Assembly (NCBI RefSeq): GCF_001483135.1
Contig: NZ_LNAL01000007.1
Coordinates: 682,001-746,000, forward strand
Source: Solirubrum puertoriconensis
Lineage (GTDB): Bacteria > Bacteroidota > Bacteroidia > Cytophagales > Hymenobacteraceae
Reading direction: 5' to 3'
Length of the DNA: 64,000 nucleotides
The translations under genes were made by a program, and so were the position numbers. The notes under the pieces were generated by a model. The model was not told the DNA's origin. It saw only the letters and a list, made by a program, of their open reading frames with translations, and made no database searches. Positions 1 through 64,000 of the stretch are shown here, piece after piece (the first letter of the stretch is position 1; every line of letters begins with the position of its first letter).

Positions 1-9
1 CAACCCGAC

Positions 10-1446
10 CTAGGCGCCCTGCTGCACGGCCTCGGTTGGTTGCGTGCGGACCTTCCGGCGGAAATACACGAACAGCGGCAACCCCGTCATGATCAGCCCA
101 AGCCCCATGGCCGACTGCACCGGTTGCGTTACAAGGGTGTGCAGCGTGAACGTAGCGGCAAACAGCAGCAGCAAGATTTGCACGTACGGGTACCCCGGCA
201 CCGGGCCCGGTATCCGACCTAGGCGCTTCATCTTGACCACGGCCACGGCCAGCAAGCCATAAAACAAAAACGTGGCGAAGATGACCAGATCGGTTAGCCG
301 CTCAAAGGTTCCTGACACAATGAGCACGGTGCTCCAGGCCATCGTGAAAAGCAAGGCCCGGTGGGGCGTGCGGTAGCGCGGGTGCACCGCGGCGGCCGCC
401 GGAAAAAAGTAGCCTTCCTGCGCCATCCGAAACTGCACGCGGGCGTGCGAGAGCAGTACCGCGTTCAACGTACCAAATACGCTTATCAAGATGAGCACCG
501 CCACGCCGGTTTTGCCCCACGCGCCCAGCAGCGCCTCGGCCGCCGCAGCCGCGCCAATTTCGTTGGGGCCCACGGCGGCTAGCGCGGCCAGTGGCAAAGC
601 CCGGAGGTAGGCGTAATTTACCAGCACGTACAGGATAATGGCCACCGTTACGCCCCCAATAATAGCCCTGGGTACATTGCGGCGCGGGTCTTTGATTTCG
701 CCCGTCACGAAGGATAAGTCGACCCAACCGTCGTAGGCCCAGAACACGCTTAGTAGCGCGCCCAAAAAGGCACTGGCCAGCGACACCTCGTGCACGGGCG
801 CCGGGGCAACCGCTGCCGCGCCATCCGGCGTCGGCGCCGACAGGAATATCCCCGCCAGAATCAGCAGGAGTATGCCCCCGATTTTGGCCGCCGTAAACAC
901 AATGCTGAGCCGCCCGCTGCCGCTTACGCCCCGGTAGTTTACCCAGGTAAGCGCCGCCGTGGTGCCAATGGCCAGCAGCTTAATGCCCGAATCGGCGAAG
1001 GGGTAAATCCAGCCCGCCACCGACAGCTGCGCCCAGGCCTCGGCCGGGTTTGGCAATGGCAGCAGGGAGTTTACCGATTGGGCAAAAATGAAGGCCAGCG
1101 CCGCTACCGAGGCCGAGCCGATAATGGCGTAATCCGTCCAGCCGAACAGAAAAGAAGCAAAGTTGCCGAACGACAACCGCAGGTACTCGTACACCCCGCC
1201 CGACTCCTCGGTGAGCGACGCCATTCCCGACAGATTCAGGGCTCCGCAGATGGTAACCAGCCCCGCCGCTACCCAGGCTGCCAGTATCCACTCCTCGCTC
1301 AAGCCGCTCTGCGCCAGCGGTACGATTTTCTTGAATACGCCGGAACCAATCACGATGCCCGCCACCAGCATAGTGCCGCTCGCGGCGCCAAAGGCACGGA
1401 TTAGGGTTGCGGGTGCGGCACCGGCTGGCTTTTCTGGAACGTTCAT
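10..1446 (-). CDS. APC-superfamily amino acid permease
   Basis: A 478-residue polytopic membrane protein, predicted to carry amino acids across the inner membrane by proton or substrate exchange. The N-terminal helix has the APC-type glycine-rich motif GTMLVAGIVIGSGVF, and about 12 hydrophobic segments follow, with the loop motif GEIKDPRRNVPRAI typical of the APC/LAT type. The ATG at 1446 is chosen because it directly precedes the first conserved helix; a longer reading frame to 1560 has no hydrophobic or conserved sequence. The substrate cannot be told from sequence. The TAG stop lies inside a CCTAGG palindrome at 9-14. Confidence 0.85.
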   Translation of the reverse strand: MNVPEKPAGAAPATLIRAFGAASGTMLVAGIVIGSGVFKKIVPLAQSGLSEEWILAAWVAAGLVTICGALNLSGMASLTEESGGVYEYLRLSFGNFASFLFGWTDYAIIGSASVAALAFIFAQSVNSLLPLPNPAEAWAQLSVAGWIYPFADSGIKLLAIGTTAALTWVNYRGVSGSGRLSIVFTAAKIGGILLLILAGIFLSAPTPDGAAAVAPAPVHEVSLASAFLGALLSVFWAYDGWVDLSFVTGEIKDPRRNVPRAIIGGVTVAIILYVLVNYAYLRALPLAALAAVGPNEIGAAAAAEALLGAWGKTGVAVLILISVFGTLNAVLLSHARVQFRMAQEGYFFPAAAAVHPRYRTPHRALLFTMAWSTVLIVSGTFERLTDLVIFATFLFYGLLAVAVVKMKRLGRIPGPVPGYPYVQILLLLFAATFTLHTLVTQPVQSAMGLGLIMTGLPLFVYFRRKVRTQPTEAVQQGA

Positions 1447-1595
1447 GTTCCCAGCGTACCGGTTTTGCTGCTGTTGAGTTGCGCGGGGCAGTAGCCTGAC
1501 ATTTTCAAACCACCGAACACCAATCACTCCCTCATCATGGCTGGCACAACTTACCCTCAACTTACCCTGCGCTAAACCTGCACCAGACGGGAGCG

Positions 1596-2015
1596 TTATT
1601 TTTCATTCCAAAGCAGGTGAAGTTCTTTGTGCGCCTCTGCTCCTAAAGCTACAATCCGAATCCACTCAGGGTCATTTAGAATTGCTGCATCATCATAATC
1701 ATCATTTCCCGGAGAACTGTAACCATCAACAGCATTATGCCAGTCAAGAAGCGCAGCTTTTTCCTGCTCACTTACATATCCATTCTCCACAAGCTGACTG
1801 TAAGTCAAGCCACAAAGCAAGTCATTGAAATAGCAGCACATAAACTCTACGTAGGTGTAGTGTACGCTAGGCTTCGCTGCATCTAGCCAAGTTTTGGATT
1901 GATGTTCGATAGAAGTTAATTCTTCAATCGAATGCTTCCATCGAACCCTCCACATTTCGCGTAGCTCCTCCTCAGAGAATGAATCTATAGGTGTTGAAGA
2001 TTCTTCTAGGTCCAT
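1596..2015 (-). CDS. Acidic hypothetical protein, AT-rich orphan gene
   Basis: About 139 residues, very acidic, with many Glu/Asp, aromatic and Cys residues (EFMCCYFNDLL, NDDYDDAAILNDPEW). No signal peptide or membrane segment is visible. I do not recognise the family. The stretch is clearly more AT-rich than its neighbours and contains no CCTAGG, which suggests recent acquisition. The size and acidity resemble immunity proteins of polymorphic toxin systems, but no toxin gene is nearby, so this is only a guess. The ATG at 2015 is only about 10 bp beyond the T-run of the icmF terminator, so there is no room for a promoter of its own; expression may depend on read-through. Confidence 0.55.
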   Translation of the reverse strand: MDLEESSTPIDSFSEEELREMWRVRWKHSIEELTSIEHQSKTWLDAAKPSVHYTYVEFMCCYFNDLLCGLTYSQLVENGYVSEQEKAALLDWHNAVDGYSSPGNDDYDDAAILNDPEWIRIVALGAEAHKELHLLWNEK

Positions 2016-2025
2016 AGAATTGCAT

Positions 2026-2061
2026 AAAAAACGGGTGCTGCCTTGAGAGAGGCAGCACCCG
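2026..2061 (-). terminator. Intrinsic terminator of icmF
   Basis: A perfect 11-bp stem (2032-2042 with 2051-2061, loop of 8) is followed on the minus strand by a T-run (A's at 2026-2031). It lies 28 bp beyond the icmF stop codon. Confidence 0.88.
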
Positions 2062-2088
2062 TTTCCATTTAGCCAAACTGGCTCCAAC

Positions 2089-5000
2089 TTACATATTACG
2101 CCGGTACTGGCCGCCTACCTCAAACAGGGCATTGGTAATCTGCCCCAGCGAGCAGGACTTCACCGTTTCCATCAGCTCCTCGAAGAGGTTTTCATTCTGC
2201 ACGGCCTTTTGCTGCAGGCGCTTCAGGGCGTTGTCGGCCGTATCGCGGTTGCGGGCGTGCAGGTTCTGCAGCATCGAAATCTGGTACTGCTTTTCCTCCT
2301 CGGTGGCGCGGATAACCTCGGCCGGCTGCACCGTGGGCGAGCCTTTCGACGAGAGGAAGGTGTTCACGCCGATGATGGGCAGTTCGCCGGTGTGCTTCTG
2401 CATCTCGTAGTAAAGGCTTTCCTCCTGGATTTTGCCGCGCTGGTACATGGTTTCCATGGCACCCAACACGCCGCCGCGCTCCGTAATGCGGTCGAACTCG
2501 GCCATTACGGCTTCTTCCACCAGGTCGGTCAGTTCCTCGATGATGAACGAGCCCTGCAGCGGGTTCTCGTTCTTGGCCAAGCCCAGTTCGCGGTTGATGA
2601 TGAGCTGAATGGCCATGGCCCGGCGCACCGATTCTTCGGTAGGCGTGGTAATGGCCTCGTCGTAGGCGTTGGTATGCAGCGAGTTGCAGTTGTCGTAAAT
2701 GGCGTAGAGCGCCTGCAGCGTGGTGCGGATATCGTTGAAGTCGATTTCTTGCGCGTGCAAGGAGCGGCCCGAGGTCTGGATGTGGTATTTCAACATCTGC
2801 GAGCGGCTGTTGGCGCTGTATTTCAGCTTCATGGCCTTGGCCCAGATGCGGCGTGCCACGCGGCCCATCACCGAGTACTCGGGGTCCATGCCGTTCGAGA
2901 AGAAGAACGACAGGTTGGGAGCGAAGTCGTTCACGTCCATGCCGCGGCTCACGTAGTACTCCACGAAGGTGAAGCCGTTCGAGAGCGTAAGGGCCAGTTG
3001 CGTAATGGGGTTGGCGCCGGCCTCGGCAATGTGGTAGCCCGAAATCGATACGGAGTAGAAGTTCCGCACCTTGTTCGTGATGAAGTACTGCTGTACGTCG
3101 CCCATCAGGCGCAGCGAGAATTCCGTCGAGAAGATGCAGGTGTTCTGGGCCTGGTCTTCCTTCAGAATGTCGGCCTGCACGGTGCCGCGCACCTGCAAGA
3201 GCGTGCGGGCTTTGATTTCCTGGTACACCTCGGCGGGCAGCACCTGGTCGCCGGTTACGCCGAGCAGCATCAGACCCAGGCCGTCGTTGCCCTCGGGCAG
3301 CTGCCCTTGGTAGCGCGGGCGCTCCTGACCTAGGCCCTCGTAGATCTGGTTGATTTTGGCGTCGACCTCAGCCTCCAAGCCATTCTGCTTAATGTACAGC
3401 TCGCACTGCTGGTCGATGGCCGCGTTCATGAAGAAAGCAGCCAGCGTAGCCGCGGGGCCGTTGATGGTCATCGACACCGAGGTAACCGGGTCGGCCAGGT
3501 TGAAGCCGGAGTACAGCTTCTTGGCGTCGTCGAGGCAGCAGATGCTTACGCCCGAGTTGCCGATCTTGCCGTAGATATCGGGGCGCAGGTCAGGGTCTTC
3601 GCCGTAGAGCGTCACCGAGTCAAACGCCGTGCTCAGGCGCTTGGCGGGCAGGCCAGCCGACACGTAGTGGAAGCGGCGGTTGGTGCGCTCGGGGCCACCT
3701 TCGCCGGCAAACATGCGCGTGGGGTCTTCGCCCTCGCGCTTGAAGGGGAACACGCCGGCGGTGTAGGGGAACTCGCCGGGCACGTTTTCCTGCAGCATCC
3801 ACTTCAGCAGGTCGCCCCAGGCTTCGTAGCGCGGGGTGGCCACCTTGGGCACTTGCAGGTGCGAGAGGGTTTCGGAGTGCGTCTTGATGCGAATTTCCTT
3901 GTCGCGCACCTTAAAGATGAACTTCGGGGCTTTGTAAGCGGCTACTTTTTGCGGCCAGGTCTCCAGGAGTCGCCAGTTTTGCCCGTCCAGCCGGAGCTTG
4001 ATTTCCTCGAAGGCTTTCTCCAGGCCGGTTGCGAGTTCGGCTGGTTGGGGTCCGTGGCTGCTGCTCCCCCCGGCTCCGTTAGCGGTTGCTCCTCCGCCGC
4101 CGAGGCTTCGAACGGCTTCGATGCTTCGCTGGATTCCGTAGAGTTGCTGAGCGGTTTCGGCTTGTTTATCGACCCACTGGTCATACTGACGAATCGTTTC
4201 GGTGATTTCGGAGAGGTAACGCGTGCGGTGGGGCGGAATGATATACACCTTCTCGCTGGCAGCCTCCGAAGTTTCGAGCTGCGAGCTGAACGTGGCCCCG
4301 GTTTTCTGCTCGATGGTAGCCAGCACCGCGCGGTACAGGCGGTTCATGCCCGGGTCGTTGAACTGCGAGGCAATGGTGCCGTACACGGGCAGCTCGTCGA
4401 GGGGCTTGTCCCAGAGCTGGTGGTTGCGCTGGTACTGCTTGCGCACGTCGCGCAGGGCGTCCTGGGCGCCGCGCTTGTCGAACTTGTTCAGCGCGATGAC
4501 GTCGGCGAAGTCGAGCATGTCGATTTTCTCCAGCTGCGTGGCGGCGCCGTACTCGGGCGTCATCACGTAGAGACTGGCATCGGAGTGCTCGATGATTTCG
4601 GTGTCGGACTGGCCAATGCCCGAGGTTTCCAGAATGATCAGGTCGAAGTCGGCGGCGCGCACCACATCCACGGCATCCTGCACATACTTGCTCAGGGCCA
4701 GGTTGCTCTGGCGGGTAGCAAGGCTGCGCATGTACACGCGCGGGTTGTTGATGGCGTTCATCCGGATACGGTCGCCAAGGAGGGCACCGCCGGTTTTGCG
4801 CTTCGAAGGGTCAACCGAGATGATGGCAATGGTCTTGTCGGGGAAGTCGAGCAGGAAGCGGCGCACCAGCTCATCCACCAACGACGACTTGCCCGCACCG
4901 CCGGTGCCGGTGATGCCGAGGATAGGCGCCTTCTTGGTTTGGGTCGATTGTTCGGCCTGGCCTTCGCCCGCCTGGAAATCGGCCACCAACTGCTGCTTTA

Positions 5001-5553
5001 CCTTCTCGTACTCTTCGGGGAAGTTCTCGGCAGCCGAGATGAGTCGACCTAGGCTCAGGGCGTCTTTTTCCTTTACATGCTTGGCTTCTCCGTTCAGGTT
5101 TTTGCCCGTCGGGAAGTCGGCCTTTTCGAGCAGGTCGTTGATCATGCCCTGCAGGCCCATGGCGCGGCCGTCGTCGGGCGAGTAGATGCGCGTAATGCCG
5201 TAGCCGTGCAACTCTTCGATTTCCGAAGGCAGAATTACCCCGCCGCCGCCGCCGAAGATTTTGATATGGCCGGCGCCCCGCTCCTTGAGCAGGTCGTGCA
5301 TATACTTGAAGAACTCGTTGTGGCCGCCCTGGTACGAGGTAATAGCAATGGCCTGCGCGTCTTCCTGAATGGCGCAATCCACGATTTCCTGCACCGAGCG
5401 GTTGTGCCCTAGGTGAATTACTTCAGCGCCTGAGGCTTGGATAATACGGCGCATGATGTTGATGGCCGCGTCGTGGCCATCGAACAGCGCCGCCGCCGTT
5501 ACGATGCGAACGTGGTTCTGGGGTTTGTAGGGAGCTACGGGAGCAGCTTGCAT
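2089..5553 (-). CDS. icmF: Fused isobutyryl-CoA mutase with G-protein chaperone (IcmF)
   Basis: 1154 residues. The fused enzyme interconverts isobutyryl-CoA and n-butyryl-CoA (or a related branched acyl-CoA pair) with adenosylcobalamin. Domains in order: an N-terminal B12-binding domain (residues about 14-150) with the base-off motif DGHDAA (D25, H27); a MeaB-like GTPase domain with P-loop [12 protein letters not shown] (about 213-224), LETSGIG and NKFD; a Gly/Ser-rich linker near 480-505; and a C-terminal acyl-CoA mutase barrel. This B12-GTPase-mutase order is diagnostic of IcmF rather than methylmalonyl-CoA mutase. It is somewhat longer than typical IcmF (about 1090) because of the linker and an N-terminal tail. 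The product would feed valine or fatty-acid type carbon into acyl-CoA metabolism. It stands alone with its own terminator. Confidence 0.95.
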
Positions 5554-5597
5554 AAGGTAGTCCTGAGCGAGTGGGATTTTGGAGTGGCTAAAGTACG

Positions 5598-5629
5598 AAA
5601 AAGCCCCGGCGGGGTAGGCGCCAGGGCTT
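5598..5629 (-). terminator. Terminator-like hairpin in the icmF leader
   Basis: On the minus strand an 11-bp stem (5601-5611 with 5619-5629, one G-U pair) is followed by five T's. It sits only about 45 bp upstream of the icmF ATG and about 190 bp beyond the stop of the preceding gene. It may simply end that upstream transcript, or it may act as an attenuator in the icmF leader. A one-mismatch promoter -7 element (TACTTTAG, minus strand, 5588-5595) lies between it and icmF. The stretch from 5630 to 5815 shows no further gene and no recognisable cobalamin riboswitch core. Confidence 0.6.
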
Positions 5630-5815
5630 ACAAGTGTTAGTCAACCGTTCTTGGTTCGTAAGCGAAACGGATAATCGAAAGGTTTCAGCCCCTGGCACAG
5701 ACTTGCTTAAGCAGATAAAGTTTAGGGGCAGCGCTTACTAAGCTGGGGGTGCAGAGCGCAGGAGCAGTGTTGCGAGGTGCTTACTAAACCCTGACTTCAA
5801 CCGGTTAATCCTCAG

Positions 5816-6691
5816 TTACTCCGTGGGGCTTGCGGCCGTTACGTACAAACTTAGGCTAGCCCGCAGGCTGTGCCATTCGTCAGCCGATTTGTCGCGGTAC
5901 ACCATGCGGTGCATGGGGCCTAGGGGAGCGGGCATCAGCAGGGTTTGCCAGGAGCGTTGCGGGTCGGGCATGCCTTCCAGCCATTCCAGCGTCACGGCTA
6001 CCCGGTTGTGGTTGCCGGTGGCAATGTGGTAGGGGCGCAGGTCGAGGTGCTGCCAGCCTTTGGCGTCGTCGGGTAACACGTAGTGCACATCCTGCGTGAG
6101 CAAGGAAGTGGTGGGGTTTTCGTTGGTATCCAAGGCCCGCACGTTCAGGCGCAGGCGCACGCCCCTGAAGGTATTTTGCCCGATGTAAAAGTGTACGTCT
6201 TCAATCTCGCTCTGCGGCCGAATGCGTAGTACCGCACCCACTTCGCGGCCCAGCTTGCGGGCCGGCTCGGTATCGTTGTTGAGGTGAAAGTTGTAGTGCG
6301 TAAGGCTGAACGAACCGTCGTGACCTACGCGTCGGCGCTTCCAGCCAGTCGCGCGAATGGTTACCGTGCTGAGCTCCTGCGTGAGCGGCGTGAGGTGCAC
6401 CGTTGCTTCTTGCAGCAACTGGCTCAGCAGGAGCTTGCGCGGCGCGTAACCTACGCACGTCACCACTACCGTATCAGATGGCAAAGCGGCGGCAAGTGCT
6501 TTGAGACTGAACTGGCCCTCGGCATCGGCTACCGTGCCCACGGGCTTAAGCTTAACTCCTACGGAAGCAAAAGGTACCGCCTCGCCGATTCGGGCATCGA
6601 GTACGTGCGGCTGGGGCTGCTGGGGCGAGACGTGCACGCAGGACAGCAGGGCGTAAAGCAGACTGCTGTGCTTAAGCCAAGCAATAATCAT
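5816..6691 (-). CDS. Exported CarboxypepD_reg-like protein, paralogue 1
   Basis: About 291 residues from the ATG at 6691, chosen because it opens a hydrophobic export signal (MIIAWLKHSSLLYALL). A CarboxypepD_reg-like beta-sandwich follows (about 25-110: DARIGEAVPFASVGV, GTVADAEGQFSL, DTVVVTCVGYAP), then a C-terminal domain shared with the next two genes (FYIGQNTFRGVRLRLNV, GWQHLDLRPYHI, VTLEWLEG). No TonB plug or barrel is present, unlike SusC-type proteins that carry the same N-terminal domain. The function is unknown; a periplasmic or surface beta-sandwich protein is likely. It is the last of three tandem paralogues and the most divergent. Confidence 0.8.
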   Translation of the reverse strand: MIIAWLKHSSLLYALLSCVHVSPQQPQPHVLDARIGEAVPFASVGVKLKPVGTVADAEGQFSLKALAAALPSDTVVVTCVGYAPRKLLLSQLLQEATVHLTPLTQELSTVTIRATGWKRRRVGHDGSFSLTHYNFHLNNDTEPARKLGREVGAVLRIRPQSEIEDVHFYIGQNTFRGVRLRLNVRALDTNENPTTSLLTQDVHYVLPDDAKGWQHLDLRPYHIATGNHNRVAVTLEWLEGMPDPQRSWQTLLMPAPLGPMHRMVYRDKSADEWHSLRASLSLYVTAASPTE

Positions 6692-6819
6692 AGGCAGGGT
6701 AGCAATTGGGTTACGCTGTAAGGAGTCAGCAACAAGCTCGACGGGTTGCACGCAGGCTGTCCCTTCATGTAGGGGACGAATGCGCTTGTTCCGCAAACTA
6801 GCCCGCTTCGCGTCGTCAG

Positions 6820-7674
6820 TTATTCCGTGAGCAGCTCAAAGTACAGGCTGGGTTGCATGGCATGAATCGTCCAGGCAGCTTCGCTGTTTTCGCGCTCCAG
6901 CATCACCTGCTTGGGCTGGCGCTTTACCGGCACCGAAAAATATTTCTTCTGCGGCTCGGCTGTTTCGCTTTGCAGCCACTGAATGGTAGCCGCTACAGGT
7001 TGCGCTTCCAGGTTTATATTATAGGAGCGCAGATCAACCGTGAGCCAACCCTTCTGCTTAGGCCACGCCTTCAGCTGCACATCTTGTTGCAACAATGTTT
7101 TACCGGGCTTGCCTTGCCCGTAGGCGTACAAGTTCAGCCGGAAGCGCAACAGCTCGTAGTTGTTGTCGTGCAAGTACACATGGAACGCCTCCAGCACGGC
7201 CGGCTTGGCGGGGTGCAGTACGGCGCCAAGCTCCCAGCCCCATTCGTCGTCGACGGTGTTCTTGCCGCTCGAGCCGGCCACCCAGCGCAGGTCGCCCTTG
7301 GCGGTTTTTCTACCTAGGGTAGCCGGTTTAACGCGGCGGTGGGCTACTACCACGTTTTCCAGGGTTTGCTCCTGGGGTGCGAGCCGCACCACGCGTTGCC
7401 CGGCGGCTAGGTGAGCGGGCAGTAGCAGGGCGCGCGAAAATCCAATGCTCGTTACCACCACCGTGTCGGCGAAGTTATCGGGCAGGCGCAGGAGGTAGCG
7501 GCCGTTTTCGTCGGCCACGGTGCCCAGCCCGCGGCGCGGCACGCCCAGGGTGGCAAAGGGCACGGGCTGGCCGGTACGTGCATTTAGCACTTGGCCTTCC
7601 AGGGGCTGGTGCTGCCCATGGGCCATTACCGATAAACCACTTAGGGAAAGTGTGGCGAGTAGCCGTCGAATCAT
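6820..7674 (-). CDS. Exported CarboxypepD_reg-like protein, paralogue 2
   Basis: 284 residues from the ATG at 7674, which opens a signal peptide ending near AHGQ. The layout matches its neighbours: a CarboxypepD_reg-like domain (VLNARTGQPVPFATLGV, GTVADENGRYLL, DTVVVTSIGFS), a short KPATLGRK linker segment, and a C-terminal domain with FHVYLHDNNYELLRFRLNLY, GWLTVDLRSYNI and ATIQWLQS. The gene lies 140 bp downstream of paralogue 3 and 128 bp upstream of paralogue 1 on the same strand, so the three may be co-transcribed. No enzyme motif is visible. The function is not known. Confidence 0.82.
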   Translation of the reverse strand: MIRRLLATLSLSGLSVMAHGQHQPLEGQVLNARTGQPVPFATLGVPRRGLGTVADENGRYLLRLPDNFADTVVVTSIGFSRALLLPAHLAAGQRVVRLAPQEQTLENVVVAHRRVKPATLGRKTAKGDLRWVAGSSGKNTVDDEWGWELGAVLHPAKPAVLEAFHVYLHDNNYELLRFRLNLYAYGQGKPGKTLLQQDVQLKAWPKQKGWLTVDLRSYNINLEAQPVAATIQWLQSETAEPQKKYFSVPVKRQPKQVMLERENSEAAWTIHAMQPSLYFELLTE

Positions 7675-7815
7675 CAGCCTGCAAAACAGAAGCCTGCAGG
7701 CCAAGTGCACCCCGTGCGCACCCGTCTGGCTTCCCGACCTAGGACAAAGTTATTGCCCTGTGCTGCCGCTTGGGTTGGCGTTGATAAATATTGTTGTGGG
7801 TTTGTGCAGCGGGGC

Positions 7816-8682
7816 CTAATCGTATTCCTGCACAGCCAGGTACATGCTGGCGTTGATGGGAAAGGCGCGCCACTCCGCCTCGCTTTTATCGCGCACTACG
7901 GCCCGGTGCGTCGCCGACGGAAAGGCCCCGGGTCCGCCAAACTTGCTGCTCTCGGGGTGCAGCTTTTCGCCCTGCAGCCACTGAATGCCCGCCGCTACGG
8001 TTTGCCCTTTGTGCAGCTGCAGGTTGTACTGGCGCAAATCGACGCTCGCCCAGCCGGTTTGCTCGCTCGGAACGGTAAACTGAATGTCCTGCGTCAGTAG
8101 AGGCTTGGTAGGTTTGCCGTTTGCCACTTCGTAGAGCATAAACCGCAGGCGCACCAGCTTAAACTCATTTTGCTCGAGGTAAAAGTGGAAGCCATCGATG
8201 TAGCCGTTGCGCCGAACGGGCAGGATGGTGGCTACTTCCCAGCCGCGCTCATCGTCGCCTACGGCGGCAAGGTCGCGGGTGGCGGTGCTCCAGTGCGCGG
8301 TGCCGCTTTGCATTTTCCCACCTAGGGTAGCTGGGCGTACGCGCCCGTGCTTCACCTTCACCTCCTGCAAGGGCTGGGTAACTGGTTGCAACGCCCAGGC
8401 CTGGGGCTGACTGCCCAAAGCCGCTATGGTAGTGCGGCACGAGCGGTAGCCAATGCAGGAGATGATAACCGAATCGGCGCCTGTAATGCTAGCTGACGTG
8501 TTGAGCACAAAGTTGCCGGCGGCGTCGGTGGTGGTGCCTACGGGTTTGCCTTTCACGCCTACGGTAGCAAAGGCCACTGCATTTGCCGAGTGGGTGACCA
8601 CTACCCGCCCTTTGAGCTGCTGGGCCTGCAAGGGCAACCCAACACCTAGGGCCGTAAAAATCAAAAGTGTGCTGCGGAGCAT
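7816..8682 (-). CDS. Exported CarboxypepD_reg-like protein, paralogue 3
   Basis: 288 residues starting with a clear signal peptide (cleavage after LQAQ). CarboxypepD_reg-like domain: SANAVAFATVGVKGKPVGT, DAAGNFVL, DSVIISCIGYRS. Then come RPATLGGK and the shared C-terminal domain (FHFYLEQNEFKLVRLRFMLY, GWASVDLRQYNLQL, AGIQWLQG). It is the first gene of the tandem trio on the minus strand. The conserved WLQ/WLEG and LDLR-Y motifs suggest a distinct C-terminal family found only fused to this beta-sandwich; I cannot name it. Confidence 0.82.
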   Translation of the reverse strand: MLRSTLLIFTALGVGLPLQAQQLKGRVVVTHSANAVAFATVGVKGKPVGTTTDAAGNFVLNTSASITGADSVIISCIGYRSCRTTIAALGSQPQAWALQPVTQPLQEVKVKHGRVRPATLGGKMQSGTAHWSTATRDLAAVGDDERGWEVATILPVRRNGYIDGFHFYLEQNEFKLVRLRFMLYEVANGKPTKPLLTQDIQFTVPSEQTGWASVDLRQYNLQLHKGQTVAAGIQWLQGEKLHPESSKFGGPGAFPSATHRAVVRDKSEAEWRAFPINASMYLAVQEYD

Positions 8683-8832
8683 GGGCTAAGGGGATATTTC
8701 AGGCAAGAGTGCGCCGGCCGCTGCGAAGGTTGCCTAGTAGTATTTTTTTTGGCGAATGCGTTCTACTTCCCGGTCTACCCAGCGGGCTGCATTCCCGGCT
8801 TATGAATCCAGCTGAGGAATATTCTGCCAACG

Positions 8833-8840
8833 TAATTTTG
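8833..8840 (+). promoter_or_regulatory. Candidate lepA promoter -7 element
   Basis: TAATTTTG matches the Bacteroidota sigma-A -7 consensus TAnnTTTG. It lies about 125 bp upstream of the lepA GTG. No good -33 TTG is visible at the usual distance. The rest of 8683-8964 holds no other feature I can support. Confidence 0.5.
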
Positions 8841-8964
8841 TGGAACTCTGGCCGGCAAGGCACGGTTGCCAAAACGCAGCCAAAGGCCTTGTTGGGGCGT
8901 TCCGTAGCAATTGCGGCCCCAAAACGCTACCTTCGTGGCTGCATAAAGCCTTATTTCAAGCCGA

Positions 8965-10752
8965 GTGAAGAACATTCGCAACTTCTGCATCATCGCCCAC
9001 ATCGACCACGGCAAAAGCACGCTGGCCGACCGCCTGCTGGAATTTACCAGCACGGTGAGTCAGCGCGAGATGCAGGCGCAGCTGCTCGACAACATGGATT
9101 TGGAGCGGGAGCGGGGTATCACCATCAAGAGCCACGCTATCCAAATGCAATTTCCCTACAAAGGGGAGATGTACACGCTCAACCTGATTGATACCCCCGG
9201 TCACGTCGACTTCAGTTACGAAGTGTCGCGCTCCATCGCCGCCTGCGAAGGCGCCCTGCTGATCGTTGACGCCTCGCAAGGCATCGAAGCCCAGACTATT
9301 TCGAACCTGTACCTAGCCATCGGCGCCGATCTGGAGATTATTCCGGTTCTGAACAAGATCGACCTGCCGCACGCCATGCCGGAAGAGGTTTCGGACGAAA
9401 TCGTTGACCTGATCGGCTGCAAACACGAGGACATTATCCACGCCTCGGGTAAAGCCGGTATCGGTATCGAAGAAATACTGAACGCCATCGTGGAGCGTAT
9501 TCCGCCGCCCTCGGGCGACCCGGAGGCTCCGCTACAGGCCCTTATTTTCGACTCGGTTTTTAACTCGTACCGCGGCATCGAAGTACTGTTTCGCATCAAG
9601 AACGGCACCATGCGCAAAGGCGACAAGCTGCGTTTCCTGGCTACTGGCAAGGAATACGGCGCCGATGAAATTGGGGTATTGAAGCTGAACCAGGAGCCCC
9701 GCGGCGAAATGTCAGCCGGCAACGTAGGCTACCTGATTTCGGGCATCAAGGAAGCTCGCGAAGTAAAAGTTGGCGACACCATTACTCACGTGGCGCGCCC
9801 TACGCAAGAGGCCATTGTAGGCTTCGAGGACGTAAAGCCCATGGTATTCGCCGGCATTTACCCCGTGGATACCACCGAATATGAAGAGCTGCGCTCCTGC
9901 ATGGAAAAGCTGCAGCTCAACGACGCCTCGCTGGTGTGGGAGCCCGAAACCTCAGCTGCTCTGGGCTTCGGCTTCCGTTGCGGTTTCCTAGGTATGCTGC
10001 ACATGGAAATTGTGCAGGAGCGCCTGGAGCGCGAGTTCAACATGACGGTGATTACCACTGTGCCTTCGGTGCAGTTCAAGGTCATCAGCAACCGCGACGA
10101 GCTCAAAATGGTATCGGCCCCGAGTGAAATGCCCGAGCCCAACCTGATCAAGCACATCGAGGAACCCTACATCAAGGCGCAGATCATCACGGCGGCCGAG
10201 TTTGTGGGACCCATCATTACGCTGTGCATGGAAAAGCGTGGCATCATCAAAGGCCAGTCGTACCTGACGTCGGAGCGGGTGGAGCTGTCGTTTGAGCTGC
10301 CGCTGTCGGAAATCGTGTTCGACTTCTTCGACAAGCTGAAGACTATTTCGCGCGGTTACGCTTCCCTCGACTATGAACTGATTGGTTTCCGTCAGTCGGA
10401 CATGGTGAAGCTGGACGTGATGCTAAATGGCGAGAAGGTAGACGCCCTGTCGGCCATCGTACACCGCTCCAAGAGCTACGACTGGGGTAAGCGCCTCTGC
10501 GAAAAGCTCAAAGAGCTGCTGCCCCGCCAGATGTTCGAAATTGCCATTCAGGCTGCCATTGGCCAAAAGATCGTAGCCCGCGAAACCGTGAAGGCCTTGC
10601 GCAAAAACGTAATTGCCAAATGCTACGGCGGCGACATCTCGCGTAAGCGCAAACTGTTGGAGAAACAGAAAGAAGGTAAGAAACGGATGCGCCAAGTGGG
10701 CTCCGTGGAAATTCCGCAAGAAGCCTTCCTGGCAGTGCTAAAAATCGACTAA
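8965..10752 (+). CDS. lepA: Elongation factor 4 (LepA)
   Basis: 595 residues, the usual LepA length. The translational GTPase binds ribosomes and affects stalled or mis-translocated complexes. G-domain motifs: AHIDHGKS (P-loop), [14 protein letters not shown]. The LepA-specific C-terminal region is present ([14 protein letters not shown], the Lys-rich tail binding the ribosome). The start is GTG at 8965 (first residues [16 protein letters not shown]), directly preceding the conserved N-terminus. A terminator follows immediately. Confidence 0.97.
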
Positions 10753-10757
10753 TGCGA

Positions 10758-10789
10758 AAACGCGGCTCCAAGTGGGCCGCGTTTTTTTT
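10758..10789 (+). terminator. Terminator of lepA
   Basis: A GC-rich stem (AACGCGGC with GCCGCGTT) is followed by eight T's, starting a few bases after the lepA stop. Confidence 0.9.
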
Positions 10790-10851
10790 ACCATTCACTT
10801 TTTTCACTTCATGCAATTCTTGCAAAAGCGCTGTGTGATAACCCCAATGAT

Positions 10852-11040
10852 ATGAATGATGCGCTAACCAAGAATTGCACGAGCGAAGCTCAACTCGAGA
10901 AGATCCGCCGCGGTCAGGAACTGCGCTTTCGCTGGCGCGACGACTGGCCCGTGATGGAAAAAGCCATCCTCATAGCCGGTCGCGCGGCCATTGCCCGAAA
11001 CAACGAAACTCCCAATCCAAACTCCTCCGAACAGGAATAA
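10852..11040 (+). CDS. Small hypothetical protein coupled to folD
   Basis: 62 residues (MNDALTKNCTSEAQ...), basic in the middle (IRRGQELRFRWRDDW) and polar at the end, with no signal peptide. It begins after the lepA terminator and stops 3 bp before the folD ATG, so it is probably the first gene of a folD transcript and may couple folD translation. I do not recognise a family. The phase and spacing make it likely to be real, but it could be a leader frame without a functional product. Confidence 0.5.
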   Translation: MNDALTKNCTSEAQLEKIRRGQELRFRWRDDWPVMEKAILIAGRAAIARNNETPNPNSSEQE

Positions 11041-11043
11041 GCT

Positions 11044-11955
11044 ATGACCACTGCTCCCGACGCCACTACCTACCGCCTTATCGACGGCAAGCAGACCGCC
11101 GAGAACATCAAGCGCGAAATTGCCACCGAAGTCGAGCAGCTAAAAGCTGCCGGCCAAAAGGTGCCGCACTTAGCGGCTGTGCTCGTTGGCCACGACGGCG
11201 GCTCCGAAACCTACGTTCGTAATAAGGTACTGGCTTGTGAGGCGGTGGGCTTCAGCTCCACCTTGTTGCGCTTTGAAGACGACATCAGCGAGGCGCAGCT
11301 TTTGCAGCAGGTTGACGACTTAAACAACGATCCGGAAATTGATGGCTTCATTGTGCAACTGCCGTTGCCTAGGCACATCGACACCAACAAGGTTATTGAG
11401 GCTATTCGGCCGGAGAAGGACGTTGATGGTTTTCACCCCATGAACATCGGGCGAATGGTAGCTGGCCTGCCATCGTTGCTGCCGGCTACCCCATCGGGTA
11501 TTGTGGAGTTGTTGCGGCGCTACGAGCTTACCACCGATGGCAAGCACTGTGTGGTAATTGGTCGTTCGAACATCGTTGGTACGCCAGTTAGTATTTTGCT
11601 GGCTAAAAACTTAGAGCCTGGTAACTGCACTGTTACTTTATGCCATTCCCGCACCCAGGATTTGCCTAGCATCACCCGTACAGCCGACATCTTGGTGGCG
11701 GCCCTAGGTCGGCCGGGCTTTGTAACGGCCGATATGGTGAAGCCAGGCGCAGTGGTTATCGATGTAGGTACTACCCGGGTGGAAGATGCCTCCAAGAAGA
11801 GCGGCTGGGCGTTGCGCGGCGACGTTGATTTTGCCTCAGTAGCACCTTTAACGAGTTATATTACTCCGGTGCCCGGCGGCGTTGGGCCCATGACAATTGC
11901 CATGCTGCTGCTTAATACCCTGCGGGCGGCAAAAGGAGAGATTTACCCAAAATAG
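11044..11955 (+). CDS. folD: Bifunctional methylenetetrahydrofolate dehydrogenase/cyclohydrolase (FolD)
   Basis: 303 residues. It converts 5,10-methylene-THF to 10-formyl-THF through NAD(P)-dependent oxidation and hydrolysis, supplying one-carbon units for purines and formyl-Met. Catalytic motif YVRNK with Lys61, substrate motif VQLPLP, Rossmann motif GRSNIVGTP, and the C-terminal signature [14 protein letters not shown] are all intact. The ATG follows the upstream small gene by 3 bp, which suggests coupled translation. One of the few CCTAGG copies read as Pro-Arg lies here (LPLPRHID). Confidence 0.97.
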
Positions 11956-11965
11956 CTTTGAGCTT

Positions 11966-12006
11966 GGCTTTGGGAATTGCCAAAGCCGTTGGGTTGTTTT
12001 AATTTT
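11966..12006 (+). terminator. Terminator of folD
   Basis: An 8-bp stem (GGCTTTGG at 11966 with CCAAAGCC at 11980, loop GAATTG) is followed by a T-rich tract up to about 12006, just after the folD stop. Confidence 0.7.
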
Positions 12007-12009
12007 AAT

Positions 12010-12073
12010 GTTGGGCCGCTAGGAAGCGAGAAAATCCCGCCAAGGATGATTTCCGTTTACTCAGCGGCCCAAC
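12010..12073 (+). promoter_or_regulatory. Long-range inverted repeat upstream of queE
   Basis: Perfect 11-bp arms (GTTGGGCCGCT at 12010-12020, AGCGGCCCAAC at 12063-12073) enclose 42 nt. It sits between the folD terminator and queE. It could be a structured leader or an operator. It does not match the preQ1 riboswitch pattern I know. Confidence 0.5.
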
Positions 12074-12126
12074 GTATTTCTTCTTGCGCTTACTGTACTG
12101 TTTTGACTTACCCGCAGCTTACCGTC

Positions 12127-12753
12127 TTGTCATCTGCCCCAACGGCCTCTGCCTTGCCAGCATTGCCCGTAATGGAGCAGTTCTATACCATCCAGGGCGA
12201 AGGCGCCAACGCCGGTCGGGCAGCCTACTTCATTCGCCTGGGTGGTTGCGACGTGGGCTGCCATTGGTGCGACGTTAAGGAATCGTGGGATGCTGATGCA
12301 CACCCGCGGCTTACCATCGAAAGCCTTATAGCCGAGGTACGGCAACACCCCGGACGTAACGTGGTAATTACAGGCGGTGAGCCGCTGATGTACGACCTAG
12401 GCCCGCTTACGCAGGCCTTGCACGCAGCCGGTTGCCAAAACTGGATCGAGACCTCCGGCGCCCACCCACTATCGGGTGAGTGGGACTGGATATGCGTGTC
12501 GCCGAAGAAGTTTAAGGCTCCGTTGCCAGAAGTGCTCCTGCATGCCCACGAGTTGAAGGTGGTGGTCTTCAACAAAAGCGACTTTGCTTGGGCCGAGCAG
12601 CATGCCGCCCTAGTGGGGCCGCAGTGCCGATTGTTTTTGCAGCCCGAGTGGAGCAAAGCAGCTGCCGTAACTCCGCTCATCATCGACTATGTGAAGCAAC
12701 ACCCGCAATGGCAGGTGTCGTTGCAAACGCATAAATACCTGGATATTCCCTAG
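12127..12753 (+). CDS. queE: 7-carboxy-7-deazaguanine synthase (QueE)
   Basis: A radical SAM enzyme that makes 7-carboxy-7-deazaguanine for queuosine (tRNA) and related deazapurines. Motifs: FYTIQGEG at the N-terminus, the atypical cluster motif C-x3-C-x2-C in GGCDVGCHWCDVK, and VVITGGEPLMY. The start is uncertain: TTG 12127 gives 208 residues, ATG 12172 (MEQFYTIQGEG) gives 193, and upstream frames reach ATG 12046 with sequence that does not look coding. I prefer TTG because queE proteins usually carry a few residues before the conserved block. It is followed after 11 bp by the envelope gene at 12765. Confidence 0.93.
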   Translation: MSSAPTASALPALPVMEQFYTIQGEGANAGRAAYFIRLGGCDVGCHWCDVKESWDADAHPRLTIESLIAEVRQHPGRNVVITGGEPLMYDLGPLTQALHAAGCQNWIETSGAHPLSGEWDWICVSPKKFKAPLPEVLLHAHELKVVVFNKSDFAWAEQHAALVGPQCRLFLQPEWSKAAAVTPLIIDYVKQHPQWQVSLQTHKYLDIP

Positions 12754-12764
12754 CCAACTTGCCC

Positions 12765-14705
12765 ATGCGCCGTTTGCTGCTGCCCCTCGTGGTTGTAGCT
12801 GCCGGTAGCCTGTTGCCCGTGCAGCACGCCGCCGCGCAAGCTCAAGTACCCATTGCTAATACCAAAGCCCGTAACCTGTGGGAGAAAGCGCAGCAACAAG
12901 CCAAGGAACGCGATTTTGCAAAGGCACTCGAAACGCTCACCACGCTTAACCAAAAGTTTCCGTCGATGGCGGAAGCGTTCCTGCTGAAAGGGCAGCTTTA
13001 TAAGGCCATGGGCGAAACCCGGCCGGCCTACGAGGCTTATCGCGAAGGTGTTGAAAAAGCGGCGTTTGCACCCGCTCGCATGAATGATTACTTCAATCTA
13101 GGCGAGCTGGCCCTTGGCCTAGGGGAGTACCAAGTGGCAAAGTCGGCGTACGAGAAATACTTGAAGGCAGCTCCTAAAGGGCAGCGTTACATTACTCGGG
13201 CTCAGTTTCAGCTGAAGAATTGCGATTTTGCCATCAACTCCATAGCAAACCCTGTGGGGCAGGTACCCGAACGCTTGGGTGCTCCGCTGAATACTTTCCG
13301 GTTTCAGTATTTTCCTGCTGTCACTGCCGATAACCGCTTTCTGGTTTTCACGGCTCGCAAAACCGCCGACTCCGACGAAGACATTGTAGTAAGCCGGCTG
13401 GAGAAAGACGGCTCCTTCGGCGACCCGGCGCTTATCTCGGCCGCCATCAACTCGCAGTTCAACGAGGGGGCTGGCACCATTTCGGGCGACGGCAAAACGC
13501 TGGTTTTTGCCTCCTGCGACCGGCCCGGCGCCGTAGGCAATTGCGACTTGTACATCTCCCGCCGTACGGGCAACGCCTGGAGCAAGCCACGTAACCTAGG
13601 GCGCAACGTCAACTCGACTAATTGGGACTCGCAGCCCACTTTATCGGCCGATGGACGCACGCTGTATTTTACTTCCGACCGCCGAGGTGGCCAAGGCAAA
13701 GAGGATATTTACGTTACCACCTTGCAGGAAGACGGCACTTGGAGCCTGGCCCGCAACCTAGGGGCTCCGGTGAATACGCCTGGCAAGGACATGGCTCCGT
13801 TCATCCACGCCAGCGGTACCACGCTCTACTACGTTACCGATGGGCTGGTGGGCATGGGCGGACTAGACATTTACAAGAGCAGCCTTACTGGCGGTAAATG
13901 GTCGGTGCCGCAAAACCTGGGGTACCCGCTCAATACCTACGAAAACGAAGCCTCGCTTTTTATTTCGTCGGATAACCGCCGGGGGTTCTGCTCGCGCACC
14001 CGCCCGGCCGAGGCCGCTGTAGCCGAGCGCGACCGGCCGGTAGAGCTATTTGGCTTCGAGGTACCCAAGCAAATTCGCTCGCAGGAGCAAAGCACCTACG
14101 CCCAGGGGCGCGTATTCGATGCCATAACCAAGAAGCCCCTGCAAGCTGATGTACAGCTCTACGACCTGCGTACCGACGAGCTGACGCAGTCGGTTACCAG
14201 CGACCCGGTTGAAGGCGACTATACCGTGGTGCTAAACGAAGGCCACCAATACGGTATGTACGCCGTGGCCGACAAGTACCTGATGAAGAGCCTCAACTTT
14301 GACTACTCCGACAAGCGCAGTTTTGACCCCTTAACGCTGGATATTTACCTGGAGCCCGTGAAGGCTGGCCGAAGCATCGTGCTCAATAACCTGTTCTTCG
14401 ATACCAAGCAGTACGCCTTAAAGCCCAACTCGAAAACCGAGCTCAATCGCCTCATCAAATTCATGGCGCAATACCCGGATATTCAGGTAGAAATATCGGG
14501 CCATACCGATGACGTTGGTACCGATTCGGACAACTTAGTACTGTCGAAAAACCGGGCAAAATCGGTGTACAGCTACCTCGTTGAGCACGGTGTGAAGGCC
14601 GAACGCCTCCGTTTCAAGGGTTTCGGCGAAACCAAGCCATTAGCTCCAAATACCTCCGACGAAAATCGGCAACAGAACCGGCGCATAGAGTTGAGTATTC
14701 TGTAG
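12765..14705 (+). CDS. OmpA-family protein with TPR, PD40 and CarboxypepD_reg domains
   Basis: 646 residues. Signal peptide to about residue 25, TPR-like helices (about 30-150), PD40/WD40-like beta-propeller repeats (about 175-430: ISGDGKTLVFAS, LSADGRTLYFTSDRRGG, HASGTTLYYVTDG), a CarboxypepD_reg-like domain (GRVFDAITKKPLQADVQL), and a C-terminal OmpA peptidoglycan-binding domain (VEISGHTDDVGTD, NLVLSKNRAKSVYSYL, NRRIEL). This architecture is typical of Bacteroidota outer-membrane/periplasm linkers, including proteins tied to gliding or type IX secretion (PorE-like), but nothing here proves such a role. ATG 12765 is preferred over the TTG two codons upstream. Confidence 0.9.
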   Translation: MRRLLLPLVVVAAGSLLPVQHAAAQAQVPIANTKARNLWEKAQQQAKERDFAKALETLTTLNQKFPSMAEAFLLKGQLYKAMGETRPAYEAYREGVEKAAFAPARMNDYFNLGELALGLGEYQVAKSAYEKYLKAAPKGQRYITRAQFQLKNCDFAINSIANPVGQVPERLGAPLNTFRFQYFPAVTADNRFLVFTARKTADSDEDIVVSRLEKDGSFGDPALISAAINSQFNEGAGTISGDGKTLVFASCDRPGAVGNCDLYISRRTGNAWSKPRNLGRNVNSTNWDSQPTLSADGRTLYFTSDRRGGQGKEDIYVTTLQEDGTWSLARNLGAPVNTPGKDMAPFIHASGTTLYYVTDGLVGMGGLDIYKSSLTGGKWSVPQNLGYPLNTYENEASLFISSDNRRGFCSRTRPAEAAVAERDRPVELFGFEVPKQIRSQEQSTYAQGRVFDAITKKPLQADVQLYDLRTDELTQSVTSDPVEGDYTVVLNEGHQYGMYAVADKYLMKSLNFDYSDKRSFDPLTLDIYLEPVKAGRSIVLNNLFFDTKQYALKPNSKTELNRLIKFMAQYPDIQVEISGHTDDVGTDSDNLVLSKNRAKSVYSYLVEHGVKAERLRFKGFGETKPLAPNTSDENRQQNRRIELSIL

Positions 14706-14737
14706 CAAAATTCATCTATATCCTGGTTTAAGTGCTA

Positions 14738-14766
14738 AAGCCAGCCCTGTGAGGGGCTGGCTTTTT
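14738..14766 (+). terminator. Terminator after the OmpA-family gene
   Basis: Stem AAGCCAGCCC with GGGCTGGCTT, then TTTTT, 33 bp after the stop. Confidence 0.9.
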
Positions 14767-15049
14767 CGTTCTTGAATAGTTGCTATTGGGTTTTTGAGTG
14801 AACGTTGCACCTAGCAGGCATAATCATCTAAGAACGAGATAAATGTGCTGGTTATGTGCAAGGTTTACGGGAGAATAGTTATAATTTTTCTTTTTTATTT
14901 TAAATTAATCTCTACATTTGGGCCATGCCGAACCCCATCCGTTTAGGCAGTCTTTCACCTTCGAATTTTCAAATCAACTCCTAGTACATGCATTTACGCT
15001 ACGCACACTTCTCTTTAAACAGTCACCAACCCTCCTTCACCAACTCCAC
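14767..15049 (+). promoter_or_regulatory. AT-rich intergenic region with promoter for the Spy-like genes
   Basis: About 280 bp with no gene. An AT-rich tract (14880-14912) leads into TACATTTG at 14913-14920, a perfect TAnnTTTG -7 element. Transcription would start near 14927 and give a leader of about 120 nt to the ATG at 15050. A longer frame opening at 14918 overlaps the promoter and is rejected as a start. Confidence 0.6.
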
Positions 15050-15424
15050 ATGAAAAAGCTTCTTCTACTCGCGGGTCTGGCATTCGGAATTCAGTTGGCC
15101 GTACGGGCTTCTGATCCGGAGAACGAAACCCCCAATGGCCTGAATTCGCGCGCTACGGCGCTTACGCGGGCCATGGCTGGGAAAATTCGCCTCGACGAAG
15201 GCCAGTATGTAAAGCTGAAGCAATTGAACCTGCGCATGCTCTCTACCATGGACGACCTGAAAGAACGCTTTGCTGCCGATCCGGAAATCCGGGATGCGCG
15301 CATGGCCGAAGCCCAGGTGAGCTACAACATGGAGCTAGCCCTTATGCTACGCCCAGCGCAGCTCACGGCCATGCAAAAAAGCCAGGAGAATATGACCGCC
15401 CTAGGTTCAATCAGCCAACAATAA
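15050..15424 (+). CDS. Small secreted Spy/CpxP-like protein A
   Basis: 124 residues with a signal peptide (MKKLLLLAGLAFGIQLAVRAS). The mature part is helical with two degenerate LTxxQ-like repeats: IRLDEGQYVKLKQLNLRML and LRPAQLTAMQKSQ. Periplasmic Spy/CpxP chaperones carry such motifs, so a small all-alpha periplasmic protein is likely. It is paralogous to the next gene (15514) and to 31027. The start is the ATG at 15050, since the signal peptide begins there. A hairpin separates it from the next gene, but the two are probably one operon. Confidence 0.75.
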   Translation: MKKLLLLAGLAFGIQLAVRASDPENETPNGLNSRATALTRAMAGKIRLDEGQYVKLKQLNLRMLSTMDDLKERFAADPEIRDARMAEAQVSYNMELALMLRPAQLTAMQKSQENMTALGSISQQ

Positions 15425-15436
15425 ACTAGGCAGGAG

Positions 15437-15463
15437 GGCTCCGCCACGCTCACAGGCGGAGCC
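15437..15463 (+). other. Intercistronic hairpin
   Basis: Perfect 9-bp stem (GGCTCCGCC with GGCGGAGCC, loop of 9) between two paralogous genes. No T-run follows, so it may stabilise or partly terminate the transcript rather than end it. Confidence 0.6.
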
Positions 15464-15513
15464 ACCTTCCGAATTTCTTTCAGACTTCACAAACCCAGTT
15501 CAACTCCACCGTT

Positions 15514-15882
15514 ATGAAAAAGCTGTTCTACCTACTCGCTTTCGCTCTGCCGCTTTGCTTTGCCCAAGTTGCTACAGCCGCTGATGATGCCTCGCTGAAT
15601 GGCCGTGCAACCAAGCTCACGCGCCAATTGGCCGAGAAAGTGCCGCTGAACGAAGCCCAGTTTGTAAAGGTGCGTCGCCTCAACCTCGATATGCTTTCGG
15701 CAACGCAAAGCCTTAAAGAGAAATTTGCCGCCGACCCCGCCCAGCTCGACATTGCTTTGGCCGAGCTGCAAGATCGTTACGAGTGGGACATGGCTTCCAT
15801 TCTGTGGCCGCGTCAAATGGTTGCCTACCGCCAGTCCAAGGCGAACATGACAGCAATGGATAACTCGTCGTCGAGCCGCTAG
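15514..15882 (+). CDS. Small secreted Spy/CpxP-like protein B
   Basis: 122 residues with a signal peptide (MKKLFYLLAFALPLCFAQVATA). Mature helices carry VPLNEAQFVKVRRLNLDML and LWPRQMVAYRQ at the positions of the LTxxQ repeats. It aligns along its length with the upstream gene, including NGRATKLTRQLAEK versus NSRATALTRAMAGK, so it is a tandem duplicate. Likely periplasmic. It has lost the Thr of the LTxxQ motif, so Spy-like chaperone activity is an inference only. Confidence 0.75.
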   Translation: MKKLFYLLAFALPLCFAQVATAADDASLNGRATKLTRQLAEKVPLNEAQFVKVRRLNLDMLSATQSLKEKFAADPAQLDIALAELQDRYEWDMASILWPRQMVAYRQSKANMTAMDNSSSSR

Positions 15883-15904
15883 TACCCACCGGCCCAAACG
15901 CAAA

Positions 15905-15930
15905 AACGCCAGCCTTTTCGGGCTGGCGTT
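15905..15930. terminator. Bidirectional terminator
   Basis: Perfect 10-bp stem AACGCCAGCC/GGCTGGCGTT with T-rich flanks on both strands, between the Spy-like operon (plus) and gltA (minus). Confidence 0.88.
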
Positions 15931-15955
15931 TCTGTTTGTAGAGAGTAGGTGGTAG

Positions 15956-17248
15956 CTAGGCGCGCTCGGTCAGCGGCACGTAGTTACGCTCTTTCTCACC
16001 CACGTAAATCTGACGCGGACGGCCGATCGGCTCTTTGTTTTCGCGCATTTCTTTCCACTGGGCAATCCAGCCGGGGAGGCGGCCCATGGCAAACATCACC
16101 GTGAACATTTCCGTCGGAATGCCGATGGCTTTGTAGATGATGCCCGAGTAGAAGTCTACGTTCGGGTAGAGCTTGCGCTTGATGAAGTACTCATCGGTTA
16201 GGGCGGCCTGCTCCAACTCCTTGGCAATCTTCAGCAGGGGGCTGTCTTCCAGACCTAGGGCGGTCAGAACTTCGTCGGCAGCCTTCTTGATGATGGTAGC
16301 GCGCGGATCGAAGTTTTTGTACACGCGGTGACCGAAGCCCATCAGGCGGAACGAATCGTTCGGGTCTTTGGCTTTGTCGACCCATTTCTGGGTGTTGCCG
16401 CCGTCCTTTTGGATTTCTTCCAGCATTTCGATAACCTCTTGGTTGGCACCGCCGTGCAGCGGGCCCCACAGGGCGCAGATACCAGCTGAAACCGACGAGT
16501 ACAGCGAAGCGTTGGCCGAGCCCACCATGCGCACCGTCGAGGTCGAGCAGTTTTGCTCGTGGTCGGCGTGCAGGATCAGTAGCTTATTGAGGGCGCTGGT
16601 TACCACCGGGTTGACTTCGTAGTCTTCCGTCGGGAAAGCGAACATCATGTGCAGGAAGTTCGACACGTAGTCGAGCTTGTTCTTGGGGTAGTTTACCGGG
16701 TGGCCTACCGAATTTTTATACGACCACGCTGCCAGCGTCGAGATTTTAGCAATCAGACGCTTGATGTTCAGGTTTACTTCATCTTGGCTCTGGTTCGGGT
16801 CGAGCGACTCGGGGTAGAACGCCGTAAGTGCCGAAACCAGCGACGACAGCACGCCCATGGGGTGTGCACCCGAGGGGAAACCGTCGAAAATCTTGCGCAC
16901 GTCCTCATGAACGAGGGTGTGGCGCATGATTTGGCTGTTGAAGTCGTTGAGTTCCTGCGCGCTCGGCAGTTTGCCGTAGATCAGCAGGTAGGCCACTTCC
17001 ATGAACGTAGACTGCTCGGCCAACTGCTCGATGGGGTAGCCGCGGTAGCGCAGAATGCCTTCTTCGCCGTCGAGGAAAGTGATGGCACTTTTGGTAGCGC
17101 CGGTGTTCTTATAGCCCGAGTCCAGCGTGACGTAGCCCGATTGGTCGCGGAGCTTGTTGATGTCGATTGCTTTTTCGTTCTCGGAGCCTTCCACGACCGG
17201 CAGCTGATAGGTTTGGCCGTCGAGGATGATTTCAGCAGTTTCTGCCAT
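15956..17248 (-). CDS. gltA: Citrate synthase
   Basis: 430 residues, the usual length of Gram-negative type II citrate synthase. It condenses acetyl-CoA with oxaloacetate at the entry of the TCA cycle. The catalytic triad region is intact: His in WGPLHGGANQ, His in MGFGHRVYKNFDPR, Asp in NVDFYSG. The start is the ATG at 17248 (MAETAEIILDGQTYQ); a frame extending to 17392 adds non-conserved sequence. Single-gene unit with a shared terminator at its 3' end. Confidence 0.96.
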   Translation of the reverse strand: MAETAEIILDGQTYQLPVVEGSENEKAIDINKLRDQSGYVTLDSGYKNTGATKSAITFLDGEEGILRYRGYPIEQLAEQSTFMEVAYLLIYGKLPSAQELNDFNSQIMRHTLVHEDVRKIFDGFPSGAHPMGVLSSLVSALTAFYPESLDPNQSQDEVNLNIKRLIAKISTLAAWSYKNSVGHPVNYPKNKLDYVSNFLHMMFAFPTEDYEVNPVVTSALNKLLILHADHEQNCSTSTVRMVGSANASLYSSVSAGICALWGPLHGGANQEVIEMLEEIQKDGGNTQKWVDKAKDPNDSFRLMGFGHRVYKNFDPRATIIKKAADEVLTALGLEDSPLLKIAKELEQAALTDEYFIKRKLYPNVDFYSGIIYKAIGIPTEMFTVMFAMGRLPGWIAQWKEMRENKEPIGRPRQIYVGEKERNYVPLTERA

Positions 17249-17568
17249 TACAAACAGATTAGTGGACAGGAGTGGGTGCGTACAAAGGCGAAGTACGCAA
17301 TTAGGCTGTTGTCGTACAACCCAAAGATGTAATTGCACGCGGCCACGTGTAGTACAAATAAAGCTGCCGGGTTGTTTCCTATTGAAAGCCAAGCAGAACC
17401 TAGCGCGAATTGGCTGCCGGATTAAAATTATTTAAGCCACAATGGTGCGTTGCTGAACACCGCCAGCGGACCTCAACCGCCCCCTTCGCGGCATATATGG
17501 CCCTCAGCTGCGCAACAGCGTATGAGCCGGTACAATTGCTTGTTGCACTATCCAACCCCCGTACGTTT
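17249..17568. other. Divergent intergenic region gltA / aldo-keto reductase
   Basis: 320 bp between divergent starts, without a gene. On the minus strand a one-mismatch -7 element (TTTATTTG, 17355-17362) could serve gltA. I see no convincing plus-strand promoter or dyad. Confidence 0.5.
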
Positions 17569-18465
17569 ATGAAGTACAACCACCTAGGCAAATCCGAGCT
17601 GCAGGCAAGCGAAATTGGGTTTGGGTGCATGTCGCTTGGCTTGGAGCAGGCGCACACCTCACGGTTGCTGCGCTTCGCCTTCGATCAGGGCATCAATTAC
17701 TTTGATACGGCCGATTTGTATGACAAAGGCCAAAACGAAACCGCTGTTGGAGCTGCCTTGCGGGAAGTGCGCCAACAAGTAATCATAGCCACCAAAGTGG
17801 GCAACCAGTGGCGGCCCGATGGCAGCGGCTGGGACTGGAACCCGCGCAAGGCGTACATTCTGGAAGCCGTTGAGCAAAGCCTCCGCCGCTTGCAAACCGA
17901 CTACATCGACCTGTATCAACTACACGGCGGCACCCTCGACGACCCCATTGACGAGGTAATTGAAGCTTTCGACTTGTTGCAACAGCAAGGCAAAATCCGC
18001 TGCTACGGCATTTCGTCCATCAGGCCCAATGTTATTCGCGCTTATGCCGAGCGCTCCAAGGCCGTCAGCGTAATGATGCAGTACAGCCTGCTCGACCGCC
18101 GTCCCGAGGAAACGTGCCTGCAGCTCTTGGAGCACAACCAGATAAGTGTGTTGGCTAGGGGTAGCCTTGCCCAAGGCTTGTTGCTTGGCAAAGAATCCAA
18201 ATCGTACCTAGGGCATTCGGCCGGACAAGTAGCCAAAGTGGCAGCGGCAGTTAAGGCAGTAGCCAGCCCTGGCCGAAGTGCGGCTGGTGTAGCTGCACGC
18301 TTTGTGCTGCAGCAGCAAGCGGTAACTTCGGCGGTAATTGGCATTCGTACGGAGGCACATTTGCGCGAAGCTTTGGCCACCAGCAGCATGGCCCCACTTA
18401 CCCCTGACGAGTTGGCCGCTTTGCGCGTAGCAGCGCCTGCGCTGTTGTACGAGCAGCACCGCTAA
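17569..18465 (+). CDS. Aldo/keto reductase
   Basis: 299 residues, an NADPH-dependent (beta/alpha)8-barrel oxidoreductase. The catalytic tetrad is visible: Asp in NYFDTADLYD, Tyr of the same motif, Lys in VIIATKVG, His in LYQLHGG. The C-terminal NADP-binding loop region (AVIGIRTEAHLREAL) is present. The ATG at 17569 (MKYNHLGKSEL) begins the first conserved strand, and the longer upstream frame is not conserved-looking. The physiological substrate is unknown. It is convergent with mnmE, 18 bp apart. Confidence 0.92.
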   Translation: MKYNHLGKSELQASEIGFGCMSLGLEQAHTSRLLRFAFDQGINYFDTADLYDKGQNETAVGAALREVRQQVIIATKVGNQWRPDGSGWDWNPRKAYILEAVEQSLRRLQTDYIDLYQLHGGTLDDPIDEVIEAFDLLQQQGKIRCYGISSIRPNVIRAYAERSKAVSVMMQYSLLDRRPEETCLQLLEHNQISVLARGSLAQGLLLGKESKSYLGHSAGQVAKVAAAVKAVASPGRSAAGVAARFVLQQQAVTSAVIGIRTEAHLREALATSSMAPLTPDELAALRVAAPALLYEQHR

Positions 18466-18483
18466 CGCACCTAGGGCCGCTGC

Positions 18484-19866
18484 TTATTTGCCGATGCAAA
18501 AGCGGGTGAAGATGCTGCCCAGCAGGTCGTCGGTGCTGATGTCGCCGGTGATTTCGCCCAGGGCTGCCAAGGCACGGCGCAGGTCGGAGGCAACGAGCTC
18601 GGTGCCCAGCCCGTGCTGCAAGCCGTACTGCACAGCACCTAGGGCCTCAAGCGCAACCTCGAGCGAGCGAGCATGGCGCAAGTTGGTTACAATGGTAGCG
18701 GCACCGGCATCGAGGCCTTCGCGGCGCACAGTGGCCAACAGGCGTTGGCGGAGCGCCTCGAGGCCATCGTGGCTGGCAGCCGACAAGAGCAGCATCTCGG
18801 GGTAAGTCGCCTGCATGGCAGCCACGGGGGCGGCGGGTGCTTCGTCGAGCTTGTTACCAACGAGCAGCAGGTGGGCACCAGCGGGAAGCGGCAGTGCGGC
18901 TATATCGGCAGCCACCTCGGCCGGCGTGGCAGTTGCCAGATCGAACAGGTACAGCACCACGGCGGCTTGCTGCACGCGTTGGCGGGTGCGCTCCACACCA
19001 ATGGCCTCAACGGTGTCGGTGGTTTCGCGAAGACCGGCGGTATCCACAAACCGGATTTTGATGCCCTCAAGGCTTACTTCATCCTCGATGAAGTCGCGCG
19101 TGGTGCCCGGAATGGCCGATACGATGGCGCGCTCCTCGTTGAGCAGCGCGTTGAGCAGGGTACTTTTGCCGGCGTTCGGCCGGCCGGCAATTACCGTGGT
19201 TACGCCGTTCTTGATGACGTTGCCCAACTCAAACGAGCGCAGCAGCTTCTGCACCAACGTTTGCACCTCCGTTAGCAGGCGCTGCAAACCGGTGCGGTCG
19301 GCAAACTCCACGTCTTCTTCGCCGAAGTCGAGTTCCAGCTCCAGCAAAGCGGCAAAGTCAATCAGGCGCTGGCGCAAGTCTTTTAGCTCGCGCGAAAAGC
19401 CGCCGCGCATCTGATTCATGGCCACGCGGTGCTGCAGCGCCGAGTCGGCGGCAATCAGGTCGGCAACGGCTTCGGCCTGGGCAAGATCGAGGGCTCCGTG
19501 CAGAAAGGCGCGTTTGGTAAACTCGCCCGGCTCGGCCAGGCGGGCCCCGCGGCGCACCAGCAAGGCCAGCAGCTCGCGCACGATGTAGTCGGAGCCGTGG
19601 GTGCTGATTTCGATTACATCTTCGCGGGTGTAAGAATGCGGCCCTCGGAAAAGGCTCACTACCACCTCATCGAGCAGGCGCTCGGCATCCCGAATGGTGC
19701 CGTAATGCAAGGTGTGCCCCAGTTGATCGGTGAGCTTCTTGCCCCGAAAAACTTCATCGGTAATGCTGATGGCAGCTGGGCCGGAAAGGCGGATGACGGC
19801 AATGGCACCGGCGCCAGGCGGCGTAGAAAGCGCAACGATGGTATCGGAAAGAGCAGGTGGCAGCAC
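18484..19866 (-). CDS. mnmE: tRNA modification GTPase MnmE
   Basis: 460 residues. With MnmG it installs the 5-carboxymethylaminomethyl group on U34 of certain tRNAs. N-terminal formyl-THF-binding domain, helical domain interrupted by a G domain (GRPNAGKSTLLNAL, DTAGLRET, NKLDE), and the C-terminal CIGK motif with the essential Cys at the last residues. The start is GTG at 19866 (MLPPALSDTIVALSTPPG); no ATG is available. It lies 34 bp downstream of the DtxR-family gene and is likely co-transcribed. Confidence 0.96.
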   Translation of the reverse strand: MLPPALSDTIVALSTPPGAGAIAVIRLSGPAAISITDEVFRGKKLTDQLGHTLHYGTIRDAERLLDEVVVSLFRGPHSYTREDVIEISTHGSDYIVRELLALLVRRGARLAEPGEFTKRAFLHGALDLAQAEAVADLIAADSALQHRVAMNQMRGGFSRELKDLRQRLIDFAALLELELDFGEEDVEFADRTGLQRLLTEVQTLVQKLLRSFELGNVIKNGVTTVIAGRPNAGKSTLLNALLNEERAIVSAIPGTTRDFIEDEVSLEGIKIRFVDTAGLRETTDTVEAIGVERTRQRVQQAAVVLYLFDLATATPAEVAADIAALPLPAGAHLLLVGNKLDEAPAAPVAAMQATYPEMLLLSAASHDGLEALRQRLLATVRREGLDAGAATIVTNLRHARSLEVALEALGAVQYGLQHGLGTELVASDLRRALAALGEITGDISTDDLLGSIFTRFCIGK

Positions 19867-19900
19867 GGCGGAAGCAGGAATAATCGGACCTGAAGAAAAG

Positions 19901-20560
19901 CTAAGCCGTAACGTAAAGGTTGCGGCTTACCTCGGCTGATATTTGAATTTTTGGTGCTTGGTTAATGCTAATTTCTAACGAGTTGTCGAAGGATATTTTA
20001 TCCAGTACTTTAACCTCGCATCCCAGGCCCAAGCCTACTTTGTTGAGGTACTGCAGAAAGGGCTGGGAGGTATTCTTCACAGCTACGAGCAATCCACTTT
20101 GCCCCGACTGCAGCTCCGACAGCAGCAGGTGTTGGGGGCGGTGCATCTCGCCGTCCTCGCGCGGAATAGGGTCGCCGTGCGGATCGACTTGCGGAAACCC
20201 CAGAAACTGATCGAGGCGGCGCACCAGCAGCGGCGAGCTGATGTGTTCCATTTCCTCGGCTACTTCGTGCACCTCGTCCCAGGCAAAGCCCAGCTTCTGC
20301 ACCAAAAACACTTCCCACAAACGGTGCTTGCGAATGGTAAGCAAGGCCAGCCGTTTGCCTTCGGGCGTAAGCAGTACCCCGCGGTAGCGTTGGTAGCTCA
20401 GCAAGCCTTTATCACCTAGGCGACGCAGCATATCGGTAACCGAGGCCGGGCGAGTGTGCAGCACCTCGGCAATGCGGTTGGTGCTTACTTCGGCGCCGGG
20501 CTCAGCTTCAGAAAGCTTGTAGATGGCCTTTAGGTAGTTTTCCTCGGTGTGGCTAGGCAA
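19901..20560 (-). CDS. DtxR/MntR-family metal-dependent transcriptional regulator
   Basis: About 219 residues. N-terminal winged helix (PSHTEENYLKAIYKLSE, RPASVTDMLRRLGDKG), a dimerisation/metal domain (KHRLWEVFLVQKLG, DEVHEVAEEMEH with the E-x2-EH metal ligands), and a C-terminal FeoA-like SH3 domain (about 150-219). DtxR-family proteins repress metal-uptake genes when Mn or Fe is bound; Glu rather than Cys at the second site points to a Mn-type sensor, but no transporter gene is adjacent. The TTG at 20560 is preferred as start because it gives the common (M)PSHTEENYLKAIY start; the frame is open to 20632. Confidence 0.88.
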   Translation of the reverse strand: MPSHTEENYLKAIYKLSEAEPGAEVSTNRIAEVLHTRPASVTDMLRRLGDKGLLSYQRYRGVLLTPEGKRLALLTIRKHRLWEVFLVQKLGFAWDEVHEVAEEMEHISSPLLVRRLDQFLGFPQVDPHGDPIPREDGEMHRPQHLLLSELQSGQSGLLVAVKNTSQPFLQYLNKVGLGLGCEVKVLDKISFDNSLEISINQAPKIQISAEVSRNLYVTA

Positions 20561-20630
20561 GGCTTTGGGTATTCTGGATTGAGAATAACGAGCTCTGGAG
20601 TAAGTCAGCGGAACTCGGGGCAAAGGTCCC

Positions 20631-20669
20631 AAAAAAAAGCGAGGCTGGCATAATGCGCCAGCCTCGCTT
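20631..20669 (-). terminator. Terminator of fabH
   Basis: Perfect 13-bp stem (AAGCGAGGCTGGC with GCCAGCCTCGCTT) followed on the minus strand by eight T's; 36 bp beyond the fabH stop. Confidence 0.92.
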
Positions 20670-20705
20670 GCAAGTCTGCTGAATTAGCCCTTCAACTGTT
20701 AAGCC

Positions 20706-21716
20706 TTACCACTTAATAAGCGCCGAAGCCCACGTAAAGCCCGAGCCGAAAGCGGCCAAGCACACCAGGTCGCCGCGCTTGATGCGGCCGGCCTGCAGGG
20801 CTTCACTCAGGGCCAGCGGTACCGAAGCGGCAGTGGTGTTGCCATAACGCTGAATGTTGCTGAATACCTTGTCTTCGCCCAAGCCCATTTTCTGGCCCAC
20901 GTACTGCGTAATGCGCAGGTTGGCTTGGTGCGGAATCAGCTGGTCGATATCAGAAGGCTGGTAGCCGTTGGCATTTAAGGCTTCCATAATTACCTCCGGG
21001 AAGCGCGTTACAGCGTGCTTGAACACGGTGTTGCCGTTCATGTAGGGGTACATGGCTTCGGGTTTGTCGAGCACCACTTGCACGCGGTTATCCTTATTCG
21101 AGCCAGGCTCCACGGTAATCAGCTCCTCGGCAAACTCGCCCTGCGCGTGCAGGTGCGTGCTCAGGATACCGTGGCCCTCGCGGGTGCTGGGGCGCAGCAC
21201 AGCGGCACCGGCACCATCGCCGAAAATTACCGATACACCGCGGCCGCGGGTGCTTTTGTCGAGGCCCGACGAGTGGATTTCGGAGCCTACTACTAGCACG
21301 GTGTCGTACATGCCGGTTTTGATGAACTGATCGGCAACTGACAAGGCGTAGATGAAGCCCGAACACTGGTTGCGCACGTCGATGGCCGGGATGTTCTCCT
21401 TAATGCCCAACTCGCGCTGCAGCAGCACGCCCGAGCCCGGGAAAACGTAGTCGGGCGAAAGGGTAGCAAACACGATCAGCTGCACGTCTTCGGCTGTGAT
21501 GCCAGCTTGCTCCAGGGCCATGCGCGAGGCGTTGGCGCCCATGTTGGCGGTGGTGTCTTCGCCTTCGTTAAACCAGCGGCGCTGTTGGATTCCGGTGCGT
21601 TCCTGAATCCACGCGTCGGTGGTTTCCATCATTTGTTCGAGGTCGGCGTTGGTAACTACGCGGGAGGGTACGTAGTGGCCTACACCGGCAATTTCAGAGC
21701 TACGGAGTTGGGGCAT
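20706..21716 (-). CDS. fabH: 3-oxoacyl-ACP synthase III (FabH/KAS III)
   Basis: 336 residues. It starts fatty-acid chains by condensing an acyl-CoA primer with malonyl-ACP. The KAS III triad is complete: Cys118 in NQCSGFIYA, His263 in PHQANLRI, Asn293 in YGNTTAAS. The start is the ATG at 21716 (MPQLRSSEIAGVGHYVPS). Bacteroidota make iso-branched fatty acids, so branched acyl-CoA primers are plausible, which would connect with the acyl-CoA genes in this window. It has its own promoter at 21771-21800 and a strong terminator. Confidence 0.94.
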   Translation of the reverse strand: MPQLRSSEIAGVGHYVPSRVVTNADLEQMMETTDAWIQERTGIQQRRWFNEGEDTTANMGANASRMALEQAGITAEDVQLIVFATLSPDYVFPGSGVLLQRELGIKENIPAIDVRNQCSGFIYALSVADQFIKTGMYDTVLVVGSEIHSSGLDKSTRGRGVSVIFGDGAGAAVLRPSTREGHGILSTHLHAQGEFAEELITVEPGSNKDNRVQVVLDKPEAMYPYMNGNTVFKHAVTRFPEVIMEALNANGYQPSDIDQLIPHQANLRITQYVGQKMGLGEDKVFSNIQRYGNTTAASVPLALSEALQAGRIKRGDLVCLAAFGSGFTWASALIKW

Positions 21717-21770
21717 GATGATGGGGGTGTGGTATGAGGTCGGGGCGGGAAAAACAGGCAAAAAAGGCGT

Positions 21771-21800
21771 CAAAGATAACAACTAGTGTTGCGCTTACAA
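21771..21800 (-). promoter_or_regulatory. fabH promoter
   Basis: On the minus strand TTG (21798-21800), a 19-bp spacer, then TATCTTTG (21771-21778): a complete Bacteroidota sigma-A promoter. It overlaps the last codons of the upstream glycosyltransferase gene and would give a leader of about 48 nt. Confidence 0.7.
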
Positions 21801-23042
21801 CGCAGCGCCTAGGTGGCTAGTTGCCGCTGGGGGTGGCGGCAGGCCAGCAGCTACGGTGGCAAGCAAACGCGGAGCTTCGGTCTGCCACATAGCCTCGGCC
21901 ACTGGCCCAGCTGGGTAGTACTTTTCGCTGATCAGCTCGGTTGCCAGTTCAGTGAGCTGTGCGGCGGTAAGCGCTTCGCCAAAAGGTACTACAAGCCCCG
22001 CCGAATGTCGATGTATTTCAGCGTGCCACAACTGGTTGGGCGGTATCAATACGGGTAGGCAGTTTGCCATGTACTCGTAAAGCTTGGTAGGTATGCACCG
22101 CCAAGAGCTAGGGTGCGGCTGATAGGGTAGCAGCCCTAGGTGGTGCTGGCCATTGGCAGCTATAATAGCGGTGTGCGCTACGGGCTCGGCACCACCAACC
22201 AAGGTAAGCCAACTGCTATTGGCTGCCACGATTTGCTGCAGCCGGTACAATTCCTGGGGTTGTTGGCAGTAGCCCATTACGGTAAGCTGCAGCTTGGGCC
22301 AAGCCCCTCGGAGTTGATCGGCAAACCTAATGGCTTCGAACACGCCGGTAAGGGCCGAAAGTGTACCCGAGAATAACAACCGCAGCGGCTGCTCCCTCGG
22401 TGGTAAGCTCACGGGCCAATCCTTTGCTGCTGACTGATCAGTGCCAGGCGGCGCTACGTACTTGTTTTCGAGCACCACGGTGCGCTGCGGGGGCAAGTAC
22501 TGGAGCTCCTCGGCGTAGCTGCGCTCAGCTAGCAGCACGGCGGCGGCGCGGCGAACGGCGGCCTTTTCGATGAACGCAACGCCCGCGGCCAGGAGGCGTT
22601 TCAGCCCCCCGCGATATACGTGCTGCGTGCGGATGTTGAGCGCGTAGTTTTCGCGCACATCATATATGAAGCTACGGCCAGCGCCGAGCCAACGCCAGAG
22701 CAACGTAGCCGGCAGCAGCTCGGGCGCGTGCACCACCACCAAGTCCGGGCGCAGCTGCCGTAAAAGCTGCCAGTAGCGCCACTGTGCTGCCAACCTACCC
22801 AGGGAAAGGCGGTAGCCGCTGAAGAGCGGGTGCAGTTGAATGCCCTCGGGCGGCGGCGTACCTAGCTTGCTGGCGCGGCCGGCAATGTGCACCTCGTACC
22901 CCGCCTCGGCCAGGGTGCGCCCGAACTTCTCGTACATGCGCGTATCGTCGACGGGCTTGAGCACCGAAGCCAATAAAATGACGGGAGTAAGGCGCGAAGG
23001 GGGATGCACAAGGTCAAACCTACTACTTTCGCGCGGCCGCAT
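21795..23042 (-). CDS. Glycosyltransferase family 4-like protein
   Basis: Up to 415 residues, GT-B fold. Motifs: an N-terminal Rossmann half (VILLASVLKPVDDTRMYEKF, LVVVHAPELLP), and a C-terminal half with LRLLFSGTLSALTGVFEAIR, HLGLLPYQPHPSSWRCIPTKLYEYMANCLPVLIPP (the KLYEYM block resembles the GT4 E-x7-E donor site). Probably transfers a sugar to a cell-surface glycan or lipid; donor and acceptor unknown. The start is uncertain: the ATG at 23042 lies inside a dyad and only 37 bp from the divergent dapD start, while a GTG 11 codons later (near 23009) is also possible. The fabH promoter sits in its 3' end. Confidence 0.85.
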   Translation of the reverse strand: MRPRESSRFDLVHPPSRLTPVILLASVLKPVDDTRMYEKFGRTLAEAGYEVHIAGRASKLGTPPPEGIQLHPLFSGYRLSLGRLAAQWRYWQLLRQLRPDLVVVHAPELLPATLLWRWLGAGRSFIYDVRENYALNIRTQHVYRGGLKRLLAAGVAFIEKAAVRRAAAVLLAERSYAEELQYLPPQRTVVLENKYVAPPGTDQSAAKDWPVSLPPREQPLRLLFSGTLSALTGVFEAIRFADQLRGAWPKLQLTVMGYCQQPQELYRLQQIVAANSSWLTLVGGAEPVAHTAIIAANGQHHLGLLPYQPHPSSWRCIPTKLYEYMANCLPVLIPPNQLWHAEIHRHSAGLVVPFGEALTAAQLTELATELISEKYYPAGPVAEAMWQTEAPRLLATVAAGLPPPPAATSHLGAAL

Positions 23043-23057
23043 GAAACCTGCGGCCGC
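23033..23057. promoter_or_regulatory. Dyad GCGGCCGCA-n7-TGCGGCCGC between dapD and the glycosyltransferase
   Basis: Perfect 9-bp inverted repeats separated by 7 bp in the 37-bp divergent gap; the possible ATG of the glycosyltransferase starts in the spacer. Candidate operator or RNA hairpin controlling one or both genes. Confidence 0.55.
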
Positions 23058-23079
23058 TTAACTCTCCTTTGGACTCATC

Positions 23080-23898
23080 ATGACCGACACTCATTCTCTT
23101 ATCGAAGCCGCTTGGAACGACCGCAGCCTACTGCAAGATGCGACCACGCAAGAGGCCATTCGTACCGTAATTGAACACCTCGACCGCGGCCAGCTGCGCG
23201 TGGCCGAACCCAAGGAAGACGGCACCTGGCAGGTAAACGACTGGGTTAAAAAGGCCGTTATTCTGTACTTCCCGCTGCAGCAAATGCAAACCACCGAGTT
23301 GGGCATCTTCGAGTTTCACGACAAGATGAAACTCAAGACCAACTACGCTCAGCAGCAAGTGCGCGTGGTGCCCCCGGCCGTGGCCCGGTACGGTGCGTTC
23401 TTGGCGCCCGGCGTAATCATGATGCCCTCGTACGTGAACATCGGTGCCTACGTGGGCGAAGGTACTATGGTAGATACCTGGGCTACCGTGGGCTCGTGCG
23501 CGCAAGTAGGTTCGCACGTGCACCTGTCGGGTGGGGTAGGCCTAGGTGGCGTACTCGAGCCGGTGCAGGCTGCGCCAGTTATTGTCGAAGACGGTGCCTT
23601 CATCGGTTCACGTTGCATCCTGGTTGAAGGCTGCCACATCGGCAAAGAGGCCGTAATCGGTGCAGGCGTAACCATCACGGGCAGCACCCGCATTATTGAT
23701 GTGAGCACGCCCGAGGGCAAGGAATACCGCGGCTACGTACCGCCGCGCTCGGTGGTAATTCCCGGCTCGTTGCCCAAGCAGTTCCCGGCCGGCGAGTTCC
23801 ACGTGCCCTGCGCGCTCATTATTGGCCAGCGCAAGCCCAGCACCGACCTCAAGACTTCGCTCAACGACGCGCTGCGCGAGCACAACGTAGCGGTGTAG
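23080..23898 (+). CDS. dapD: 2,3,4,5-tetrahydropyridine-2,6-dicarboxylate N-succinyltransferase (DapD)
   Basis: 272 residues, the usual length. It transfers succinyl from succinyl-CoA to tetrahydrodipicolinate in lysine/diaminopimelate synthesis, feeding both protein and peptidoglycan. N-terminal helical domain, then left-handed beta-helix hexapeptide repeats (PSYVNIGAYVGEGTMVDTWA, GAFIGSRCILVEGCHIGKEA). The ATG at 23080 gives the standard N-terminus. It is transcribed away from the glycosyltransferase gene across a 37-bp gap that contains a perfect dyad. Confidence 0.96.
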   Translation: MTDTHSLIEAAWNDRSLLQDATTQEAIRTVIEHLDRGQLRVAEPKEDGTWQVNDWVKKAVILYFPLQQMQTTELGIFEFHDKMKLKTNYAQQQVRVVPPAVARYGAFLAPGVIMMPSYVNIGAYVGEGTMVDTWATVGSCAQVGSHVHLSGGVGLGGVLEPVQAAPVIVEDGAFIGSRCILVEGCHIGKEAVIGAGVTITGSTRIIDVSTPEGKEYRGYVPPRSVVIPGSLPKQFPAGEFHVPCALIIGQRKPSTDLKTSLNDALREHNVAV

Positions 23899-23916
23899 TA
23901 TCAGCTGCTCTTAAGT

Positions 23917-23948
23917 AAAAAGCCCGGCCTAGGTGGTCGGGCTTTTTT
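23917..23948. terminator. Bidirectional terminator dapD / asparaginase
   Basis: Stem AAAAAGCCCG with CGGGCTTTTTT, T-runs on both strands, between convergent genes. The loop contains a CCTAGG copy. Confidence 0.9.
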
Positions 23949-23967
23949 GTTGGAAACAGGGAAGGGG

Positions 23968-24903
23968 CTACTTGAAGTGTTCTTCCAGTTCCTCCTTCCA
24001 AATGGCAATAAACGGTTCTTTGTCGTCAGTGAGGTAAGCGCAGCGGAACACATTGGTGTTCGACTCAATGGCGACGTTGCCTTCGGGGTCGACGGCAATG
24101 ATGCCCCGGTCGCCGGCGAGCTTGTCGGCGTACATCTCCACGGCAGCCTGAGCAGCTTTGGTGATGGTCATTTTTTTGTATTTGCGAAGTGCGTACACTT
24201 CGTGCGCTACGCTAGCCAGCATGATGATTTCGCCGTCGCCGGTGCAAGACACGGAGCAAACTTCGTTGTTGGCGTAAGCGCCGCCGCCGAAGATGCAACT
24301 GTCGCCTACGCGGCCGCGCAGCTTGCCTTCGATGCCACCGGTGGAGGTAGCCGAGGCTAAGTTGCCGTGCATGTCCAGTGCCACGGCACCTACAGTGTCG
24401 TGCTTGTTTGCGTGTTCTACCTCGGCTTCTTGCAAAATCTCCATCCACTCTTGCCGTTGCTCGTCGGTTTTGAAGTAATTGGGGTCTTGCAACGTTAAGC
24501 CCTGCGACAACGCAAACTCCTGCGCGCCTTCGGCGGTCAGGAAAGAGTGCTTACACTTCTCCATCACGGTGCGGGCCAGGCTTACCGGGTTACGCACCAG
24601 TTTAAGTCCGCTAACCGCGCCTCCGCGCAAGGTGGCGCCATCCATTATAGCGGCTTCGGTTTCAACTTCGCCGTTGATGTTGAACATGCCGCCCCGGCCC
24701 GCATTGAAGAGGCGGTTGTCCTCCATGCTTTTTACGGCTGCCTCAACGGCATCGAGCGCGTGGCCGCCGCGTTCCAGAATCTCATAGCCGGCCATCAGCG
24801 CTGTTTTCAGGCCTTTCTTCAGTTGTTCTTCTTTTTCGGGCGGGATGGTAGCCGGATCGGTGTTAACAGCTCCGCCATGAATAATAAGCACGCATTTGCC
24901 CAT
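23968..24903 (-). CDS. Isoaspartyl peptidase / type III L-asparaginase (Ntn hydrolase)
   Basis: 311 residues. It belongs to the IaaA/plant-type asparaginase family, which is cleaved autocatalytically in front of the nucleophilic Thr. Here the site is D169/T170 in KHDTVGAVALD. GRGGMFN, STGGIEGKLRGRVGDSC and SCTGDGE match the substrate-binding motifs. It hydrolyses isoaspartyl dipeptides and asparagine in the cytoplasm; no signal peptide is present. Single gene with a shared terminator. Confidence 0.94.
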   Translation of the reverse strand: MGKCVLIIHGGAVNTDPATIPPEKEEQLKKGLKTALMAGYEILERGGHALDAVEAAVKSMEDNRLFNAGRGGMFNINGEVETEAAIMDGATLRGGAVSGLKLVRNPVSLARTVMEKCKHSFLTAEGAQEFALSQGLTLQDPNYFKTDEQRQEWMEILQEAEVEHANKHDTVGAVALDMHGNLASATSTGGIEGKLRGRVGDSCIFGGGAYANNEVCSVSCTGDGEIIMLASVAHEVYALRKYKKMTITKAAQAAVEMYADKLAGDRGIIAVDPEGNVAIESNTNVFRCAYLTDDKEPFIAIWKEELEEHFK

Positions 24904-25033
24904 GCTCGGTAAGTATTAAAGGGTGCGGTGACTAGCGGTGTGGGTGCAATGCGGCCACGTGTGTTACGGAAGGCTGTGGGCAGGGTTTGGGCGAAGGTTC
25001 ACCTAGGACAAAGCAGGGCTAAGGTAAAGGCAC

Positions 25034-25061
25034 AAAAAAGCCTGGCACTGGACCAGGCTTT
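25034..25061 (-). terminator. Terminator of msrA
   Basis: Stem AAAGCCTGG/CCAGGCTTT, minus-strand T-run, 18 bp beyond the msrA stop. Confidence 0.88.
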
Positions 25062-25078
25062 GTGTAGGGCTGCGGATG

Positions 25079-25714
25079 CTAGCGTTTGGCTTCGGCCTTA
25101 AGCTTATCGCCGAACACCTGCCGAACTTTGTCCACCTTGGGTTTCACCACAAACTGGCAGTAAGGCTGCTGCATGTTCTGGTTGTAGTAATCCTGGTGGT
25201 AGTTCTCGGCGGCATAGAAGGTAGGCGCAGCCTGAATTTCGGTTACCACGGGCTTGCCAAACGCGTTGGCTTCGTTCAGCTTCTTTTTGTATCCTTCGGC
25301 CAGGCGCTTCTGCTCATCGTTGTGGTAAAAGACCACCGAGCGGTACTGCGTACCTACGTCGTTGCCCTGGCGGTTGAGGGTCGTCGGGTCGTGGGTTTTC
25401 CAGAAGATTTCGAGCAGCTCGTCATACGTGATTTTGCTGGGGTCGAAGGTAAGCTGAATTACTTCGGCGTGCCCCGTGAGGCCTGAGCACACCTCTTTAT
25501 AAGTAGGGTTGGCAATGCGGCCCCCGGCGTAGCCCGATACCACTTTTTCAACACCATCCAGGTCCTGAAAAACAGCTTCGACGCACCAGAAGCAGCCGGC
25601 GCCAAACGTTGCAAGTTCCATTCGTTTTGCTGATTGTGAAGTAGATTTTGCTTGCCCCATTGCGCCAATGGCTAAGCCAAGCAGCAAGGGCAGCACAAGC
25701 ATGTAGCGTTGCAT
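25079..25714 (-). CDS. msrA: Exported peptide methionine sulfoxide reductase A
   Basis: 211 residues from the ATG at 25714, which opens a signal peptide (MQRYMLVLPLLLGLAIGAMG). MsrA reduces the S-epimer of methionine sulfoxide in proteins. The active-site motif GCFWC (Cys41) is intact, as are TGHAEVIQL and AENYHQDYYN. Unlike most MsrA this copy should act outside the cytoplasm, repairing oxidised envelope proteins. No msrB is adjacent. A start at 25756 is possible but adds only a basic extension. Confidence 0.93.
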   Translation of the reverse strand: MQRYMLVLPLLLGLAIGAMGQAKSTSQSAKRMELATFGAGCFWCVEAVFQDLDGVEKVVSGYAGGRIANPTYKEVCSGLTGHAEVIQLTFDPSKITYDELLEIFWKTHDPTTLNRQGNDVGTQYRSVVFYHNDEQKRLAEGYKKKLNEANAFGKPVVTEIQAAPTFYAAENYHQDYYNQNMQQPYCQFVVKPKVDKVRQVFGDKLKAEAKR

Positions 25715-25817
25715 ACGTACATAAGCCAAAACACGGCGCGAAAGTTTGCGAAGCATAAAGAGTCGGCAATTTGGGCTTACCTACGAGGTGCCCCAGGACC
25801 TAGCTTTACTACTACTT

Positions 25818-25852
25818 AAAAAAAGCGGACCAAAGCCGCAGCCTTGGTCCGC
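25818..25852 (-). terminator. Terminator of the 3-hydroxyacyl-CoA dehydrogenase gene
   Basis: Stem GCGGACCAAG with CTTGGTCCGC, followed on the minus strand by seven T's; 25 bp beyond the stop. Confidence 0.88.
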
Positions 25853-25876
25853 CAACAAACAAGCCTCGGGCGTGGC

Positions 25877-26767
25877 CTACTTCGCGAAGCGCGGAGCAAC
25901 TACCAACTCTTTGGAGCCCGGCGTGTAGGTGTAAAAGCCTTCGCCCGATTTCACACCTAGGCGCCCGGCCATTACCATGTTCACGAGCAGGGGGCAAGGA
26001 GCATACTTGGGGTTGCCCAAGCCTTCGTGCAGCACGCGCAGAATAGCCAGGCAAACATCCAAACCAATAAAGTCGGCGAGTTGCAGTGGGCCCATGGGGT
26101 GTGCCATGCCGAGCTTCATTACGGTGTCGATTTCCTCTACGCCGGCTACACCTTCAAACAGCGAGTAGATGGCCTCGTTGATCATGGGCATCAGAATGCG
26201 GTTGGCCACAAAGCCGGGGTAGTCGTTTACCTCGGTGGGCACCTTCTGCAGCTGGCGCGAAAGCTCCATGATTTGCTGCGTTACCTCGTCGGAGGTGGCG
26301 TAGCCGCGGATAACCTCAACCAGTTTCATTACCGGCACCGGGTTCATAAAGTGCATGCCAATTACCTTATCGGGACGCTTGGTAGCGGCGGCAATTTTGG
26401 TGATGCTGATGGAGCTGGTATTCGAGGCCAGAATGCATTCGGCCGGGGTAAGCTCGTCGAGCTGCCGAAACAAATCCAGCTTGATGGTTATGTTTTCGGT
26501 AGCGGCCTCTACTACCAAGCCAGCCTCGCGTACGCCCTCGGCCAGCGAGGTGCTGGGCCGCAGCCGACCTAGGGTAGCGGTTTTGTCGTCTTCCGTCAGC
26601 GAGCCTTTGCTTACCTGGCGGTCGAGGTTTTTGGTAATCGTTAGGATGGCCTTATCGAGGGCAGCCTGATTGATATCGATTAGGGTAACGGGGAAACCAT
26701 ACTGGGCAAATACGTGGGCAATGCCATTGCCCATGGTGCCCGAGCCAATAACGGCAACGTTCAGCAT
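25877..26767 (-). CDS. 3-hydroxybutyryl-CoA dehydrogenase family protein
   Basis: 296 residues. NAD(P)-dependent oxidation/reduction of 3-hydroxyacyl-CoA / acetoacetyl-CoA. N-terminal Rossmann domain (VAVIGSGTMGNGIAHVFAQ), catalytic region ASNTSSISITKIA and GMHFMNPVPVMKLVEVI with His and the following Asn, and a C-terminal helical domain (MAHPMGPLQLADFIGLD). Stand-alone type, not fused to enoyl-CoA hydratase. It may work with butyryl-CoA formed by IcmF, though the genes are far apart. Its own promoter lies at 26827-26857. Confidence 0.93.
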   Translation of the reverse strand: MLNVAVIGSGTMGNGIAHVFAQYGFPVTLIDINQAALDKAILTITKNLDRQVSKGSLTEDDKTATLGRLRPSTSLAEGVREAGLVVEAATENITIKLDLFRQLDELTPAECILASNTSSISITKIAAATKRPDKVIGMHFMNPVPVMKLVEVIRGYATSDEVTQQIMELSRQLQKVPTEVNDYPGFVANRILMPMINEAIYSLFEGVAGVEEIDTVMKLGMAHPMGPLQLADFIGLDVCLAILRVLHEGLGNPKYAPCPLLVNMVMAGRLGVKSGEGFYTYTPGSKELVVAPRFAK

Positions 26768-26826
26768 GTGGTGGGATGTAGGGGTGATGAGCGTAATGGA
26801 AGGCGCCGCTTGCCGCGGCGAATGGG

Positions 26827-26857
26827 CAAAGCTAACCTAAACCATTGGGCTGCCCAA
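26827..26857 (-). promoter_or_regulatory. Promoter of the 3-hydroxyacyl-CoA dehydrogenase gene
   Basis: Minus strand: TTG (26855-26857), 20-bp spacer, TAGCTTTG (26827-26834). Fits the Bacteroidota consensus and would give a leader of about 55 nt. Confidence 0.65.
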
Positions 26858-27114
26858 GCCGCATTGCAGCGCCCTAGGGCAGTTTAATGCGCCTAAACAG
26901 CAGACAACAACGAAAGTTTTTGTTCAGGCAATCAATTACATACATAGATGTATGCCTATATTTTTTATTATTTTTTGCTTGTCCTTATATCCTTTTGCAT
27001 AACCCCGCGTAAAAACCTGCAGAACGCCTCGCCGACCAAACATCAAACAGGATGTAACCGGGGCGGCGACATTTCGTTCTCTTCCACACCTCTCACCTAA
27101 ACCTTCCCCCAACC
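26858..27114 (+). promoter_or_regulatory. AT-rich upstream region of the small membrane protein, with dyad at 26939-26954
   Basis: No gene is visible. CATACAT-AG-ATGTATG at 26939-26954 is a perfect 7-bp dyad in an AT-rich tract, a good candidate operator. Downstream, TATCCTTTTG near 26988 resembles a -7 element with one extra base. The leader to the ATG at 27115 would be about 110 nt. Confidence 0.5.
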
Positions 27115-27279
27115 ATGGGCAACCTCCTGTATATCATTGCCGTCGTCCTGATTATTATCTGGCTACTCGGCTTCATCGGTTTCGACAGCTTCGGATTGGG
27201 TAACCTCATCCACATCCTGCTGGTAATTGCCATCATTGCCATTATCCTGCGTCTCATACGCGGCGGACGGGTCGTCTAA
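27115..27279 (+). CDS. Lmo0937-family small membrane protein
   Basis: 54 residues, almost entirely two hydrophobic helices (LLYIIAVVLIIIWLLGFIGF and LIHILLVIAIIAIILRL) joined by a glycine-rich turn and ending in a basic tail (RGGRVV). This matches the Lmo0937/DUF5670 family of tiny inner-membrane proteins, often stress-induced and of unknown function. The start ATG and TAA stop are clear, and a strong terminator follows, which supports a genuine independent gene. An upstream dyad and AT-rich promoter region suggest regulated expression. Confidence 0.85.
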   Translation: MGNLLYIIAVVLIIIWLLGFIGFDSFGLGNLIHILLVIAIIAIILRLIRGGRVV

Positions 27280-27308
27280 CCCGCTGCTTAGTTGAGTCTG
27301 AAAAACCG

Positions 27309-27342
27309 AAAAGGCTGCCCCCGTTTGGGAGCAGCCTTTTTT
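27309..27342 (+). terminator. Terminator of the Lmo0937-family gene
   Basis: Stem AAAAGGCTGC with GCAGCCTTTT, extended inside by CCC/GGG, ending in six T's. Confidence 0.9.
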
Positions 27343-27360
27343 CGTATGCGGCACCTAGGG

Positions 27361-28311
27361 CTATTTGCCTAGGTCGAAGAGGAAGCTGAAGCGGATAACG
27401 GGCTGGCCGTAGATATTCGCTTCGAGGCCGTCGTTGAAGTTGTAAAGCACCGCAATATCACCCGCGGCCCGGTCGCCGAACTGCTGCCGGTAGCCGATGC
27501 CAGCTAAAGGCGTCTTTACCGTGGTTTCCACCTTATTTACATACACGGTGTTGCCTACCACGTAGTCGCCGATCAGCTCGGCGCGCGTTACCTCGTATTC
27601 GGCGTGTACGAAGAACTGCTTGAACACAATTACCTGCCCAAAGATTTTACCGCCAATGTTGTGGCCCGAAACGTTGCGTGGGTCGCCTGGGCTGGCCACG
27701 CGCTTAGGTATGGAGTAGTTGTTGAAGGAGTACACAACCCCCGGCCCGATGGCAATGCGCGGCGTGATGCGGTAGCCAATGGCAGGCGAGGCACCAACAT
27801 TAAATACGGTACCACCTAGGGCGTTGGAGTTCAAACCCAGGCTGAAGTTGGTGTAGAGGAAGTACTTGCTCGGCTCGCGCTTTTGCTCCAGCGTAGCGCC
27901 GGGCACCGCGCCACTGCTCGGCAGAGTTTGGGCCGGGCGGCCATCGTCATCAATACCACCACGGGGAGAAGCAGGCGCAGTGGTGGGGGCTTGCTGCACC
28001 GGCTGCTGCGTAGGTGCCGGCGTGCCAGGTAGCGGCTGCGCGGGGCGGCCGTCGTCGTCGATCCCGCCGCGCGGGTTGGCGGGGGTAGCAGGCGGAGCTT
28101 GCTGAGCCGGCTGTTGTTGCTGCGGCTGCTGCAAAACGGGCGCCGGTTGCGTAGTGCGGGTGGGCTGTTGCGGCCGGGGCGGGGCCATGGGCGGCCCGGT
28201 GGGCAACTGCGGCTTTACGTACGTGCTATCGGTGCGTTGGGCGTGGGCATCGGGCCTTGGGGCCAACAGCCCGGCGGCACCTAGGGCCGCCGCCAGCAGA
28301 AAACGCTTCAT
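27361..28311 (-). CDS. Outer-membrane beta-barrel protein with proline-rich N-terminal region
   Basis: 316 residues from the ATG at 28311 (signal peptide MKRFLLAAALGAAGLLAP...AHAQ). Residues about 25-145 are a Pro/Gln-rich, low-complexity stretch with a block around RGGIDDDGRPAQ repeated twice (DNA near 27935 and 28043). The last 170 residues alternate like a porin-type barrel (YFLYTNFSLGLNSNALGG, IGYRITPRIAIGPGVVYSF, VIRFSFLFDLGK ending in a hydrophobic strand). It probably sits in the outer membrane; the Pro-rich part may span the peptidoglycan. The ligand or role is unknown. Confidence 0.82.
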   Translation of the reverse strand: MKRFLLAAALGAAGLLAPRPDAHAQRTDSTYVKPQLPTGPPMAPPRPQQPTRTTQPAPVLQQPQQQQPAQQAPPATPANPRGGIDDDGRPAQPLPGTPAPTQQPVQQAPTTAPASPRGGIDDDGRPAQTLPSSGAVPGATLEQKREPSKYFLYTNFSLGLNSNALGGTVFNVGASPAIGYRITPRIAIGPGVVYSFNNYSIPKRVASPGDPRNVSGHNIGGKIFGQVIVFKQFFVHAEYEVTRAELIGDYVVGNTVYVNKVETTVKTPLAGIGYRQQFGDRAAGDIAVLYNFNDGLEANIYGQPVIRFSFLFDLGK

Positions 28312-28347
28312 ATGAAGAGTAGTAGAAGGACTTATTGCGTGAAGAAA

Positions 28348-28381
28348 CAAAAAGGCCGCGGATCGTTGCATCCGCGGCCTT
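28348..28381 (-). terminator. Terminator of the ABC-F gene
   Basis: Perfect 11-bp stem AAGGCCGCGGA/TCCGCGGCCTT with minus-strand T-run, 9 bp beyond the ABC-F stop. It lies only about 37 bp upstream of the next gene's start. Confidence 0.9.
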
Positions 28382-28389
28382 CGCAAACG

Positions 28390-30015
28390 TTAGGCGCCTA
28401 CCGTTTGGTACATGCGTTGGCGTTGGGCCTTGATGGTTTCATCGGCCAGGTATTCTTCGTACGACATCCGCTTGTCAATGATTCCATCGGGCGTCAATTC
28501 GATGATGCGATTGGCAATGGTGTCAATGAATTGCAAGTCGTGCGAAGCAAACAGCATGGTGCCGTTGAAGTCGCGAAGCGAGTTGTTCAGGGCTGTAATG
28601 CTTTCTAGGTCGAGGTGGTTCGTCGGGTCATCCAGCACCAGCACGTTGCCCGATTCCATCATCATCTTCGACAGCATGCAGCGCACCTTCTCGCCACCGC
28701 TCAGCACATTCGATTTCTTCTGCGACTCTTCGCCCGAAAACAGCATGCGGCCCAGGAAGCCCCGGATAAACGATTCGTCTTTCTCTACGGAGTACTGACG
28801 CAGCCAGTCCACCAAGTTCAAATCAGTGTTGAAGAACTCGGTGTTCTCTTTGGGGAAGTACGACGGCGTGATGGTAGTGCCCCACTTAACGGAGCCCGAT
28901 TCGGGCTTGGTTTGCTCGAACAGGATATTGAACAGGAAGGAAGCGGCGCGGTCGTCGCGGCTTACGATGGCAACCTTGTCTTTCTTATCGAGCGTGAAGG
29001 ACACGTTGCGGAAGATCACCTCACCATCAACCGAAGCTGAGAGGTTCTCAACCGTCAGGAGTTGGTTACCGGCCTCGCGCTCCGATTTGAAGGCGATGTA
29101 CGGGTACTTGCGCGAAGACGGCTTGATGTCTTCGATGGTCAGCTTCTGAAGCAGCTTCTGGCGCGAGGTAGCCTGCTTCGACTTTGAAGCGTTGGCCGAG
29201 AAGCGCCGCACGAATTCTTCCAACTCCTTGCGCTTGTCCTCGGTCTTCTTGTTGGCCTCCTGGCGCTGGCGCAAAGCCAGCTGCGACGACTCGTACCAGA
29301 ACGAGTAGTTGCCCGGGTACATGGTGATTTTCGAGAAGTCGAGGTCGGCCATGTAGTTACACACAGCGTCGAGGAAGTGACGGTCGTGGCTAACTACAAT
29401 AACGGTGTTCTGGAAGCTGTCGAGGAAGTTCTCGAGCCACAGCACGGTTTCGGCATCAAGGCCGTTGGTCGGTTCGTCGAGCAGTAGCACATCGGGGTTG
29501 CCAAATAGTGCCTGGGCAAGCAGCACGCGCACCTTGTCGGAGGTGCCTAGGTCGCCCATCGTGGTGTAGTGCTTGTCTTCCGAAATGCCAAGGCCCGAAA
29601 GCAGCTCGGCGGCTTCGTACTCAGCATTCCAGCCTTCGAGGTCGGCAAACTCGCCTTCCAGCACGGCTGCCCGCTCGCCATCGGCATCGGAGAAATCAGC
29701 CTTGGCATAGATGGCATCCTTTTCCTCCATCACTTTCCAAAGGCGCTGGTGGCCCATGATTACGGTCTGGAGTACGGGGTGCTGGTCGTACGCAAACTGG
29801 TCCTGCTTCAGTACCGACAAGCGGGCACCGGCAGGCATGTCAACCGAGCCGGTGTTCGGCTCAATCTCGCCCGACAGGATCTTGAGGAATGTGGATTTGC
29901 CCGCCCCGTTGGCCCCAATAAGGCCATACACGTTGCCGGGCATGAACTTAATGGTGACGTCTTCGAATAACACGCGCTTACCGTAGCGCAGGCTGACGTT
30001 GGTAGTACTGATCAT
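28390..30015 (-). CDS. YbiT-like ABC-F ATPase with degenerate second nucleotide site
   Basis: 541 residues from the ATG at 30015. Soluble twin-ABC protein of the ABC-F class, which bind ribosomes at the E site; overall it resembles E. coli YbiT. Domain 1: Walker A GANGAGKST (34-42) and LLLDEPTNGLD (catalytic Glu181) are intact. The linker (about 250-300) is Lys/Arg-rich (RRFSANASKSKQATSRQK). In domain 2 the Walker A region reads VSRDDRAAS (351-359), without the GK(S/T), and Walker B has LDDPTNHLD, with Asp463 in place of the catalytic Glu; the signature LSGGEK is kept. So site 2 is likely inactive or binds ATP differently. Confidence 0.92.
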   Translation of the reverse strand: MISTTNVSLRYGKRVLFEDVTIKFMPGNVYGLIGANGAGKSTFLKILSGEIEPNTGSVDMPAGARLSVLKQDQFAYDQHPVLQTVIMGHQRLWKVMEEKDAIYAKADFSDADGERAAVLEGEFADLEGWNAEYEAAELLSGLGISEDKHYTTMGDLGTSDKVRVLLAQALFGNPDVLLLDEPTNGLDAETVLWLENFLDSFQNTVIVVSHDRHFLDAVCNYMADLDFSKITMYPGNYSFWYESSQLALRQRQEANKKTEDKRKELEEFVRRFSANASKSKQATSRQKLLQKLTIEDIKPSSRKYPYIAFKSEREAGNQLLTVENLSASVDGEVIFRNVSFTLDKKDKVAIVSRDDRAASFLFNILFEQTKPESGSVKWGTTITPSYFPKENTEFFNTDLNLVDWLRQYSVEKDESFIRGFLGRMLFSGEESQKKSNVLSGGEKVRCMLSKMMMESGNVLVLDDPTNHLDLESITALNNSLRDFNGTMLFASHDLQFIDTIANRIIELTPDGIIDKRMSYEEYLADETIKAQRQRMYQTVGA

Positions 30016-30323
30016 GCAAATTGAGTAGCAGAGTGGGGGGCGGACCGGCGCCGAAAAATCGCGCAAAGGTAGCTAAAAAATAGCCTCCTCTATTGGTCCG
30101 AGCTGTTGTTAAACACCAAAGTATGACTAAAAAATCCCTAAAGCGAAAACTTCATTATCAGCTATTTGCAACAAAAAACCGGGCGAAAAAGTCGACAGTA
30201 CCATAACCGCGGGCTGGGATTAGCAGTATTATGAAAGCAAAGCACCCAACCTGGCGTAGTGTGGTGAGTACCACTCCACTAAGCAGAGGTTTCCCTTCTC
30301 TAACAACTAAAACTACCTGCCTT
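30016..30323. promoter_or_regulatory. Divergent region with ABC-F promoter element
   Basis: 308 bp between divergent genes. TACCTTTG on the minus strand (30064-30071) is a perfect -7 element for the ABC-F gene, about 50 nt from its start. I see no clear plus-strand promoter for the DUF4199 gene and no other feature. Confidence 0.5.
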
Positions 30324-30794
30324 ATGGCTGACGCCCTTCTTTCTCCCGAACGCAACGCAATCCGTTATGGCATTTTCTCGGCCATTGGCATGAGCATCTA
30401 TCTGGTAATTGCTTCGCTATTTGGCTTTGCGTCCAACATGAGCTACAGCTGGCTAAACCAACTGGTGCTAGTGATTGGTATTTGTATGTCAATCGCGCAT
30501 TTCAAACGTGTACGCCACGACCGCATGCCCTATCTGCAAGGTTTTGGAACCGGCATCATGACGGGCATTGTGGGTTCGGTGCTGTTCGCGCTCTTCTTCG
30601 TTATTTACGTTGCGCTGTTTCCTAACCTGATGGAAGAGTTGCGCGAGGAACAGCTCTTCGGCTTTGATCTGTCGGTAACCATTGCCTTTCTGGCCATTGT
30701 GCTGCAAGGTTCGTGGGGCGGCATGATTATTTCGTTGGTGGCGATGCAATACTTTAAAAGCCCCGACCACAAGCCCCTGCAGCACATTGAGTAG
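30324..30794 (+). CDS. DUF4199 membrane protein
   Basis: 156 residues with four predicted membrane helices (about 16-35, 42-58, 70-95, 120-145) and a short charged periplasmic or cytoplasmic loop (MEELREEQLFG). The pattern NAIRYGIFSAIGMSIYLV and the GFGTGIMTGIVGSVLFALFF block fit DUF4199, a Bacteroidota-specific integral membrane family of unknown function. The ATG at 30324 is chosen over an earlier in-frame start because the upstream sequence is not hydrophobic or conserved-looking. Confidence 0.85.
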   Translation: MADALLSPERNAIRYGIFSAIGMSIYLVIASLFGFASNMSYSWLNQLVLVIGICMSIAHFKRVRHDRMPYLQGFGTGIMTGIVGSVLFALFFVIYVALFPNLMEELREEQLFGFDLSVTIAFLAIVLQGSWGGMIISLVAMQYFKSPDHKPLQHIE

Positions 30795-30816
30795 CCTTTT
30801 GATGCTTACTAATACC

Positions 30817-30845
30817 AAGCCCCGCCGCCAGGCGGGGCTTTTTTG
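30817..30845 (+). terminator. Terminator of the DUF4199 gene
   Basis: Perfect 10-bp stem AAGCCCCGCC/GGCGGGGCTT, loop GCCA, then a T-run. Confidence 0.92.
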
Positions 30846-30926
30846 TTTTGAAAGGCTCCTTAAAACTCATCCATATTTTACTATTCTGGGAACAATGTAT
30901 TCTAAGAAAAATGTTAATGAAGAGAG

Positions 30927-30956
30927 TTGTTTTAAAACTTAACAAATATATATTTG
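30927..30956 (+). promoter_or_regulatory. Promoter of Spy-like gene C
   Basis: TTG (30927-30929), 19-bp spacer, TATATTTG (30949-30956): a full Bacteroidota promoter in an AT-rich tract, about 70 bp before the ATG at 31027. Confidence 0.7.
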
Positions 30957-31026
30957 GATAAAACATAGCAACTTCTGCATGATTGCTACGTTTTAGGCTC
31001 AAATACCTCCTGTTGCTTCCTCCACC

Positions 31027-31428
31027 ATGAAATCATTTTACATCATTGTACTGCTGTGCGCCTTGGCCTGCACAGCCCACGCGCAAATGCGCGACCCTCA
31101 GCCCGAGTCGCCCAGCCACGATCCGGTGCTGGTTGAGGCTAACAACCTGACGCGACACATGTCGGAACGCTTGCGTCTGACTGAATCGCAGGTAGTAAAG
31201 CTTCGCAGCATCAACCACATCAAGCTGGCCCGCATGGATGAAATTCAGTGGCAATACCACTACGATGCTAACGCCCGCAAAGCCAAGCTGCTCGAACTGG
31301 AAGCCCAGTACGAGCAAGAGTGTCAGCGAATTCTGACTCCTTCGCAGATCAGCCTGATGCGCGAAGAACAGCAGCAGCGCGACTCCGTGCCGGCTGATGC
31401 CATTCCGACCGAGAACGGGCTCGGCTGA
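31027..31428 (+). CDS. Small secreted Spy/CpxP-like protein C
   Basis: 133 residues, signal peptide MKSFYIIVLLCALACTAHAQ. It has the best-preserved LTxxQ motifs of the three paralogues: RLRLTESQVVKLRSIN and ILTPSQISLMREEQ, separated by a helical segment (ARKAKLLELEAQYEQEC). This supports placing all three in the Spy/CpxP-like LTxxQ group of periplasmic helical proteins, which act as ATP-independent chaperones or stress sensors. It has its own promoter and a long palindromic terminator. Confidence 0.8.
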   Translation: MKSFYIIVLLCALACTAHAQMRDPQPESPSHDPVLVEANNLTRHMSERLRLTESQVVKLRSINHIKLARMDEIQWQYHYDANARKAKLLELEAQYEQECQRILTPSQISLMREEQQQRDSVPADAIPTENGLG

Positions 31429-31448
31429 TTTAACATCTTTGCTTTTAG

Positions 31449-31498
31449 CACCGAAACGAAGCGGGCTGCCCAGATGGGCAGCCCGCTTCGTTTCGGTG
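31449..31498. terminator. Bidirectional terminator with a 23-bp perfect palindrome
   Basis: Arms 31449-31471 and 31476-31498 are perfectly complementary around the loop AGAT. It lies between convergent genes. No strong T-run flanks it on either side, so termination would rest on the stem, or the element has another role. Confidence 0.75.
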
Positions 31499-31513
31499 TT
31501 GCTACAACTTGCC

Positions 31514-31918
31514 CTATTGAGCAGGGCTAATTGCTGCTGGAGCGCTGGGCAGCAACTCTATCACGGTACCCAACGAGCCGAAACGCACCATCAGGCGCCG
31601 GCTCTTGGGGGCTGTGCTGCCCGGAGTGCATTGTCCACCGGGCTCTAAGTAGTAGTAGTATACGCGCTGAACTTGCTCCTGTAGCTCTTCTTCGTCGGGG
31701 CGACCTAGCAATTCCGATACGGCCCCGATGTGCACACCGTACAGTTCGTCGCGCTGCTCGTAGAGCGTTTTAAAAAGGGCACGCCGCTTGCCATTGCAAC
31801 CCCGGGCATCCTGCCGCCAAGCCGCAGCATCAAAGCCCGGCAGGGTAGGAGCCGACTGTCCGCAGCTGGCCAACGCCAGCGTGCACGAAAAAAGCAAGAA
31901 CGTTCGTTGTAACTTCAT
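31514..31918 (-). CDS. Small lipoprotein, possibly BamE/SmpA-like
   Basis: 134 residues from the ATG at 31918; signal peptide ends in the lipobox LASC, so the product is probably an envelope lipoprotein. The mature part (LYGVHIGAVSELLGRPDEEE, VYYYYLEPGGQC, LMVRFGSLGTVIELL) has the order 'short helix, LG-P, beta hairpin' seen in the BamE/SmpA fold, but the match is weak. Function not known. Its candidate promoter abuts that of the divergent L,D-transpeptidase gene. Confidence 0.7.
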   Translation of the reverse strand: MKLQRTFLLFSCTLALASCGQSAPTLPGFDAAAWRQDARGCNGKRRALFKTLYEQRDELYGVHIGAVSELLGRPDEEELQEQVQRVYYYYLEPGGQCTPGSTAPKSRRLMVRFGSLGTVIELLPSAPAAISPAQ

Positions 31919-31963
31919 GGGAACCAGCATGCCCTATCACTAGTTAGGGGGCATTAGTTAGGA

Positions 31964-31980
31964 CAAAACTAGTATTTTTG
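31964..31980. promoter_or_regulatory. Abutting divergent -7 elements
   Basis: TAGTTTTG on the minus strand (31964-31971) and TATTTTTG on the plus strand (31973-31980) lie back to back, one bp apart, between the divergent lipoprotein and L,D-transpeptidase genes. No good -33 elements are visible for either. Confidence 0.5.
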
Positions 31981-32025
31981 CTTTCAACGCGTTAGCCACC
32001 CCCTTACGTCGTTACTCTCCACCAT

Positions 32026-32814
32026 ATGAAGCTATTCCGCTACGCCGTCCTAGGGCTGCTGTGCGCCCTGAGCAGCTGGCAGCCCATTGCCAAGGCAGCG
32101 CCGCCTCCCGCCCGTACCCTAGGTACCACGCAGGCCGCTTATATGGCAGCCTTTGAGCAACATTTGGTAAGAACCTATGCTGGAGCAAAATTGGCGCAAA
32201 CCGGCCTTAATGTGCAGGTGCTTCGCAACGCCATGATAGGGTACTACAACCTGAAGAGCCGCGGTTTGGCCAAGAACTCGGTACTTACGGTTATTGATTT
32301 CAGCCGCTCGAGCCGCCAAAATCGGTTGTGGGTAATCGATTTGGCACGGACGCGTTTGCTGTACCACACTCTGGTTGCGCACGGCAAAAATACCGGCGCC
32401 GATTTGGCTCGCACATTTTCCAATCGACCGGGGTCCGAGATGAGCAGCCTCGGGTTTTACCTCACAGGCCAAACCTACTATGGCAAGCACGGCTTATCCT
32501 TGAAGTTGCATGGTCTCGATCCGAAGTACAACTCCAACGCTGCTAGCCGGGCCGTGGTGGTGCACGGCGCCGACTACGTGCAGCCCGATTTCATTCGGCA
32601 GCATGGCCGCCTAGGTCGGAGCCAGGGGTGCCCCGCTTTGCCACCTCAGCAGAGCGCCAGCATCATCAAAACCATCAAAAACGGTTCGGTGATGTATGTA
32701 CAGGGGCCTTCCTCGGTGCCGTACGCCTCCAACTGGCTTAACCTGAATGCTGCTCTGCCGGCTTTTGCCCGCACGCAGGGCATTTCGCCCATGCTTGGGC
32801 AAGCCGGCCAGTAA
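32026..32814 (+). CDS. Murein L,D-transpeptidase catalytic-domain (YkuD_2) protein
   Basis: 262 residues with a signal peptide (to about residue 24). The catalytic motif is VVVHGADYV...RLGRSQGCPALP, with His180 and Cys202, typical of the YkuD_2/DUF4882-like group rather than classical YkuD. It is expected to cross-link or attach peptidoglycan peptides in the periplasm. A hairpin terminator follows. The gene is convergent with a small membrane protein gene. Confidence 0.88.
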   Translation: MKLFRYAVLGLLCALSSWQPIAKAAPPPARTLGTTQAAYMAAFEQHLVRTYAGAKLAQTGLNVQVLRNAMIGYYNLKSRGLAKNSVLTVIDFSRSSRQNRLWVIDLARTRLLYHTLVAHGKNTGADLARTFSNRPGSEMSSLGFYLTGQTYYGKHGLSLKLHGLDPKYNSNAASRAVVVHGADYVQPDFIRQHGRLGRSQGCPALPPQQSASIIKTIKNGSVMYVQGPSSVPYASNWLNLNAALPAFARTQGISPMLGQAGQ

Positions 32815-32832
32815 CAGAACGACTACACATGA

Positions 32833-32868
32833 AAAGCGCCCTACTTCCGAGCGGAGGTAGGGCGCTTT
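32833..32868. terminator. Hairpin terminator
   Basis: 12-bp stem AAAGCGCCCTAC/GTAGGGCGCTTT, extended inward with one mismatch, between convergent genes at 32814 and 32893. Confidence 0.8.
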
Positions 32869-32892
32869 GCGTTAGCAAACGTGCAAGTAAGC

Positions 32893-33084
32893 TTAGGCAG
32901 GTCGGTCGCCGGTAGCACGTACCAGGCTGATGCCGGCAAAGAAGAAGATGAGGCCTACACCTAGGGGTACAAGCGAGTTGATCTTGCTGAGGGCAACCAT
33001 GCCGAGCAGGCCCAGCGCACCGTAAATGATGGCAGCAATGCCGAGCAGCGTCAGCAGTGAGCCAAAGGTTCGTTTCTGATTCAT
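32893..33084 (-). CDS. Small two-helix membrane protein
   Basis: 63 residues: a basic start (MNQKRTFGS), two hydrophobic helices (LLTLLGIAAIIYGALGLLGM and LVPLGVGLIFFFAGISLV), and a polar tail. This hairpin-type inner-membrane protein is preceded by an ATG. I do not recognise a named family. The hydrophobic pattern with charged ends, and the terminator on its 3' side, make it a real gene rather than noise; the overlapping minus-strand frame to 33148 has no such pattern. Confidence 0.75.
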   Translation of the reverse strand: MNQKRTFGSLLTLLGIAAIIYGALGLLGMVALSKINSLVPLGVGLIFFFAGISLVRATGDRPA

Positions 33085-33255
33085 GATTCGGAGGAGTTGT
33101 GGTCGATGGCGCGGGCGCTAGGCCAGCGCGTTTTAGCCTGATACGCATGCTCTACCATTTTGGCTGCATTGCGGCTGCATAACCCTGTTGGGCTGCCTTC
33201 GTTAGAATGTGCGGCGTATTAATTCGCCGTTGTTACACCCCCACGCAACCACACC

Positions 33256-34068
33256 ATGAGAGGCGGACTCCGATACATCATTGCCCTGCTGGTAGCAGGA
33301 TTTTCGCTCGTTACTTATTACTGCAAGCGGCAAACCAACCCCGTAACGGGCGAAGTGCAGCACGTAAACATGACCACCGAGCAGGAAATAGCTTTGGGCT
33401 TACAGGCAGCGCCGCAAATGGCGCAACAATACGGGGGCTTGCACCCCGATCAGCAAGCCCAAGCCTCCATCGACCGCATCGGTGCCGAGCTGGTGCAGGC
33501 TTCAGGAGCGGCCCAATCGCCCTATAAATTCAACTTTCACCTGCTTGCCGACGAAAACACCGTCAATGCTTTTGCCCTGCCAGGGGGGCAGATTTTCCTG
33601 ACGGCAGGCTTATTGCGCAGGCTGGGCACCGAAGGGCAGGTTGCCGGCGTACTGGCCCACGAAGTAGGCCACGTAATTGGCCGCCACTCGGCCGAGCAGC
33701 TGGCTAAAACCCAGTTGACCCAAGGATTGGCCGGCGCGGCCGGTATTGCCGCCTACGACCCCGAGCGGCCGGGTAGCTCGGTGGCCAATGCGGCCGTGGC
33801 CGCGGCTATTGCCAAGGTGGTATCGTTGCGTTTCGGCCGCGAAGACGAGCTGGAATCGGACCGGTTGGCGGTGAAATACACTGCCGAGGCCGGTTACGAC
33901 CCCCGCGCCATGATACAGGTAATGCAAATTCTGGAGCAGGCCGGGGGCGGTGGCCGCGGACCCGAGTTCCTGAGCACGCACCCCAACCCCGGCAACCGCG
34001 TTGGGGTACTGGAGCGCGAAATTGCCGAGCAATTCCCGAGTGGCATACCAGGCGGCCTGAAGCGCTAG
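33256..34068 (+). CDS. M48-family zinc metalloprotease A
   Basis: 270 residues. N-terminal membrane segment (about 6-20), then a peptidase M48 domain: zinc motif HEVGH (135-139) and the third ligand in EDELESD (about 196-202). The segment FALPGGQIFLTAGLL matches BepA/LoiP-type periplasmic M48 proteases, which degrade misfolded outer-membrane proteins. It lacks the TPR domain of BepA. Membrane-anchored, periplasmic action is likely. A terminator follows. Confidence 0.92.
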   Translation: MRGGLRYIIALLVAGFSLVTYYCKRQTNPVTGEVQHVNMTTEQEIALGLQAAPQMAQQYGGLHPDQQAQASIDRIGAELVQASGAAQSPYKFNFHLLADENTVNAFALPGGQIFLTAGLLRRLGTEGQVAGVLAHEVGHVIGRHSAEQLAKTQLTQGLAGAAGIAAYDPERPGSSVANAAVAAAIAKVVSLRFGREDELESDRLAVKYTAEAGYDPRAMIQVMQILEQAGGGGRGPEFLSTHPNPGNRVGVLEREIAEQFPSGIPGGLKR

Positions 34069-34093
34069 GTAGGAGCTACTACCGAAAGAAACC

Positions 34094-34123
34094 AGGCCGG
34101 AGCGTGTGCTTCGGCCTTTTTTT
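34094..34123 (+). terminator. Terminator of the M48 protease A gene
   Basis: Stem AGGCCG...CGGCCT (inner GAGC/GCTT partly paired) followed by seven T's. Confidence 0.85.
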
Positions 34124-34168
34124 GGGTAAACTCGTTTCACGCTTACTGCCGCCACCATTCTCCTTCTC

Positions 34169-35083
34169 ATGACTCCAACAGCACCCACATTGCAGCGGCT
34201 TTTGTTTGTAATGAACCCCATTTCGGGCGACATCGACAAAGCTGAGCTATCCGATTTGATTAAAGAAATATGCACCAGCCGAGGCACCGCCGCCGAGCTG
34301 TACAACACTACCGGTGAGAACGACCTGGAGCAGTTACGCGACAAGGTTGGCAGCAATGCCTACGACGCGGTTTTTGCCGCCGGCGGCGACGGCACCGTGA
34401 ATTTGGTAGCCCAGGCCTTGGTTAGCAGCGGCGTTCCGCTAGGCATTTTGCCGTTGGGCTCGGGCAATGGCCTTTCCAAAGACCTAGGCATTCCGCAAGA
34501 CGCCGAGCAGGCCCTGCACTTGGTATGGGAGCACCAAGTGAAGCCTCTTGATACGCTGGAGGTAGGTGGCCATTTCAGTACCCACCTCGCCGACCTAGGG
34601 TTTAACGCCCTAATCGTGGAGCGGTTTTCGTCTGGTGATACCCGCGGGCCGGGCGCGTACGTGCGGGTGGCTTTGCAGGAATATATGGGCTACGAACCCG
34701 TGCACTACCGCATCGTAACCGACCAGGAGACGTGGGAAGGCGAAGCTTTTATGCTTACCATTGCCAATGCGCGCACCTTCGGCAGCAATGTGGTTATCAA
34801 CCCCGATAGCCGCATGGACGACGGACGTTTTGAACTGTGCGTAATCGAGCCTTTTCCGGCTACGGCTGCTCCGGGCATTTTGTACCGCCTCTACACCAAC
34901 GATTTCGACGACTCGGAGTATACGCGCCGGTTGCGTTGCCGGCACGCGAGCATAGAAGTACCCGGGCAACAACAGGCATTGGTGCAAATTGATGGGGAGC
35001 CTATGCACTTGCCCCTGCCCATCCACATCGCGATTAAGCCGCAGAGCCTGCAGGTGTTGGCGCCTCCGTCTGCTGCTGAGTGA
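34169..35083 (+). CDS. Diacylglycerol/lipid kinase family protein (DagK/YegS type)
   Basis: 304 residues. DAG-kinase catalytic domain with GGDGTVN (72-78) and LPLGSGNGLSKDLG, NPISG near the start, and a C-terminal beta-sandwich (DGRFELCVI, IDGEPMHLP). Such proteins phosphorylate diacylglycerol, ceramide-like or other lipids. Bacteroidota contain sphingolipids, so the substrate is open. The last 50 bp overlap the 3' end of the convergent metallophosphatase gene. Confidence 0.92.
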   Translation: MTPTAPTLQRLLFVMNPISGDIDKAELSDLIKEICTSRGTAAELYNTTGENDLEQLRDKVGSNAYDAVFAAGGDGTVNLVAQALVSSGVPLGILPLGSGNGLSKDLGIPQDAEQALHLVWEHQVKPLDTLEVGGHFSTHLADLGFNALIVERFSSGDTRGPGAYVRVALQEYMGYEPVHYRIVTDQETWEGEAFMLTIANARTFGSNVVINPDSRMDDGRFELCVIEPFPATAAPGILYRLYTNDFDDSEYTRRLRCRHASIEVPGQQQALVQIDGEPMHLPLPIHIAIKPQSLQVLAPPSAAE

Positions 35084-36296
35084 AGCCCGTAGCAAATGCC
35101 CAGCGGAACACCGCCGGGGCCGGGGTACCTTGTGCATCGGTGGGTTCCCAGGTGTCGAGCCAAAGCTGGCCGTCGGCGTAGTAATCGAGCGAGAAGAAGC
35201 CTTTGTGCTCGTGCACGAAGGTGGCTTTGCCACCCGCCTCAACATACGCCGTTTTGCTGCCCGAACCGCTAACGAGGTAGTGCACGTCGCGCCGGTTGAA
35301 GTACTGGAGGTTGTGGTCGTGACCGGCGGCGTAAACCACCCCCGGAAACTGCCGCAACACCTGCAGCAACCGGCGGCGCATGCGCCGGTAGCGCGGATGC
35401 GACATATCCTCGGCAGCCCCTAGCACGCGGCGGTAAGCCGGGAACAGGGAGCCCACCACAGGCAAGGGCACGTAGGCCTTTTTGTGGGCCGCCGTAAGCG
35501 GAAACACGTGCTGTTTTACCGTGAACTTGCCCCCGTGCATAGCATTGGAGTACAGGGGGTGGTGGCCAGCTACTACCACGCGCCAGCCCCGGTACTGCTC
35601 GAGCAAGCTGCGGAGCTGCACAAAAGGTTGGCGCGAATCGGAAGCGGTGCAGCCTTGGCCTTTACCCAGGGGCCTAGGTCCGTTTTGCACCCACCACTGG
35701 GTATTCAGCACAATTAGCACCAGGCCATCGGCGAGGGGTAGCGCCACGGGCCCGGGGCAGCCATTGGGCGGTAAATAGTGGGCGGTGGGCAGGTGTTGCA
35801 GCACGTATTTCTCCTGCTCCAACAAGTAAGCGTAGCCATCGGCTCGGCCCTTGTTCCAGTCGTGGTTGCCGCTGAGGAATACTACTTGGCCCGGAAACTC
35901 GCGCAGCAAATCGAGTTGCACATTCATGCGAAGCTCGGCAGCGGCGCGGCGCGGATTGCCCATGGGCGGGATACCCGTGGGGTACACATTGTCGCCGAGG
36001 ATAACCACCGTGCCGTTGGGGCCGGCTTCTTGCAGCCACCGGCGCAGCAGGTTCAGCACAGGATCGGGGCCATCGGTAGCCACTGCGCCTAGGTCGCCAA
36101 CCAGGCAAATGCGGTGCACAGGCGCTGCGGGCGGCGGAGGCACGGCCGACCAATTGCGGGCTTTGGGCGCAATGTAGGGCTGGCGCCGGTGCTGGCGCTC
36201 CTGCCAATAGCGGTAGAGCAGCCAAATACCTAGGGCGGCAATGGCCAGTAACGGCAAAAGGTATGGTGAAAACGGAAGTGGCAACATGCGGGGCAT
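35034..36296 (-). CDS. Membrane-anchored calcineurin-like metallophosphatase
   Basis: About 420 residues from the ATG at 36296. An N-terminal membrane helix (YLLPLLAIAALGIWLLYRYW) is followed by a metallophosphoesterase domain with all blocks: GDLGAV, GDNVYPTG, GNHDWNKG, GHHPLYS, GHDHNLQYF. Acid phosphatase/purple-phosphatase-like layout; the substrate is unknown. The catalytic domain probably faces the periplasm or cytoplasm next to the membrane. The stop lies inside the convergent lipid kinase gene. Confidence 0.9.
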   Translation of the reverse strand: MPRMLPLPFSPYLLPLLAIAALGIWLLYRYWQERQHRRQPYIAPKARNWSAVPPPPAAPVHRICLVGDLGAVATDGPDPVLNLLRRWLQEAGPNGTVVILGDNVYPTGIPPMGNPRRAAAELRMNVQLDLLREFPGQVVFLSGNHDWNKGRADGYAYLLEQEKYVLQHLPTAHYLPPNGCPGPVALPLADGLVLIVLNTQWWVQNGPRPLGKGQGCTASDSRQPFVQLRSLLEQYRGWRVVVAGHHPLYSNAMHGGKFTVKQHVFPLTAAHKKAYVPLPVVGSLFPAYRRVLGAAEDMSHPRYRRMRRRLLQVLRQFPGVVYAAGHDHNLQYFNRRDVHYLVSGSGSKTAYVEAGGKATFVHEHKGFFSLDYYADGQLWLDTWEPTDAQGTPAPAVFRWAFATGFTQQQTEAPTPAGSAA

Positions 36297-36409
36297 AAAC
36301 GCGTCGGTATACGGCAAATGCGGCCTCGCGGGGGCATGGCAGTCCAATAAGCAGCTTAGCAGCTAGAAGCTAGGTTACCTAGGGCCGAACATGGTGGCCT
36401 AAGTGGTGC

Positions 36410-37048
36410 TCAAAAGTTGGGCGGCGTTAGATGTTTGAAATGCCCGTTTTGCCGCACGCGCTCCTTCAGCTTTTCCGACTGCTGCAGCACCGGCAATACA
36501 CGCTCCAGATGCTCCAGCACGGTTTCTTGCCGTTCGGTTTCGCTTAATGAGCTAAGCAGTTGGTATTCCTGCTCGGTATTCAGCCCTAGGTGGTGCGCAA
36601 TATCAAAAGTACTGTAGGCAGGGTCGAGGTCGATGAACAGCTTCTGCAGCCCCAAAATGTTGTACAGCTGCTCTATGAGGGCCGTGATGCGCTGCCGCAA
36701 CACCGGGTCGGCCGTTGGCTCGTCGTGCAGTTCCTCTACGTAGGCTGCTGCATAAAGCTTGCCCGGAGCTTGCTTGAGCACCTCCTGAATGCGAAAACGC
36801 CTGAAGCCCAAAGTGCGAACATCCGACTCGCCCGAAGGATAAGTGCGCTCGAGCTTTACGAGCCGCATTTCGGTACCGATAATCTGCAGATTATCGTCGA
36901 GGTAAGGCGGAATGCCGAAGGTGATGTTGCTGGCCACGCAATCGGCTATTAGTTGCCGGTAGCGCGGCTCAAAAATGTGCAGGTTCAGCTTTTCGCCGGG
37001 GTACACCACCAGGTTGAGCGGGAAGATCGGCAACAATCGAAGTGACAT
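36410..37048 (-). CDS. LON N-terminal (substrate-binding) domain protein
   Basis: 212 residues from the ATG at 37048 (MSLRLLPIFPLNLVVYPGE). Stand-alone LON substrate-binding/PUA-like domain: LFPL-type start, LHIFEPRYRQLI, FGIPPYLDDN, IGTEMRLVKLERTYPSGESDV, and helical C-terminal half. There is no AAA or protease domain, so it is not Lon protease; the role of these stand-alone proteins in bacteria is unclear. The longer frame to 37333 overlaps the divergent mtgA gene and is rejected. Confidence 0.88.
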   Translation of the reverse strand: MSLRLLPIFPLNLVVYPGEKLNLHIFEPRYRQLIADCVASNITFGIPPYLDDNLQIIGTEMRLVKLERTYPSGESDVRTLGFRRFRIQEVLKQAPGKLYAAAYVEELHDEPTADPVLRQRITALIEQLYNILGLQKLFIDLDPAYSTFDIAHHLGLNTEQEYQLLSSLSETERQETVLEHLERVLPVLQQSEKLKERVRQNGHFKHLTPPNF

Positions 37049-37169
37049 AGCAGTAGCGGCAAACCCTGGGCATAAGGTACAATGCCAAGGCTTAGGTTGG
37101 ATGGGTTGGGTGTTAATTTCGCCGCCGTATGGCCGGCGTACGTCGTGCCGATTTTTAACCAACAGGCCT

Positions 37170-37919
37170 ATGGCAGAGTTTGCTGAGCAGCTACGGCTAG
37201 CACGGCGAGTGGCATTGCAGGTGCTAGCATCCGTGTTTTTAATGTCGGTGTTGTGGGTACTGCTGTACCGTTGGGTTTCGCCCCCGGCCACCTGGCTGAT
37301 GCTGGAGCGACGCAGCCACCGGCCCGAAGCCAACTATGGCGGCTTGCTGCCCGAAGATGCCTCGCGCAAGATTCACTACGATTTTGTGTCGCTCGACGAA
37401 GTGTCGCCCCAACTGCCGCTGGCTTTGGTGGCAGCCGAAGACCAACGCTTTTTGATGCACCACGGCTTCGACGCCGATGCCATCATCAAAGCCGCGAAGC
37501 ACAATTTTGGCGAAAAAGGTGGGGGCATTAGGGGTGGCAGCACCATTTCGCAGCAAGTAGCCAAAAACGTGTTTTTGTGGCAGGGGCGTAGCTACGTGCG
37601 CAAGGCCGCCGAGGCGTATTTTACGGTGCTGATCGAGCTGCTCTGGAGCAAACGGCGCATCCTGGAAGTGTACCTGAATGTGGCCGAAATGGGCGACTGC
37701 GTGTTCGGAGCCGAAGCTGCGGCTCAAAAGCACTTCGGGCGTTCGGCCAAAAAACTCACGCCCTCGCAGGCGGCAATGCTGGCGGCTGTGTTGCCCAACC
37801 CGCTTAAGTTTAGGGCTGGCAACCCGGGGCCGCAGGCCCGCGCCAAGCAGCGCCGCGTGCTGCGCAACATGCACCGGCTGGGCGGTACCCGCTTTATTGC
37901 CAACGTTCTGGAACATTAA
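37170..37919 (+). CDS. mtgA: Monofunctional biosynthetic peptidoglycan transglycosylase
   Basis: 249 residues. An N-terminal membrane helix (about 18-36) anchors a GT51 glycosyltransferase domain, which polymerises lipid II into glycan strands. Catalytic Glu90 lies in AAEDQRFLMHHGFD; GGSTISQQVAKNVFL, KRRILEVYLNVAEMG and the final PNPLKF motif are all present. The ATG at 37170 is preferred because it opens the membrane helix. The next gene starts 6 bp later and is probably co-transcribed. Confidence 0.95.
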   Translation: MAEFAEQLRLARRVALQVLASVFLMSVLWVLLYRWVSPPATWLMLERRSHRPEANYGGLLPEDASRKIHYDFVSLDEVSPQLPLALVAAEDQRFLMHHGFDADAIIKAAKHNFGEKGGGIRGGSTISQQVAKNVFLWQGRSYVRKAAEAYFTVLIELLWSKRRILEVYLNVAEMGDCVFGAEAAAQKHFGRSAKKLTPSQAAMLAAVLPNPLKFRAGNPGPQARAKQRRVLRNMHRLGGTRFIANVLEH

Positions 37920-37925
37920 GTAGCC

Positions 37926-38387
37926 ATGCCTACCCTCAAGAAACTAGCCCTAAGTGTGCTGTGCGGTGTGTGGCTGCAGGCCTGTACGGCCGCCAAGCCC
38001 GGCACCGCCCAAACTTTTGCCCGCGACGAGCAGCAAATTCGGGCCGTGCTAAGCACCCAAACCGCTGCCTGGAACCGCGGCGATGTAGCCGCTTTTATGC
38101 AAGGCTACTGGCAGAGCGATTCGCTGTTGTTTATCGGCAAAAACGGGCCCACCCGCGGTTGGCAACGCACCCTCGAGAATTACCGCCGCAGCTACCCCGA
38201 TGCAGCCGCCATGGGTCAACTCTCGTTTTCGCAGCTACGGGTGCATCCCATTGGCGCCGATGCTGCCCACGTGGTAGGGCACTGGCAGCTGGCCCGACCC
38301 ACCGCAGGCGACGTGGGCGGCTGGTTTACGTTGCTCTTCCGCAAGATCGAGGGCAAGTGGGTGATTGTGGCCGACCACTCGAGCTGA
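37926..38387 (+). CDS. SnoaL-like/DUF4440 lipoprotein
   Basis: 153 residues, with signal peptide and lipobox LQAC. Mature part is an NTF2-like fold: QIRAVLSTQTAAWNRGDVAAFMQGYW, FIGKNGPTRGWQRTLENYRR, and the C-terminal strands FTLLFRKIEGKWVIVADHSS. DUF4440/SnoaL-like proteins in Bacteroidota are often exported and have no established role. Six bp after mtgA, so it is probably translated from the same message. Confidence 0.85.
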   Translation: MPTLKKLALSVLCGVWLQACTAAKPGTAQTFARDEQQIRAVLSTQTAAWNRGDVAAFMQGYWQSDSLLFIGKNGPTRGWQRTLENYRRSYPDAAAMGQLSFSQLRVHPIGADAAHVVGHWQLARPTAGDVGGWFTLLFRKIEGKWVIVADHSS

Positions 38388-38429
38388 TGCCGTGGTTATC
38401 TGCTGCGAGTGATTAGTTGCCAGTAAAAC

Positions 38430-38469
38430 AGCAAAGCGCCCGTTGCCGATTGGCAACGGGCGCTTTGCT
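38430..38469. terminator. Bidirectional terminator, 18-bp perfect stem
   Basis: Arms 38430-38447 and 38452-38469 around the loop GATT, between convergent genes. T content is low on both sides. Confidence 0.8.
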
Positions 38470-38515
38470 TTGATACGGGTAGAAGTACAAGGTGTGCGCC
38501 TAAGTAGCTGACAAC

Positions 38516-39664
38516 TCACTTTACTTCGCCGGGGTCTTCGGGCGTGGCTTCGTCCTTTTCTTTTTCGGCCTGTACGGCTTGCACGCTTTCGCTGAACACC
38601 AGGCCCGAAGCGGCCGCGTGTTCGGCAGCGTTTACGGTGTCCTTCACCAGCAACATTTCTACCTGTTCGCCGCGCAGCTCCTTCGATACGCGCTCCACCA
38701 TTGCGGAGCGCTCGGGCAGGTTTACATCGCGGATGTAAATGGCCAAAATACGACCGGGATGGCGGCGCACCACCTCGCGGTAAATGTTGGCATCCTCCTG
38801 GCCCGAGTCGCCGATGAGCACGAACGGCAGCTGCGGGTAAGTGAGCAGCAGGTTGTCGAGTTCCTTGAGCTTGTGGCCGTGGTGCTCCGAGGCGTCGCCT
38901 TGTTGTTTGCGCTTCAGGGCCATATCGCGCAGCAGCAGCGGGCCGGGCGGAATGTTGTTTAGCGCCAGGAAATCTTCGAGCAGATCGTAGAGGTTCCAGG
39001 GCGAGGAGCTGACGTAGAAGAAGGGGTTGTTGCGCTTGCCGTTGCGGCCCAGCTGCAACTGCCGGTAAAACTCGGCTACGCCTTTGAATGGCATGCGCGA
39101 GCGAGCATTGCGCAGCAGCACGGTGCGGGCCATGCGCATGATGTCGGTGGCGGAGGTTTGGATAACGGTATCGTCGAGGTCGGAAATGATGCCGTACTCG
39201 GCATCGGCGGGGGGTACCAGCACCGGTGCCGTGCTGATGCGCATTTCGGGCAGGGGAGCAGCTACTTGCAGCAGTTCTACCTCAACGGGATGCCACAGGT
39301 AATCAACCGGGGCATTGAGCCGCTGGGGCTCGATGTTCAGGGTAAAGTAACCTTCCTCGTCGGTAACTACGGTGTGCTCCGAGCCGTCGCCGGGCCTGAT
39401 GCAAAGGTGCGCACCGGGGATTTCCTGCGAGTCGAACCGGCGGTACATGTTGAGCAGGTTGTGCAGGTACGAGTCGGAAGGGTCGGGCTCGGTGATGCCT
39501 TTGTTGGTAAGCACGCGGCCCTTTACATACAGTCGGTTGGGGGTACCGTAGCTGCGGTACGGCAGCACTTGTACGGGGTGCAGCAAACCTAAACGGGTGC
39601 GGGCACGCCGCAGCAAATCGTCGGCGTTTTCGGCAAGGTTGCTGAGGTGGTTGAGTAGCGACAT
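38516..39664 (-). CDS. App1-type (DUF2183) phosphatase-domain protein
   Basis: 382 residues from the ATG at 39664. It is a HAD-superfamily phosphatidate phosphatase-like protein: nucleophile motif ISDLDDTVIQTS (about 160), FYVSSSPWNLYDLLEDFL, and FVLIGDSGQEDANIYREVV. A beta-rich domain precedes it (about 40-150: YVKGRVL, LCIRPGDGSEHTVVTDEEGYF). App1 in yeast dephosphorylates phosphatidate; the bacterial role is unknown. Cytoplasmic, with a charged Glu/Lys-rich tail. Confidence 0.88.
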   Translation of the reverse strand: MSLLNHLSNLAENADDLLRRARTRLGLLHPVQVLPYRSYGTPNRLYVKGRVLTNKGITEPDPSDSYLHNLLNMYRRFDSQEIPGAHLCIRPGDGSEHTVVTDEEGYFTLNIEPQRLNAPVDYLWHPVEVELLQVAAPLPEMRISTAPVLVPPADAEYGIISDLDDTVIQTSATDIMRMARTVLLRNARSRMPFKGVAEFYRQLQLGRNGKRNNPFFYVSSSPWNLYDLLEDFLALNNIPPGPLLLRDMALKRKQQGDASEHHGHKLKELDNLLLTYPQLPFVLIGDSGQEDANIYREVVRRHPGRILAIYIRDVNLPERSAMVERVSKELRGEQVEMLLVKDTVNAAEHAAASGLVFSESVQAVQAEKEKDEATPEDPGEVK

Positions 39665-39762
39665 GGGTGTGTAGGAATGGCGGTAAGCTACACAACGGAG
39701 CAAAGCCCCTTGCCGTTGAGGAATTTCCTAGGTCGTTACCATCCGATTAAGGTTTTTAACTC

Positions 39763-40290
39763 ATGCTCAGAGTTATTTTTATTGCCGCAACGTTGTTGCT
39801 GGCCGCGTGTGCAGGGCGCATCGGCGGCCCAGGGCTAGGGGCTGACGCGGTTGAAATACAAGTGCAGGCCCAAGCCGCTTCGGCCTACAACATTGCGTGG
39901 CTGCGGGCCACCATCAGCAACCGCGGCACTCGCCCAATACGCCTTTTGCAACTGCCCGATACCATCGAAACGGCCTGTGCACCTTCGGCCAACCTGACCG
40001 TGCGAGGCCTCACGCCCAAAGCCGACACAGCCGCCGTTTGCAGGCGGTGCCCCGCACCTGGCTCGGCTACGCGCTATGTAGTGCTGCGCCCCGGCCAGCA
40101 GCTTACCACCAATTTTCAAATCGACTTCAACCGCGTGCTGCCGCGTGCGGTAGCCGATACGCTGGGCCAGTGCCTGCGCTACAACAACCGCACCCTAGGT
40201 GAGTACCGCTTTTGGGTGCAGTATCAGCCAGTAGGCAACATCCACCCCGCCACGAATAGCAATATCGTGAGCGTATACCGCAAACAATAA
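39763..40290 (+). CDS. Hypothetical lipoprotein
   Basis: 175 residues with a lipoprotein signal (MLRVIFIAATLLLAAC). The mature part is beta-rich (AWLRATISNRGTRPIRLLQL, RYVVLRPGQQLTTNFQIDF, EYRFWVQYQPVG) with four Cys, including a CRRCP pair, which suggests disulfides. It looks like an Ig-like or cohesin-like single domain, but I cannot assign a family. Likely anchored in the outer or inner membrane facing the periplasm. Confidence 0.7.
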   Translation: MLRVIFIAATLLLAACAGRIGGPGLGADAVEIQVQAQAASAYNIAWLRATISNRGTRPIRLLQLPDTIETACAPSANLTVRGLTPKADTAAVCRRCPAPGSATRYVVLRPGQQLTTNFQIDFNRVLPRAVADTLGQCLRYNNRTLGEYRFWVQYQPVGNIHPATNSNIVSVYRKQ

Positions 40291-40317
40291 GGCCAGCCAC
40301 TTACCGTGGCTGGCCTT
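40289..40317. terminator. Hairpin terminator
   Basis: Perfect 12-bp stem AAGGCCAGCCAC/GTGGCTGGCCTT, loop TTACC, between convergent genes; overlaps the end of the upstream stop codon. Confidence 0.8.
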
Positions 40318-40342
40318 TGGTAATGGCTGCGTAGGCCGAAGC

Positions 40343-41161
40343 TTACAGCAGGTTTTTCAGCTCCTGGAAGTTGCTATTGTTGACGTTGCGGTTGGTACAG
40401 TTCAGCTCGGTGGCTTTGGTGTTAATGGCCTGAACGCGCGAACCCGGATCGGGGTGGGTGCTCAGGAACTCGGGGCCGCTTGCTTGGCCTTCGGCTTGCG
40501 CCTTCTCGAAGAAGCCAGCCGTACCGTTGCAAGCGTAGTGGCCGGTTCCATTAAGGTACACAACCGAGTACTCGTCGGCCTCGCGCTCAAAGTCGCGGCT
40601 AAACTTCAACTGACCTAGGCCAGCCGCAATTTGCGCCAGCTGGTTGGGGTTTTCGCCCAGTACCACGCTCAGCAACAGACTAATACCATACTGATTCTGG
40701 AGCTGGCGCGAGGTGTGGCGGCGGTCGGCGTGGGCAATTTCGTGGCCGATTACGCCCGCCAGCTGGCTTTCGTTATCGAGGTACTTAATCAGGCCCGTGA
40801 ACACGTAGATGTGGCCACCGGGCGTAGCAAACGCGTTTTGCGTCTGATCATCCTTGATGATCTTCACATCCCACGGAAACTCGTTGCGGTACTGCAACTG
40901 GCCCGAGTTCAGCACGCGGTTTACTACACCATCGAGCAATTGATAGGCCCGGGCATTGCGCGCATCAGTACGCTCGAGCAATTGACCTTTGGAGCGGTAC
41001 GTGGAGTCGGTTTGGTGAGCAACCTGCTCGCCAAGGGCTTTATCGTCTTCGACGCTGAACAGCACCGGGTTGCCGTTTTCATCGGTGCAAGAAGAAGTGG
41101 CGCCTAGGGTAAAAGCCAGGGCACCCAGCAGGTATAGGCGAGAGAAAGAGCGTCGGAACAT
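40343..41161 (-). CDS. M48-family zinc metalloprotease B (lipoprotein)
   Basis: 272 residues from the ATG at 41161; signal with lipobox ATSSC at residue 25. The M48 domain has HEIAH (140-144), FEREADEYSVVYL with the third zinc ligand, and FATPGGHIYVFTGLIKYL. The C-terminal FLSTHPDPGSRVQAI motif also occurs in M48 protease A at 33256 (FLSTHPNPGNRVGVL), so they are distant paralogues of the BepA/LoiP quality-control type. Envelope location through a lipid anchor is likely. Confidence 0.92.
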   Translation of the reverse strand: MFRRSFSRLYLLGALAFTLGATSSCTDENGNPVLFSVEDDKALGEQVAHQTDSTYRSKGQLLERTDARNARAYQLLDGVVNRVLNSGQLQYRNEFPWDVKIIKDDQTQNAFATPGGHIYVFTGLIKYLDNESQLAGVIGHEIAHADRRHTSRQLQNQYGISLLLSVVLGENPNQLAQIAAGLGQLKFSRDFEREADEYSVVYLNGTGHYACNGTAGFFEKAQAEGQASGPEFLSTHPDPGSRVQAINTKATELNCTNRNVNNSNFQELKNLL

Positions 41162-41343
41162 AGCGGTGAGTAGAAAATGGTAAGTGGGTAAGAAGCCAGC
41201 GGCTGGCTGAGCTGAAAGAAAAAACGGTGCCAAAAATGCTGGCGGCTCCGATACGGCGCGCCAGCAGGGTGCGTTGCACTACTCCGCTGCGGAGGTACTT
41301 TTTTACGTAGTTTTCGGCGCAAACTTAAAGCGGCAAAATTGGT

Positions 41344-42144
41344 ATGAGGGCACGTTCTGCAGCAGTGTTGGGCACTGTATTGGCGTTGTGGATGCTTACT
41401 CAGGCAGTTACGGCTCGGCCGCGCAGCACCGGTTTTTTAAACCGAACCCTGCAGAGCAACGGCATTACTTACCGCTACCAGGTGTATGTGCCGGCGGGCT
41501 TTTACGAGCGCAAAGGCAAGTGGCCGGTAGTGCTTTTTTTGCATGGGGCCGGAGAGCGTGGAACCGATGGCTTGCAGCAAACGCAGGTGGGCTTGCCTGC
41601 CAGCATCCGCAAGCATATGGAGCGCTGGCCCGCCGTGGTGGTGATGCCGCAGTGCCCCGCCGAGCAGTACTGGACAATGCCGGCCATGTATCAGATGGCC
41701 ATGACAGCGCTGGAAAAAAGCACCCGCGAGTTCCGCGGCGATGCCCAGCGCATTTACCTCACCGGCCTCTCGATGGGCGGGTATGGCTCCTGGAAATTAG
41801 CAGCTACATACCCCGGTAAATTTGCCGCCGTGGTGCCCATTTGCGGCGGGGCCATATTGCCGGCTGTGCTCAAAGCCAACGATGCCCCCAACCCCACGCT
41901 TTACGGGCAATTTGCGCAAGCCATTGGCCGCAGCGCACCGGTTTGGACGTTTCATGGCGCCCAAGACTCCATTGTGCCCGTAACGGAAACCCGTCAGTTG
42001 GTGGCGGCCCTGCAGGCAGCGGGCGGCAACGTTCAGTACACTGAGTACCCCGAAGCCGGGCACGACTCTTGGACAGCCGCCTACGACGACCCTGCGTTGC
42101 CGCAATGGCTGTTTCAGCAACATTTACCTAGGACAGGCAAATAG
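41344..42144 (+). CDS. Exported alpha/beta-hydrolase (esterase/PlpA-type)
   Basis: 266 residues, signal peptide to about residue 24. Alpha/beta-hydrolase of the prolyl-oligopeptidase/phospholipase-carboxylesterase type with triad Ser143 (GLSMGG), Asp208 (HGAQDSIVP) and His240 (PEAGHDSW); the oxyanion region is LFLHGAGERG. Similar proteins occur near glycan-degradation genes as carbohydrate esterases, but no such neighbours are here. Substrate unknown. A terminator follows. Confidence 0.88.
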   Translation: MRARSAAVLGTVLALWMLTQAVTARPRSTGFLNRTLQSNGITYRYQVYVPAGFYERKGKWPVVLFLHGAGERGTDGLQQTQVGLPASIRKHMERWPAVVVMPQCPAEQYWTMPAMYQMAMTALEKSTREFRGDAQRIYLTGLSMGGYGSWKLAATYPGKFAAVVPICGGAILPAVLKANDAPNPTLYGQFAQAIGRSAPVWTFHGAQDSIVPVTETRQLVAALQAAGGNVQYTEYPEAGHDSWTAAYDDPALPQWLFQQHLPRTGK

Positions 42145-42173
42145 CTGCCAACAGCCATTTGCACGTATGAACA

Positions 42174-42199
42174 AAGGCCCGCTCAGTAACGCGGGCCTT
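42174..42199 (+). terminator. Terminator of the esterase gene
   Basis: Stem AAGGCCCGC/GCGGGCCTT followed by CGTTGCTTTT, ahead of the topoisomerase start. Confidence 0.75.
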
Positions 42200-42223
42200 C
42201 GTTGCTTTTACCGCCCTCCCGAT

Positions 42224-43339
42224 ATGGCTGTTGCCAACACAACCCTCCGCACCAAAGTCAAGAAGAAGAAACTCATGCCCGTTGAAGCCGACGTGCACGA
42301 GCTTTATAAAGACCCCGCCATGCAAGCCGAACTGGCCGGTCTGCGCTACGTTACCGATACCAAACCCGGCATTACGCGCCAATCCGGCAAGGATGGTGCT
42401 TTTGCTTACCTCGATGCCAAGGGCCAACCCCTAGCGGATGAGAAAATTCTTGCGCGTATCAACGGCATGGTAATCCCACCGGCCTGGACTGACGTGTGGA
42501 TTGCGCCCACCGCCAACGCCCACTTGCAAGTAACCGGCCGCGACACCAAAGGGCGAAAGCAGTACATCTACCACCGCCTTTGGGACCAAGCCCGCAGCCT
42601 TACCAAGTTTAGCCGCTTGCGCGCGTTTGGCGAGAAGCTGCCCGAGTTGCGCCAGCGCATCCGCAAAGACCTAGGCCGCCCCAACCTCGATAAGCAAAAG
42701 GTAGTAGCCGTGGTGCTGACGCTGATGGATCAGTCGTTCATTAGGGTAGGCAACCGCGAGTACGCCAAGAAAAACAAGAGCTACGGCCTTACGACCTTGC
42801 GCGACAAGCACGTGAAGGTAGACGGTGCCGACATCCGCTTCAGCTTTGTGGGCAAAAAGGGCGTAGCGCACGACGTGACCCTGCACGACCGGAAGCTGGC
42901 TCGTTTGGTGCAGAAGTGCAAGGAGATACCCGGCCAGCACCTGTTTCAGTATTTCGATGCCGATGGGCAGCGGCAGGAGCTGGAATCGGGCGATGTAAAC
43001 GAGTACCTGCGCGAGGCTACCGGGCTGGCGCTATCGGCCAAGGATTTCCGGACTTGGGGCGGCACCGTAAAGATGGTAGAGTGCCTCGAGAGCGTACTGC
43101 ACGAAGAGCCCGAACTGTCCAAAGACAAGGTGCTGAAAAAGGCCGTGAAAGACGTAGCCAAGAACCTCGGCAATACTCCCACGGTATGTTCAAAGTACTA
43201 CATTCACCCGCAAGTAGTCGAGCTCTTCAGCTCCGATAAGCTGATCGACTACTTGCGCCGCCACGACGCCGACCCCACCGAAAACGACCTGCTTTCGCCC
43301 ACCGAGCACTTGGTGCTGGATATGCTCTCTGAAGTTTAA
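42224..43339 (+). CDS. DNA topoisomerase IB
   Basis: 371 residues. Type IB (poxvirus-like) topoisomerase, which relaxes supercoils by nicking one strand through a 3'-phosphotyrosine. N-terminal domain (YVTDTKPGITRQ, IPPAWTDVWI), core with KGRKQYIYH (catalytic Lys/Arg region), FIRVGNREYAKKNKSYGLTTLRDKHV and FVGKKGVAHD, and the C-terminal catalytic Tyr in SKYYIHPQVV. The ATG at 42224 is preferred, because the earlier in-frame ATG at 42167 would place a terminator hairpin inside the coding region. Confidence 0.93.
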   Translation: MAVANTTLRTKVKKKKLMPVEADVHELYKDPAMQAELAGLRYVTDTKPGITRQSGKDGAFAYLDAKGQPLADEKILARINGMVIPPAWTDVWIAPTANAHLQVTGRDTKGRKQYIYHRLWDQARSLTKFSRLRAFGEKLPELRQRIRKDLGRPNLDKQKVVAVVLTLMDQSFIRVGNREYAKKNKSYGLTTLRDKHVKVDGADIRFSFVGKKGVAHDVTLHDRKLARLVQKCKEIPGQHLFQYFDADGQRQELESGDVNEYLREATGLALSAKDFRTWGGTVKMVECLESVLHEEPELSKDKVLKKAVKDVAKNLGNTPTVCSKYYIHPQVVELFSSDKLIDYLRRHDADPTENDLLSPTEHLVLDMLSEV

Positions 43340-43340
43340 A

Positions 43341-43460
43341 AGTTAGGGAGTTTTTGAGTGTAGAGGGCTGAAGGTCGGGAGTTACGCAGGGCGACATACC
43401 AACGCCTTATGTAAGTCCCGACCTTTAACTCAAAACCTCATTAACTCCTAAAGGCCCTAA
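43341..43460. terminator. Long imperfect inverted repeat between convergent genes
   Basis: A central perfect stem AAGGTCGGGA (43371-43380) / TCCCGACCTT (43416-43425) is extended outward by imperfect complementarity (GGGAGTTTTTGAGT near 43346 with ACTCAAAACCTC...AACTCC near 43428-43448). It fills the gap between topoisomerase IB and the kinase-like gene, and may terminate both. Confidence 0.6.
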
Positions 43461-43474
43461 CGCTTAAACTGAAT

Positions 43475-45082
43475 CTACCTTCCCGAGCCGTCGCGGTCGA
43501 AAGCATAGGAGCCCACGCCTCGCGTGGTTTTGATATTCAACTCAGGAGCGAGTTCAACTTCGTTGTTGCGCTTGGTGTCGAAGTAGCGGGTTTTGCGGCG
43601 CAGGCCCGCCACGCGCGATTCATCTTTCACCTTGTCTTCGTGCGGGCCGCCGTAGATATCGACTATGGGCGAGCGGCGTACTTTGCCGCGTACCTCAAAC
43701 TCGTCTTCTTCGCCTAGTCCGTGTAGCACAAGGCGCTTGGTTTCGGTGGGCCGAAAACCACGTTGGTAAAGCAGCGTTTCGGATTTGTCTTTTTCGTCGG
43801 AAACGCTGAATACCGATACCACCGTAAGCGTGTCGCTCTGCCGATCAACCACGAAACGTTCCTTTTCGTCGGTGCCGGGTATGAGTACCTCGCGGGCTTG
43901 CAAACGGTAAAAGTCCAGTGCGGCCTGCGGCAAACTTCCCCGACGCGCTTTCAATGCATTTTCGAGGCGTGCGCCCTCAAGCTTATACACCTCGGGCGGC
44001 AGCCGGCGTGCCGCCTGGCTGATTACTTCATCGGAAAGGGCCTTCTGCAACGCTTCGGCAGTAGCTAGGTATTGGGCCCTCGGAAGCTCGTTTAGGGCGC
44101 GGGCATCAATAAAGCGGGCGTTGCGCGCGTAGCCTTCGATGGTCTCGTAACGGGGCTTGAAGGTGCGAAATTTGGCCACCGCCCACGGCCGGCTAATCAG
44201 CCAGGAAATGATTCCATCGGAAAACCGAAAGAATACCTGGTCGCGGTCGATAGGAACGGGGCGGTACACTGTGCGGCCTTCCGGCTGCTCGTAGGCTACC
44301 CAATCCCATTGGCCCTCGTGCCGGTCCCAGTCGCCGAGCCACAAATCGAGTAGGCGGGCGCGAAGAAACGCTTGCTGATCAAGCCGGTGTTTGGCGTCGG
44401 CGTACACTTCCGACAGCATGTCGTCGCTTTCCTCCAGATCGGTGGCCCCTTGGCCAAACATGCGCCCTAGGTCGTCCTTGCTCTCGAACTTCTGCTCCAG
44501 CAGCACCACCTTGCCCCGAAACCGCTCCGAAGCTTCGCCCAGCTGGTTTTCATCGGCGCGCACGTAAAAAGGGCGCGGGGTGGTGTGTAACACGCCAGCG
44601 GCTTGGGCCAGCGGAGGCACCACAAAAGCGCCGTAAGGGTTGCCGGCCGAGGTAGCATCGCGCACTACGTTGAGCACAAAGGTGTGGCGCAGCACTTTTG
44701 GTACAGCCTTATAAGGGTCTTTATCGAGGCTGCGGAGTGCGTATGCTCGGCCGGTGGGGCCGTTCAGCGTCATGCTGGTGGTTTGAAAGCCGCCGCCAAT
44801 TTTGCCCGGCGTCAGCCCACCAGGCACTACGCGGTTGAGGTTGAGCACGGGCAGCGTAACCGGTTGGTACCATACCGGGCGGTAATGTTGGCCAAAAAGC
44901 GCCCGGTGCAGCGGGCCGCGGCGGTAGTGCCGACCGGCGGTTACGCGGGCGCTATCGGGCGAGGCAGTACGAACTTGCGCATTGGGTACGCGGGCGTCGG
45001 GCTGAAAAAAGCGCTGCCGGGCGCAACCGGCCGAGAGCAGGCCAAGTAGCAGCAGCGCTGAACCGGAGATACGGCTCGTCAT
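43475..45082 (-). CDS. Kinase-like-motif lipoprotein A (barrel-less homologue of large Bacteroidota surface proteins)
   Basis: 535 residues from the ATG at 45082, with lipobox SAGC. No named domain is certain. Motifs: GGGFQTTSMTL and YALRSLDKDP (glycine-rich turn plus Lys), DLWLGDWDRHEGQWDWVAY (near 250) and RPVPIDRDQVFFRFSDG. The DRH-x3-W plus D-x-D pair recalls atypical kinases (HipA, FAM20, CotH). The later LHGLGEEDEFEVRGK and IYGGPHEDKVKDES match, from memory, the region before the outer-membrane barrel in large Bacteroidota surface proteins; here the protein ends before any barrel. Its divergent paralogue starts at 45249. Confidence 0.7.
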   Translation of the reverse strand: MTSRISGSALLLLGLLSAGCARQRFFQPDARVPNAQVRTASPDSARVTAGRHYRRGPLHRALFGQHYRPVWYQPVTLPVLNLNRVVPGGLTPGKIGGGFQTTSMTLNGPTGRAYALRSLDKDPYKAVPKVLRHTFVLNVVRDATSAGNPYGAFVVPPLAQAAGVLHTTPRPFYVRADENQLGEASERFRGKVVLLEQKFESKDDLGRMFGQGATDLEESDDMLSEVYADAKHRLDQQAFLRARLLDLWLGDWDRHEGQWDWVAYEQPEGRTVYRPVPIDRDQVFFRFSDGIISWLISRPWAVAKFRTFKPRYETIEGYARNARFIDARALNELPRAQYLATAEALQKALSDEVISQAARRLPPEVYKLEGARLENALKARRGSLPQAALDFYRLQAREVLIPGTDEKERFVVDRQSDTLTVVSVFSVSDEKDKSETLLYQRGFRPTETKRLVLHGLGEEDEFEVRGKVRRSPIVDIYGGPHEDKVKDESRVAGLRRKTRYFDTKRNNEVELAPELNIKTTRGVGSYAFDRDGSGR

Positions 45083-45248
45083 GGGGCAAATAGGGCAGAG
45101 GTGTGGCAATGGTGCTGCTTCCTTCAACGCAACTGGGCAGTAAACGGCTGCATTTTTCATTTTTCCGGCACAACCGCCTTGCTACGCTCGGGGTATAAAG
45201 GCTGCCGCTACCCTTTGGGATGCTTGGTTTTCCTGTTACTCCAGAGCC

Positions 45249-46841
45249 TTGCTGTCGTTGTTACCCGCATTTCGTTTGCTTTTGCTAGCCCTAGGGCTGC
45301 CCGCTTCGGCCCGGCCGGCAGTGGCCCAACCCGCGCGCCCCGTTATCGGGCCCGACTCGGTGGTGCAGGTGGCGGCTGGAACGCAATACCGCCGTGGGTG
45401 GCTACACCAGCTGTTCTGGGGCTTTCATTACCGCGAGGAGTGGGCTATACCGGTGGAGGCGCCCGTGTTCAACTTGCGCACCGCCGTGCCCGGAGGGTTA
45501 GTTCCGGTGAAAGAGGGGGGCAGCTTTCAAACCCAAAACCTGCGCTTGCTGGCCCGCGACGGGCGCCAGTACGTGCTGCGCTCCGTTGACAAGGACGCCA
45601 CAGCCGCCCTGCCCGAAAACCTGCGCGACGGTACGATTGGCCGTCTGATGAAGGATCAAACCAGCGTCATTCATCCGTACGGGGCATACATTGTGCCTCG
45701 GCTGGCGCGGGCGGCCGGCGTGTACCACACCAACCCGCGCCTGGTGTACGTAGCCGACGACCCCGCCCTAGGTGGTTTCCAAAAAACCTTTCGGCACGCA
45801 TTGTACCTGTTTGAGGAGCGCCCCGAGGGCAACCTCAGCGCAGAGGCCAGCTTTGGCAACTCCAGCTCGGTAGTAAGCTCGCGGCACGCGTTCGGGCAGC
45901 TGCTGAGCTCTCCGCAATACCGCGTAGATGCCCGCCGGTACCTGCGCAGCCGCTTGTTTGATATGTGGTTGGGCGATTGGAGCCGGCGCGAAGACCAGTG
46001 GCGCTGGGCCGCATTTCGGCAGCCCGATAGCAGCACGGTGTACCGGCCAATTCCGCGCGACCGGGACCACGCTTTTTTTAAGTTCGACGATGGCGTGTTC
46101 ACCCGCGTTATCAGCTTCGTGAAGACAAACTACCAAACCTTCACGCGCACCATTCACTTGCACGATGTAGAGGGCCTGAACCGCGCCGCCCGGCCCATGG
46201 ATAAGTCGCTGCTGGTATACCTCTCCGAACAGGATTTTCGGGAGGTGGCCGACTCGTTGCGCCGCGCCTTGCCCGATCAGGTTATTGCCGAAGCCCTACA
46301 GGTGTGGCCACGCCAGATTTATGCGCTTTCGGGCGAGGAGTTTGCCGACAAGCTGCGCAGCCGGCGCGAGCAGTTGCCCATGGTGGCCGAAGAGTTTTAC
46401 CGGCAACTGGCCCGGCACGTGGAAGTACCCGGGACCGATAGGCCCGAGCGGTTTGTAATAGAAGCTGCCGGGCCTTGGAAAGCGTGGGTGCGGGTATACA
46501 CCCGCGAAACGGGTAGCCGCGGTACCCTAATTGGCGAACGGCTTTTCGATGCCCGCCAAACCGCCGACATCCGGCTGTACGGCCTAGGCGGCAACGACGA
46601 GTTTGAAGTGATTGGCCGGCCCGACCGGCGCTTGCGCATCTATCTCTACGACGGGCAGGGGCAGGACATAATCCGTCAAACCAACCCCGGCCGTACCGGC
46701 AGCATGCGCGTTACCCTCTTCGACTCCGCCGACGGCAACCTAATTCAGGTTGACAAACGCTTGGTTACAGTAGAGGTGTACCAACCCAAAGCCAACGAGT
46801 ACGACGGCGCCGGGTGGCTGCTGCGGCACCGCTTGTATTAA
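45249..46841 (+). CDS. Kinase-like-motif exported protein B (divergent paralogue)
   Basis: About 530 residues; signal peptide to AVAQ. Homologous along its length to the gene on the opposite strand (YRRGWLHQLFWGFHYREEW, VPGGLVPVKEGGSFQ, YVLRSVDKDA, HPYGAYIVPRLARAAGVYHT). The kinase-like block reads DMWLGDWSRREDQWRW, with Ser-Arg-Arg in place of Asp-Arg-His, followed by RPIPRDRDHAFFKFDDG, so a putative catalytic Asp and His are lost. It ends after a YGLGGNDEFEVIG...YDGQGQD region without a barrel. The TTG at 45249 is the first possible start; an out-of-frame ATG lies at 45220. Confidence 0.65.
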   Translation: MLSLLPAFRLLLLALGLPASARPAVAQPARPVIGPDSVVQVAAGTQYRRGWLHQLFWGFHYREEWAIPVEAPVFNLRTAVPGGLVPVKEGGSFQTQNLRLLARDGRQYVLRSVDKDATAALPENLRDGTIGRLMKDQTSVIHPYGAYIVPRLARAAGVYHTNPRLVYVADDPALGGFQKTFRHALYLFEERPEGNLSAEASFGNSSSVVSSRHAFGQLLSSPQYRVDARRYLRSRLFDMWLGDWSRREDQWRWAAFRQPDSSTVYRPIPRDRDHAFFKFDDGVFTRVISFVKTNYQTFTRTIHLHDVEGLNRAARPMDKSLLVYLSEQDFREVADSLRRALPDQVIAEALQVWPRQIYALSGEEFADKLRSRREQLPMVAEEFYRQLARHVEVPGTDRPERFVIEAAGPWKAWVRVYTRETGSRGTLIGERLFDARQTADIRLYGLGGNDEFEVIGRPDRRLRIYLYDGQGQDIIRQTNPGRTGSMRVTLFDSADGNLIQVDKRLVTVEVYQPKANEYDGAGWLLRHRLY

Positions 46842-46849
46842 CCGGCTAC

Positions 46850-48325
46850 CTAGGCAAACACCTTTACCTTGTCTTTGTGCTTGGTGCGCATGTACTGCCT
46901 GATGATTTGCTGCACATCCTTGTTATCCACCTGCGACTTAATCACGTCCTTAAAAGCCTCGAAACGCCGCGCCGTAAAGGTCTCGTCAATGTAGCCGAAC
47001 CCTAGGTAGCGGCCGTGCTCAATCACCACCACCGACCGCTCGCCGGCGCGGCGGCCCTGGCCGATAATTACAAAGGTTTGGTGCTCGTAGGTAATGCTTT
47101 CGATGGCTTCATCTACGCGAGCGTTGTACTCCTCCGGCGACTCCAGCCCCACACAAGCGCCCTTGCACCGGTGCACCTGAAAATCGAAGCACGAGCCGTT
47201 GGTTTTGTACAGGTCGCACATCTTCTGGCATAGATTGTACTTGGCCACCTTGTGGTACAGAAAGCCCTTCGCCTTGAACTGATTACCTAGGGCGATGATC
47301 GGAATTTCGCTGTTACGCGCATCGGCGCGGCCGTAGTACAAGCGCTTGTAGCCATTCTCGTCCACGCGCAGGTAAATGCCCGCCGGAAACACCGAGCGGC
47401 GCTGCGCCCGGTTGTACTGCGGTTTCAGGCGCTTAATTTCGGCCGATTCATGCAGCAGGGCCACCAGCTCCGAGCCCGTTAGCTCCCAGGTTATATCCGC
47501 AATGGAGTTCTTAAACTCCAGCGACTTCCGCGATTTGTAATCGACGGCGAAATGTTGCTGAATGCGCTTGTAAATGTTGATGCTCTTGCCCACGTAAATG
47601 ACCTCGCCGTGCTCGTCGTGGAAGTAGTACACGCCTGCTTCTTGCGGCAGCGAGGCTACTTTTTCGGGCGTGATGAGCGGCGGCAGCAGTGCCGTACGAA
47701 TGGCTTGCTGCACGGCTGCCACTTTGCGGGCCGTGGGTTGTTTTGGCGAACGGCCATTGGGTGCCGAAGCGTCCACGGCAGCCAGCTTATCGGCCGGAGC
47801 AGCGGCTTCGTAGCCGGGCGCTTCGGCCACTTGGCTAATTTTCAGAAGCCGGTCAAACAAAATGGCCGTTGCCTCGGCGTCGCCGAAAGCGCGGTGGCGG
47901 TTGTTGAGCTCGATGCCGATGTTGGCGCACAGCTTACCTAGGCTGTAGCTGGGCTGGCCGGGTATCAGCGAGCGGCTGAGGCGCACGGTGCACAACGTTT
48001 TGCGCGAGTACGTGTAGCCTAGGTCGGCAAACTCTTTTTTCAGAAAAGAGTAGTCGAAGCGCACGTTGTGCGCCACAAATACGCAGCCTTCCGTCATTTG
48101 CACCACCTTCTTGGCTACCTCATGGAATTGCGGCGCCTCGCGCACCATCTCATCGGTAATACCCGTGAGCTGTTGGATGTAGAAGGGGATAGGCCGGCCG
48201 GGATTGAGCAGGGTGGTATACGAATCAACCACCTGTTCGCCATCGTGGATGAAGATGGCTATTTCGGTGATGCGGTCCTGCGTGGGTTGCCCCCCGGTAG
48301 TTTCTAGGTCGATGATGGCGTACAA
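46850..48325 (-). CDS. DnaQ-like exonuclease fused to GIY-YIG nuclease domain
   Basis: 491 residues. N-terminal DEDDh 3'-5' exonuclease (Asp6/Glu8 in IDLETTGG, HNVRFDYSFL, HRAFGDAEAT), a variable linker (about 165-215), then a UvrC/Cho-type GIY-YIG domain (AGVYYFHD, VIYVGKSINIYKRIQQHF, about 228-300) and a Cys-containing tail (CQKMCDLYKTNGSC, HRCKGACVG). UvrC's second nuclease and helix-hairpin-helix domains are absent. Such fusions are known and are thought to process DNA damage. The start is TTG at 48325 (M-YAIIDLE). The TAG stop lies within a CCTAGG. Confidence 0.9.
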   Translation of the reverse strand: MYAIIDLETTGGQPTQDRITEIAIFIHDGEQVVDSYTTLLNPGRPIPFYIQQLTGITDEMVREAPQFHEVAKKVVQMTEGCVFVAHNVRFDYSFLKKEFADLGYTYSRKTLCTVRLSRSLIPGQPSYSLGKLCANIGIELNNRHRAFGDAEATAILFDRLLKISQVAEAPGYEAAAPADKLAAVDASAPNGRSPKQPTARKVAAVQQAIRTALLPPLITPEKVASLPQEAGVYYFHDEHGEVIYVGKSINIYKRIQQHFAVDYKSRKSLEFKNSIADITWELTGSELVALLHESAEIKRLKPQYNRAQRRSVFPAGIYLRVDENGYKRLYYGRADARNSEIPIIALGNQFKAKGFLYHKVAKYNLCQKMCDLYKTNGSCFDFQVHRCKGACVGLESPEEYNARVDEAIESITYEHQTFVIIGQGRRAGERSVVVIEHGRYLGFGYIDETFTARRFEAFKDVIKSQVDNKDVQQIIRQYMRTKHKDKVKVFA

Positions 48326-48424
48326 GTCAGCAGCAGCTAAATAGGTGCGGTAGCCGTTGATAACAAAATTAGCAGCCGAAAAGTCCCAACTCAGATATTT
48401 GGCTACTTAGGGTTGGGGTAAATA

Positions 48425-48457
48425 CAAAAAAGAACGGCCTGCCTCACAGCAGACCGT
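48425..48457 (-). terminator. Terminator of the DUF2383 gene
   Basis: 9-bp stem with one G-U pair (48434-48442 with 48449-48457) followed on the minus strand by TCTTTTTT. Confidence 0.8.
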
Positions 48458-48483
48458 CCCTTCTCTCAACAGCCAGGTTAACC

Positions 48484-48957
48484 CTAGCGGTTGGCGCCTT
48501 TCCACTGCGTAATCTGGTTTTTGGCAGCCAGTATTTCGCCGTGTTGTTTTTGAATGATCGACGATGCTTGGCCAGACAGGCTTTGCGACTTCAGCGCCGT
48601 TTCGTAAGCCTGCAGGGCTACTTGGTCGCCGGTTTCGCACTCGCCCAGAATAGCAGAGTCGTTTTGGCCCGTGATGGCCGATTTGAGGTTGATCCAACCG
48701 CGGTGTACGGCGGCAGCAGCATCGGCCACTACGCCTTCTACCGTGTTGTCGTTGGTTACATCAACGCCCATCTGGCGGGCAGTTTGTTCGAGTTCCGAGG
48801 CAAACTGAGCACGTTGCTGGCTTAGGCGGCTCAGCTCCGATTTTAGCTGCGGATTGGATACGCCTTCAGCTGCTTCTTGGTAGCCTTTGGCGCCGGTTTT
48901 ATTGATTTCAACCAGGTCGTTGAAGGCCCGGGCGGCATCAGAATTAATAGCGGCCAT
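48484..48957 (-). CDS. PA2169-family four-helix-bundle protein (DUF2383)
   Basis: 157 residues, all helical. The pattern AFNDLVEINKTGAKGYQEAAEGV, LKSELSRLSQQRAQFASELE, AAAAVHRGWINLKSAITG and LGECETGDQVALQAYETAL matches DUF2383, a ferritin-like four-helix bundle often found in stress-response contexts. Likely cytoplasmic; no signal peptide. The exact role is unknown. Confidence 0.9.
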   Translation of the reverse strand: MAAINSDAARAFNDLVEINKTGAKGYQEAAEGVSNPQLKSELSRLSQQRAQFASELEQTARQMGVDVTNDNTVEGVVADAAAAVHRGWINLKSAITGQNDSAILGECETGDQVALQAYETALKSQSLSGQASSIIQKQHGEILAAKNQITQWKGANR

Positions 48958-49105
48958 GACGGTCTTGGTTTTAGGTGTTGGTATGGTGCGGGTTGTAGCA
49001 CCGCCGCCGGAGCAGCAGCGCTTACAGGGGGCTTATACTTTCAGGTCGGGCTTAGGGTTACGGCTGTTGTTGTACTTTTTCTTAAGCTTGCTGGGCCTGT
49101 GCTGT

Positions 49106-50299
49106 TTAGCTTTTGCCGAGGAGCTTATGCCAGAAGCCCCGGAACCCTTTGGGCCGGCCGGGCTCCCCATCCAAGGCGCCCTGCGTTTGGGTGTCGTCGC
49201 CATTGGCCACGTCGCCCAGCAGGAACCCAAACGGCTCGAGGGGCTTATAGGCATCCATGATGACCTTGAGTACCGCTATCAGCGGAATGGAAAGTATCAT
49301 GCCCGGCGTACCCCACAGCTCGCCACCTAGGATAAGCGCAATAATGGCTGCCATGGGGTTTATGCTCACTTTGGAGCCAGTAATGGTAGGCGTGATAAAA
49401 TTGCCCTCTAGGAATTGCACCACCATAAATACACCCACCACGGCCAGCGCCCGGGCCACCGAACCGGTTTCGACGAGGGTGATGAGCGCTGGGAGCGTGG
49501 CTCCAATGGCAATGCCGATGTATGGAATAACGGCCAAAATGGAGGCGAACACCGCAAAGAAGATGGCGTACTTGACGCCTAGGATGAGCAGCCCGATAGC
49601 GTTGAGCACGGCCACAATCACGATTACCGTAAGCAGCCCAGTGATGTAGGCCTGCACCACGGTTTGCACGCCATCGAGCGTGTTAAGCGCTTCTTTGCGT
49701 TTGTCGGGCGACACGAAGCGGAACAGAAACTGCCGCAGGTGGTCGCGGTAGTACAAAAAGCAGAAGATGTAAATGGGCACCAAAGCCAACACGCTTAGTA
49801 CCCCGGTGGTGGTGTTGATGGTAGTACCTAGGTAGCCGCCGGCTTTTTTGCGCACCGAGTCGAGCGACTGATCAATCAACTGATCCTTGCTCACGGGCTC
49901 CATGTTGAACTTGCGACTCAGAAACTGCTGCACTTGGTCGAAGTACTCGGCTAACTTTTCCTGCAGCTTGGGTAACTCTTCGCGGAACTGCACTATCTGC
50001 GAGCCAAACAGGTATACAAGGCCTGCTAATAGTAAGAATATCAACAGAATGCAGGAGATAATGGCCAGTATGCGTGGCAGGCCCCAGCTCTCGAACCGGC
50101 GGCAAAGCGGCAACAGCAGCAGCGACAGCAGCACCGAGAATAAAATTGGCAGCAGCACGCCATCGAGCACGCGAAGGGAGTACACCAGCAACACCAACCC
50201 AAGCAGGATCATGCTGTAGAGCACTGCGGGCGGCCACTTTATTTCGGGGGGCTTAACTGGAGTAGGGTGCCCAGGAAAATTATGGGTAGACTGCGACAT
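49106..50299 (-). CDS. AI-2E family transporter
   Basis: 397 residues, about eight membrane helices with the family layout: two N-terminal hairpins (SMILLGLVLLVYSLRVLDGVLLP), a soluble coiled region (about 105-165: REELPKLQEKLAEYFDQVQQFL), then VLSVLALVPIYIFCFLYYRDHL, FASILAVIPYIGIAIGATLP and FLEGNFITPTITGSKVSINPMAAIIALILGG. Members export small molecules (AI-2, peptides, Na+/H+ exchange in some). The substrate here is unknown. Confidence 0.93.
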   Translation of the reverse strand: MSQSTHNFPGHPTPVKPPEIKWPPAVLYSMILLGLVLLVYSLRVLDGVLLPILFSVLLSLLLLPLCRRFESWGLPRILAIISCILLIFLLLAGLVYLFGSQIVQFREELPKLQEKLAEYFDQVQQFLSRKFNMEPVSKDQLIDQSLDSVRKKAGGYLGTTINTTTGVLSVLALVPIYIFCFLYYRDHLRQFLFRFVSPDKRKEALNTLDGVQTVVQAYITGLLTVIVIVAVLNAIGLLILGVKYAIFFAVFASILAVIPYIGIAIGATLPALITLVETGSVARALAVVGVFMVVQFLEGNFITPTITGSKVSINPMAAIIALILGGELWGTPGMILSIPLIAVLKVIMDAYKPLEPFGFLLGDVANGDDTQTQGALDGEPGRPKGFRGFWHKLLGKS

Positions 50300-50509
50300 T
50301 TGCTAAAAAAGTTGGGAGAAGAGAAAGTGTCTTATTGTTGTATTGCTGAGCTTATTTTCGCATTTTTGGGTGAACCTAAGCTCTGCTAGCGGGGTTGGGA
50401 ATATTGCAGTTGTGCCAAAAAAAATAGTTTAAGCCAGCTGCTCTGCTAACGCGGTAAACATTTCGTTTCTGCGTTATTTTACATCAAAAATGGGTTGAAG
50501 GATTTAAGA

Positions 50510-52441
50510 ATGGCTGACGAACAATTACCACTTGCCGCTGCGGCACCCGACCACGGCTACCACGAGGATTCGATTCGCTCCCTCGACTGGCGCGAACACA
50601 TCCGTCTGCGCCCGGGCATGTATATCGGTAAGCTGGGCGACGGCTCCTCGCCCGACGATGGCATCTACATCTTGGTAAAAGAGGTGATAGACAACTCCAT
50701 CGACGAGCACATGATGGGGTTTGGGCGCACCATTGACGTTAAGATTACCGAGCAGCGGGTAACCGTGCGCGACTACGGCCGCGGCATTCCGCTAGGTAAG
50801 GTTGTCGATGTAGTCAGCAAGATCAACACCGGCGGCAAATACGACTCAAAGGTGTTTCAGAAGTCGGTAGGTCTGAACGGGGTGGGTACCAAGGCCGTGA
50901 ACGCGCTGAGTACCAATTTTGTGGTGCAGAGCGTGCGCGATGGACAGATGAAGTCGGCTGAGTTTCAGGCGGGCCAGCTCATCAGCGACCCGAAGCCGGT
51001 GAAAACTTCGCAGCGCAACGGCACGCTGATGTCGTTTGAGCCCGACCCGGCCATCTTCCGCAACTACCGCTTTATCCCGGATTTTCTGGAAAGCCAGATC
51101 TGGAATTATGCCTATCTGAACGCGGGGCTGACCATCAACTTCAACGGGCAGAAATACCACTCGGAAAACGGCCTGCGCGACCTGTTGGAGCGCAAAACCG
51201 ACCCCGAGGCCATTCGCTACCCTGTCATTCACCTGAAGGGTATCGATATTGAGATGGCCCTGACACACGGCAACGACTACGGCGAGGAGTATTATTCCTT
51301 CGTGAACGGCCAGTACACCACCCAAGGCGGTACGCACCTAGCAGCTTTCCGCGAGGGTATTGTGAAGACGCTGCGCGAGTTCTACAAAAAGGAGTACGAC
51401 GCTACCGACATTCGAGCTTCCATTGTTGGCGCCATTGCCATTCGGGTGCAGGAGCCGGTGTTCGAGTCGCAGACCAAAACCAAGCTGGGCTCGATTACGA
51501 TGGAGCCCGATGGAGCCTTAACGGTGCGCAACTTCGTGGTCGACTTCGTGAAGGAGCACCTCGACAACTACCTGCACAAAAACCCCGAAACGGCCGAGGC
51601 GCTGAAAAAGCGCATCGAGCAGAGCGAGCGGGAACGGAAGGATATGGCGGGCGTGAAGAAGCTGGCCAACCAGCGCGCCAAAAAAGCCAGCCTGCACAAC
51701 CGCAAGCTGCGCGACTGCCGCTTCCACTTTAGCGAAGGCAAGGACGTAGACAAGGAGGCCCTTACGACCTTATTCATTACCGAGGGCGACTCCGCTTCGG
51801 GCTCAATTACCAAGAGCCGCAACGTGGAGCTGGAGGCCGTGTTCAGCCTGCGCGGTAAGCCGCTGAACTGCTTCGGCATGAAGAAGAAAATCGTTTACGA
51901 AAACGAAGAGCTTAACCTGCTGCAGCACGCCCTCAACATTGAGGAAGGCCTGGAAGGCTTGCGTTACAACCGCGTGGTAATTGCCACCGACGCCGACGTC
52001 GACGGCATGCACATTCGCCTGCTGCTGCTCACCTTCTTCCTGCAGTTCTTCCCCGATTTGGTGCGCAACGGCCATGTCTATATCCTGGAAACGCCGTTGT
52101 TCCGGGTGCGCAACAAGAAGCAAACCATTTACTGCTACGACGAGCGCGAAAAACAGGCTGCTATCCGGAAGCTGGGCCGCAACCCCGAAATCACCCGCTT
52201 CAAAGGCCTAGGTGAAATTTCGCCCGACGAGTTCGGCAAATTTATTGGCGACAACATCCGCCTCGAACCCGTGATTTTGCAGTCGGACCGCTCGATTCAG
52301 AAGCTGCTGACGTATTACATGGGCAAAAACACTCCCGACCGACAGAACTTCATCATCGATAACCTGCGAATGGAGAAAGACTTAGTAGCCGGCGACGCTC
52401 CGTTGGCCGAAGAAACCGTGCTGGAAGCCGAGCTAGCTTAA
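50510..52441 (+). CDS. parE: DNA topoisomerase IV subunit B
   Basis: 643 residues from the ATG at 50510. GHKL ATPase domain ([40 protein letters not shown]), a transducer, and the TOPRIM domain with [21 protein letters not shown] and [18 protein letters not shown] is the version typical of Bacteroidota ParE, where gyrase B has EGDSAGGS. The partner subunit parC is 3.2 kb downstream, separated by the photoreceptor and histidine kinase genes. A TTG five codons upstream is a less likely start. Confidence 0.93.
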
Positions 52442-52467
52442 CCTTTTGGCAATTGCTGTTGCGCTTG

Positions 52468-52502
52468 CAGCCCCGTGCCACTCAGCGCGGGGCTGTTTGT
52501 TT
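52468..52502 (+). terminator. Terminator of parE
   Basis: Stem CAGCCCCG/CGGGGCTG followed by TTTGTTTG, 26 bp after the stop. Confidence 0.85.
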
Positions 52503-52644
52503 GTGGAAGGAACAGTAGAAATAGCTTGCTAGAAAACGTAATGGGGTAACCATCGTATCTTGCAAGCATACCACACCTGGCTTGCTGCCTTTCGCAACTT
52601 GGTAGGGCTCACACCACCTATTGCCTTGTTGCCCTTTCCGCCGC

Positions 52645-53109
52645 ATGAATCACATTATTTACATGAGCCGAGCAGTCCGGCCCTTATCGGACCAGGACCT
52701 GCACGAGCTACTGGAGCAATGTCGCCGCGACAATGCCCTGCACAACGTCACGGGCATCCTGTTCTACAGCCACGGCAACATTGCGCAACTGATTGAAGGA
52801 GAGCCAGACATTATTGGGCCGCTGTATGAGAAGATTGCCCGCGATGGGCGCCACTCCAACGTGCACAAACTGGCCGACAAGCCGATAACCGAGCGCAGCT
52901 TTCCGGGCTGGTCGATGGCCTTCCACCCGCTCGAGCCCCAAGGCTTTCACGAGCTAACCGATTTTCTGCTGCCCGAAGCCGTGCCCGAATCGCCGAGTAC
53001 CCTTACCATTGCTGATGCTTTGATACTCGACCTGGTGCGCCAAGCAGTATTCAACACCGAGCGCAGTGCTAGTTCCGCAGCACCAACGTTGAGTTCGGGT
53101 GGCGCGTAG
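52645..53109 (+). CDS. BLUF-domain blue-light photoreceptor
   Basis: 154 residues, of which the first 95 are the FAD-binding BLUF domain. The photocycle residues match AppA with equal spacing: Tyr6, Asn30 and Gln48 (AppA Tyr21, Asn45, Gln63), in IIYMSRA, CRRDNALHNVTGILFY and NIAQLIEGEP; the Trp/Met region is FPGWSMAF. The C-terminal 55 residues are not a known output domain, so it is a short BLUF protein that would signal by protein contact. The histidine kinase gene 118 bp downstream is a natural candidate partner, but this is an inference. Confidence 0.93.
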   Translation: MNHIIYMSRAVRPLSDQDLHELLEQCRRDNALHNVTGILFYSHGNIAQLIEGEPDIIGPLYEKIARDGRHSNVHKLADKPITERSFPGWSMAFHPLEPQGFHELTDFLLPEAVPESPSTLTIADALILDLVRQAVFNTERSASSAAPTLSSGGA

Positions 53110-53226
53110 CACCGCATTGCTACCGGCGGCGTGGGCTTCTCGCAAGTACCAATTTGTATTCCCTCAGTTTCCAAGCTTAATTGTACCTAGGGCGGATATG
53201 CCCCAGGCGTAACCCATTACAGCACT

Positions 53227-55092
53227 ATGCAACACCAGCAGCTTCAACATATTCTGAAGCATGTGCCAGCTGGCATTGCCACGCTGTTGGGACCCGAGCT
53301 GCGTTTTAGCTTCGCCAACGAAGCGATGCAAACGTTGCTGGGGGGTAAGCCCTTGCAAGATCAGAAGCTGGCCGATCAGGTCGATATTCTGACACCCGAA
53401 CTGGTGGAGGTGATGCAGCAGGTATACCAAGCGGGTACGCAGTTCGTGGCCAAGGCTTACGGCCTTAAGCATGCCCTCAGCGAGGCTGCCGAAGACGAGG
53501 TGCCCAGGTATTTCGACATTGCACTCGAGCCGCTCAAGGACGAGCACGACGCAGTGCAAGGCTTACTGGTTTTTGTGCTCGATGTTACGCAGCAAGCGTT
53601 GGCCCAGCAGCGCGCCCACGAGTTGGCCCGTGAAACCCGGCGTTTAGACGCCCGTTTGCGTGTACTTACCGAAACGGCACCCCAAATTATCTTCACGGTT
53701 GATGCCGAAGGCCGATTTGAGTACGTAAGCCCGCAGTGGTATTATTTTACGGGGCAACCCACCACCGCCGACCTGAACCTGATCTGGCCCCTGCTGATTC
53801 ACCCCGACGATCGGCTGCGGGTCATGTACCAATCGGAGTCTGCACGCAAAGCCGGTGTTGGTTGGAGCTACGAGTACCGCCTGCGCCGCCACGATGGGCA
53901 GTACCGTTGGATGCTTAGCCGGGCACTGCCGGAATTGCACGTGCCCGATAAACCTGTGTTCTGGCACGGAGCCGTTACGGAAGTAAACGACCAGCGCGAG
54001 CTATCGGAAGCGCTTCGGCGCGGAGAAGCCGAGCTGCGTTTCTTGGCTGACAGTATTCCGCAGCTGATCTGGACGGCTACTTCCCAAGGCTTTATCGACT
54101 ATTACAACCAGCACACCCTTGCATACAGCGGCCTTTCGGGCGAGCAGCTAGGCCCGACGGGCTGGATTTCGTTGCTGCACCCCAGCGAGCAAAACTTAGG
54201 TGCCCGGCGCTGGGTACACAGCGTAGCCACCGGCGAGGATTACGAGGGCTTGTTTCGGATGCGCCGCAACGATGGCGAATACCGCTGGCACATTATTCGG
54301 GCGCGGCAGCTGGCCGATTCGCGCGGCCCTAGGTGGTTCGGCTCCTGTACCGATGTGGACGATCAGCACCGTTTGCGCGAGGTGCTCCAGGCCCAGTACG
54401 ACGAGCTGGCCCGCACCAACCGCGACCTTGACACCTTTGTGTACACAGCCTCGCACGATTTAAAGCAGCCGCTGCACAACCTGCGGGGTTTGTTCGACGA
54501 ACTGCGCCGCGCCGCTACCTTCCAGGACGAAGAAGCCAGCGTAATGCTCGAAATGCTCGACGACTCGCTCAGCCAGCTTGATGTGACCTTGCAGGAGCTG
54601 GCCGCCACGGTGCAGGAGCAACGCCAGCTCAACGTCCCCGCCGAAACCATCGATTTGCAGAGCGTTACCGAGGAAGTGCTGCTTGGGATGCGCCCCCAAG
54701 TGCAAGAAACAAACGCCACCATCGAGCTGAACTTTGCAGCAGCCCCAAAGCTGCTTTACGGCCGTGCCAACCTGCGTAGTGTGCTGCACAACCTCATCAA
54801 CAATGCCCTCAAGTTTGCTAGCCCGCTGCGCGAACCGCGCATCTGCGTAAGCAGCGCGCTTTCCGAAACCGGCAAGCCCTTGCTGCGGGTTGAAGACAAC
54901 GGCTTGGGAATGAAACCAGGCGATGCCGGCGACGGGATGTTCCAGGTTTTCGACCGACAGCACCCGCATATTGCCGGGGCTGGGGTTGGTCTTTACTTGC
55001 TCCAACGCATTGTAAACTCGCGTGGCGGGCATATTGAGGTAGACAGCACTCCCGGTACGGGGACGCGTTTTACCGTATACTGGTTTGAGTAA
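53227..55092 (+). CDS. PAS-domain sensor histidine kinase
   Basis: 621 residues, soluble (no membrane helix). Three PAS domains (about 5-130, 145-265, 268-390; LHPSEQNLGARRWVHSV in the last), then a HisKA domain with phospho-acceptor His near 409 in TASHDLKQPLHNLRG, and an HATPase_c domain (LHNLINNALKFASP, VEDNGLGM, GAGVGLYLLQRIVNSRGGHIEV). DLDTFVYTASHDLKQPL is typical of the PAS/phytochrome-type kinases. No receiver or response-regulator gene is adjacent, so the output is unknown. The ligand of the PAS domains cannot be told. Confidence 0.92.
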   Translation: MQHQQLQHILKHVPAGIATLLGPELRFSFANEAMQTLLGGKPLQDQKLADQVDILTPELVEVMQQVYQAGTQFVAKAYGLKHALSEAAEDEVPRYFDIALEPLKDEHDAVQGLLVFVLDVTQQALAQQRAHELARETRRLDARLRVLTETAPQIIFTVDAEGRFEYVSPQWYYFTGQPTTADLNLIWPLLIHPDDRLRVMYQSESARKAGVGWSYEYRLRRHDGQYRWMLSRALPELHVPDKPVFWHGAVTEVNDQRELSEALRRGEAELRFLADSIPQLIWTATSQGFIDYYNQHTLAYSGLSGEQLGPTGWISLLHPSEQNLGARRWVHSVATGEDYEGLFRMRRNDGEYRWHIIRARQLADSRGPRWFGSCTDVDDQHRLREVLQAQYDELARTNRDLDTFVYTASHDLKQPLHNLRGLFDELRRAATFQDEEASVMLEMLDDSLSQLDVTLQELAATVQEQRQLNVPAETIDLQSVTEEVLLGMRPQVQETNATIELNFAAAPKLLYGRANLRSVLHNLINNALKFASPLREPRICVSSALSETGKPLLRVEDNGLGMKPGDAGDGMFQVFDRQHPHIAGAGVGLYLLQRIVNSRGGHIEVDSTPGTGTRFTVYWFE

Positions 55093-55613
55093 GTGCCGCA
55101 AAGCCCTTGCTGAATAGCATATTATTCTGCTGAAGCCGTTCTTGGCATCGGCTCAGCTGGTCGGCGCACGGTGTTTTATCTATAAATTGATGTATTCTGA
55201 GGTGTGCATGCTAATTATGTTAGGTAATGGTGCGGAGCATAGGAACCACAAATATGAGTTTTAAGGCAAAATAAAGTGTTTTGATAAGTGATATATACTA
55301 AAAAAGTTAGGAACTTTATTCGCGTACAAAGCCTTGCTAATTGTTGTGCTCTGCGCGGCAAACGGTAATTTTGAAGGCTATTGGGTGGCCGGGTAACGTA
55401 CCGGCGTCGCGCTTAGCCGAAGTTCTGCATTTGCCTAGCTGGCGGCGCCTTTACGTTTCATCAGTAGCTTTTGCTTTCGCCCATGAGCTAGTTTTTACAA
55501 CTATTGCCTTCGCACTAAACCTGCTGAGGTGTTGTTTTGAGAAGCCTTCGGCAGTGGGTTTGCTGCCGAAGAGAGGTACAAGAACATAACGTGGCCAAAG
55601 CCACACCCCACGA
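55093..55613 (+). promoter_or_regulatory. 521-bp intergenic region with parC promoter
   Basis: No convincing gene; an 82-residue frame (55341-55589) has no plausible composition. A full Bacteroidota promoter is present: TTG (55344-55346), 19-bp spacer, TAATTTTG (55366-55373). The transcript would begin near 55380 and carry a leader of about 230 nt. A perfect 9-bp hairpin (CTTCGGCAG 55546-55554 with CTGCCGAAG 55563-55571) lies in the leader 43 nt before parC. Confidence 0.6.
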
Positions 55614-58586
55614 GTGTCTGACGACAACCACATCCCCGCCGCCGACGACCTGAACCAGAACGGTCAACCCTCCGCCGAGTTGTTTGGCGTCGGCGACACA
55701 ATTGAGTTTGGCGCCGATTCCCCGGCCGATGTTGCCAACGCTGCTGAACTAACCGGTGAGGCTGCTTTGGCAACGGAAGATGATTTGCCCAAAGGCGACG
55801 AGCAGGAGCAAGCCCTAGGTGAAACTACGGGCGAAGAAGAGGAAGCACCTGCCTTCGGGGAGGCCGATTTCACCCCCGGCGAAACCGTGCACGACATCAG
55901 CAGCATTGGCGGCATGTACCAGAACTGGTTTCTGGACTACGCCTCCTATGTAATTCTGGAGCGTGCCGTGCCCGCCATTGAAGACGGCCTCAAACCCGTG
56001 CAGCGCCGCATCATGCACGCCATGAAGGAGATGGACGATGGCCGCTTTAATAAAGTGGCCAACGTAATCGGCCAAACCATGCAGTACCACCCGCACGGTG
56101 ATGCCTCCATCGGCGACGCCATCGTGAACCTAGGGCAAAAGGAACTGCTCATTGAAACCCAGGGCAATTGGGGCGATGTGCGCACCGGCGACGGTGCCGC
56201 TGCGCCGCGTTACATCGAGGCCCGCCTCAGCAAGTTTGCGCTCGATGTGGTCTTCAACCCCGATACTACCGAGTGGCAGGCTAGCTACGATGGCCGCAAG
56301 CGCGAGCCGGTAACGCTGCCGGTCAAGTTTCCGCTGTTGCTGGCGCAGGGCATCGAGGGTATTGCCGTAGGCCTGAGTACCAAGATCATGCCTCACAACT
56401 TTCGCGAGTTGTGCAAGGCCTCCGTCGACGTGCTTAAGGGCCGCGACATTGTGCTGTATCCCGACTTCCCAACGGGCGGCCTTTGCGACATCACGAACTA
56501 CAACGGCGGCCTGCGCGGCTCCAAACTACGCCTGCGCGCTACCATTGAGAAGGTCGACAAGACCATGCTCATCATCCGCGATGTGCCCTACGGCACCACC
56601 ACTACGGGCGTGATGGAGAGCATCGTAAAGGCTTCTGAGGCGAACAAGATCAAGATCAAAAAGGTGGTCGACAACACGGCGGCCCACGTGGAAATTCAGG
56701 TGCACCTGCCAGCCGGCGTGTCGCCTGATTTGACCATGGACGCGCTGTACGCCTTCACCGATTGCGAAATCTCGCTGTCGCCGAACACCTGCGTTATCAT
56801 CGAAGACAAGCCCCGTTTTGTGTCGGTGGAGGACATGCTGCGCCTCAGCACCCACAAAACGGTGCGGTTGCTGGAGCGTGAGCTTGAGATTCGGCAGGAT
56901 GAGTTGCAGGAGAAATGGCATGCAGCCTCGCTCGAAAAGATCTTCATCGAAAACCGCATCTACCGCAAAATTGAGGAGTGCGAGACTTGGGAGGATATTC
57001 TGCAGACCATTGATGCGGGCCTGAAGAAGTACGTGCGCATAGAAGGCGAAAAGGAAAAGGCCAACGACACGCGCATTGTGCTGCGCCGTGCCATCTCCGA
57101 AGACGACCTCACGCGCCTGACTGAAATCCGCATCAAGCGCATTTCCAAGTTCGACGGCTTTAAGGCAGATGAATACATTCAGAAGCTGGAGGTGGAGCTT
57201 GCCGAAGTGGCCGACAACCTAGCCAACCTCACGCGCTACGCCATCCGCTACTTCGAAGGCTTGCTAAAGAAGTACGGCGACGGCCGCGAGCGAAAAACCG
57301 AGCTGCGCACCTTCGATGTGGTAACCGCTCAGAAAGTAGCCGTGGCTAACCAGAAGCTGTACGTAAACCGCCAGGACGGTTTCGTGGGCTACGGCTTGAA
57401 AAAGGACGAGGCTGTGGAGCTAATATGCGACTGCTCCGACCTCGACGATATTATTGCCATTAAGCGCGACGGTACGTTTGTAGTAACCAAGATTGCGGAG
57501 AAGACCTTCGTTGGGAAGGATATTCTGCACGTAGGCATCTACAACAAAAACGATGACCGCCTGGTGTACAACATGATTTATCAGGATGGACCGTCGGGTA
57601 TCAGCTACGCCAAGCGCTTCCTCGTAACGGGCATTACGCGCGACAAGTCGTACGACCTCACCAAGGGCGGCAAAGGCTCCAAGGTGTTGTACCTCACGGC
57701 TAACCCGAACTCCGAGTCGGAAATCGTTTCGGTGCAGCTGTCGGATAAAGCACCGGCCCGCGTAAAGCAGTTCGACTTCGATTTTGCCGAACTCGCCATC
57801 AAAGGCAAAGGCTCGATGGGCAACATCGTGACGAAGCAGCCCTTAAAGAAAATTACGCAGAAATCGAAGGGCGACTCGACCCTAGGTGGCCGCGAGGTGT
57901 TCTTCGACGAGGTAGTGGGCCGCCTAAACACCGGTGGGCACGGCCGCTTCTTGGGTACCTTTGATACCGACGAGACGGTGCTGGCTGTGTACAAGGATGG
58001 CTCGTACGAGCTAACCCTGCCCGACCCGGCTATTCACTTCGACCTGCGCAACATGGTGTTGCTGCGCAAGTTTGAGCCCGACACGGTGATTAACACGGTG
58101 TACATCGAGGGCGAATCGAAGCTGCACTACATCAAGCGTTTCCGGATTGAGACGAGTACCGTAGGCAAACGCTTCCTGTTTATCCCGGAAACCAAAGGCA
58201 CGCAGTTGGTTTGCGCCACTTGCGGGGTGGTGCCCGAGATTGAAGTAAAAGTGCAGAAAGAGAAAAAAGGGGAGAAGCTGACCGAGCGCATTCACCTGCA
58301 CGAGTTCATCGACGTGAAAGGCTGGAAGGCCATGGGCAACAAGCTCAACTACTTCAAGGTACTCAGCGTGGAGTTGCTTACCGACGAAGGTCCTGAACCC
58401 GAGCGCAAGCAGCAGGTGAAGAAAAAAGGCCCGGCTACAATTCCGCGCCCAGCCGCGCCTGTGCCCGTTGCCGAAGCTGAAGAGCTACCCGAAGACCTAG
58501 GGCCCGTTGAGATTTCGGCGGAAGAAGTGGAGCGGGCACAAGCCTTGCTGCAGCGCAAGCCCAAGTCGCAGATGACGCTGTTCTAG
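55614..58586 (+). CDS. parC: DNA topoisomerase IV subunit A
   Basis: 990 residues from the GTG at 55614. The first 90 residues are an acidic, low-complexity extension (EDDLPKGDEQEQALGE, GEEEEAPAF). The catalytic core begins at DISSIGGMYQNWFLDYASYV with PVQRRIMHAM, YHPHGDASIG and the catalytic Tyr in AAPRYIEARLS. The C-terminal half holds beta-pinwheel-like repeats (GFVGYGLKKDE, TKGGKGSKVLYL). A clear GyrA box (QRRGGKG) was not found, which fits ParC. Together with ParE it decatenates daughter chromosomes. The acidic extension could be a mis-extended start, but no later start precedes the core convincingly. Confidence 0.9.
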   Translation: MSDDNHIPAADDLNQNGQPSAELFGVGDTIEFGADSPADVANAAELTGEAALATEDDLPKGDEQEQALGETTGEEEEAPAFGEADFTPGETVHDISSIGGMYQNWFLDYASYVILERAVPAIEDGLKPVQRRIMHAMKEMDDGRFNKVANVIGQTMQYHPHGDASIGDAIVNLGQKELLIETQGNWGDVRTGDGAAAPRYIEARLSKFALDVVFNPDTTEWQASYDGRKREPVTLPVKFPLLLAQGIEGIAVGLSTKIMPHNFRELCKASVDVLKGRDIVLYPDFPTGGLCDITNYNGGLRGSKLRLRATIEKVDKTMLIIRDVPYGTTTTGVMESIVKASEANKIKIKKVVDNTAAHVEIQVHLPAGVSPDLTMDALYAFTDCEISLSPNTCVIIEDKPRFVSVEDMLRLSTHKTVRLLERELEIRQDELQEKWHAASLEKIFIENRIYRKIEECETWEDILQTIDAGLKKYVRIEGEKEKANDTRIVLRRAISEDDLTRLTEIRIKRISKFDGFKADEYIQKLEVELAEVADNLANLTRYAIRYFEGLLKKYGDGRERKTELRTFDVVTAQKVAVANQKLYVNRQDGFVGYGLKKDEAVELICDCSDLDDIIAIKRDGTFVVTKIAEKTFVGKDILHVGIYNKNDDRLVYNMIYQDGPSGISYAKRFLVTGITRDKSYDLTKGGKGSKVLYLTANPNSESEIVSVQLSDKAPARVKQFDFDFAELAIKGKGSMGNIVTKQPLKKITQKSKGDSTLGGREVFFDEVVGRLNTGGHGRFLGTFDTDETVLAVYKDGSYELTLPDPAIHFDLRNMVLLRKFEPDTVINTVYIEGESKLHYIKRFRIETSTVGKRFLFIPETKGTQLVCATCGVVPEIEVKVQKEKKGEKLTERIHLHEFIDVKGWKAMGNKLNYFKVLSVELLTDEGPEPERKQQVKKKGPATIPRPAAPVPVAEAEELPEDLGPVEISAEEVERAQALLQRKPKSQMTLF

Positions 58587-58604
58587 ACCGACTCTCGCTT
58601 GCCA

Positions 58605-58663
58605 AACACCCCAGCCCGGCGGCTGCTTTGCACAGGCAGCCCAACCGGGCTGGGGTGTTTTTG
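58605..58663 (+). terminator. Terminator of parC
   Basis: Long stem AACACCCCAGCCCGG/CCGGGCTGGGGTGTT with an internal hairpin, followed by T's. Confidence 0.9.
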
Positions 58664-58724
58664 TAGCTTTTCGGAAGTGTTTGCGTATCTTACCTTACGC
58701 ACACTCATCAGCAACGAGTCACAC

Positions 58725-59555
58725 ATGCTTCGGAAGTTTGCTTGCCGCCTTGCTGCATTGCCGCGCCTCCTGGTAGTAGGGGGGGCTTGCCTGTGTGCGG
58801 CGAAGAGTGCCCGAGCTGGCGACCCCGTTAAGACCGAGCCTCCCTCAACGCTTGATGTGCCAGCCTTATTAACCGAGGCCCGCTCATTGCAGCAGCAGTA
58901 CCGCGAATCGGCTGCGCTGGCCCGGTACGAGCAAATCCTAGGTGCTTTTCCGCGCAACTACGAAGCCCTTTGGCAGGCAGCGGTGCTCAGCGCCCGTATC
59001 GGCAGCCGCTACACCGATGAAAGCCAACGCGGTGCTTACTACACCGCCGCGCGTCAGTACGCCGATAGGGCATATGCTGTGAACCCCAAAGGGGGCGAAG
59101 CTAATTACGCTGTGGCTTTGTCGTTGGCGCAACAGGCTACCGTGCAGAGTGCCCGCTATCGGCTTAGCCTCTACAAAAGCATGAAGCCGTACGTGTACCG
59201 GGCTGTGGAATACAGCCCCCAACTGCCCGATGCCTGGCAGGTGCTCGGCCGTTGGAATTACCGCGTGGCGCACCTGAACTTGGTTGAGCGGGCGTATTAC
59301 CGGGTTTTCTTGGGCGGCACACCTGCCGGCGCTTCGAATACCAAAGCAATGGATGCGTTGCGCAAAGCCCGCGCATTGGATCCTTGCCGCATCCAATACT
59401 GCTACGATTTAGCTCGCGTGTACTCCAACCAGGGCTTGCGTGAGCCGGCCATGCAAGTGCTTCAAGAAGCCGCTTCGTTGCTGCCCATGACGAGTGAGGA
59501 GCTGGAAATGAGCCGTCGTTGCCGCCGCTTGCTCGACGAGTTGGAGAAAGGTTAG
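58725..59555 (+). CDS. Exported RMDN-like TPR protein
   Basis: 276 residues from the ATG at 58725; signal peptide to about residue 32. TPR helices: LTEARSLQQQYRESAALARYEQIL, YADRAYAVNPKGGEANYAVAL, and the block PDAWQVLGRWNYRVAHLNLVERAYYRVFLGG, which resembles the signature of RMDN/FAM82-type proteins (a eukaryotic family with bacterial homologues). Function in bacteria is not known. It lies upstream of the L,D-transpeptidase genes and may belong to the same envelope group. Confidence 0.8.
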   Translation: MLRKFACRLAALPRLLVVGGACLCAAKSARAGDPVKTEPPSTLDVPALLTEARSLQQQYRESAALARYEQILGAFPRNYEALWQAAVLSARIGSRYTDESQRGAYYTAARQYADRAYAVNPKGGEANYAVALSLAQQATVQSARYRLSLYKSMKPYVYRAVEYSPQLPDAWQVLGRWNYRVAHLNLVERAYYRVFLGGTPAGASNTKAMDALRKARALDPCRIQYCYDLARVYSNQGLREPAMQVLQEAASLLPMTSEELEMSRRCRRLLDELEKG

Positions 59556-59681
59556 CCGAGTAGCTGGGCTTTACTCTACCGGCGAGCTTCAATTTAATCT
59601 TGGCATATTCAAGAAAATTGCGGTGCCGTAGGTTATTTTAGAACAAGCAGATTGGGGTCAATTTCCCGCTGCCTGGCCTTC

Positions 59682-61121
59682 ATGAGCCACTTGCTACCTG
59701 TTTCTTGGCTTCGATTCGTGGGGCTGGGCTTGTTGCTTTGTTGGGCGACTTATACCCAAGCGCAAACCAATGAGGGCACTACTGCACTCATCAAACAAAC
59801 CTTATCGAACGAGTCAGCCTCAGCACTGCCGGCTACCCTTAATGCACAAGTGCTTCGGTACTACGCAGCGCTGAATTTTGAGCCTAGCTGGACAACCGAC
59901 AAGAGTGCTACCGCATTGGCGAAAGAAGGCTTAAAAATACTGCGGCGCACACCGGAATTTGGGTTCCAATCAATTGATTATAAAGTTCAAGAGCTGGCGG
60001 TTAACCTCGATTCTTTTGCTATTAGCCCAGATTCGGAAGTACGCTTGCACCGCCGAGTAGCCGTCGAATTGCAGCTCACAGCAGCCTTGCTGGAACTCGG
60101 AGCGCACTTGCGGCGGGGTAGGGTGCACCCGCAAACACTGCTGCCAACCACCTGTGAGCCGGATTCGGTGTTCGACCCCGTACAATGGCTGCTAGGTGCT
60201 CGGCAATTAAACCAATTAAACCAACAAGTGGCGGCCTTGCAGCCCACCACTCGCAGCTACATCCGCTTGCAGTGGGCTTGGCAGAAGCTGCTGCGCGCCG
60301 ACACCGCCGCAGCGCGCAAGGTAGCAGGTCAAGTAGCTGTTAACCTGGAGCGGTTACGCTGGGAACCTAGGGGCGACTCGGCCTACCTCCTCGTAAACAT
60401 TCCGGCCTACACGTTGGAAATCGTGCGAGGGGCCAAGGTGGTGCGCAGCTTTCGAGTGATTGTTGGCGATGCCCAAACTCCTACGCCTGAGGTTTACAGC
60501 CATCTACGCTTCTTTCAAACTTCCCCCGAATGGAAGGTGCCGCGCTCTATCGCTCTAAATGAGATACTGCCGCGTGTGCGTCGGAATCCCGGCTACTTGG
60601 CATCTCATAATTACGTCTTATACAATCAGCATGGCGAGCGTGTCAACCCATTTAAGGTCGACTGGAAACAAATAACACCCGAAACGTTTCGATATAGTGT
60701 TCGGCAAACCGCTTGCTGCGACAATGCCCTCGGCAACGTGGTGTTCCGGTTCCCTAACCCGCACGACATCTTCGTGCACGATACCCCTGTCCGAAAGCTG
60801 TTCAACGTACCTAGGCGCGCCCTTAGCCACGGCTGCATCCGATTAGAAAAGCCTTTTCAGCTAGCCGCTTTTCTGCTGCGCCGCGATTACGGCGACAAGG
60901 CTCCACGGCAAATCGAGCGAATGTGGGACAGCGTTTACGGGGGCTACAGCAAATATTTCGCCTTGCGCAACCCTATTCCAATCTACATCCGTTACCAAAC
61001 CTGCCACGCCGATAGCGGGCCAGAGCTGCGGGTTGTCCCTGATATCTATAAGCGTGATGCACTAATCCTGCAAGCCTTGCAGCAAGCCAGTCAGGAATAT
61101 CCTGCTGCCGCGGATAAGTAA
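59682..61121 (+). CDS. YcbB-like L,D-transpeptidase
   Basis: 479 residues from the ATG at 59682; signal peptide with cleavage near TQAQ. An N-terminal YcbB/LdtD-type scaffold region (about 30-220, RYYAALNFEPSWT, LGAHLRRGRVHPQTLLP) precedes a YkuD catalytic domain (about 230-400): VNIPAYTLEIVRGAK, FRFPNPHDIFVHDTP and the active-site SHGCIRLEKP with Cys385. It forms 3-3 cross-links in peptidoglycan. It is a full-length, intact copy; the next gene is a near-parallel copy interrupted by a stop. Start: the TTG at 59652 is less likely. Confidence 0.92.
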   Translation: MSHLLPVSWLRFVGLGLLLCWATYTQAQTNEGTTALIKQTLSNESASALPATLNAQVLRYYAALNFEPSWTTDKSATALAKEGLKILRRTPEFGFQSIDYKVQELAVNLDSFAISPDSEVRLHRRVAVELQLTAALLELGAHLRRGRVHPQTLLPTTCEPDSVFDPVQWLLGARQLNQLNQQVAALQPTTRSYIRLQWAWQKLLRADTAAARKVAGQVAVNLERLRWEPRGDSAYLLVNIPAYTLEIVRGAKVVRSFRVIVGDAQTPTPEVYSHLRFFQTSPEWKVPRSIALNEILPRVRRNPGYLASHNYVLYNQHGERVNPFKVDWKQITPETFRYSVRQTACCDNALGNVVFRFPNPHDIFVHDTPVRKLFNVPRRALSHGCIRLEKPFQLAAFLLRRDYGDKAPRQIERMWDSVYGGYSKYFALRNPIPIYIRYQTCHADSGPELRVVPDIYKRDALILQALQQASQEYPAAADK

Positions 61122-61311
61122 GCCGGTGCTTCAACCAAGCATGCTGCTCCGGGCTCTTTTCTTCGAATGGGCAAACAGGAGCTTCGGAAAGTGCTAGTGC
61201 TCGTTCACCTATTTCACCTCAAAGTTTTCTTCAAAAATCGCGCACTTCGTACCGAAGCGCAGCAACAAGCCCGGCAAATAGGGTTTGCATCAGCTGCCTA
61301 CTCGGGTTGGA

Positions 61312-62751
61312 ATGCGTGTTCTTCGTCTGCCTTTCGTTTCGGTTCTTGTTCTGCTGTTTGTTGCGGCTTTGTCCGCCGCTGGTAAGTCGCGAGCAGTAAC
61401 ACTCTCGTTGCAGCAAGCCATTAAGCAGGATACAGTGCTGCTGCGCTCCAGCATCGCCACGGCTCCGGTTAATAAGCTCTACAACACCTTTGGTTACCAG
61501 CCCATCTGGACGGATAGCCTTGGCAATGCTAGCCTTGCCCAAGCCGCCGTCGGCTTGCTGAAGCGTGCGCCAGAGTTTGGCCTTATTTCAAACGATTACC
61601 TTACTGCACGTTTGTGCGAGCTGGTAGCAAGCCACACTGCCTCTACTACCAATGGTGAAGACCGTTACACAGCCACTGAGCGCCGCATTCAGCTAGACCT
61701 GCGCCTCACGGTTGCGATGCTTAGTTTCATCACGCACTTGCACAGTGGCCGACTGGAGCCCTATACCACCCAGCCCCTTGAGAAATGGGCCGCAAATGGC
61801 TTTGATGCGGCTGGTATAGTAGCCAAAAGCGTTGCCAACCCCACCGCAATGGTTCAAACCATTCTGGCCGTGCAGCCCCAAAGCCGCAGCTACGTTCGGT
61901 AGCAGTGGGCCTGGAAGCGCTTGTTGCAGACCGACAGCACCCAAGCCGCAGCCTTGGCCGGTAAAGTAGCCGTCAACCTAGAGCGGCTGCGCTGGGAACC
62001 CGCGGCAGACTCGGCCTACCTCGTGGCCAACATTGCCAACCAAACGCTGCAAGTAGTCCGTGGTTCTTCGGTCGTAAGCACGCACCGCATTGTGGTGGGC
62101 AAGCCCGAAACGCCTACCCCCGAGCTGGCTAGCCGCGTGCACTATTTTCAAACAGCGCCGGAATGGCGCGTGCCCGCCAGCATTGCTACCGGCGAAATGC
62201 TCCCCCGCCTGCGCCGCAACCCCGGTTACCTATCCGAAAACAACCTGCGCTTGTACGACTTGGCCGGTAAACCCGTGGATGCCCGTAAGGTAAAGTGGAG
62301 CACCGTGTCGGCCGACCGTTTCCCTTATCAGATTCGCCAAGCTGCCGGCGAGGAAAACGCCCTAGGCGGTATTGTGTTCCGATTTGCCAACGCCCACGAC
62401 GTGTTCTTGCACGACACGCCCGCGCGCAAAGCCTTTGCCCAACCGCAGCGCCTGCTCAGCCACGGCTGCATCCGCTTGCAACGCCCCGCCGACCTAGCAG
62501 CGTTTCTGCTGCAGCGCGATGGAGGCAACGATGCAGCCGAGCGTATTAGCCGTATGCAGAACAGCGTGGAGAGCAGCACGCCTAAGGTGTTTTCTTTGCG
62601 CACCTCCATGGCCATCCTTATCCGTTACCAAACCTGCGAGGTAGAGGGAAGCCAAATCAGGGTGCTCCCCGACGTGTATGGCCGCGATGCCGCCATAGCT
62701 GCAGCTTTAGCCGGCAGTGCCAATGGGCAACTGGTTGCCGCCGCCCAATAG
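61312..62751 (+). pseudogene. YcbB-like L,D-transpeptidase interrupted by a TAG stop
   Basis: A second copy of the preceding gene, the same length (480 codons) with one in-frame TAG at 61900-61902 (codon 197). Upstream part: signal peptide and scaffold (RVLRLPFVSVLVLLF; KLYNTFGYQPIWTD), ending RSYVR. Downstream part resumes in the same frame as QWAWKRLL and holds the complete YkuD domain (VFLHDTPARKAF, SHGCIRL with Cys at about 386). In the intact paralogue the same place reads RSYIRLQWAW, so Leu is replaced by the stop (TTG to TAG, one base). The 3' part alone would lack a signal peptide. A sequencing error or amber read-through is possible. Confidence 0.88.
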
Positions 62752-62784
62752 GCACGTTGCTTAGGGCGTAAGCGGAGTATGCCG

Positions 62785-62792
62785 TACCTTTG
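62785..62792 (+). promoter_or_regulatory. Candidate -7 element before the TPR lipoprotein gene
   Basis: TACCTTTG matches TAnnTTTG. The nearest TTG is about 25 bp upstream, wider than usual, so this is moderate evidence. The implied leader is only about 10-15 nt. Confidence 0.45.
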
Positions 62793-62811
62793 GCTTTCTC
62801 TCATCTAAGCA

Positions 62812-63981
62812 TTGGTGCTGCGCTTTTCTCGGTCATTGTTATCTGGGGTCACCTGTTCGCTGCTGATTAGCTGTGGCGATACTCCACCGCATGCGCAAAC
62901 CGAGAGCATGGTGAATCTGCGTACTGTTCGCAGTGGGCCCGATGTTCAGGCTGCCGAGCTGAACGGCGCAATTGCTAAGCAGCCACGTAACCCCGTGCTG
63001 TATGCCCGGCGCGCCAGCTTTCACCTAGCAGCCGGAAAAACCGATGCCGCCGTTCAGGACATCGATTATGCAATTGAGCTGGATGATGCTCCGGGCGAAT
63101 TTTACCTCACCAAAGCCCGTGCCTTGCGGGCCAAGGGGCAATTGCAGTCGGCCATTGCGGCTGCGGCCGAAGCCCAGAAGCGCGGCTACAACCCACCCGA
63201 GCTGCACTTGTTGCTAGCCGAAGCTAACCTCGCTGCCCGGCGATACGATAATTCACTGGATTACTTGGATCGGGTGCTGCGCGAACAGCCCGATAATGCA
63301 TCTGCCTTGTTCTACAAGGGCTTGGTTTACTCTGCGCTGCGTGATACGATACAAGCTCTTGACTACTTGCGTGCCAGCGTTGCTCGTGCACCTAAGCAGC
63401 CCGAAATCCTGCATCAGCTGGCGTACTTGCTGAATGCCAACCGCCAGCCTGCTATAGCTGCTGCTTATATCGAACGCGGCTTGCAGGCAGATAACAAGTA
63501 TGCAGCTTTATGGTACGATAGGGGCCGCGTGTTCGATCTTGCCGGTCAGTCGGACAGCGCTGTGCGACAATATGCACGCGCCATTCAGCTCGATACCACG
63601 CTATATCGTGCCGATTACCGCCTAGGTCTCTACTACTTCAAGGCCAAGCAGCATGCCAAGGCTATTCCGCTGTTGCGCCGGGCGCGGCGTCGCAGCCAAT
63701 ACCTGCCCAACTTAGGGGAGATGCTAGCCGAGAGTTACGAGTGGACAGGTCAAACCCAGCAAGCCTGGGTGGCTTATCGTCAGCTGGTTAAGCAGTTTCC
63801 AGGCGATAAACATTACACGTTTAAGGTATGGAAGGTTGGTCAGCGCTTACCTCAACCAATTCTGGATTCGCTCAAGGTGGTTTATGGCGCCCCGCCCATC
63901 CCGCGCCGGGCCCCAACTGTAGCGCCATCCACTTTCGATAGCCTGCCTTCGCGGGCTCCTGCGCTGCTTACCCCACGCTAG
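62812..63981 (+). CDS. TPR-repeat lipoprotein
   Basis: 389 residues, lipobox LLISC near the N-terminus (starts TTG 62812 or GTG 62815; no ATG). About six TPR units: RNPVLYARRASFHLAAGKTDAA, PELHLLLAEANLAARRYDNSL, ASALFYKGLVYSALRDTIQAL, AALWYDRGRVFDLAGQSDSA, YRADYRLGLYYFKAKQHAKA, NLGEMLAESYEWTGQTQQAW. A Pro-rich tail follows. It probably scaffolds an envelope complex; the partner is unknown. It ends 19 bp before the window edge, with CCTAGG next to the stop. Confidence 0.85.
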   Translation: MVLRFSRSLLSGVTCSLLISCGDTPPHAQTESMVNLRTVRSGPDVQAAELNGAIAKQPRNPVLYARRASFHLAAGKTDAAVQDIDYAIELDDAPGEFYLTKARALRAKGQLQSAIAAAAEAQKRGYNPPELHLLLAEANLAARRYDNSLDYLDRVLREQPDNASALFYKGLVYSALRDTIQALDYLRASVARAPKQPEILHQLAYLLNANRQPAIAAAYIERGLQADNKYAALWYDRGRVFDLAGQSDSAVRQYARAIQLDTTLYRADYRLGLYYFKAKQHAKAIPLLRRARRRSQYLPNLGEMLAESYEWTGQTQQAWVAYRQLVKQFPGDKHYTFKVWKVGQRLPQPILDSLKVVYGAPPIPRRAPTVAPSTFDSLPSRAPALLTPR

Positions 63982-64000
63982 CACCTAGGAGCATTACGAG

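Follow-up and report, generated by a model that had tools for sequence, protein, structure and literature searches.

A probably recent nonsense mutation in an old YcbB-type L,D-transpeptidase paralogue of Solirubrum puertoriconensis: a probable incipient pseudogene

The window (the whole stretch of 64,000 nucleotides analysed here) carries at 61312-62751, on the + strand, a single YcbB-type L,D-transpeptidase reading frame with a Scaffold and a YkuD domain, interrupted by one in-frame TAG. We consider this gene (hereafter copy 2; copy 1 is the intact transpeptidase gene beside it) to be an incipient pseudogene, a reading to which we assign a probability of about 80%: an old, diverged and dispensable paralogue, long under purifying selection, would lately have been hit by one nonsense mutation. 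Translation would end after 196 residues; the most it could yield is an exported protein with the Scaffold but not the catalytic domain, while the catalytic half would either not be made or be made without export. The loss would be tolerated because copy 1 and another Scaffold/YkuD protein of the genome, L001, remain intact. We infer that no functional copy 2 protein is produced, that the stop arose recently and that losing the gene is neutral.

Results

Layout and domains of the interrupted gene

The features of the locus are as follows.

58599..59555, + strand: upstream flanking gene, the same neighbour in the five genus relatives compared
59682..61121, + strand: copy 1, intact YcbB-type L,D-transpeptidase (Scaffold, E 2.9e-20; YkuD, E 1.1e-22), 479 aa from the ATG at 59682
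61312..61902, + strand: upstream piece of copy 2, 196 aa, with a signal-peptide-like start (by eye) and a Scaffold domain (Pfam, E 1.2e-20), ending at the TAG
61900..61902, + strand: in-frame TAG in a Leu column, near the C-terminal edge of the Scaffold match (alignment, Pfam)
61903..62751, + strand: downstream piece of copy 2, 282 codons open, covering YkuD profile positions 2-139 of 146 (Pfam, E 4.6e-23)
61921..61923, + strand: TTG, the earliest possible restart codon past the TAG; its product would have 276 aa and no signal peptide (by eye)
62812..63981, + strand: downstream flanking gene, the same neighbour in the five genus relatives compared

The translation of copy 2 runs through 196 residues to the TAG and then through 282 residues to a normal stop at 62749-62751. 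The original prediction had located the amber codon correctly at 61900, with a slip of one base where it gave the codon as 61899-61901. Its statement that no other lesion is visible holds as well, as the translated frame of 479 codons contains no further stop or frameshift. When the two halves were searched apart, they matched the Pfam families Scaffold (PF20142) and YkuD (PF03734) with 75.0 and 82.9 bits, both exceeding the respective cut-offs of 24.6 and 23.4. The length of the frame and the presence of a curated domain on either side of the stop argue that the frame is real and not due to chance. The downstream piece retains an intact SHGCIRL motif, which fits the catalytic Cys motif of YcbB-type L,D-transpeptidases, HGCxR. 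The signal peptide was judged by eye from the translation; with this start, the Scaffold domain and the Cys motif all in place, copy 2 keeps the parts it had been predicted to keep. The signal-peptide-like start and the catalytic domain do not lie in one open frame, the TAG standing between them, and since the first restart codon (TTG, 61921) would give a product without a signal peptide, it is reasonable to expect, as predicted, that the downstream piece would be inactive in the periplasm.

The column of the TAG is occupied by Leu in all 21 aligned relatives, none of which has a stop there (0/21). A 22nd relative, G144, was represented in the alignment by its downstream frame alone; the upstream frame, read separately and outside the count of 21, also has Leu at this column. 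In copy 1 the matching residue is Leu 196, encoded by TTG at window position 60267, in agreement with the prediction, and the TAG of copy 2 is one base away from the Leu codon of some relatives.

The locus and the origin of copy 2

Both flanking genes appear to be TPR-like, and from the translations we take the order at the locus to be topoisomerase subunit, TPR gene, transpeptidase, TPR gene, thrS-like gene and infC-like gene. This order recurs, with one transpeptidase each time, in all five of the genus genomes whose gene order was compared (G002, G003, G005, G006 and G007, from a total of seven others). Neighbouring pairs of transpeptidase genes, sought from match positions at E <= 1e-60, were found in none of the seven. 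Copy 2 occurs in the present genome only among the genus genomes compared, and G005 and G006, whose genes are nearest to copy 1, contain no match that could be copy 2. Copy 1, residues 213-461 of which match YcbB (PDB 6ntw, E 4.9e-42), is the transpeptidase that this locus normally carries in the genus. Its counterpart there in G007 (L093:6800-6900) probably contains a frameshift, since the N-terminal part is encoded in a different frame.

Copy 2 had been described as a tandem copy aligning with its neighbour over the whole length. The full-length alignment stood; identity, however, is only 27.8% before the TAG (187 columns) and 53.2% after it (282 columns), and copy 2 belongs to an old paralogue lineage that lies beside the usual gene of the locus. 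In the tree, copy 1 clusters with the G005 and G006 copies (support 100/99), and the long branch of copy 2 (0.86) attaches at the base of a 23-sequence clade, at a point with weak support (84/54). The same pattern emerged from a tree of 27 rows, in which the copy 2 branch measures 0.97. A recent tandem duplication was rejected, as forcing copies 1 and 2 to be sole sisters costs 57.8 log units (p-AU 0.0002). The test also speaks against pairing copy 2 with the G003 copy (p 0.014); holding it with eight genus copies is not rejected (cost 0.6 log units, p 0.447), and its exact place is unsure because of the long branch. By these sequence comparisons, copy 2 is either an old diverged paralogue or a gene that was acquired, and no recent duplicate of its neighbour; the trees may reflect either loss of copy 2 in the relatives or its gain in the present genome. 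A scan of genome contigs gave two relatives only, a Sphingomonas MAG at 29% identity and, as the closest named hit, Hymenobacter sp. BT188 at 55%; the genome is Hymenobacter-like. Among the literature matches listed, none concerns this gene or YcbB-type genes in Hymenobacter, as judged from titles and abstract openings.

Selection on copy 2 and age of the stop

Comparison of copy 2 with seven related sequences gave pN of 0.31-0.34 against pS of 0.63-0.74, near saturation, after the TAG, and pN of 0.52-0.57 against pS of 0.68-0.78 before it. The catalytic half was thus constrained through most of the history of copy 2, and the Scaffold half only loosely; the weak constraint before the TAG counts against the pseudogene reading. 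In columns that are otherwise invariant, copy 2 deviates at 3 of 19 before the TAG and 6 of 82 after it, copy 1 at 3 of 19 and 2 of 78, and the other rows at 0-1 per part.

There are 131 one-base routes to a stop in the 479 codons of copy 2, so that about 44 stops would be expected per neutral substitution per site. Since the frame contains a single stop and no frameshift, the time it has spent without constraint is likely to have been brief, roughly 0.1 substitution per site at most. Such a short time contrasts with the end branch of copy 2, which measures 0.86-0.97 changes per column. It should also be noted, as a counterpoint to decay, that occasional readthrough would likewise leave the frame past the TAG undecayed.

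Intact and broken members of the family

Five YkuD matches were found in the genome: copy 1, copy 2, the intact L001 (with Scaffold, PG_binding_1 and YkuD domains), the short L005 and a third paralogue, which is broken.

L088:4470-5861 (G000:C6:816470-817861): third YcbB-type paralogue, broken, with a TAG and a TAA inside YkuD

The match to this paralogue (G000:C6:817109-817837) follows a single alignment frame with the two stops and no frameshift, and the frame of its relative in G006, 71% identical, is open. Across 204 genomes of the family, 101 places were listed as matching at E <= 1e-70, and six broken frames were found among the rows checked, which were those with short open frames or a reported stop. 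The six are copy 2, the third paralogue and frameshifted genes in G007, G065, G116 and G144, the last four having been picked for their short open frames. Seven further rows combine a long frame with a reported stop, and in every one of them that stop is where the gene itself ends. With the third paralogue broken and four relatives frameshifted, members of this redundant family are therefore lost repeatedly.

The breaks lie on the N-terminal side (G007, G116), between the domains (copy 2, G065, G144) or within YkuD (third paralogue). The frameshifts at L111:1465-1480 (G065) and L139:4610-4615 (G144) fall between the Scaffold and the catalytic domain, near the position of the TAG, which is probably a coincidence. 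A common break point between Scaffold and YkuD was considered and dropped, as it applies to only three of the six broken genes and was noticed post hoc.

Stop-codon usage and decoding of the TAG

In the genome 42 tRNAs were detected (RF00005), and ARAGORN named an anticodon for every one of them. The check for a suppressor tRNA proposed in the original prediction came out negative: none of the 42 detected tRNAs has a CUA anticodon, although the search would have missed an unusual tRNA scoring under its threshold. Release factor 1 is present, above its curated cut-off. In a sample of 464 kb (the window plus 20 stretches of 20 kb) subjected to a codon-usage scan, the 310 likely genes are closed by TAA in 162 cases, by TAG in 116 and by TGA in 32. 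Amber suppression was rejected on these three grounds, namely the lack of a CUA anticodon in the 42 tRNAs detected, the presence of release factor 1 and the ordinary use of TAG as a stop (116/310).

The scan also revealed 17 joints at which a stop separates two stretches in the same frame (10 TAA, 6 TAG and 1 TGA), for 11 of which we inspected 60 residues on each side, relying on the scan output alone for the other six. Fifteen appear by eye to be neighbouring genes, and only the window TAG and a TGA at L125:17610 look as if they lay within a gene, which disposes of a genome-wide, amber-specific interruption of genes within the 464 kb. The scan scores copy 1 at -0.04 and the N-terminal half of copy 2 at 0.09, so that some genes will escape it, as would frameshifts. 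At L125:17610 (G000:C6:1117610), a phosphoesterase-like ORF is apparently cut by an in-frame TGA; Metallophos is matched before it (profile positions 2-94 of 191) and Por_Secre_tail alone, at E <= 0.01, after it. By eye, the frame on both sides of this TGA seems to be one gene.

Discussion

Of the three explanations offered by the original prediction (very recent decay, readthrough of the amber codon and an assembly error), very recent decay is the best supported, in view of the single lesion, the prior purifying selection and the intact relatives. That the TAG is a sequencing or assembly error, copy 2 being intact in the living strain, we regard as unlikely. A single base parts the TAG from the codon of some relatives, as an error would have it, yet the alignment of the third paralogue stays in one continuous frame across two in-frame stops, and another gene is apparently cut by a TGA (L125:17610). 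The lesions are, moreover, substitutions and not indels, the latter being the typical errors of long reads, and the assembly, of 4.8 Mb in 8 contigs, is 99.92% complete.

Trace readthrough, with the TAG throttling expression so that a little full-length exported enzyme is made, is about as improbable. Both halves of copy 2 still match their domain profiles well, and, according to PMC11126739, the mean signal of TAG reporters in E. coli, relative to wild type, is 0.49% (18 C) and 0.80% (25 C) in rich medium and 0.72% and 0.17% in minimal medium; at 37 C, however, the values drop to 0.03% and 0.02%, respectively. The same source ties a G after the stop to more readthrough and cites earlier studies that found termination to be favoured by T and C. 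In copy 2 the following base is C, and the five bases 5' of the TAG include two G and two T, so the context gives no clear push either way. The lack of a CUA tRNA among those detected, together with release factor 1 and the normal use of TAG as a stop, argues against readthrough, as does the absence of the stop from the aligned relatives (0/21). Finally, the residues inserted at stops are, according to a partly ambiguous legend in that source, mostly Gln, Tyr, Trp or Ala, against the invariant Leu here.

A functional split, in which the Scaffold piece would act on its own and translation of the catalytic piece would resume from the TTG at 61921, seems very unlikely to us. The TAG does lie at the edge of the Scaffold match, and the G065 and G144 frameshifts likewise fall between Scaffold and YkuD, but the restarted product would, by eye, lack a signal peptide. 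The remaining broken genes of the family are hit at other points (on the N-terminal side for G007 and G116, within YkuD for the third paralogue), and six breaks compared post hoc are too few for a pattern. More doubtful still is the idea that the amber codon acts as a temporary brake, the gene giving mostly an exported Scaffold-only protein and rare readthrough traces of the full-length enzyme; the Scaffold-only protein might then attach to partners or to peptidoglycan and work against the intact enzyme of the tandem.

Read as an incipient pseudogene, copy 2 offers a clean snapshot of early gene loss in a redundant enzyme family, in which a second paralogue of this genome is further along. It also calls for caution in annotation, where copy 2 should neither be split into two genes nor be taken as a sign of amber recoding. 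Beyond these two points, the case is an ordinary one.

Copy 2 shares YkuD and Scaffold with YcbB-type (LdtD-like) L,D-transpeptidases such as PDB 6ntw, from which it differs in that its Scaffold and catalytic halves are parted by the TAG. PMC7918605 describes in-frame stops in bacteria as widespread, with dN/dS below 1, and mostly short-lived, and uses dN/dS to argue that many such genes are not pseudogenes, which counts against the present reading. Copy 2 resembles the nonsense pseudogenes or short-lived stops described there in having one in-frame stop in an otherwise conserved frame, intact relatives and a stop that is not common to the 21 aligned relatives, and no difference from those cases is evident.
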